The notes below the pieces were generated by a model. It was not told where the DNA came from. It did not search any database and was given only the letters and a program-made list of their open reading frames with translations. 28,473 bases of DNA from a virus: IMG/VR virus record IMGVR_UViG_3300029309_000261, positions 1 through 28,473 of that record, one strand, 5' to 3'. A program made the translations under genes and the position numbers. Below, in pieces: positions 1 through 28,473 of this stretch. How positions within the stretch are numbered: the stretch's first letter is position 1; each line of letters opens with the position of its first letter.

Positions 1-2356
1 TTGTGCCATTTGACATCAAAAACGCCCAGCTGTTTTTATTTCTAAACGTCTGATTTGATGCGGCACCGTCTAGTGTGTCTGATCCGTTTGGCGATACAGT
101 TAAAAGCTTATCTGTTCCTGATGTTTTCACAAGCCCAAAAACTTGACCCGCTGGCACTGTTGACGCCGCCGGAAGGTTTAGAAGTCTCGCTCCTTGAAAG
201 TCTAGGTTTATGCCTGATTGGATTTGGCCGAGGCTAATTCCATATGCCCCACCATTGCCAACCGTTGCTAGAGTTTTAAACTTAAAATCTGTTAGATCCG
301 ATGCTGTATCGGTAACGTCTACGCCGTTTATTTGTAGCATTCCATTGATGTTTATTTTGCGCTCTCCCGCGCCTGACGTGCCGGTACCTAACAACTGCAG
401 CGCATCATTTAAACCGTTGCCATCATGGACTGAAAACAATGTTTTAGCTCTTGCGTTTGTCACGTCCCAAAAAGATCTTTGTTGAGCGATAATGTCAGTG
501 TTTCCAGTCCCTTTTCTAGTGCGTAGTTGACCACATACAATATTTCCAGATGTGACTCCAGAATTATGCAAATCAATAGATGGCCCCGTTTGGTTTGTCC
601 CTTGAGCTAAAACCTCTACGATTGGCTCATTGTTCGACTCAGCCGCACCCATTTTTACTGTTAATCCGGCATTATCTTTGTGAAGTATCTCAACCTCTCC
701 GCTCTGAAACTTCAGGCTTTCTCCTGCATTGCTTAGATCAATGCTACCGCTAAATGTGGCATCTCCTCCGGCGCTTGAATCTAATGACAGCATTGTTAAG
801 CTTTGATTCTTAAACAGTATGTCACTGTTTGTAGAGGCTGCATTGATTGTGATATTTCCAACCGTTGTCTTTAGCTCACTAGCCGCGTCACCTGTTGCAA
901 TATCATTAAGCTTCGGTGTGCCTCCTCCACTTTGATCAACCCAGTCTAAATTACCACTGCCGTCAGTTTTTAAAACCTGATCAGGATCGCCATCGTCATT
1001 GGGTAGTGTGAGTGTGTAAGTTGCATTCGCACTATGTGGCGGCCCTTTAATAGTGATACCGTGTGAGTTTTGTTCACAGTTCAATACAAGCTGGCCGCTT
1101 CCTCCTCCGTCTGTATTTCCCTTGATTGTGACTTTTCCTGTCCCATTTGGAGCTAAGTTAATTGCTCCATTTGAGACGCTTATGATGTCATTTGAATTAA
1201 CGTCTAGATCTCCTCCAAGCTGCGGAGATGTATCAAAAACAAGGTCAGCTACTACATTAGTGATCTGAGACCCGTCAATCGCTGGAATCTTACCGGCACC
1301 ATCGATCAGAAGCACTTCATTTGCAGATGATCCGGCGGCTTTGGCTGCTGCAGTTCCAAGCGTTGGTTTATTGCTTAGGTCTGAGTAATCTCCTGATGTC
1401 GCCACTGTTGCAAGCGTTGGAGTTCCTGAGATGTCTGCATAAGCTCCAGTTGTCGCCACTGTTGCGAGTCCTGTAATGTCAGACGCCGCGGCTGTAACAT
1501 TGGTCAGCTGTGATCCATCAATTGCTGGAATCTTACCTGCGCCATCAATTAGAAGCACTTCATTTGCAGATGATCCAGCGGCCTTGGCTGCTGCAGTCCC
1601 AAGCGTTGGTTTATTGCTTAGGTCTGAGTAATCTCCTGATGTCGCTACTGTTGCGAGCGTTGGTGTTCCTGAGATGTCTGCATAAGCTCCAGTTGTCGCT
1701 ACTGTTGCGAGTCCTGTAATGTCAGACGCCGCGGCTGTAACATTGGTCAGCTGTGATCCATCAATTGTTGGGATCTTACCGGCACCATCGATCAGAAGCA
1801 CTTCATTTGCAGATGATCCGGCGGCCTTGGCTGCTGCAGTTCCAAGCGTTGGTTTATTGCTTAAGTCTGAGTAATCTCCTGATGTCGCTACTGTTGCGAG
1901 ACCTAGATTTGTTTGAGCTTGGCCAAGGTTGTCAAGGTCGCCTAGATTTTGAGACTTCTGTAATGACGTATCGCTTGTGTTGTCAATCACATCAAACATT
2001 GAAGAGGTCACAGGATCAGCCGCGTTTTGATTAAACACGATATGATCATTCACATTAAGCGCAATGCCTGCAAATGTGCCAGCGTGACTGACTAAATACA
2101 GGTCGCCTTTTAACGCTGTAACTAAGCTTGGAGTTGCTGTTGCTGCATTAAAAGACCCCTTATACTCAACGCCGCCCGATACTGCTGCATTGATCTTTGC
2201 TTGCACTAGGGCAGGAGTCATTGCCGTCACTGTGTTGGTTCCGGCTGTAGACTCGCCTGATGTAGCGATTCGGATTTTGCCTGCTGTTGTATCTGTTGCG
2301 TCTGCTATTGAAGCAGAACCGCCGCCGCTCTGTGGTGGAAATACTACGATACTCAT
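1..2356 (-). CDS. Repeat-rich tail fibre protein, 3' end beyond the window
   Basis: An open frame begins at ATG 2356-2354, directly after the TAA of the preceding gene (2357-2359), and stays free of stops for 785 codons to the left edge, so the C-terminus is missing. The N-terminus is MSIVVFPPQSGGG. Residues about 153-365 consist of an 81-residue repeat in two full copies and one partial copy, with motifs YSDLSNKPTLGTAAA and NEVLLIDGAGKIP. Near residue 445 is TLTLPNDDGDPDQVL followed by KTDGSGNLDWV, a motif I know from structural proteins of marine phages. The later part is Gly-, Asn- and Thr-rich and looks beta-structured. Repeats of this kind are typical of trimeric tail fibres, so host recognition at the tail tip is the likely role. 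The fibre call is confident; the receptor and any C-terminal chaperone domain cannot be seen. Confidence 0.82.
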   Translation of the reverse strand, partial: MSIVVFPPQSGGGSASIADATDTTAGKIRIATSGESTAGTNTVTAMTPALVQAKINAAVSGGVEYKGSFNAATATPSLVTALKGDLYLVSHAGTFAGIALNVNDHIVFNQNAADPVTSSMFDVIDNTSDTSLQKSQNLGDLDNLGQAQTNLGLATVATSGDYSDLSNKPTLGTAAAKAAGSSANEVLLIDGAGKIPTIDGSQLTNVTAAASDITGLATVATTGAYADISGTPTLATVATSGDYSDLSNKPTLGTAAAKAAGSSANEVLLIDGAGKIPAIDGSQLTNVTAAASDITGLATVATTGAYADISGTPTLATVATSGDYSDLSNKPTLGTAAAKAAGSSANEVLLIDGAGKIPAIDGSQITNVVADLVFDTSPQLGGDLDVNSNDIISVSNGAINLAPNGTGKVTIKGNTDGGGSGQLVLNCEQNSHGITIKGPPHSANATYTLTLPNDDGDPDQVLKTDGSGNLDWVDQSGGGTPKLNDIATGDAASELKTTVGNITINAASTNSDILFKNQSLTMLSLDSSAGGDATFSGSIDLSNAGESLKFQSGEVEILHKDNAGLTVKMGAAESNNEPIVEVLAQGTNQTGPSIDLHNSGVTSGNIVCGQLRTRKGTGNTDIIAQQRSFWDVTNARAKTLFSVHDGNGLNDALQLLGTGTSGAGERKININGMLQINGVDVTDTASDLTDFKFKTLATVGNGGAYGISLGQIQSGINLDFQGARLLNLPAASTVPAGQVFGLVKTSGTDKLLTVSPNGSDTLDGAASNQTFRNKNSWAFLMSNGT
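1262..1900. repeat. 243-bp tandem repeat, about 2.6 copies, inside the tail fibre gene
   Basis: Copies lie at 1262-1504, 1505-1747 and 1748-1900 (partial). The period is exactly 243 bp (81 codons), so the reading frame is kept. Copies differ at only scattered bases, many of them third codon positions. Within each unit a shorter theme recurs, encoding LATVATSGDYSDLS and LATVATTGAYADIS. Confidence 0.9.
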
Positions 2357-2731
2357 TTAAACATTCCTTATGAAGCCTGCAATAAATTGTGTTTTGTCAG
2401 CCGCTGCATTTTTTTTGTAAGCAATTGTTAATACTTTGGTCTCTAGTGTGCCGATGTCATCAGTAAAAAACTGTCCAAATGGAAGCTCGTTAGCTGTCGA
2501 ATCTCCAGCGCCGGTTCTAGCACGATATTTTAAAAAGCTGTTTTCTTCACAGTCTGACGCAATGATGAGGACTTGAAAGAGCAAGCCCGCTGGGCAAGCT
2601 GAGCCCGTTGTCGTGTCTACAAAGTCTTCACTTTTTAGATCGTGCCAGTCCGTATCAGACACACTAGATGCATCATATACAGCTCTAATATTACCTGCAA
2701 ATATTGGATTTTCTGCGCTACTTCTCGCCAT
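2357..2731 (-). CDS. Small protein of unknown function between holin and fibre
   Basis: A 124-residue protein beginning MARSSAENPIFAG. I chose ATG 2731 because AGGTG lies about seven bases upstream. A longer reading from 2776 would overlap the holin-like gene by 59 bases, while this start overlaps it by 14. There is no signal peptide or membrane segment. The sequence is mixed, with QVLIIASDCEENSFLKYRAR in the middle and a TLETKVLTIAYKK strand near the end, suggesting a small beta-rich soluble protein. I do not recognise a family. The position between lysis genes and tail fibre, and abutment with the fibre start, make a virion accessory or fibre-attachment role possible, but this is position only. 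Confidence 0.75.
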   Translation of the reverse strand: MARSSAENPIFAGNIRAVYDASSVSDTDWHDLKSEDFVDTTTGSACPAGLLFQVLIIASDCEENSFLKYRARTGAGDSTANELPFGQFFTDDIGTLETKVLTIAYKKNAAADKTQFIAGFIRNV

Positions 2732-2912
2732 TTGATTCACCTGCTTTCTTTTTGCTTGATACGTTTGCACCGGCATAGATTAGATACAGGCCATCAATAA
2801 CGCCTAGTACTTCAGTTGTTGCTTTGTTTAGCGCTGTAAGTGTTGTGATAACGCCTAGAGTCACGTAAAAAGCGCAAGCCTTACGGCCTCCGAGTTTTCG
2901 AATTAAGCTCAT
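2718..2912 (-). CDS. Holin-like small membrane protein
   Basis: A 64-residue protein. Two hydrophobic stretches are visible, about residues 12-28 (ACAFYVTLGVITTLTAL) and 35-50 (VLGVIDGLYLIYAGAN). They are followed by a hydrophilic, lysine-rich tail (SSKKKAGESNGEK) and preceded by a basic N-terminus (IRKLGGRK). Size, membrane segments and charged C-terminus fit small phage holins, which release endolysin through the inner membrane. The start ATG 2912 overlaps the TGA of the CHAP gene (ATGA) with GAGG seven bases upstream, so the two are translationally coupled as a lysis cassette. Holins share little sequence, so the call rests on architecture and neighbourhood. An unrelated small membrane protein is the alternative. 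Confidence 0.6.
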   Translation of the reverse strand: MSLIRKLGGRKACAFYVTLGVITTLTALNKATTEVLGVIDGLYLIYAGANVSSKKKAGESNGEK

Positions 2913-3568
2913 GAAAAGTCCTCGCGTAGTGGTCTGTAAATGTGTGCAATATCTTCGATGTTTCTTGATCGCTTAATCACGCCTATGACTGTTTTATTCT
3001 CACAGCCTAAGCCCTTTGCGTTGCCTTCAATCGTGTCTATATAGTCATCGTGAACGTCAACACATAGCGTTATGTGGTGGCCGTATTTATTGCGATCTTT
3101 GCCAGTCCACACTACACAGATATCACCTTTTTGGGGTGTGCTTACACGTCTTGAAGTGTTGGCCCAATCGCGATAAAGCCGATAACAACTAGGTAAAGTT
3201 TTCTTCCTTACGTTTGCTCTTAGAGCTTGATAGAAAAAAGCACAAGCGGCACCACACCACTCGAATTGACCATCTTTAGTATAAGGCTTTTCCCAGCTCC
3301 AACCAAGCCCCTGAACACTTCTGATGTACGTGTCAATCTGTTGATAGTTGCCGTTGTATTGGGGCTCAGTGACATTCAAAGACCATTGATCCTCTGCGCG
3401 CTCAATGGCCGCTTGAGCTTCTAAGATTTGCGTTGTGGCTTGGTCATTGACTCTGTCAGTGAGATCATAACTCTCAGTGTTAAGCTCACTTTGTAAGACG
3501 TAGCGCTTTAAGCGTCTCATCTCTTCAAGCTGATCATTGAAGGCTTGCTCAAGTTGTTTTTTAGTCAT
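2909..3568 (-). CDS. CHAP-domain peptidoglycan hydrolase, likely endolysin
   Basis: A 219-residue protein. Residues 1-65 are charged and helical, probably coiled coil. Residues about 85-200 look like a CHAP (papain-like amidase/endopeptidase) domain: candidate nucleophile Cys105 in FEWCGAACAFF, candidate His164/His165 in YGHHITLCV, and the conserved-looking IEGNA at 180-184, where Asn183 would complete the triad. GDICVVW at 148-154 is the usual strand before the histidine. CHAP enzymes cleave peptide bonds in peptidoglycan. It sits between the large tail-tip gene (start four bases after that gene's TGA) and the holin-like gene, so it may be the lysis enzyme or a tail-associated lysin. The holin neighbour favours the former. 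There is no signal peptide. Confidence 0.75.
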   Translation of the reverse strand: MTKKQLEQAFNDQLEEMRRLKRYVLQSELNTESYDLTDRVNDQATTQILEAQAAIERAEDQWSLNVTEPQYNGNYQQIDTYIRSVQGLGWSWEKPYTKDGQFEWCGAACAFFYQALRANVRKKTLPSCYRLYRDWANTSRRVSTPQKGDICVVWTGKDRNKYGHHITLCVDVHDDYIDTIEGNAKGLGCENKTVIGVIKRSRNIEDIAHIYRPLREDFS

Positions 3569-3572
3569 CTTG

Positions 3573-6500
3573 TCACGCGTATTCTTTCGCTTTGTCTGAT
3601 GATATCACGGGCGGGGTGCTGTTGTCACTCAAGTATGCATCTGCTTTATTATGTGCAGTTGCTGAGCTATAAACAGTTGGCTCGATTGTGCCACCTGCTG
3701 CACTTATTCCATGTGATGTTGTAAATGTAATTATATTATTATTAATCAGTTGTATCACTAAACCCGTAATAGCGTTATCCTGATCACCAATCGGCAGATA
3801 ATCAACAACGTCACCAGCTTCAAAGCTGGCCGTGTCGCGAGTTCCTGAGACGCTAAATTGATTAGTCTCACAGACAACCTTTGTGCTTGTAAAGCTTGTG
3901 ACTTTTGCAGACGGTGACCACAAAACAGGCTTAATCCCAGTGTGGATAATTTCTAAATCACATCCTTCTCCCATGAGCTCCTGACGCATTGACCGGATCA
4001 TACCGACTTCATTAGTTATCCCCATTGATGCGCTATGGCTTTTAAGTCTATCGCTTGAGCATTGAACGTATGAACCGACATCTAAGTGAATGCTTTTACC
4101 AGTGCCAATTGACCCGCGCCACATCCTGCAAGGATCGCTAAGAAGTTGGAAGATTCTGGAGAACACTGGCACAAAGTAACTAAACACATCACCACCACCG
4201 CCGCCAATCGTGTCAGTAGTCAGGCCATACAGATCTAGAGAAACCTTTGATTTCTCGCCTCCATATTCATTGATGGATGCCTGATTGTTGAAGATCCGTT
4301 TGCTTAAGAACTTGTCACCTTCATAGTCATAGTTGACTTGGATCTGAGTGACTATGTCAGCATAAATATCATATGTTGGCGGTCGGTCTGTTAACCAATC
4401 GCCAGATGAAATCGTTTCATCTGATAACGCGCCAAGCTCAGCACCCAAGGGTACTAGTGTGATTTTGCTTAAGCCCGTTGCTTGATCTCGCTTCATTGCT
4501 ATGATCGCGCCGATTTGTTGCAACATGGGCGTTATAATGTCAGATAATGAGACACCTTCCGAGCTGATATCACCACTGTACGAGATGTTTGAAGAGTCAT
4601 ATTTAAGGAAGCTTTGAACGTCAATCATACTCTCAGGGATCGCTAGACCAATCGAGAAAACATCATAAGATCCATTAACCGATCCACCGCCACCACTGGC
4701 TAGAAGCTTAAGCATGAGGCTGCCGACACGTTCACGCGTTAATCTTACCCCTGTAAATATCTCCACTCTTTGATCTCCAGCAAAGTCGCCGAATGAAGCC
4801 AGCTGTTTAAAATCCTGATCTTCAGCAAGATGAATTAAAAAACCCGGTGGTTGCGCTGTCTGATGTGTCACTTTGATCCATGTAAATGATTCTCCGTCTA
4901 TACGGTCTTCATATTTTACTTGGATATCATACGTTCTAGACGTTGGGCTTGTGGGTAGATTTAAGCCGTCTTCAGTCAGTATTGATCTTTCACCACGCTG
5001 AAAAAAAGCTCGAGCTATTCTTATCGGATGTGTACGCGTGCTCAGCTTTCTAAACTCTGGAGTATGATAATCTTTAAATAAATCCTCTTCTCCATGTGTA
5101 ACAAATGGAATCGCAGATCTAAACCGCGTATCATTTGGAAGCTCCACATCACCGCTAAAATCAATGGGAAATCTTACTTTATTAATGTCGCTTGTATATC
5201 CAACCCTCGGATTTGACCTTGTTGGATATGCCCAGTTTTTGCCCATTAGATAAGCGTTTGAAAACCAAAATCTAAGAGCAGGATTCCAACCCGCCGGATC
5301 GCATAGATTTTGGACTCTTAAAGTTGCGTGATCTTCAACTGACCATTTGACCCATGCACCATCTAGACCTGTGTGAGCTGTTGGGCCACTTGATTCTAAT
5401 TCAGTGTTTATCACCTCTGGCCATCGTTGCAAACCTGCTGAGATTTTAATCCTTTTAATTTCAGGTTTAGGTCTCAAATACACAAAGATATTTGCTGCGA
5501 TCTGCATCTGCTCATTAAGCGTTGTATTTGCTGTGATCTTGTCAGTACCTGCAACAGGATCATCTGCGCTTATTGCTGTCGGGTAACTGTATGCTGTTTC
5601 TGTTCTGTTGCTTAGCTTTGGATATCTCGGATGTTGATCGAATGTCTGAGTTGTATCGATCAAGCTCAGATCGAATGTGTCTTGAATGTTTTGCGGCCCA
5701 AATATATGATAAGAAGCATTTGTGTTTACAAGTGAAGCAGCAGTGTTGACAGAGTAACGATCATCTTTAGTGAGTACACAAGCCCACTCAACAGTGCTGC
5801 AGTTCACGCCATCAAAATAATGATAATCTTGTAAAAGCTGTGTAGACGATGACCCCATATCACTTAACTCTGTGTCGAGCAGTGCAGTCAATGGAATGAT
5901 GCTTAATGATACGCTTGAACCGTCATCAATCCTTGGCGAGGACTCGATGAATCCATTTATGATTTGCACATAGTCAGAGATTTTACCATCTGGCCTTTGA
6001 TGCGCTGCATACAGTATCGCTCGCCGACCTCTAAAGACTGTGATCTCTGTGCTGATCCTTGGAGTTGATGAACCTTGGAGCGTAATTAAATGCCCTTGTC
6101 TTTGACTGTTTGCGGCTGCTCGGTCTGATACGACAACTCTATCGCTCAGGATTGTTGAGATTCTCAAAGACTCAGCGCCAAGATGCAAAAGCCTAGGCGT
6201 GCTTAGTGCGCTTAAATCACTGTCTATAAATAGAGTCCCGCCCGCGTCTTCATAGTCTAGATTCTCTAGGAGCTGTGCAGATGTCACGTCTGCTGCACGC
6301 TGACCACATCGGCCAAAAACCACATGGGGATCGTTGTCTGTACCCATGGGATTAATGGCTAGAGTCACGCTAACAGGTGAATAGTTGGCGATGCCTCCAC
6401 TCGGGTCAATGTCGCTTTGATATGCACCTACGCCTATGATCGCCTCATAATTTACATAGTTAATTCCAGATGCAATCTCTGCATTAAGATTTGATCCTTC

Positions 6501-6584
6501 TGGTGATATCGATGAGTAATATCGAACCCCTAAACCAGCGATCTCTAGCGCAAATACTCGACACCCAATATCATCTGAAATCAT
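3573..6584 (-). CDS. Large tail-tip / hub protein (putative)
   Basis: A 1003-residue protein, the longest complete gene here. ATG 6584 shares ATGA with the upstream stop, and CGAGG lies about six bases ahead. The N-terminus (FALEIAGLGVRYYS) and the rest are beta-rich and have no membrane segments. Glycine runs near residues 631 and 793 look like flexible linkers or loops. The region from about 660 to 860 (for example DIITPMLQQIGAIIAMKRD) reads like the central baseplate/hub part of siphophage tail-tip proteins: a statement about position and texture, not a family match. Position after the tape measure and three other tail genes, just before the lysin, is where hub or host-specificity proteins lie. 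The domain assignment needs a structure-based comparison. Confidence 0.55.
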   Translation of the reverse strand: MISDDIGCRVFALEIAGLGVRYYSSISPEGSNLNAEIASGINYVNYEAIIGVGAYQSDIDPSGGIANYSPVSVTLAINPMGTDNDPHVVFGRCGQRAADVTSAQLLENLDYEDAGGTLFIDSDLSALSTPRLLHLGAESLRISTILSDRVVVSDRAAANSQRQGHLITLQGSSTPRISTEITVFRGRRAILYAAHQRPDGKISDYVQIINGFIESSPRIDDGSSVSLSIIPLTALLDTELSDMGSSSTQLLQDYHYFDGVNCSTVEWACVLTKDDRYSVNTAASLVNTNASYHIFGPQNIQDTFDLSLIDTTQTFDQHPRYPKLSNRTETAYSYPTAISADDPVAGTDKITANTTLNEQMQIAANIFVYLRPKPEIKRIKISAGLQRWPEVINTELESSGPTAHTGLDGAWVKWSVEDHATLRVQNLCDPAGWNPALRFWFSNAYLMGKNWAYPTRSNPRVGYTSDINKVRFPIDFSGDVELPNDTRFRSAIPFVTHGEEDLFKDYHTPEFRKLSTRTHPIRIARAFFQRGERSILTEDGLNLPTSPTSRTYDIQVKYEDRIDGESFTWIKVTHQTAQPPGFLIHLAEDQDFKQLASFGDFAGDQRVEIFTGVRLTRERVGSLMLKLLASGGGGSVNGSYDVFSIGLAIPESMIDVQSFLKYDSSNISYSGDISSEGVSLSDIITPMLQQIGAIIAMKRDQATGLSKITLVPLGAELGALSDETISSGDWLTDRPPTYDIYADIVTQIQVNYDYEGDKFLSKRIFNNQASINEYGGEKSKVSLDLYGLTTDTIGGGGGDVFSYFVPVFSRIFQLLSDPCRMWRGSIGTGKSIHLDVGSYVQCSSDRLKSHSASMGITNEVGMIRSMRQELMGEGCDLEIIHTGIKPVLWSPSAKVTSFTSTKVVCETNQFSVSGTRDTASFEAGDVVDYLPIGDQDNAITGLVIQLINNNIITFTTSHGISAAGGTIEPTVYSSATAHNKADAYLSDNSTPPVISSDKAKEYA

Positions 6585-7228
6585 GCGGATACCTCGGGAT
6601 CATACAGATCATAGATAGTAATTGATCTCAGTATACACGCTGTAGTCGTTGCGCTTATATATAGCACCTCACCACGGTCAACACTTGGCACATATAAAGG
6701 TCTCGGTTTGTCTGGAGATGTGTTTGTTGGTGCGCTTGCGCTGATATCGTAAAGCGTTGAGGCTCGGCTTGATTGAGATTGTTGGTTGATGGCCTGCACG
6801 TTTAAGTCTATGTGATTAAACTCTATACCGTGGTCTATAGTTGCGCCGGTTGATTCACGTTTCAGAACTAGTGTTACCTTGGGCTCGGCTGAGTCATAAA
6901 GCGTAGCGTTTACTTTTAAATCTATGCCCAAGTATTCACTTAATGGTGAGCTCGCATAGAAAAAAGAGTTTGATTCTGTATATCCTTTATCTCGCTTAAA
7001 TGATCCAACTGAGCCCAGCAGATCAGCACCCACAACTCCAATTGTTGGAGCCGTTGCATTGATATAGGTCGTATGCATTATCGGGTAATGTGCTCGAGCT
7101 CTACATTTAACATGAGTAATCATTGCTGATGAGTTAGCGCATTGAGCGATCACACCGCCAAAAACTAAGCTCTCATTATGACATGTGCTGACATCTGGCA
7201 AAGGCTGATATGATGCAGGGATTAACAT
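6581..7228 (-). CDS. Tail-tip protein of unknown fold
   Basis: A 215-residue protein starting MLIPASYQPLPD. ATG 7228 is preferred over TTG 7234 because GGAG lies seven bases before the ATG but only one base before the TTG. It begins two bases after the upstream TGA and ends overlapping the next gene by four bases. Its content is beta-type, with an internal DRGEVLYISATTTACILRS strand pair and a C-terminal SITIYDLYDPE. No membrane segment or catalytic motif is visible. I do not recognise it. Its place between two other tail proteins suggests a minor tail or adsorption component. Confidence 0.6.
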   Translation of the reverse strand: MLIPASYQPLPDVSTCHNESLVFGGVIAQCANSSAMITHVKCRARAHYPIMHTTYINATAPTIGVVGADLLGSVGSFKRDKGYTESNSFFYASSPLSEYLGIDLKVNATLYDSAEPKVTLVLKRESTGATIDHGIEFNHIDLNVQAINQQSQSSRASTLYDISASAPTNTSPDKPRPLYVPSVDRGEVLYISATTTACILRSITIYDLYDPEVSA

Positions 7229-7230
7229 GA

Positions 7231-8328
7231 TCAAGCTCCAAATATTGAAAGAGATGTGATCTGGTTTGCTGCATTTGACCCCAATGGAGACATACCAACA
7301 ACGATAAATGTGGGCAAAGTGCTAACATCATTCACATCATTTAAACCTATATCTTGTACAGTGTTAAACCATGTGACGCTCTCTTCAGTAAGTTTTAACT
7401 CTACTAAGTGCCAACCGGCGCCCGTTGCGGTCACGTCATTATTTAAACATGAGAATCTGACAGTACCTGAGGAGACTTTAAATATTACAAAGAACTTTAG
7501 ATTTGCATCTTCTCTAGTGCCTTCGAAGATTGGCGCGTTTGTTCTGAGTGAGCCGCCTTCAAAGTTTGCCAGGCCTGCGCCTAAATACTGCTCTCCACTT
7601 GCTGGTGGTGGTGAGCCTGTATATGGATGTGATCCTGTCGGTGCTGGGCTTGCGTTCTGAACTCCTGACCAAGTGATTAAGATCCTCGGTCGTCTTCTCA
7701 AGTGGTCAAGATTGTTCAGCAAGTCAACGCCATATCTGGAGCTCAAAGCCTGTTGTGCTGTTGTCCTGTTTGCACCACTGGGAATGAACTTTGATGACTG
7801 TCTACTAAGCTCACCTGTTGCCAGCGGTGATGATAATGGCCTCCATCGCATCATAATATCATTGATGTATATTTGTGCGCCTGATGCAGCTTTCATTTCT
7901 AAAGTCACATATGCAATATCAGCACCGATCGAGCTTGAGAAATCTACTGTCAGAGAGTCTCTAAATGTTCCACTTAGCGAGCTTGTCAAGCTTTGGCTAT
8001 GGCTTACACTGTTAATTTCTACAGTGATCTTGATCTCACCTCCAAGCGTTGCAGCGTTAACCACGCCGAAGAGATACACGTCTAGATGTCTGTGCTGATC
8101 GCTTGCTGTTGGTATAGCCCATTCACACATTGTTTGTAGTGATGTCTGATCAGTGACCAAAGATTGATCTTGAAAGCTTTGAGATATTGCATTGCTTGTC
8201 GATGCATGAGCAAAGCCATAATTGACAGAATCTCTCAGTCTGTTGATCTCTTGCGCTCGAATAGGCTTGCCACTTACGACCATGCCGGGATCTGTCAGGA
8301 GTGGTGGAGATGTAAAAGAGTTAGCCAT
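7231..8328 (-). CDS. Minor tail protein (putative)
   Basis: A 365-residue protein. The start is ATG 8328, overlapping the upstream TGA by one base (TGATG), with GGAG eight bases upstream. A TTG at 8331 is less likely. The N-terminus is proline-rich with GKPIRAQEINRLRDSVNYGF, a short helical element. The remainder is beta-rich with many Ser and Thr, and the last 110 residues (from about VKFFVIFKVSSGTVRF-like strands) could be a lectin-type sandwich. No recognised family. The tail-tip position and the similar texture of the next gene suggest an adsorption-complex component. Confidence 0.55.
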   Translation of the reverse strand: MANSFTSPPLLTDPGMVVSGKPIRAQEINRLRDSVNYGFAHASTSNAISQSFQDQSLVTDQTSLQTMCEWAIPTASDQHRHLDVYLFGVVNAATLGGEIKITVEINSVSHSQSLTSSLSGTFRDSLTVDFSSSIGADIAYVTLEMKAASGAQIYINDIMMRWRPLSSPLATGELSRQSSKFIPSGANRTTAQQALSSRYGVDLLNNLDHLRRRPRILITWSGVQNASPAPTGSHPYTGSPPPASGEQYLGAGLANFEGGSLRTNAPIFEGTREDANLKFFVIFKVSSGTVRFSCLNNDVTATGAGWHLVELKLTEESVTWFNTVQDIGLNDVNDVSTLPTFIVVGMSPLGSNAANQITSLSIFGA

Positions 8329-9527
8329 CAAACATGCTCCAAGTCTAGATTTACCGGAACCTTACGCCTAAGATCAGGATAAGCTAGGTTAACGGCGCTA
8401 TTTGTTGCGCTTGCTCTTATCCTGCCATAATCTCCATTGTCTTGAGATGTAAAAAGGAGATCAAAAGCGCTCTGTGAACCTGACACGCTCGCAGTTTGTA
8501 ACGACCTTCTAGGGTCACCCCAGCATTGATAGAAGTTAACACGGGCTCCACTCAAAGCATACTGTGAAAACTCATGCACAAAGTGCTGATAAAGATCTTT
8601 TTGATCTAGCAATGCATCAAGATCAAAGCTCAGTCTTGAAGTCACAAACGGCCTAGATGATATTAAGTTTCGAGTGTATCCGCCTCCAGTTTTGCGCCTT
8701 ATCTGTGCAGGTGCCTCAACTTCTAAATGATGACTTTGATATGGTCTAGATGGAAATAGTGCACCGGGTAACGGGTATTCTGCTCTCAAAGTGCTTACAC
8801 CTGCGGCCGTTGTTGGGGTCTCATTTCCTGAGAACCCTAGTCTATTTCTAAATGTGTCTGAGTCCCAAGTGATGTCTCCGATGGATGTAGCATAGTGACA
8901 TTCCACATGGCCATCATCTGATAAAAGCCAATAAGCTTCGTTACTACTTTGAGCTGTGACATCTAAATATGTCAGGTTGTCTGTACTGTTGCCGCCGTCA
9001 TCATCAGACCTGGTTTGTAATCTTAGCGTGTTGATGGGGTCTTGAGTTGTAAAAGTTGTGATCAGATTAAACGTAGCACCACCACCACCAACTTCATCGA
9101 TTTTATAGACAATGGGCGCCATGTTCTCACGTCTCCAATCGTTTGGAGCTGTTGCCACATTGAGAACACCAAATACAGAGGAAACTGAAGTAGATCCAAA
9201 GCCTAAAGAGTCAACGCCACTCACTAGAGTTACGTTAAAAGCCGCGTCTGTACATGTAATATTAATTTGATCTGAACTGTTGAGCAGTACTGTCCAAGTA
9301 GTTCCAAATGTTTTTAAGCTTTGACATAGATCAGTCAGGCTCTTTGAAGCCACTTGGCCGCGTCCATTTAAGAAGCTGATCGCGTCTTCGTATACGCCTT
9401 CACCGGTTGCAAACGTTGGTAAGCTCACAGGGTTAGATCCACGCCGAAACACATTAACACCTGACCACGTGCGAGCATCAAAGGCACTTAAGAGCGCAAA
9501 GTTTGGAGCTGGAGAACTGCTAGGCAT
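8328..9527 (-). CDS. Distal tail protein candidate, downstream of tape measure
   Basis: A 399-residue protein starting MPSSSPAPNFALLS. ATG 9527 has TGAGG seven bases upstream. A TTG at 9533 is open but lacks this spacing. It overlaps the tape measure gene's 3' end by eight bases. The sequence is beta-rich without membrane segments. The slot immediately after the tape measure is where siphophages encode the distal tail protein that caps the tube and joins it to the hub. The usual distal tail N-terminal motif is not recognisable to me, so the call is from gene order. Confidence 0.5.
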   Translation of the reverse strand: MPSSSPAPNFALLSAFDARTWSGVNVFRRGSNPVSLPTFATGEGVYEDAISFLNGRGQVASKSLTDLCQSLKTFGTTWTVLLNSSDQINITCTDAAFNVTLVSGVDSLGFGSTSVSSVFGVLNVATAPNDWRRENMAPIVYKIDEVGGGGATFNLITTFTTQDPINTLRLQTRSDDDGGNSTDNLTYLDVTAQSSNEAYWLLSDDGHVECHYATSIGDITWDSDTFRNRLGFSGNETPTTAAGVSTLRAEYPLPGALFPSRPYQSHHLEVEAPAQIRRKTGGGYTRNLISSRPFVTSRLSFDLDALLDQKDLYQHFVHEFSQYALSGARVNFYQCWGDPRRSLQTASVSGSQSAFDLLFTSQDNGDYGRIRASATNSAVNLAYPDLRRKVPVNLDLEHV

Positions 9528-11694
9528 TTGCAAACCTCACTCGTCTTGATCCACGTCTAGGCGTGTTGATATTTCTAACAAGCTGATCAACCATAGCATC
9601 CTGGGCCGCTTGTTTTGTGTCATAAATCACACTGTTTGAGAAGTTCACGTTAAAAACCATGGTGCTCTCTTCGGCCTGTTCTCGTCTCGGTGCGCTTGCT
9701 GTTTGAGGTGCTCCACTTGGTGACGATGCTTGACCGCTTGCGCCTGATGCGCTCGCAGATGATCCACCGGCTAGGGCTGAGCCTGCACCCTTGGCAAGCA
9801 CTGCTGCAGCTCCAAACATGGCGGCCGCTTTAAAGTGCGCTCCTGATCCGGCTGGGTTTGTAAACAGTGCGGCTGTGCCTTTGGCAAGCTCCATCAAAGC
9901 TTGAACCCCGGCTTCTCTTGCTAGACCATCTAAAACGGCTTTTATTGATTCACTGAATGATTCACCAAACATGATCGCACCAACTGCAGCATCTGCCAAG
10001 CCTTGGCCGTATGAACCGAAAAAGTCAGATGTAAGATCTAGAAGTTGTTCAGTTTCTCTGCTTTGTATCGCTGTAATCTGTTGTGATTGCTGTTCTCGTA
10101 AAAGCAAGATCTTTTCAGAGTTGCCTTTGGCCATCATGAATTTTTGCTCATAGTCTAACCTCAGCAACTCTAATTCTCTGTCTTGTCCCTTTAAGTTTAC
10201 TTCAGCTCTAAGTCTTTCAATCTCTAATATGTCTTCTTTTAAAGCTGTTTCACTTGCGATTAGTTCACGAGCTGCAGCTTGTTCTTTTGCGATTCGATCA
10301 GCTTCTGCTTTGTCCCTAATCTCTGCTAGCCTGTTTTGATGATTGATTTCTAGCGCTTCTTTTAGCGTTTGACTGTTTGCGTTTTTATCTGCCTCAAGGT
10401 CTAGAAGTTGAGACGCTCGATCAAAGGCTAGATCTGCAAGTGCTATTTTTCTATTTGTAGCGTTCTCTTCACCTTTGAGATTTTGATTTATACGCGCCAT
10501 TTCTAAAGCGCTTTGAGCGTTTATCCGGTTCTTTTGCTCTGCTAGCTCCGCCTTTGCACGTGCTGCCCTTGCTGTTTTAATGCGCTCGTAATTAGCTTGA
10601 TCAATCTGTTTAAGTTTTTGATTGAGTTCTATTGTGGCCGCTTGAACTCTGTTTGCTCGGCTTGTTTCGTCTATATCGTCAAGCTTTCCAATCTCTCTAA
10701 GTTTGGCCGCGTGCTCAAGCGCTGCTAGTTGTCGCTCAGCTTGTGCTGCGTTCTTTTGTTGTTTGATGCGAATCGATGCGGTTTCAACATCAAGCTTAAA
10801 GTTTTGATCTGCTATTTTTTTTTGATTCTCTAATGATCGCTTTGAAAGCTCTTCCTTTAAAGCTTCAAATCTTACAAAATCAACGACTCCTTTTTCGCTA
10901 AACTCAACTGCTCTATTAAGCTCTGCATCTTGTGCTTTTGTTAGCTTTTTTATCTCTTCAGTGATTTCCTTGATTCTTCTTGTTCTGTTGACATCTACTC
11001 TGGCGCTTATCAGAGAGACTTTATTGCTCTCTTTACTTGTCTTAAGCCTTTGCTTTTCAATCTTTAAATCTTCTTTTAATCTTGCTATTTTTCGCTCAAA
11101 CTTACTCGTATTTTCTGAGATGAGCTGTCCTTCTTCAATTAACGTCTTAGCGCTTATTGCTCTGACTTGTAGTTGTTTTATCTCTTCTTTTGTCAATACG
11201 ATCTGCTTTGAAGCAAGTTCTTCAATTGCGCTTGTAAGCTCTGTCATAGATGCTTCGTAAGCTTTAACGTGCTTGTTTACTCCTGATATTTCATCCCTAT
11301 AGTCTTGAAGTGATTTTATAAGTTGATATATCGCTACAATCGCCGCACCTGCTGGCAGTGCAAGAGCAGAAAGAGAACCTCCACTTGCTGCTGCAGCTTC
11401 TGAAAAACCCGCAAAAGAATCAGTCACTGCAGAAAGCCCCTCTCCAACAGAGCCAAGTGCTTCTGCACCGTCTTCTTCAAATCCTGAAATTAGACTGCCA
11501 GCTTGATTAAAACCCTCTCCAATACTGTCCGCGCCTTCTCTAATTTTTCCTGCACTTTTTGCAATCTCATCACTAGACTTTGAAAAGCTTTCACCTATCT
11601 GCTCACCACCTGACTCAATCGCTCTCAGATTCTTTTCAGCTTCTTTGACTCCGACGAGTTCGACTTCAATCTGAACTTTTTGATCAGTTGCCAT
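9520..11694 (-). CDS. Tail tape measure protein
   Basis: A 724-residue protein with the standard tape-measure layout. There is a short N-terminal segment, a Gly/Ser-rich part with a hydrophobic stretch near residues 105-125 (LALPAGAAIVAIYQLI), and a long charged alpha-helical coiled coil from about 135 to 530. A hydrophobic, Ala/Gly-rich region follows at about 540-655, with a basic C-terminus (TPRRGSRRVRFANA). The protein sets tail length during assembly and is ejected with the DNA. At about 0.15 nm per residue, 724 residues predict roughly 100-110 nm, a general relation and not a measurement. The start ATG 11694 overlaps the frameshifted chaperone by 11 bases, with AGAGG seven bases upstream. 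The position after the G/GT genes supports the call strongly. Confidence 0.9.
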   Translation of the reverse strand: MATDQKVQIEVELVGVKEAEKNLRAIESGGEQIGESFSKSSDEIAKSAGKIREGADSIGEGFNQAGSLISGFEEDGAEALGSVGEGLSAVTDSFAGFSEAAAASGGSLSALALPAGAAIVAIYQLIKSLQDYRDEISGVNKHVKAYEASMTELTSAIEELASKQIVLTKEEIKQLQVRAISAKTLIEEGQLISENTSKFERKIARLKEDLKIEKQRLKTSKESNKVSLISARVDVNRTRRIKEITEEIKKLTKAQDAELNRAVEFSEKGVVDFVRFEALKEELSKRSLENQKKIADQNFKLDVETASIRIKQQKNAAQAERQLAALEHAAKLREIGKLDDIDETSRANRVQAATIELNQKLKQIDQANYERIKTARAARAKAELAEQKNRINAQSALEMARINQNLKGEENATNRKIALADLAFDRASQLLDLEADKNANSQTLKEALEINHQNRLAEIRDKAEADRIAKEQAAARELIASETALKEDILEIERLRAEVNLKGQDRELELLRLDYEQKFMMAKGNSEKILLLREQQSQQITAIQSRETEQLLDLTSDFFGSYGQGLADAAVGAIMFGESFSESIKAVLDGLAREAGVQALMELAKGTAALFTNPAGSGAHFKAAAMFGAAAVLAKGAGSALAGGSSASASGASGQASSPSGAPQTASAPRREQAEESTMVFNVNFSNSVIYDTKQAAQDAMVDQLVRNINTPRRGSRRVRFANA

Positions 11695-12606
11695 TTTTGA
11701 GCCTCTCTTCTTGCTGTCGAATCTTGAGCGCTTCGGTGTGAGTATCTAGAATATCACAAGCATCGATTAAAGCGCATGATGGATGTGGATAATAATCTGA
11801 GATCTTGCATAGGTCTCTTTTAGATCTTTGATAAGCTTGGATGACTGTTGCCATCCTGTTTGCGTTTGCAATTGGGCAAGACCTGATTTTAAAATCACTG
11901 AAACCTTCTCCACAGTTTGGAGCAAATCTATAACCGGGTACATAGTACCCTTGATCATCTTTTTGCACATGTTGAAGAGTTGGCTTGATTGGGCCGCCAC
12001 AGTTGCCTCGTTGTCTTCTAAGATCTGGTTTTGATTTGCATTGCTCACAGCTCCAAGATCTGCCCCTATTGTTTGAGATCCAAATAACAGAGGCAAGCGC
12101 TATTTTCCCTGATCACTGACCAAGCTCAGCCGCTGTATGTGCTGTACTAACTCGGTTATAGTTTGGAGTCGATGAGACTCGGGCTTGATCTTTTGAATCT
12201 GGTCAATGGTCGCGTCTTCTCCATCGATTGAGATCAAAGCTTCTGAAATCATCTCAACGTAACATCTTGAGATATACGCTTGATATTCAGCAAGTGCAGA
12301 CCGTTCATCATCATTCAAATTATGATGCCATCTAGCACGCTCTTTGATCTCGTCTGGTGACTCAGTCCAAAGCATGCGGCCTAACTCGCTTCGAGTGTAA
12401 GCACCTGCTTTAATCTCTGCGTTTTCTCTTTGTGCTGGGCTTAGCGCGTGAATCGTGAATACCGTTGCACCGTCAGCTTTTAAGTGTGAGATATCGCCAG
12501 TCTCTAAATATTTTGAGCGCTGTTCATCGTCACAAATCACAGCAGGATCGCAGGTTACGACTACATCGTGATGGATGTCAGCAGATAGAGAAAAGTTAAG
12601 TGCCAT
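11684..12606 (-). CDS. Tail assembly chaperone GT fusion, made by -1 frameshift
   Basis: The 168 codons of the upstream chaperone are followed by a -1 slip at GGGAAAA (12103-12109). Translation then runs 139 codons in the -1 frame to TGA 11684-11686, giving 307 residues. The -1 frame is open throughout from the slip site, beginning IALASVIWISNN. It carries a cysteine cluster, Cys187, Cys190 and Cys203 (SCEQCKS, GNCGG), plus later NCGEGF and SCPIA, which resembles a zinc-binding T domain. In lambda and many siphophages the G and GT proteins sit directly before the tape measure gene and coat the tape measure while tube subunits assemble. This is exactly that position. Frameshift efficiency cannot be read from sequence. 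Confidence 0.82.
12100..12606 (-). CDS. Tail assembly chaperone G-like protein (unshifted product)
   Basis: A 168-residue acidic helical protein ending QGK at TAG 12100-12102, starting at ATG 12606 with AGGTG seven bases upstream and inside the end of the tail tube gene. It lies between the tail tube gene and the tape measure, the usual slot for the G chaperone, and it ends in the slippery heptamer. The C-terminal half (about 95-165) is predicted helical (AEYQAYISRCYVEMISEALI, ITELVQHIQRL). It is expected to be made in large excess over the GT fusion. I assign it by position and frameshift signal, not by sequence similarity. Confidence 0.82.
   Translation of the reverse strand: MALNFSLSADIHHDVVVTCDPAVICDDEQRSKYLETGDISHLKADGATVFTIHALSPAQRENAEIKAGAYTRSELGRMLWTESPDEIKERARWHHNLNDDERSALAEYQAYISRCYVEMISEALISIDGEDATIDQIQKIKPESHRLQTITELVQHIQRLSLVSDQGK
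12103..12109 (-). promoter_or_regulatory. Programmed -1 ribosomal frameshift site GGGAAAA
   Basis: Read on the minus strand in frame: CAG GGA AAA TAG. This is a perfect X_XXY_YYZ heptamer, G_GGA_AAA, immediately before the stop. After a -1 slip, both tRNAs re-pair fully or nearly so (GGG, AAA) and the -1 frame is open for 139 codons. Lambda uses GGGAAAG at the same place. I did not identify a clear downstream stem or pseudoknot by eye. Confidence 0.85.
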
Positions 12607-12608
12607 GA

Positions 12609-13898
12609 TTAAACACCTAGACCAAATCTGATCGGCGAATTACCTGCACCGGTCTCGACAACGTCGCCGCCAAAGCGGCTAGGCTTATATGTCAGTTGTT
12701 GGCGTACAATGTCATTACCTGATACGTCATATTGACTTGGATCAACTGTAAGATAGGCTGCACTTAGCATGATCGCGCACCCTTTACCGTCACCAGTTGG
12801 CCCCGTGCCTACGATCACTTGGCGCAATACGCGATCTCTGAAATCGTTTAAGATTGCAGTATTAACGCTGCTGACCGTCAATGTTAGCTCGGCATCTGTG
12901 TCTGTGATCTCCATGTCAGTCATAGCCAAGACAGACTTAGACGATCCAACCGGCGTTAATGTATTCGTCAAGCTGAATGTAAAGTCATCACAATCAAGTG
13001 AGATGCGGCCCAGCTTGTCTCCTGTAGTCGCGTTTGTCAGAGATGTTGGAGCTGTTGCGCTAAGTATGACCTCACTATTTCTAAAAAATGGAGGTGAACC
13101 CGCGTTAAAGCTTGGCTCAATTGGCCCAGCTGCTGCGCTATGTGTATCGAAGATGTGAGCACTTTGGAAAGTAAACTCGCCCATTAGCCGGCCGTTGTCT
13201 GTGCTGATGCTCATAGACTCGAGAACACACCCCACCGCAGTGCTTTGAAAGTTAACGCCGTCAACTCTAAGTGCTACACTGGTGAGTGCTCTTGTGCCTG
13301 TTGCTGTTCTAGATCCGGGGTACCATGTTTGAAGCTGCCTTACTTCTTTAGTGCCTGTAAAATCTGTATCAAATGCAGGTGAGACCGTTGTATACCCTGA
13401 CCCGTCTACATCGTCTGTAATTGCGCTATATTGTGATCTTGCGCTTGAGAAGCTCACAAGGTTACCTACCTCACCGGCCGCTGTTGCTGGTGTCGCTGTG
13501 TATTCGTTAACACTATTACATGCGGCGCTTTGACTACCTTGACCAGCTTGAGTTTTTAGACCGGCGCCTAGGATGAACCCAAGATAGTTCGATGTATAGT
13601 TTGCAGCTGATGAACCTACACCCGTTAGATCAACAGTAACAGAGATTGAGCCTGTTCGATGTTGTACGCGATTGCCGCCACTGTAAACGGTTGAAGGCTC
13701 AGGTGCGTATGTGTAAGCACCATCACGGGCATCATTGCGCTCACTTATTGGAGGCTCTCCAGCGATCACAATGGGGTCGCGCTCGCAAGGGATAGACACA
13801 AAAGATAAGCCGCTGACGTCTGGGAGATTTGTGGATGAGTCTAGACTCCCAAAGGTTGATTCTGATGCGATTGATAGAGATCTGATAGTTACACTCAT
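12609..13898 (-). CDS. Major tail tube protein (putative)
   Basis: A 429-residue beta-rich protein starting MSVTIRSLSIASESTFGSL. A strong GGAGG five bases before ATG 13898 fits a highly made virion protein. It begins directly after the TAA of the tail terminator candidate and two bases ahead of the chaperone gene, the standard place for the tube subunit. Pieces such as GNRVQHRTGSISVTVDL and SISTDNGRLMGEFTFQSAHI are consistent with the beta-sandwich tube fold. The C-terminal part (from about 270) may be an added Ig-like domain, which would explain the length above the usual 150-350 residues. No sheath gene precedes it. Confidence 0.72.
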   Translation of the reverse strand: MSVTIRSLSIASESTFGSLDSSTNLPDVSGLSFVSIPCERDPIVIAGEPPISERNDARDGAYTYAPEPSTVYSGGNRVQHRTGSISVTVDLTGVGSSAANYTSNYLGFILGAGLKTQAGQGSQSAACNSVNEYTATPATAAGEVGNLVSFSSARSQYSAITDDVDGSGYTTVSPAFDTDFTGTKEVRQLQTWYPGSRTATGTRALTSVALRVDGVNFQSTAVGCVLESMSISTDNGRLMGEFTFQSAHIFDTHSAAAGPIEPSFNAGSPPFFRNSEVILSATAPTSLTNATTGDKLGRISLDCDDFTFSLTNTLTPVGSSKSVLAMTDMEITDTDAELTLTVSSVNTAILNDFRDRVLRQVIVGTGPTGDGKGCAIMLSAAYLTVDPSQYDVSGNDIVRQQLTYKPSRFGGDVVETGAGNSPIRFGLGV

Positions 13899-14357
13899 TT
13901 AAGCCTCCAGATAAAGCATGATAAAAGGGACTCGCAAGAGTCTGCCTTGATCGTCTGTGTTTGCAATTGTTTCTAGGATTGACGTTTCAGGGATAATCGA
14001 GACTATACCAGAATTGACCAAGTCATACTCTGGCCCTTTAAGCGTCTCAATGATTTTGCCGGCATCTTCATTGATGGTCTGACTTAAGCTGAGCACGTCT
14101 TGAGTAATATCATATCTTACTCTCACCTCGGCTCTTACTCGCTTACGTCCACTAATCCCGGCCTGACCATCATCACTTGATAACTCTGTCAGCTCAACTT
14201 CAAAGAGCCTGTTTTGATGATAACGCTCTTCAAGTCTTGCGACTATGCCGGCTGATTTATGAACACAGACAAACCCGTGATGGATGTCACTTTTTGGCGT
14301 GATATCTTCAATCATGCTCTCAACTTTGGCGAGTGCCTGAAAAGTACCTTGACTCAT
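13899..14357 (-). CDS. Tail terminator / completion protein (putative)
   Basis: A 152-residue protein starting MSQGTFQALAKVESMIEDI. ATG 14357 overlaps the upstream TGA by four bases. Alternating strands (KRVRAEVRVRYDI, LLRVPFIMLYLEA) and a central helix fit tail terminator proteins, which cap the tail tube and join it to the neck. The slot between the virion-morphogenesis protein and the tail tube supports this. No sequence family was recognised with certainty. Confidence 0.6.
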   Translation of the reverse strand: MSQGTFQALAKVESMIEDITPKSDIHHGFVCVHKSAGIVARLEERYHQNRLFEVELTELSSDDGQAGISGRKRVRAEVRVRYDITQDVLSLSQTINEDAGKIIETLKGPEYDLVNSGIVSIIPETSILETIANTDDQGRLLRVPFIMLYLEA

Positions 14358-14872
14358 CTGCGACCACCTTTGAGCCTGTTTGCTATGTCGATATTCACGG
14401 CTTGACTAAGTACCTTAATCGTGTCTTGATCAAGCTTTAAAAACTCACGATCAGCATTAACTCTATATCCATAATATGCAACGTGATCAGATAGTGAGAT
14501 TGTGAAGCCGCTTCGATCAGCTTGAGTTAAAATGATGTTATTCATTAACGCGCCACTCAAGACAAGGTCAACTTCAGCAGATGCAGCTCGGTCACTTCGG
14601 CCTCGAGACTCGTGTTTATATTGTCTATAACCTTGCTCATAAAAAACACTGTCACCACTCTCAGAAGGTTGGCCGCCTTTGGGGCTAAGTCTTGCGCCTT
14701 TTTTGCTGATCGTTATGGGCTTTTCGCTGTACATAGCAAACGGTTCGAGATCCCCGTCAAGCCCTTTAGATGTGCGGCTTTTTATCGCGGCTATAGCATT
14801 TAGCCCTAGCGTTGCGCTGTCCTGATCACTCCAAAGTGAACGAGGTAATTTGATGCTTGAGGTCATCTTCAT
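14354..14872 (-). CDS. Phage virion morphogenesis / neck protein (gpG or HK97 gp10 type)
   Basis: A 172-residue protein starting MKMTSSIKLPRS. I chose ATG 14872 (GAGG eight bases upstream, two bases after the previous TGA) over TTG 14878. The middle contains LSGALMNNI and the C-terminus contains REFLKLDQDTIKVLSQAV. These resemble the L-x-x-SG-x-L and R-x-FL-x-L-x-x-(D/E) motifs of the virion morphogenesis family that completes the head-tail joint. The central region around residues 55-85 (KKGARLSPKGGQPSESGDS) is basic and disordered. It lies between adaptor and terminator genes, as expected. Confidence 0.62.
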   Translation of the reverse strand: MKMTSSIKLPRSLWSDQDSATLGLNAIAAIKSRTSKGLDGDLEPFAMYSEKPITISKKGARLSPKGGQPSESGDSVFYEQGYRQYKHESRGRSDRAASAEVDLVLSGALMNNIILTQADRSGFTISLSDHVAYYGYRVNADREFLKLDQDTIKVLSQAVNIDIANRLKGGRR

Positions 14873-14874
14873 GA

Positions 14875-15828
14875 TCAATGCCTCATGCTTCGAGTAGGTG
14901 TAAATGTCTTGTCATAGTCAGATTTTAGATATCCTTTAAATGATGCTCTAAAATCAGAAGCTCCACCACTTCCATAATTTTGATCAACCTCGCCATCATC
15001 AACAATACCATCACCATCTTTGTCAATCGCGACTAAGTCCAAAGCAATCTGCATGAGATCGGCGCACCTTTGACGATATGCATCTGCAATATCTAGCTTG
15101 AGATTTGCTTCCATGATGATCGCGGCTACACAGTAAAGATGACTCAACTGGAAATCATGAGCATTAAAAACCTCGTCTTCTGTCAAACTGTCTGCGCTTA
15201 AATGCATTCTGATCTTAGTTGACATCTCATCTAGACCCGCTTTGATTTGTGGATCAAATGAGCTTTGGCGACGTGGCACCAAGTCAGCTAAAAGAGGCAG
15301 CGTGTTAATTAGGATCTCATGAGTTAAGCCAGTGTCAAACGGTCGCGGAGTAACTTTGATCACTCCACTTGATAGCCTCGATTGAGTGTATTGACCACCA
15401 TCTACAACATGAGAGACTGAATATGAATATGTACCAGATACAGACGTAACAGACGCACCGGGTAAGACCACAGACCACAGAGCAAACTCAAGACTTGCGC
15501 TTGTGCTCAGGTCAATCTCACGGGGTAAAGGCTCGCTTAATATCGCTGTAGTTCCTACTATGCGAGTCACTGCAACTGGATATATTGTATCGGCATTTGT
15601 GATCAAAAAAGCGTTGACTTGATCAGCTTGCAAACCTGTTGCTTGATTGTCTATTGTTAGCGTTCTTCTATCGTTTGCGATTGCGCTTACGGTTGCGTTT
15701 GCTCTGCTCTGAGTTAGTGCAAGCGTTGCAGGTGTGGCGGTCTGGATTGTTATTGATGGTGTGCCGTTGATCGGCTGTGAAGCGACAAACTCAAAAAGAT
15801 AATCAGTACCCGTGATAGCTTTGATCAT
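14875..15828 (-). CDS. Head-tail adaptor-like protein with an EF-hand-type loop
   Basis: A 317-residue protein. ATG 15828 overlaps the upstream TGA (ATGA), with AGAGGTG four bases ahead. Residues 1-165 are beta-rich and resemble an Ig-like or barrel domain. Residues 167-265 are helical, with a candidate adaptor bundle (HDFQLSHLYCVAAIIMEA). Residues 269-280 read DKDGDGIVDDGE, which satisfies the EF-hand calcium-loop spacing D-x-D-x-D-G-x-h-x-x-x-E. The position between minor head protein and neck genes suggests the connector below the portal. Calcium binding is inferred from the motif. The exact family is unrecognised. Confidence 0.5.
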   Translation of the reverse strand: MIKAITGTDYLFEFVASQPINGTPSITIQTATPATLALTQSRANATVSAIANDRRTLTIDNQATGLQADQVNAFLITNADTIYPVAVTRIVGTTAILSEPLPREIDLSTSASLEFALWSVVLPGASVTSVSGTYSYSVSHVVDGGQYTQSRLSSGVIKVTPRPFDTGLTHEILINTLPLLADLVPRRQSSFDPQIKAGLDEMSTKIRMHLSADSLTEDEVFNAHDFQLSHLYCVAAIIMEANLKLDIADAYRQRCADLMQIALDLVAIDKDGDGIVDDGEVDQNYGSGGASDFRASFKGYLKSDYDKTFTPTRSMRH

Positions 15829-16730
15829 GATTCACCTCTTGCTCTTGCATTTGCCTTGCTTATGTCTTTTGATGTAGCGCGTTTAAGATTGCCAGCTTCG
15901 ACAAATCCAGCACTTACATATGATAAAGAATGCCGGCAATTATAGCCACCACCACTTAATTTAAAACTTAAACCTTGCTGGTTGTTAAGCCGGCCCATTT
16001 GATCTTCATCCAAGACAAGATCAACCAAAGCCCGACAAAAACCTCTAGCTATTCCATCATCTGGCCCAGTGTAAAGCGCAAGGTTTAGACCTGCATATGC
16101 TCCTGCCTGAGCTGCTACACCTCGACCATATGAACTTATCTGGGTTCTGATCTCAGTCAGTTGACGACCTTCACTCTTTTTAAGTCGCTGAGCTAATGAA
16201 GATATGGCGACATCTTGACCTTCTACAGTTGCGGCAATCAAAGAGTCTTGAACTGCTCGCACTGTGTCAGGGATTAGAACAGTATCAACCACGCGGTCAG
16301 TAATTGCAATTTGCAATTCTTGAACCTGCAGGTCTATCGCTGGCAACTCAAAAGAAGGATCTACAATCTGTATCCCCTCAACGGTTGCTTGAGCGATTCT
16401 ATCCGATTGCTCTATAATCTCATCGACTACAAGATCTAAACCAGATCTTAAGACTAATGAGCTAAGAGCATCATTTGGCAAAGATAGCAAAGCCTCAGGT
16501 GAGCCTTGCTCAAGTGCTCTTTGCAGTGCACCGGTGAGGCCGTCTACAGATCTAGCCATAGCTTTTTTAATCGCCTTGCTTGCTCTGATCTCGGTCTCTA
16601 ATTCCTTAACTTTTTGTTTGATGAGATCCCGCTGAAGCTTTGAAGAATTAGACATTTGACGCTTGAGAGATTCAAGCGCTTCCTTATCTTTCTTTTCGCT
16701 GTAAAGCACAGCCTCAACGGGGTCACACAT
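15825..16730 (-). CDS. MuF-like minor head protein
   Basis: A 301-residue protein. The N-terminal 60 residues are a basic coiled coil (KQKVKELETEIRASKAIKKA). The C-terminus, about residues 205-280, has the MuF-type pattern YTGPDDGIARGFCRALVD, then GGGYNCRHSLSYVS. This is a Gly/Asp start, an internal cysteine and the terminal NCRH signature. MuF family proteins bind the portal inside the head and may be ejected or assist assembly. ATG 16730 follows the capsid TAA by one base with no clear Shine-Dalgarno site, so translation is probably coupled to the capsid gene. Its place downstream of the capsid differs from Mu, where gpF precedes it. Confidence 0.7.
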   Translation of the reverse strand: MCDPVEAVLYSEKKDKEALESLKRQMSNSSKLQRDLIKQKVKELETEIRASKAIKKAMARSVDGLTGALQRALEQGSPEALLSLPNDALSSLVLRSGLDLVVDEIIEQSDRIAQATVEGIQIVDPSFELPAIDLQVQELQIAITDRVVDTVLIPDTVRAVQDSLIAATVEGQDVAISSLAQRLKKSEGRQLTEIRTQISSYGRGVAAQAGAYAGLNLALYTGPDDGIARGFCRALVDLVLDEDQMGRLNNQQGLSFKLSGGGYNCRHSLSYVSAGFVEAGNLKRATSKDISKANARARGES

Positions 16731-16731
16731 C

Positions 16732-17736
16732 TTAAGTCAAGCAGTCTGTGACGATGTATCCGAGATTTGCATCGATCTTCTTTAGTGCATTGACTTCTTC
16801 TCCATACACATACTTAACAGTACGGTCAAGAGAGTCATAAGCGCCTGAGACTGGTGCAGAGAATTGGAGTGATAACGCGGCCACTGGCATAGCTTTCACA
16901 TTGCCTGATCTCTGTGTGACAGCATCAGAACCGCGCAAGCAACCCATGAAGATGGACTCGCCCCAAATGTAACTTTCTGAAGATGTTGCACCTGCAACTG
17001 CTGTATCTTGTCTAGCTGATCCAACATGAATGTTAGGTATTCCTAGGATGTCACGCAAAACGCTAATGACGACATCATCTTGTAAGATTCGGCTACCAGA
17101 TGCAAAACCAGCTGATGCAGTCCCTGCATATCCTCTGATCTCCTCGTTACGCGCTAGCGCTCGAAACACTTCATATCCCATGATTAAAGAGTCAGGATGA
17201 ACGCCAGATGCATTTGCTCTGACCTTGTCTTTGAGCTTGTGCAATCCGGTCAATGGGTCAGCACCGGCCGCGTCTACCTGTGCGCCAAACTCATTGGCCG
17301 CTGTAGCGTTGTTTGTAAACTCTGCAGTGCTGAAGAGTAAGTCAGCTGCTCGTTTTTCACGCTTAAGCGCTAGAACATTACCGACCATGCGAGCTGCACG
17401 CTCTTCTTCAGATCCGGGATATTGGGAGTCAAGGAGATCTTCAACTGCAATCGCATGCTCAGCCGCAAAGATTTTACATGCAAATGTTGTTGAACTTCTA
17501 TCAAATGTGCTGATTTTTGCGCGTGAAGAACCCGGCGCTCTTTGTACATCGATACCAGCTCCGGCGCCTAAAAAGTTTCGACCTTCTTCTAAAAGAATTG
17601 TGCCGGTGCGATCAGTCACATTAACAGTTTCGAAGATTTCACCAGCTATAAGATCTTGATTAGACCCATAGTTTTCAATCAGAAGACTACTTAGAATTTC
17701 GTCAACTGGATGCAGATTAGAATATGAACTTGCCAT
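16732..17736 (-). CDS. Major capsid protein
   Basis: A 334-residue protein starting MASSYSNLHPVDEILSS. AAGGAG six bases or so ahead of ATG 17736 is one of the strongest ribosome binding sites in the window. Content fits an HK97-fold coat protein: a helix-rich centre (EEERAARMVGNVLALKREKR, the likely spine helix), PDSLIMGYEVFRALARN, typical of phage capsid families of this kind, and a beta-rich C-terminus. It follows the protease-scaffold gene and the decoration-type gene, as in Mu-like head modules. There is no cleavage site that I can assign, although a maturation protease is encoded nearby. Confidence 0.85.
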   Translation of the reverse strand: MASSYSNLHPVDEILSSLLIENYGSNQDLIAGEIFETVNVTDRTGTILLEEGRNFLGAGAGIDVQRAPGSSRAKISTFDRSSTTFACKIFAAEHAIAVEDLLDSQYPGSEEERAARMVGNVLALKREKRAADLLFSTAEFTNNATAANEFGAQVDAAGADPLTGLHKLKDKVRANASGVHPDSLIMGYEVFRALARNEEIRGYAGTASAGFASGSRILQDDVVISVLRDILGIPNIHVGSARQDTAVAGATSSESYIWGESIFMGCLRGSDAVTQRSGNVKAMPVAALSLQFSAPVSGAYDSLDRTVKYVYGEEVNALKKIDANLGYIVTDCLT

Positions 17737-17748
17737 GTGTCACTCTCC

Positions 17749-18135
17749 TTAAGGAATTAGATTTTGAGGCCCCGTGAAGAAGACTTCAATCTGGTCTCCA
17801 CTTGCTGCGCTTGTTTGATTGATGTTCGGAACAACTCGACATGCTGAGTAGTTTCCTGATGTTGCGTGAGCAACAACTTTTCCTGCAGTTGTTGCCATTA
17901 ATAACGGAGTAGTTGCAAATGTGATTGTTCCGCCTGCAATCACGCGAGTGCATCCACTAAGTAACACATCTACCGCTTCACCAGTTGACACAGCACGCTG
18001 AGCAACTCCGATCACCTTGGCATCTGTTGCAGCTGTTGTGACTTGTACTTTTCCGTCTGTGTCGATGCTCACTAGTGCGAACTCTGTAATGTTCCCGCCG
18101 GCGATAAATGTTTTTGTGTTGTATGTATCGGCCAT
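17749..18135 (-). CDS. Head decoration-type protein (DUF2190-like)
   Basis: A 128-residue beta-rich protein starting MADTYNTKTFIAGGNITEFA. GGAGGT six bases before ATG 18135 suggests abundant expression. It contains GKVQVTTAATDAKVIGVAQ and STGEAVDVLLSG, the pattern of the small family often encoded between scaffold/protease and coat protein. Members are thought to decorate the capsid. The call is from this pattern and from position. There are no catalytic residues or membrane segments. Confidence 0.68.
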   Translation of the reverse strand: MADTYNTKTFIAGGNITEFALVSIDTDGKVQVTTAATDAKVIGVAQRAVSTGEAVDVLLSGCTRVIAGGTITFATTPLLMATTAGKVVAHATSGNYSACRVVPNINQTSAASGDQIEVFFTGPQNLIP

Positions 18136-18138
18136 TTT

Positions 18139-18813
18139 TTAACCTCCGTATACTGAATTGTAATAGTCTGGATTTGAAGTTCTAAACAGTGCAAGCGCCT
18201 GAGAATAGCTGAGCTTTTTCTCTTCACTTAGCGCTTGGACTCGTTCGTTAAGCGCCTTCTTAGAGATCTCTTGACCGCTTGCGCCGTGACCTAGGCTCTC
18301 AAGATTTACGCTTTGATTTGGTTGACGCTCAGAGAACATCTGCCAAAAAACGGGTTGATCTTTTTGAATAAGCCATGCCTGTTCAGCTGTTGACCTCTCT
18401 GCGACTGAGATCTTGCCTTCGTTGAGAAGTTGAGTGACATCAGACTCCATTTGAATCTGTGCTTTCTCTGCCAGTGCTTTTGCCTTGTCAGCTTGGAGTT
18501 GATCAACTTGCTCTTTAAGAGTTTGAATCTCTTGGAATAAGAGCACATTGGACTCGCTGAGAGTTGATACCGCTTGAGCGTCTTCTGTGTACTCTTTACG
18601 CTTCATCTCTTTGTTTTCGTTGTGATCTTTGTCTTTTTTCTCTTCGAGTTCTTCAGACTTCTTCTCGTCTTTTTTCTCTTCGAGTTCTTCAGACTTCATG
18701 GCGTTCTCGTTGTCCGCTTTCATCTCTTTGATTTGAGCTTCAAGCTGTTTAACGAGTTCATCTTTGGCCTCGAGTGCGGCCCGAAGTTCATCCATAGACA
18801 TGTCCGTGTCCAT
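18139..18813 (-). CDS. Scaffold protein from an internal in-frame start (putative)
   Basis: ATG 18813-18811 encodes Met428 of the protease-scaffold. It is preceded by AGTGAGGT ending four bases upstream, a good Shine-Dalgarno for a codon in the middle of a gene. The product would be 224 residues, beginning MDTDMSMDELRAALEAKD, and would consist only of the coiled-coil scaffold. Mu makes its scaffold Z from inside gene I, and lambda makes Nu3 from inside C, in the same way. Free scaffold would be needed in excess over the protease. Evidence is the signal and the precedent only. Confidence 0.55.
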   Translation of the reverse strand: MDTDMSMDELRAALEAKDELVKQLEAQIKEMKADNENAMKSEELEEKKDEKKSEELEEKKDKDHNENKEMKRKEYTEDAQAVSTLSESNVLLFQEIQTLKEQVDQLQADKAKALAEKAQIQMESDVTQLLNEGKISVAERSTAEQAWLIQKDQPVFWQMFSERQPNQSVNLESLGHGASGQEISKKALNERVQALSEEKKLSYSQALALFRTSNPDYYNSVYGG

Positions 18814-20094
18814 TTGTACCTCACTTTCGTTAAGTCTCACTGTGGAGATTGTATCATGTGATTGGGCCGGCCTAGGTGTAAGCGTAATCGCTAGCATCTG
18901 AGCTTGACCGATTAATTCCCCGCCGTTGCGGTCATAGACTTCACCCACCAAAAACTCAGGAGAAGACCACAGAACCCCTTCAGCATCTTGCACTATTTGA
19001 GCACCTTTGGATGTATACTCAGGATAAGCATACAAACCATCATCTCGAATCTCTAATGATGTGATCTTGCCTAGCGCGTTGCCGGTTTCAGGTGTTGCTA
19101 TATTGTCAGAATATGGAGATGTGGCGTGCTGCCAATCGATGATGACTGGTGAGCTTTCTTTAGTCGCTTCAAATACTCTGACAAGTTCTTTAAGTGTATC
19201 TTGTGTGATGGGCTTTCCAACTGGCTCGCCACTCATGCGGCTACATACTTGTTGATCAACGCCAAGAGTTAGGAAAGGTTTGCCCGTGATCAGTTCACTA
19301 GAGTCATTTAATTGAATAGCTTCTGTGTAAGCTGTCAGGCTTTGGCTTTTTTCGTCTGCTGATTTCATTTGTTTAACGATCTTTCTAGACCAAGAAAAGC
19401 CAGCGTCACCACCCCAACCATGCCAAGCTTGCCAGCCTTTGCCTTGATCTTTCCAAGTAGAGCCAGTCTTATCGACTTCGTGACGTGTGAAATATGCGAG
19501 CATCCTTTTAACGGTCTCAGGTGATAGCGTTTTACCTGCTTTAAGATCTCTTGCTCTGGCTATGCCAACATCAGTCATTCCACGCTGTGAAGCTGGCTTG
19601 CTTGCTCTGACTTCTAGCGCTCGAGCTGCTGCATCTTGAACGCCCTTTGGCGGCTTGAAGTCAATATGATCATATTTCTTGGGTGCAAGCTGTTCAGACT
19701 TCTTCTCTGTCTTTTGTGGATGACCATTAGGCAAAAGATCTAGGTCAGTTGTGTAAGCTTTTTTGCGCTGACCTGTTGCGACCAATTTCAAGAATGCTCG
19801 CACTCTTGCAAACGCCCATTGATTCCTATTCATGCCCGGTCTATGTGACGTGCTAAAAGCACCGGCGCCACGCCTAAAGACTGCTTTAAGCTTGCCAAGA
19901 TCAACACGCCTACTTGACTTTGTGAATCTTGCATTATGTTTGTCTCGCATATTCTCAAGACTCTTCACAGCTTCATCACTGATTTTGATCCCACCCCTTG
20001 AGCCGCTCGCGCTGCCTTTAGGATTGGTCTTACTGCCTTTAATGCGGTCTTTTTTTGGAGCTGGCGTTTGTGCTTTGGTTCGCTTCTTAGCCAT
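18139..20094 (-). CDS. Mu gpI-like prohead protease fused to scaffold, with extra N-terminal domains
   Basis: A 651-residue protein with four parts. Residues 1-60 are basic and disordered. Residues 65-245 hold RRGAGAFSTSHRPGMNRNQW, then GMTDVGIARARDLKAGKTLS and SPETVKRMLAYFTRHEVDK, then GWGGDAG. I recognise these motifs from other phage head-related proteins but cannot assign a reaction. Residues 310-412 match the Mu gpI protease/scaffold family: PVIIDWQHATSP, ALGKITSLEIRDDGLYA, WSSPEF, ITLTPRPAQ. His323 and nearby Asp320 and Ser325 are candidate catalytic residues, unproven. Residues 430-550 form a charged coiled-coil scaffold. The last 100 residues carry NEGKISVAERSTAEQAW, a typical scaffold end. 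ATG 20094 overlaps portal by eight bases, with GGAG upstream. Confidence 0.8.
   Translation of the reverse strand: MAKKRTKAQTPAPKKDRIKGSKTNPKGSASGSRGGIKISDEAVKSLENMRDKHNARFTKSSRRVDLGKLKAVFRRGAGAFSTSHRPGMNRNQWAFARVRAFLKLVATGQRKKAYTTDLDLLPNGHPQKTEKKSEQLAPKKYDHIDFKPPKGVQDAAARALEVRASKPASQRGMTDVGIARARDLKAGKTLSPETVKRMLAYFTRHEVDKTGSTWKDQGKGWQAWHGWGGDAGFSWSRKIVKQMKSADEKSQSLTAYTEAIQLNDSSELITGKPFLTLGVDQQVCSRMSGEPVGKPITQDTLKELVRVFEATKESSPVIIDWQHATSPYSDNIATPETGNALGKITSLEIRDDGLYAYPEYTSKGAQIVQDAEGVLWSSPEFLVGEVYDRNGGELIGQAQMLAITLTPRPAQSHDTISTVRLNESEVQMDTDMSMDELRAALEAKDELVKQLEAQIKEMKADNENAMKSEELEEKKDEKKSEELEEKKDKDHNENKEMKRKEYTEDAQAVSTLSESNVLLFQEIQTLKEQVDQLQADKAKALAEKAQIQMESDVTQLLNEGKISVAERSTAEQAWLIQKDQPVFWQMFSERQPNQSVNLESLGHGASGQEISKKALNERVQALSEEKKLSYSQALALFRTSNPDYYNSVYGG
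18631..18697. repeat. 36-bp direct repeat in the scaffold coding region
   Basis: Two copies of a 31-bp identical stretch, 18631-18661 and 18667-18697, lie 36 bases apart. They encode KSEELEEKKDEK and KSEELEEKKDKD on the minus strand. The period of 12 codons keeps frame and extends a charged helical segment. Confidence 0.85.
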
Positions 20095-21496
20095 TGCGCT
20101 TTCTCCGTTGTATCAATCTCTCAGCAAGTGCGGCCGCACTTGGGCCTCCAGATGCGGCACGCTCAAAGGCTGATCTTTGTGCTTCTTCTGGCAGGTCACC
20201 GGCGCCAATCCTCGCACGTATTGAGCGTTCGATCTCATCAGTGGGTGTTAGGAGTCCACTCTGAACAAGTGGCGCAAGTTGTCCCATCGATTCCGCTAAC
20301 TCATCAGAGTCAAGATTCTCATGTCGAAGACGTGGCAACAGTGAAGGATCAACAGCTCCATAGTTAAACCTGATCAGTCGAGCCATCGTTCCGCCACCAG
20401 CTCTAGCACGTCCTGAGATTTGAGAGGCTAGACGATCACATAAATTGATGCATGATCGTCTAAATACATTCTCGTGAACCTCTCCAACTGCTCGAGATCC
20501 TGTATCAGTTGTTCCAAGGTTTATAAATTGTGTCAATGTCGCTTGTGAGATCTCTTGATTTGCAAGCTGGATCACTCCAATCGGGCCTTGACTGTAGAGT
20601 GTTGGTGACTCTGAATAACTCTCAAACTTTACAACTGGAGACTCAACGAGATAACTCTGCTCAGCACTCAGGAAAGCTGCTACCTGCTGCTCGGCTTCAT
20701 CAATGATCTCTGATAAGTCAGCTTGTGAAAGTCCTTGAGCGTCTGCTTCTGCTCGATCAATTACCACTTTAGGCGTAGGCACAGCCCAACGATCAACGCC
20801 GATACTCATTAGATTTGCAGTGCGTTGTTTTTGTCGCCACCAAAAATAACAAGCTCGCATCAAACCAACACCTTCAAAGTTTGAGCCCGTTTGATTTAGC
20901 GTAAGTAATAAAAGTTTGTTTGATGGTATTGGCTCAGGCTGATGTTTGATATTTATGCTCTGCTGCATCACTCCATCAAGATGTTCATTATCTCGAGACA
21001 ACCACTTAAAGTGTGCGCTAGGTTCTCTATCTGCATAATGATCAAGCCAAATGCGCTGACGTCCTTCACTGTCTAGGCCTACTCTGTATATCTCTTCGGC
21101 GTATCTATAGCCTAGAGGTATAAAGTCCCATAAGTAGCCGAGTTGCTCTTCAAATGATTTTGACATCTGGCCTGAATAGCCATCAAAACCAAAGGCTTCA
21201 TTGGCATATCTTGCATATTCTTCAGACGCAGGATTATTTTTAATGCCTGGCTCAAAATACCAAGATGCACTTAATAAGGTACCTTTAAGCATTGACCAAG
21301 ATCTCATCACAACAGGATCAGTCCTCAGCATCTCTTCACAAGCATCAACCCAAGCCCGCCCAAAAAGCTGAGGGTTTTTCTCTTTGCCTGCGATGATACC
21401 ATTGCTTAATGCAGTGCCGCTAATACCTCGGCTTTTAAATGATGGCCGCGCGGCTTTAATATAACTTTTGTCGGTCTCATGTGGTTTATGTGACAT
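20087..21496 (-). CDS. Portal protein (DUF935, Mu gp29-like)
   Basis: A 469-residue protein starting MSHKPHETDKSYIKAA, with AGGGG upstream of ATG 21496. Motifs of the Mu gp29/DUF935 portal family are visible: DPVVMRSWSMLKGTLLSASW near residue 60, NFEGVGLMRACYFWWRQKQ near 210, and a helical C-terminus (ELAESMGQLAPLVQSGLLTP). The length is close to the usual 450-500. The portal forms the dodecameric DNA entry ring at one head vertex and docks the terminase. It is the first gene after the dyad-repeat gap at 21497-21554 and overlaps the protease-scaffold gene by eight bases. Confidence 0.85.
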   Translation of the reverse strand: MSHKPHETDKSYIKAARPSFKSRGISGTALSNGIIAGKEKNPQLFGRAWVDACEEMLRTDPVVMRSWSMLKGTLLSASWYFEPGIKNNPASEEYARYANEAFGFDGYSGQMSKSFEEQLGYLWDFIPLGYRYAEEIYRVGLDSEGRQRIWLDHYADREPSAHFKWLSRDNEHLDGVMQQSINIKHQPEPIPSNKLLLLTLNQTGSNFEGVGLMRACYFWWRQKQRTANLMSIGVDRWAVPTPKVVIDRAEADAQGLSQADLSEIIDEAEQQVAAFLSAEQSYLVESPVVKFESYSESPTLYSQGPIGVIQLANQEISQATLTQFINLGTTDTGSRAVGEVHENVFRRSCINLCDRLASQISGRARAGGGTMARLIRFNYGAVDPSLLPRLRHENLDSDELAESMGQLAPLVQSGLLTPTDEIERSIRARIGAGDLPEEAQRSAFERAASGGPSAAALAERLIQRRKRNG

Positions 21497-21514
21497 GATA
21501 CCCCTAGAGTGTTC

Positions 21515-21544
21515 TTATCAAAAAGATAATTATCAGAATGATAA
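21515..21544. promoter_or_regulatory. Two adjacent 15-bp dyads TTATC-N5-GATAA, operator candidate
   Basis: In the 58-base gap between the small acidic ORF and the portal gene, TTATCAAAAAGATAA (21515-21529) is followed without a gap by TTATCAGAATGATAA (21530-21544) and then TATC. Each is a perfect 5-bp inverted repeat with five-base spacing; the centre junction GATAATTATC is itself palindromic. It lies 19 bases before the portal start, so a regulator could control the head operon here. The spacing is unlike a terminator and there is no T-run. Confidence 0.5.
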
Positions 21545-21554
21545 TATCACACTA

Positions 21555-21803
21555 CTATGGGTTGCTGTCAACTCGGTCTTGTTCTAGCTGTTCTTCAAGC
21601 TTGTCAAGTTCTTTATTGAATAGCTCCATAATGATTGTAGACACAAGCTCTACAGATTCATGCCTGAGCCCATCTGATCGATCTAAGACAATTTGATCAA
21701 TGAGCTTTGAGATTACTTCAGAATCCAGTTGTCCTGCTTCCTCCTGTTCTGATTTTTCTGTTTTTTGATCTTGCTTTTCTTGATGTTGTTCTAGCTTGTC
21801 CAC
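21555..21803 (-). CDS. Small acidic helical protein, overlapping terminase end (uncertain)
   Basis: An 82-residue ORF starting at GTG 21803, which lies inside the large terminase gene (86-base overlap), and ending at TAG 21555-21557. It is Glu-, Gln- and Lys-rich with a likely helical coiled coil (LDKLEEQLEQDR). The GGGG upstream is 11 bases away, so initiation is weak. It fills what would otherwise be a 221-base gap. A role next to portal and terminase, such as a small packaging accessory, is possible, but I recognise no family. Confidence 0.45.
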   Translation of the reverse strand: MDKLEQHQEKQDQKTEKSEQEEAGQLDSEVISKLIDQIVLDRSDGLRHESVELVSTIIMELFNKELDKLEEQLEQDRVDSNP

Positions 21804-23100
21804 GATAATCGATTCCCCAATAGTGCATTATGCAATCATATCTTAACGCATCTAAGGGGTCTTCACGTTCGTCCTTTTTTGGTAGGTCTTTGCTTTTATC
21901 CCATGAATAAGATGCTATAGCTTTTCTCAAGCTGTTACCACTTGCGTTCTGACCTGATCGCCAAACCTGATCAGTAATCAGATATTGCTTACGACTTAAA
22001 GCACGCTTAAGTCTCATCACACCATTAGAGATATTGCGCCTTACTGGGTCGGTTGTGTACTTGACCGGCACGCCTATTCCTCCATCACTGGGTAAACGCC
22101 TAATCACTTTGATCGCACTAAGTCCAGTTTGATCAGATCTAGCAAGGCCTGCAGGATCACAAACTGCTGAGTCAATCCAGATTCGATCACCTGGTGCCTG
22201 GTCTTTTAATTCACGCGGCCATGCAATCGCTAATATAAGTTTGCTGAGCTGCTCAATGGTGACCTCTTGCGGATTGATCTCACCACAGATCACAGACGCT
22301 TGACGCTCTTCATCATAGCAGATAATCAACACGCTCGGCTTTCTGAATCCATAATCAATCGCCAGTCGTCCAGTCATCTCTGGTTTATATTCCCAATCCT
22401 TTATGATGTGATCATGCCCTATCTCAGAGTAAACTTGGCCGCTTGGAGGTTTGGGCTGATTCATCACCATTGCTAAACGCTCGTCCTCGGGTAATAACTT
22501 GAGAGACTCGAACCATTCAGCACTAAGGTTATCTTGATTCGCGTAGCTTGTAAACTTTAAGGGGTTGAATCCGCTTTGCTCTGCGAGCTCAACCCACCAC
22601 GCATCGACTACAGGTAAACCACAGATCATAACTATAGGTTTATGTTTGTCTGATCTTAGACGCCCCATTGCTTTGTTAAATACTTCTGAGTCTTTCCAAA
22701 CTTGAGCCTCATCAATGAAACAAACGCCACCATCTGCGTTAATGCCTTCCAACGGGTTCATGGTCGCAACTTGGGTTGATGCTCGATTATAGTTCTTAAG
22801 ATGACATCTTGATCCCGTTGTTGGATCATGCCACACGCTGAGCTGTTGATTATACGTCCAGCCTAGTCCAAGCTTGTCAGACCACTTCATGATTTCTGGA
22901 TTAACGACACCTTGAAGCCTCACGTATGTGTCTGTGATAAACAGGAACCGGCCGCCGGGTCTAGTCGCCATTACATAAATCAAAGCAAAAACAAGACCTG
23001 ATGATTTGCCGGCACCCCAACCAGATTGTATTGATATTAATTTATCCTCGCGCCGGATTGCTTTGATCATCTCTTTTTGTAATGGATTGAGTTTGATCAT
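21718..23100 (-). CDS. Terminase large subunit
   Basis: A 460-residue DNA-packaging ATPase-nuclease. Walker A is GWGAGKSS at 27-34, and Walker B GVCFIDEAQ with Asp130 and Glu131 at 125-133. The nuclease half has candidate metal ligands Asp249 (AIDYGF), Asp310 (IWIDSAV) and Asp417 (EDPLDALRYD). The basic C-terminal tail (RKARSKNRKIRTGGSR) may contact DNA or portal. ATG 23100 overlaps the TGA of the preceding gene (ATGA) with a weak Shine-Dalgarno, so it is probably coupled. It packages phage DNA into the head with the small subunit and portal. The length is normal. Confidence 0.92.
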   Translation of the reverse strand: MIKLNPLQKEMIKAIRREDKLISIQSGWGAGKSSGLVFALIYVMATRPGGRFLFITDTYVRLQGVVNPEIMKWSDKLGLGWTYNQQLSVWHDPTTGSRCHLKNYNRASTQVATMNPLEGINADGGVCFIDEAQVWKDSEVFNKAMGRLRSDKHKPIVMICGLPVVDAWWVELAEQSGFNPLKFTSYANQDNLSAEWFESLKLLPEDERLAMVMNQPKPPSGQVYSEIGHDHIIKDWEYKPEMTGRLAIDYGFRKPSVLIICYDEERQASVICGEINPQEVTIEQLSKLILAIAWPRELKDQAPGDRIWIDSAVCDPAGLARSDQTGLSAIKVIRRLPSDGGIGVPVKYTTDPVRRNISNGVMRLKRALSRKQYLITDQVWRSGQNASGNSLRKAIASYSWDKSKDLPKKDEREDPLDALRYDCIMHYWGIDYRGQARTTSRKARSKNRKIRTGGSRTTGF

Positions 23101-24290
23101 GATGCTTCAGAATATCTCTCTTTCATCCCCGTCTCATGTCTGTAAATCCTTTTAACGAAGTTGTTTTTGCGTACATTTCCTGTGGTCAATGCCTCTTTTA
23201 GATGGTTGTGCATACATGTTAGGTTTCGACATAAAAGCTTAAAGTCGGAATCTTCTGACAAAGTAAAGGCATTAAACCTATAGAGCCCCCAATCTTTCTT
23301 TACCTCATCTAAAAAGGCTTTGACTCCTTTCTGATGTAGTGTTCCTACTACGCCTAGCAAGCCGTGAGGTTCTAGACTCTTTCTTACGAGTGGACAAGAC
23401 CATACCTCAAAGCACTGCGTTTCACCGGGCGGCACAATTAACGCAGCAGCCCAAAAAGATTTATCGCTCCACTTTATAACCTCTTTCCTATAGCCATCTT
23501 TATCAAGCTTAGACAGATTATAAAAAACCTCTGTTTTATCATGCCGTTGAAATGGCTCGATTATCCGCTGATAGTGTATTAACAGGGTTGGCCCATGTAA
23601 TCTTTGCTGATAATATTTGTCTACTTGTTTCTGAAGGTTAGTTATAAACGTCGGGCTGCACGCTACTGTTTGCACTGAGGTCTTGATTTCAATGTTTAAA
23701 ACCTTTGGTACTCCTGCTTTATTCTCTAGCATAATGTCATAGGCTGCATAGGGATCTGTTGATGTTGAAACCCTATAGCCACCAAGCGACGGGTTGAATG
23801 CTGCTCCTGTTAAGAGGTGGGTCAAAGAATCTTGAATGCGATCATGTAGTTTGTACCCATAGTGGGGTAGTAGTCGGTCGTTTATTAGATCTTTAAGCGT
23901 CTCAATGACTCCTTTAGAGTCGCGATTGGCGATATGCTTTATATATTCTCTAGTCGTAAATCTTAATTTGTTTATAAGCTGTTGCTCAAAACTTTGACCG
24001 AGCGCCGGCATTTTATAGCTATAGTTAAAACATTCTTCTGTGGCTCTTGATTCAGGGTCTTTATCTGCTGTGGTCGCGATTGTTTTTGGTGTCTTTTGCT
24101 CTACCTCTGATCCTGTCTGCTCTTCTAATATTTCCCATATAGATGGAAGGGGTTGAGGCTTGTTGTCTTTTTTTGGCACTGATGAAAGCAGGTGCTCTCT
24201 TGGGTTTATGATGTCCATTTGTTTGGGATGCGACTTGATTATATTTAGTTTTCTTTTTGACCTTTTCTTCGCTTTTCTTCTTTTTTTCAT
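23097..24290 (-). CDS. PD-(D/E)XK nuclease-like protein between terminase subunits
   Basis: A 397-residue protein. The N-terminus is strongly basic (MKKRRKAKKRSKRKLNIIK). Residues 180-205 read DPYAAYDIMLEN, then VLNIEIKTS: Asp185 with Glu201-x-Lys203 separated by a short loop, the D...(D/E)xK core of restriction-like nucleases. Residues 95-160 are mixed helices before it. Candidate secondary elements continue beyond 210 (FITNLQKQVDKYYQQRL). ATG 24290 has AAGGGG six bases upstream. It overlaps terminase large by four bases, so it is in the packaging operon. Possible roles are a restriction-type enzyme, packaging accessory or mobile nuclease. It is not an HNH protein, and no specific restriction family was identified. 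Confidence 0.55.
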   Translation of the reverse strand: MKKRRKAKKRSKRKLNIIKSHPKQMDIINPREHLLSSVPKKDNKPQPLPSIWEILEEQTGSEVEQKTPKTIATTADKDPESRATEECFNYSYKMPALGQSFEQQLINKLRFTTREYIKHIANRDSKGVIETLKDLINDRLLPHYGYKLHDRIQDSLTHLLTGAAFNPSLGGYRVSTSTDPYAAYDIMLENKAGVPKVLNIEIKTSVQTVACSPTFITNLQKQVDKYYQQRLHGPTLLIHYQRIIEPFQRHDKTEVFYNLSKLDKDGYRKEVIKWSDKSFWAAALIVPPGETQCFEVWSCPLVRKSLEPHGLLGVVGTLHQKGVKAFLDEVKKDWGLYRFNAFTLSEDSDFKLLCRNLTCMHNHLKEALTTGNVRKNNFVKRIYRHETGMKERYSEAS

Positions 24291-24316
24291 TTTTGTCCCC
24301 TTTGTTGTTGCTTTGC

Positions 24317-24766
24317 TTAGTCTTCGCTTGTCTGGTCAACGATGGCTTGAATCGTCTCGACTATATGATTCTCCTTTAAATTAACTTCGATGTCTCTCTT
24401 TGCGGAGTAGTCATCCGGCATTCTGCGCTCAAGTATCCAAGCAGCTGCTCGCCAGTCTGTGATCGCATGCTCTGAGATGTGGCCTAGTAAGACCTGTTCA
24501 GCAACAGCCGTTGCCATTTGAACGTCTGCTTCGAACTCTGCATCCTCTTGTCTCCATCTGTAGAAGGTTGCGTCTGAGATACCAGATAAGGCGCAAGCGC
24601 TTTTAAATGTGATGCCTGTTGTGATGTGCTGACATATCGTGTCGAGTCGCTCAGGAGTCTTCTTAATATAGTTTCTCGCGCGTGTAGTCTTGGTCTTAAC
24701 AATCTTAGAAGGCATCGCCTCACGAGCTGCTAAACCTTCAAGCCCTTTTAGGTCTTTACTCATCAT
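24317..24766 (-). CDS. Terminase small subunit
   Basis: About 149 residues, starting MMSKDLKG. ATG 24766 overlaps the SSB stop (ATGA); GGGG lies three bases before it and six bases before the next ATG (24763), so either could be used. A longer start at 24775 has a poorer signal. Residues about 50-75 form a helix-turn-helix (TFKSACALSGISDATFYRWRQ), as expected for DNA recognition. The C-terminal half is helical (ADVQMATAVAEQVLL, TDWRAAAWILERRM) and would mediate oligomer or large-subunit contact. It is separated from the large subunit by the nuclease-like gene, which is unusual. Confidence 0.82.
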   Translation of the reverse strand: MMSKDLKGLEGLAAREAMPSKIVKTKTTRARNYIKKTPERLDTICQHITTGITFKSACALSGISDATFYRWRQEDAEFEADVQMATAVAEQVLLGHISEHAITDWRAAAWILERRMPDDYSAKRDIEVNLKENHIVETIQAIVDQTSED

Positions 24767-25200
24767 GAACCCCATGGCTTTTCAGCAGATTGACCCCAAG
24801 GATTAGACGCTTGAGGTTGACCCCATGAATCATTTGCAGACTGTTGTTGAGGTGCTGGGGCTTGGTCTTGTGGCTGATCCTGTGGCTTATCAAGTCGCTT
24901 AATGTCAGTCGCTTTGATTGACCAGTAGGTGATGCCTTCCTTTGATTTGTAACTCTTCATCGAACCTTGAACATAGACCTTGTTGCCTTTTCTCAGCTTC
25001 ATAGCTTTTGACGCAAGATCACGATATTGAGAAGACCACGCTTGAACATTATGCCACGTTGTTTTTGTCTGCCACTCATTATTTGAATCTTTGTAGCTCT
25101 CAGAGGTTGCGACTGAAAAACGAGCGTATTTATTTGTGCCTGACTCGTTTAAGTCTGGGTCTTGTCCGAGATTGCCAATAATTTGGATTTGATTTAGCAT
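24763..25200 (-). CDS. ssb: Single-stranded DNA-binding protein
   Basis: A 145-residue protein with a standard OB fold in residues 1-103: start MLNQIQIIGNLGQDPDL, then WHNVQAWSSQYRDLASK and VYVQGSMKSYKSKEG. The linker is Gln/Pro-rich. The C-terminus (SWGQP, NPWGQ, KPWGS) lacks the acidic DDDIPF-type tip of host SSBs and instead repeats a Trp-Gly motif. The Shine-Dalgarno is weak, and the gene starts directly at the end of the ribbon-helix-helix gene (TAA then ATG), so coupling is likely. It coats ssDNA during phage replication or recombination. Confidence 0.9.
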   Translation of the reverse strand: MLNQIQIIGNLGQDPDLNESGTNKYARFSVATSESYKDSNNEWQTKTTWHNVQAWSSQYRDLASKAMKLRKGNKVYVQGSMKSYKSKEGITYWSIKATDIKRLDKPQDQPQDQAPAPQQQSANDSWGQPQASNPWGQSAEKPWGS

Positions 25201-25362
25201 TTATTGATCTTTCTTTGTTTGTTGCTTGAGTTGCTCAATGCCTAGACTCAACGCTCGTCTATAGACTTGTGATTTTGTTTGCTCTTTAATGCTAGCTAGT
25301 GACTCAATAAAGCGCACTTGCTCAGCTTCGAGCCTGATTTGTTTAGTAACAAGATTACTCAT
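25201..25362 (-). CDS. Ribbon-helix-helix transcriptional regulator (53 aa)
   Basis: ATG 25362 to TAA 25203-25201 encodes 53 residues. Residues 4-11 form a strand (LVTKQIRL), then helix A (EAEQVRFIESLASIKEQT), a turn, and helix B beginning SQVYRRALSLGIEQL. This is the Arc/CopG/MetJ pattern, whose dimer inserts the strand into the major groove. AAAGGAGA lies four bases before the start, a strong site. It begins the leftward operon with SSB, terminases and nuclease, abuts the SSB start, and faces thyX across 48 bases that hold two 10-bp direct repeats. It is likely autoregulatory; the target is inferred. Confidence 0.72.
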   Translation of the reverse strand: MSNLVTKQIRLEAEQVRFIESLASIKEQTKSQVYRRALSLGIEQLKQQTKKDQ

Positions 25363-25373
25363 ACATCTCCTTT

Positions 25374-25393
25374 ACAATACATTGCAATACATT
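25374..25393. promoter_or_regulatory. Two tandem 10-bp direct repeats (A/G)CAATACATT, operator candidate
   Basis: ACAATACATT at 25374-25383 is followed by GCAATACATT at 25384-25393, and then ACATTA. Ten-base spacing is one helical turn, the arrangement that tandem ribbon-helix-helix dimers use. It sits in the 48-base gap between the regulator gene and thyX, 11 bases from the regulator start, so it could control both directions. Confidence 0.5.
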
Positions 25394-25410
25394 ACATTAG
25401 GGTACAATTA

Positions 25411-26055
25411 ATGCAGACACAAGATTTAATTCAACTCATCTCTAAAAGTGGAGACTTAACCCAAGTAGTCAACGCGGCCCGTGTAAGCTTTGGCAGACAC
25501 GTCAACGAACTAGATGACAATGATAAAAAACTTATAAAGTATTTATGGAGCCATAAACACACGTCACCATTCAGACATGTCTATTTCACTTTTAGAATCA
25601 AAGCGCCGATCTTTGTATTGCGCCAATGGATGAAGCACCAAGTAGGTTGTTCATGGAATGAAATCAGCGCAAGGTATGTGCAGCTTAACAATGAGTTTTA
25701 CTTGCCAGCTTTATGGCGTGCTAAGAGTAAGCAAATTAAACAAGGTTCAAAAGGTCAAATTAAAGATCAGTCAGAAGCGAGTGATTTATATAAAAAGGCT
25801 GTTGATCATGCATACAATACATATCTTGATCTTTTAAATGCTGGAGTAGCTCGAGAACAAGCTCGAATGATTCTGCCTGTATCGATCTATAGTGAATGCT
25901 ACTGGACGGCCTCACTGCATGCCGTTATGCACTTTTTATCATTGCGTCTTGACTCTCATGCTCAGCAGGAAATTAGATCTTATGCTGAAGAGATTAAGCA
26001 GATTCTGACTAATGAAGGCTTTGGTTTAGTTATGGAGCTGATCGATGCAGACTAG
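25411..26055 (+). CDS. thyX: Flavin-dependent thymidylate synthase
   Basis: A 214-residue protein. I chose ATG 25411 (TAGGG about eight bases upstream) over an in-frame TTG at 25318 that would overlap the regulator gene. ThyX forms dTMP from dUMP with FAD, NADPH and methylene-tetrahydrofolate. The signature region is at about 69-90: VLRQWMKHQVGCSWNEISAR. The family motif RHR-x7-S is altered: KHQ replaces RHR and eight residues precede the serine. SPFRHVYFTFRIKAP upstream and QARMILPVSIYSECYWT downstream (flavin/substrate strands and helices) are typical. It runs opposite to its neighbours and overlaps the dCMP deaminase by 11 bases. The two enzymes give dCMP to dUMP to dTMP. Confidence 0.88.
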   Translation: MQTQDLIQLISKSGDLTQVVNAARVSFGRHVNELDDNDKKLIKYLWSHKHTSPFRHVYFTFRIKAPIFVLRQWMKHQVGCSWNEISARYVQLNNEFYLPALWRAKSKQIKQGSKGQIKDQSEASDLYKKAVDHAYNTYLDLLNAGVAREQARMILPVSIYSECYWTASLHAVMHFLSLRLDSHAQQEIRSYAEEIKQILTNEGFGLVMELIDAD

Positions 26056-26485
26056 CTGGGCTCAACACTGGATGCAACACGCCGAGCTACTAGCAAAGCA
26101 AAGCCCTTGTTCACGCGGTAAAGTTGGCGCGTTAATTATTGACACTCGAAATAATATTATCAGCACTGGATTCAATGGGCCTCCACGTAAAGCACCGGGT
26201 ATTTATTGCGCTGGGTCTGTCTGTGTACGCAATGAGCAAAATATAAAATCAGGTACTCATACTGAGCTTGGATGTCATCACGCAGAGCAAAACGCGATAT
26301 GTAACGCAGCTTATAAAGGGATAGCATTATATAAATCTTGGCTGATTGTCTCAGTTGCGCCGTGTCTGGGCTGTGCTCGAGTTGTGCATCACGCTGGGAT
26401 CTCTGGCGTGGTGTGCAAAATTAATTATGACAGACGTGGAATACAGTATTTAAGAAAACATGGCGTCGAGGTCATCACGCTCTAG
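26045..26485 (+). CDS. dCMP deaminase
   Basis: A 146-residue zinc-dependent deoxycytidylate deaminase. The zinc site is His79-Ala-Glu81 (HAE, Glu the proton shuttle) with Cys107 and Cys110 in APCLGCAR. Cys55 and Cys60 in the insertion CAGSVCVRN may bind a structural zinc, as in some phage enzymes. FNGPPR at 43-48 and SPCSRGKVGA at 20-29 are typical of the family. It makes dUMP, the ThyX substrate. GGAG lies seven bases before ATG 26045, inside thyX. The stop TAG overlaps the stop of the convergent methyltransferase in the sequence CTAG (26482-26485). Confidence 0.92.
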   Translation: MQTSWAQHWMQHAELLAKQSPCSRGKVGALIIDTRNNIISTGFNGPPRKAPGIYCAGSVCVRNEQNIKSGTHTELGCHHAEQNAICNAAYKGIALYKSWLIVSVAPCLGCARVVHHAGISGVVCKINYDRRGIQYLRKHGVEVITL

Positions 26486-27249
26486 AAAAGAGACCCTTGT
26501 ATACCTGTCTCCTCTAGTTGTCTCACTCTTTGACAAGCGAGATCAAAATATCTTTGATCTCTTTCTATTCCGACAAACTTCAATTCTTTTTGCATAGCGA
26601 CAAGCGCAACAGTTCCAGACCCTAGAAAAGGATCAATAATAGTATCGCCTTTTGTTGTCGTTGGGTCTAGGCAATTGTATACAAGCTGATCCGGAAATGA
26701 GCAGACGTGACCATTGTTTCTTGATGGTGGTATTCTCCATATGTTAGTTAAGCCATATTTATTATCCCATTTTCTAGGCTTTTTAATTTGATAAATCATT
26801 TCGCTTTGAATGTGATATCTGTTGTGGGGATGCCCGATGCCGCAACGATCCCAAATAATATGACACCATATAGGGAAATCTTGTAGCCATTGATAAGGGT
26901 CAAGCGTCCTACACAATGTCTTATGTTTGTTTCTTGAATGCCAAGCATATCTAATTTTGTGATTATAAAAGACGCTACTTTTGCAGACTCTTATTAATTC
27001 ATGCATAACGGCTTTTTGGTAGCCTTGATACATGTACTCATCCATTCTGTCATCATACCACTCCTTGTATTTTTCAGAAAAGGCAAATGCAGTTTTACTT
27101 GTCGGCTCTGAAGAGTCTTGATCTATGTTGAGATTATATGGAGGAGATGTGACACAAACTTCTATTACATTAGAGTCTAGCTGCTTCAGTACTTCGTATG
27201 CGTCACCCTTATAGATTATTCCATTTTTAAAGCTCTGGCTGTCTAGCAT
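26482..27249 (-). CDS. Site-specific DNA methyltransferase (N4-cytosine or N6-adenine, beta class)
   Basis: A 255-residue protein. Motif IV TSPPYN is at 34-39 and motif I (DPFLGSGT) at 206-213, so the catalytic motif precedes the AdoMet motif, the beta class order. SPPY often goes with N4-cytosine methylation, but N6-adenine members also exist, so the base is undecided. The middle (about 45-175) is the target recognition region, with no recognisable specificity. ATG 27249 overlaps the helicase loader stop by one base (TGATG). Role: protection from host restriction, regulation, or one half of a restriction system. No cognate nuclease is adjacent; the nearest candidate is at 23097-24290. Confidence 0.85.
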   Translation of the reverse strand: MLDSQSFKNGIIYKGDAYEVLKQLDSNVIEVCVTSPPYNLNIDQDSSEPTSKTAFAFSEKYKEWYDDRMDEYMYQGYQKAVMHELIRVCKSSVFYNHKIRYAWHSRNKHKTLCRTLDPYQWLQDFPIWCHIIWDRCGIGHPHNRYHIQSEMIYQIKKPRKWDNKYGLTNIWRIPPSRNNGHVCSFPDQLVYNCLDPTTTKGDTIIDPFLGSGTVALVAMQKELKFVGIERDQRYFDLACQRVRQLEETGIQGSLF

Positions 27250-28112
27250 CAGTTTACCCCTTTAAACGGGTTAAATCCGCTACCTCTTCGATCTCTTCCC
27301 ATGCATTGATGTACATTGGGCAAGAGGTCACCGAGTCTACTTATTGCGCGTGAATCCATAGCTTTATTTAAGTTGCTCGGGCTTATGTTAGACGCTGCTA
27401 TAAGTTGAATCTTTTCTCTGTGCAGCTCCATGATCATTTCTGACGTTGTCTCTTTGCTCCATTCAGTCGGTCTTAAATTGCACATCTCATCAATCAAGAT
27501 CACATCTGCTTTATCAATCCATGAATCCAAAGGGTTCTTTATTAGTGGATCATTAAAGCTTAACTTAACACGCTTTATAAAAGCCTCATGTGAATAGTAA
27601 CGGACTCTTTTACCAAGCCAACACAGCCGGCGACCAATAGCACAGAGTAAATGAGTCTTACCATTGCCAGGCTCACCATGCAGATATAAGCCTTGACCCT
27701 TTAAAGCCGCTTGGATTGCTTGTGAAATGTTTGGGTCTTCACTTATGTCATAAGTATGAAGCGAACGATTGAGAACATATTCACCGAGTCCCATTTTTTT
27801 AATGCGATCAAGTGCAAGGTTAATGGGCGTGCATCTTGGACAGTGTGGCTGCTGTTTATGATTCCTGATATCTTCAAGGTCTCGATGCGGTAAAATGTGA
27901 CGACCGTTTGCATTTTGAGTACAGCCATTGATCTGACATGATTCCAGATAGTCTGTAAAAAACTGATGATCTTGAATACCGATCATGTTTAGACTCTCTA
28001 GAATCTCATCAGTGCAATCATGATAATTGATAGCATGAGTGACTGGCTCATAAGTTGGGATCTCTTTTAAGGTCAATGCAATCTCTTCTAAGCCTTCTCC
28101 AATTTTAATCAT
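27249..28112 (-). CDS. DnaC-like AAA+ helicase loader
   Basis: A 287-residue protein. I chose ATG 28112 (MIKIGEG) because AAGGGG lies six bases upstream. GTG 28145 and ATG 28118 are open but lack a spaced site. Walker A is GEPGNGKT (146-153) and Walker B VILIDEM (203-209); TEWSKETTSEMIMELHREK and LIAASNIS fit later AAA+ motifs. Cys59 and Cys64, with Cys91 and Cys94 (HCPRC), suggest a zinc-binding N-terminal domain. It would deliver the replicative helicase to the origin with the upstream initiator. It overlaps that gene's end by eight bases, and the order initiator then loader resembles lambda O-P. Confidence 0.85.
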   Translation of the reverse strand: MIKIGEGLEEIALTLKEIPTYEPVTHAINYHDCTDEILESLNMIGIQDHQFFTDYLESCQINGCTQNANGRHILPHRDLEDIRNHKQQPHCPRCTPINLALDRIKKMGLGEYVLNRSLHTYDISEDPNISQAIQAALKGQGLYLHGEPGNGKTHLLCAIGRRLCWLGKRVRYYSHEAFIKRVKLSFNDPLIKNPLDSWIDKADVILIDEMCNLRPTEWSKETTSEMIMELHREKIQLIAASNISPSNLNKAMDSRAISRLGDLLPNVHQCMGRDRRGSGFNPFKGVN

Positions 28113-28473
28113 TCTCATCCCCTTTTCTTTCTTCGAATAAGTCACCCCACGCTAAAGCGTGTGGTTTCCTTCTTGCGCGCACGTGCGTATTAACAGTATT
28201 TTTAACAGTATTATAGTCAGTATTATTAACAGTATTATAATCAGTATAAGGTATGTCACCATGGGAATGTTCATTCTCACCATGGGAATGTTCATTCTCA
28301 CCATGGGAATGCTTAGTCTCACCATGGGAATACTCAGTCTCACCATGGGAGTGTGTATTCTCACCATGGGAATGTGTATTCTCACTATGGGAATGTTCAA
28401 TGTACTTAATAAGGGCCTCTATATTGATTTTAATATAGGGCTCAATCTCTCTTCTCTCATCCCCTTGTGCCGT
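28105..28473 (-). CDS. Replication initiator C-terminal part, 5' end outside the window (putative)
   Basis: The minus frame is open from the right edge to TAA 28107-28105 (122 codons). It reads TAQGDERREIEPYIKINIE, then seven heptads of the type HSHGENE, then DIPYTDYNTVNNTDYNTVKN, then a basic stretch VRARRKPHALAWGD and LFEERKGDEND. The seven heptads are encoded by the 21-bp repeat array, and the DYNTV stretch by the 12-bp AT-rich repeats. Stop overlaps the DnaC-like gene by eight bases. Initiator identity is from position and the embedded origin-like DNA. The functional N-terminus is not in the window, so confidence is moderate; the reading frame itself is clear. Confidence 0.6.
   Translation of the reverse strand, partial: TAQGDERREIEPYIKINIEALIKYIEHSHSENTHSHGENTHSHGETEYSHGETKHSHGENEHSHGENEHSHGDIPYTDYNTVNNTDYNTVKNTVNTHVRARRKPHALAWGDLFEERKGDEND
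28148..28187. other. Two perfect palindromes beside the AT-rich tract
   Basis: CACGCT-AA-AGCGTG at 28148-28161 can form a short hairpin, and CGCACGTGCG at 28178-28187 is a perfect 10-bp palindrome. They are GC-rich, unlike the adjacent AT-rich tract, and lie inside the initiator-gene coding sequence. They may be part of the origin or protein-binding sites. Coding constraint alone could also explain them. Confidence 0.4.
28194..28253. repeat. Five 12-bp AT-rich tandem repeats, unwinding-element candidate
   Basis: CAGTAT recurs at 28194, 28206, 28218, 28230 and 28242, every 12 bases. The other bases are nearly all A or T, for example CAGTATTTTTAA and CAGTATTATAAT. The tract lies next to the 21-bp repeats, as an AT-rich unwinding element lies next to initiator-binding iterons in lambda and many plasmids. 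Confidence 0.85.
28257..28403. repeat. Seven 21-bp tandem repeats, iteron-like
   Basis: Units start at 28257, 28278, 28299, 28320, 28341, 28362 and 28383. The shared core CACCATGGGAATG is followed by a more variable eight bases. The period of 21 bp is exactly two helical turns and seven codons. The core is almost fully conserved even at synonymous positions (Ser TCC, Gly GGT), whereas the tail varies. There are no spacers, so it is not a CRISPR array. Confidence 0.92.

What the first reader, a model, noticed from the sequence alone, without database searches (positions are those of the whole stretch)
28194..28403. Predicted phage replication origin inside the initiator gene: seven 21-bp iterons plus five 12-bp AT-rich repeats
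Seen directly: seven 21-bp tandem repeats (28257-28403), then five 12-bp AT-rich repeats (28194-28253), inside one leftward reading frame that is followed by a DnaC-like loader gene. Known: lambda ori has four iterons and an AT-rich tract within gene O, followed by P. Inference: this is an O-ori-P analogue with an unusually regular iteron array. The 21-bp core is conserved at synonymous positions, which suggests DNA-level selection, or recent duplication.
Basis: partly seen in the sequence, partly recalled or inferred. Interest (0 to 1): 0.8.

Follow-up and report, generated by a model that had tools for sequence, protein, structure and literature searches.

The report
Lambda-type phage origin inside initiator gene
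The repeats are very probably the replication origin of an uncultured phage, built inside the gene for the protein that recognises it, as in phage lambda; relatives with many different repeat sequences show that the repeats and the protein's DNA-binding domain change together.

Summary
In detail: seven 21-bp repeats and five 12-bp AT-rich repeats lie in one leftward reading frame that overlaps a DnaC/DnaI-like helicase-loader gene. The initiator gene is cut off by the contig end. A near relative (L002; loader 93% identical) has the whole gene: a winged-helix N-terminus (pLDDT >90), a disordered linker encoded by the repeats, and a C-terminal helix. Its layout is the same, but its 21-bp unit has a different sequence. 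I collected 34 more distinct relatives from uncultured phages. Nearly all have an array inside the gene just upstream of a DnaC-like loader, usually followed by an AT-rich tract. Many units are imperfect inverted repeats (window: ATTCCCA-TGG-TGAGAAT). In 26 of 36 genes the same core is read in two or three reading frames, so selection acts on the DNA, not on a repeated peptide. Across recombinant genes the repeats follow the N-terminal domain: 22 pairs share the C-terminus but differ in both, and 5 pairs share both but differ in the C-terminus. It works like lambda O-ori-P. Origin activity, binding and the window's own N-terminus are untested. Ordinary in kind, but a useful set for initiator-iteron specificity.

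The parts
28105..28473 (-). O-like initiator gene, 3' part only (5' end missing at the contig end)
   Evidence: Open frame; aligns with the complete 199-aa gene L002:3405-4004
28252..28394 (-).
28194..28253 (-). AT-rich tract of five 12-bp units ending in ATACTG; predicted unwinding element
   Evidence: same five boxes at 12-bp spacing in L002
27249..28112 (-). DnaC/DnaI-like AAA+ helicase loader, overlapping the initiator gene (ATG at 28118 also possible)

Best explanation
The region is the replication origin of a tailed phage, placed inside the gene of its own initiator, with the layout of lambda O-ori-P. Shown: the repeats, the AT tract, the gene order, the winged-helix N-terminus in the relative, DNA-level maintenance of the repeats in the family, and co-segregation of repeats with the N-terminal domain. 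Inferred: the initiator binds the dyads with its N-terminal domain, probably as dimers as in lambda; several bound copies on the regularly spaced array strain the DNA and open the adjacent AT-rich 12-mers; the C-terminal part then recruits the DnaC-like loader, which brings host DnaB. The peptide encoded by the repeats is probably only a flexible linker.
For: Array and AT tract at the stated place. Loader gene next door. Complete relative with winged helix, disordered repeat-encoded linker (residues 115-160) and C-terminal helix. Family profile scores L002 at 25.8 bits, best of 2000 decoys 7.2. Nine relatives match PHROG replication-initiation or O-like families. 26 of 36 genes read the same core in two or three frames. 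Iterons follow the N-terminal domain in 27 discordant pairs. The AT-rich tract follows the array in most genes. Lambda and phi80 records show the same layout.
Against: No binding, melting or replication test exists. The window's own N-terminal domain is missing. Curated O-protein profiles are not reached. Dyad symmetry is weak or absent in some relatives. GC skew gives no support.
Confidence: 0.9

Rival explanations
1. The repeats are kept for the protein: a heptapeptide repeat (HSHGENE) with a structural or metal-binding role, and the DNA repeat is a by-product.
For: In the window all copies lie in one frame and the peptide is rich in His.
Against: The peptide is not conserved in L002 (NDQSEHS). 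In 26 of 36 genes the same DNA core is read in two or three frames and so encodes different peptides. The segment is predicted disordered.
Confidence: 0.03
2. The array is a binding site used mainly for regulation, such as autorepression of the initiator operon or control of copy number, and replication starts elsewhere.
For: Iterons also act in control in iteron plasmids (established knowledge). Origin activity is not shown here.
Against: The array lies deep in the coding sequence, next to an AT-rich tract in most relatives, which fits unwinding better than promoter control. The core is found nowhere else in the window.
Confidence: 0.05
3. The array is a recent, functionless tandem duplication.
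For: Copies within the window are nearly identical, although the loader genes of window and L002 differ at dS 0.90, so the array is young or homogenised.
Against: Arrays occur at the same place in 36 distinct genes, change together with the DNA-binding domain, and in the window differences avoid the dyad (4 of 102 against 8 of 24 positions).
Confidence: 0.02

Closest known systems
Phage lambda O gene with ori-lambda and P (NC_001416 38686-40283)
   Same: Iterons that are inverted repeats inside the initiator gene, AT-rich tract beside them, helicase-loading gene directly downstream and overlapping; iterons lie in more than one reading frame (PMC5043065, PMC7466680).
   Different: Lambda has four iterons at 20-24 bp spacing; here seven at constant 21 bp. 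The loader here is DnaC/DnaI-like. Sequence similarity to lambda O is at decoy level.
Phage phi80 gene 15 with its origin (NC_021190)
   Same: Four gp15 sites inside the initiator gene at 20-21 bp spacing; weak profile match to the family's winged helix (13.6 bits).
   Different: Different iteron sequence, four sites instead of seven, gene 14 annotated as P-like.
RepA_N plasmid and satellite initiators (pSK41, pTZ2162, PLE RepA)
   Same: [quoted passage not shown] DnaD N-terminus (2v79) at Z 8.2.
   Different: No sequence match found; unrelated winged helices score the same or higher. Not a phage O-loader module.

Membership tests
Lambda-type O-ori-loader module (functional class) | Initiator-binding repeats inside the initiator gene | tested here: met
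   binding itself not tested
Lambda-type O-ori-loader module (functional class) | Repeats are inverted repeats able to take a dimer | tested here: met
   Window 6 of 7 arm positions, p 0.041; L002 6 of 7, p 0.020; weaker in some relatives
Lambda-type O-ori-loader module (functional class) | AT-rich tract next to the repeats | tested here: met
   Window 82% AT in 50 bp against 60% for the gene; similar in most relatives
Lambda-type O-ori-loader module (functional class) | Helicase-loader gene directly downstream | tested here: met
   DnaC/DnaI-like gene overlaps the initiator gene
Lambda-type O-ori-loader module (functional class) | DNA-binding N-terminal domain in the initiator | tested here: inconclusive
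   Met in L002 and relatives; in the window itself the domain lies beyond the contig end
Lambda-type O-ori-loader module (functional class) | Initiator binding and origin activity | not testable with these tools
   Needs experiment
Pfam Phage_rep_O / NCBIfam phage_O_Nterm (sequence family) | Profile score above the curated cut-off | tested here: not met
   L002 no hit; best relative L069 24.7 of 28.7 bits and 22.4 of 45.5 bits
RepA_N / DnaD-like initiators | DnaD-like winged-helix N-terminus related beyond the common fold | tested here: inconclusive
   DnaD 2v79 Z 8.2, 4pql Z 7.3, not above unrelated winged helices

The most novel reading that the evidence does not exclude
In this uncultured phage group the initiator's DNA-binding domain and its iterons form a cassette that is exchanged between phages and evolves new specificities in step, and the need to keep the gene open limits how the iterons may be spaced. 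Many half-sites contain TGA, so one frame is closed; 51 of 53 consecutive 22/23-bp spacings alternate, which keeps the cores out of that frame, while the two genes with stop-free cores use all three frames. The window meets the same constraint with a frame-preserving 21-bp unit.
Probability: 0.5. Interest if true: 0.6.

Novelty: new member of a known kind. Interest (0 to 1): 0.5.

Why it matters
Lambda-type origins are textbook, but the rule by which an O-type winged helix chooses its iteron is, as far as I know, not worked out. This group offers 36 distinct initiator genes, each carrying its own putative sites, with natural recombinants and near-isogenic pairs. L036 and L039 have identical C-termini and differ in a few helix and wing residues, while their iterons differ (AGTGTCAAAATGACA and ATGGACAAAATGACC). 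That makes initiator-origin specificity, and how it evolves while the site must also stay an open reading frame, directly testable.

Tried and rejected
DNA similarity and tblastn searches with the window's and L002's initiator in 50,697 phage records gave nothing; initiators of L041, L012, L069 and L057 likewise. The one genome-contig scan with the loader found no host genome or prophage. An exact search for the window's iteron pair in viral contigs found no other carrier. phmmer against the PDB with the L002 initiator gave only chance matches. GC skew in four related contigs was mostly monotonic, with no extreme at the initiator gene. The single-strand fold of the stretch after the array was only weakly better than shuffled (z -1.6). 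A first dyad script used too short a flank and missed the L002 and L077 dyads; it was redone. Protein-repeat and mere-duplication readings were rejected on frame use and family evidence. The second structure job was not used. Lambda P was not compared with the loader.

Full report
Observation. The window is a 28,473-base virus record. At its right end an open frame on the minus strand (28105-28473) runs off the contig. It contains seven 21-bp repeats and, next to them, five 12-bp AT-rich repeats. The 17-bp core ATTCCCATGGTGAGAAT is found seven times with up to three mismatches, all in the array, against 0.09 expected. In 100 shuffled windows the best tandem array scored 74, against 204 here. 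The finding is real and at the stated place.

Neighbour. The gene overlapping the end of this frame, 27249-28112(-), is a DnaC/DnaI-like AAA+ helicase loader: PHROG_50 at 2.9e-22, Bac_DnaA and IstB in Pfam, DnaI in the PDB at 8e-7. It is not above the NCBIfam cut-off of any one named loader.

The complete gene in a relative. One viral contig, L002, encodes a loader 93% identical to the window's and holds the whole upstream gene, 199 codons. It has the same layout, with five 21-bp units (the last one degraded) and five ATACTG boxes at 12-bp spacing, but its unit is ATGATCAGAGTGAGCAT instead of ATTCCCATGGTGAGAAT (11 of 17 positions shared). The loader genes differ at dS 0.90. Within the window's first six copies only 4 of 102 dyad positions depart from consensus, against 8 of 24 in the 4-bp joints (p 0.0002). 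So the units changed together within each phage.

Fold. A model of the L002 protein from a 36-sequence alignment has pLDDT above 90 over about residues 1-100, a winged helix. Residues 115-160, which the repeats and AT boxes encode, are disordered, and a C-terminal helix follows. In the PDB many winged helices match about equally well, DnaD among them. In the viral library a 'putative replication protein O' is the fourth match (E 1.9e-6), a 'lambda GpO, N-terminal' protein is at 6e-5, and most named matches are helix-turn-helix proteins.

Family. Scans with the RecT-like protein of L002 and the dCMP deaminase of the window returned 78 loci. In nearly all that hold a DnaC-like gene and its upstream gene, the upstream gene carries a repeat array. 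Collapsing near-identical copies leaves 36 distinct genes, window and L002 included. Nine tested relatives match PHROG replication-initiation or O-like families, with best E-values from about 5e-4 to 3e-11. A profile of the relatives' N-termini, built without L002, scores L002 at 25.8 bits; the best of 2000 shuffled decoys reaches 7.2.

Dyads. In the window and L002 the unit is an imperfect inverted repeat with 6 of 7 complementary arm positions around a 3-bp centre (p 0.041 and 0.020). Over the 36 genes the mean is 5.4 against 4.0 expected, but genes vary and some show no clear symmetry. Lambda iterons are described as nearly perfect inverted repeats that bind O dimers beside a 40-bp AT-rich region (PMC5043065); the lambda and phi80 records show their iterons inside the initiator gene.

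DNA or protein level. In the window alone this stays open, because all copies lie in one frame. In the family it is settled: counting only sites with at most one mismatch, 26 of 36 genes read the same core in two or three frames, so the same DNA encodes different peptides. Spacings of 22 and 23 bp alternate in 51 of 53 consecutive cases. In 21 of 24 two-frame genes the unused frame is the one in which the core would give a stop codon, and the two genes that use all three frames have stop-free cores. That a used frame has no stop is trivial; that the unused one is usually blocked is not. Duplication in 45-bp steps could also produce alternation. One gene (L060) conflicts at the edge of its consensus.

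Initiator and iterons travel together. Twenty-two pairs of genes (not independent of each other) have C-termini at least 85% identical but different helices; their iterons differ in every case. Five pairs have nearly identical helices but different C-termini; their iterons are the same or nearly so. Physical linkage could contribute, because the array lies between the two domains. The correlation of iteron distance with helix distance survives correction for the C-terminus (r 0.44, p 0.0005) but is not significant after correction for the rest of the N-terminal domain (r 0.11, p 0.07), so the evidence points to the N-terminal domain as a whole. The sharpest pair is L036 and L039: C-termini identical, rest of the winged helix 96% identical, helix 72% identical, iterons different.

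AT tract. In 23 of 36 genes the most AT-rich 50 bp starts within -10 to +40 of the measured end of the array, and in most others it starts slightly earlier or later. In L008 the measured array end is too early. In L041 and L069 a stretch near the start of the frame is richer.

Mechanism. By analogy with lambda (PMC5043065, PMC7466680), the initiator binds the dyads, the nucleoprotein array opens the AT-rich boxes, and the loader delivers DnaB. Binding, opening and delivery are inferred. The ATACTG boxes stay the same in window and L002 while the iterons differ, which suggests that something other than the iteron-reading surface uses them; this too is inference.

Membership. It works like lambda O-ori-P. 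By sequence it is not shown to belong to Phage_rep_O: cut-offs were not reached. Verdict: a new member of a known kind, with high confidence in the function class, and a data set of some value for specificity studies.

Noticed in passing
window 1254-1900: Tandem repeat of 243 bp, 2.7 copies, 93% alike, inside the 785-codon minus-strand frame 2-2356.
   Followed up: no
window 28148-28161: Small hairpin CACGCTTTAGCGTG just after the AT tract; L002 has CACGCTTCAGCGTG at the same place. It may follow from the conserved protein motif HA-AW.
   Followed up: partly
L002:3332-3381: Two copies of TGTATAAAAAGTATAC between a divergent HTH regulator gene and the initiator gene, probably operator sites.
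   Followed up: no
window 28252-28268 and L002:3811-3827: In both phages the iteron nearest the AT tract has a degraded half-site on the AT side.
   Followed up: no
window 25318-26485: ThyX-type thymidylate synthase and dCMP deaminase genes on the plus strand, against the direction of most neighbours; both are also together in L002.
   Followed up: no
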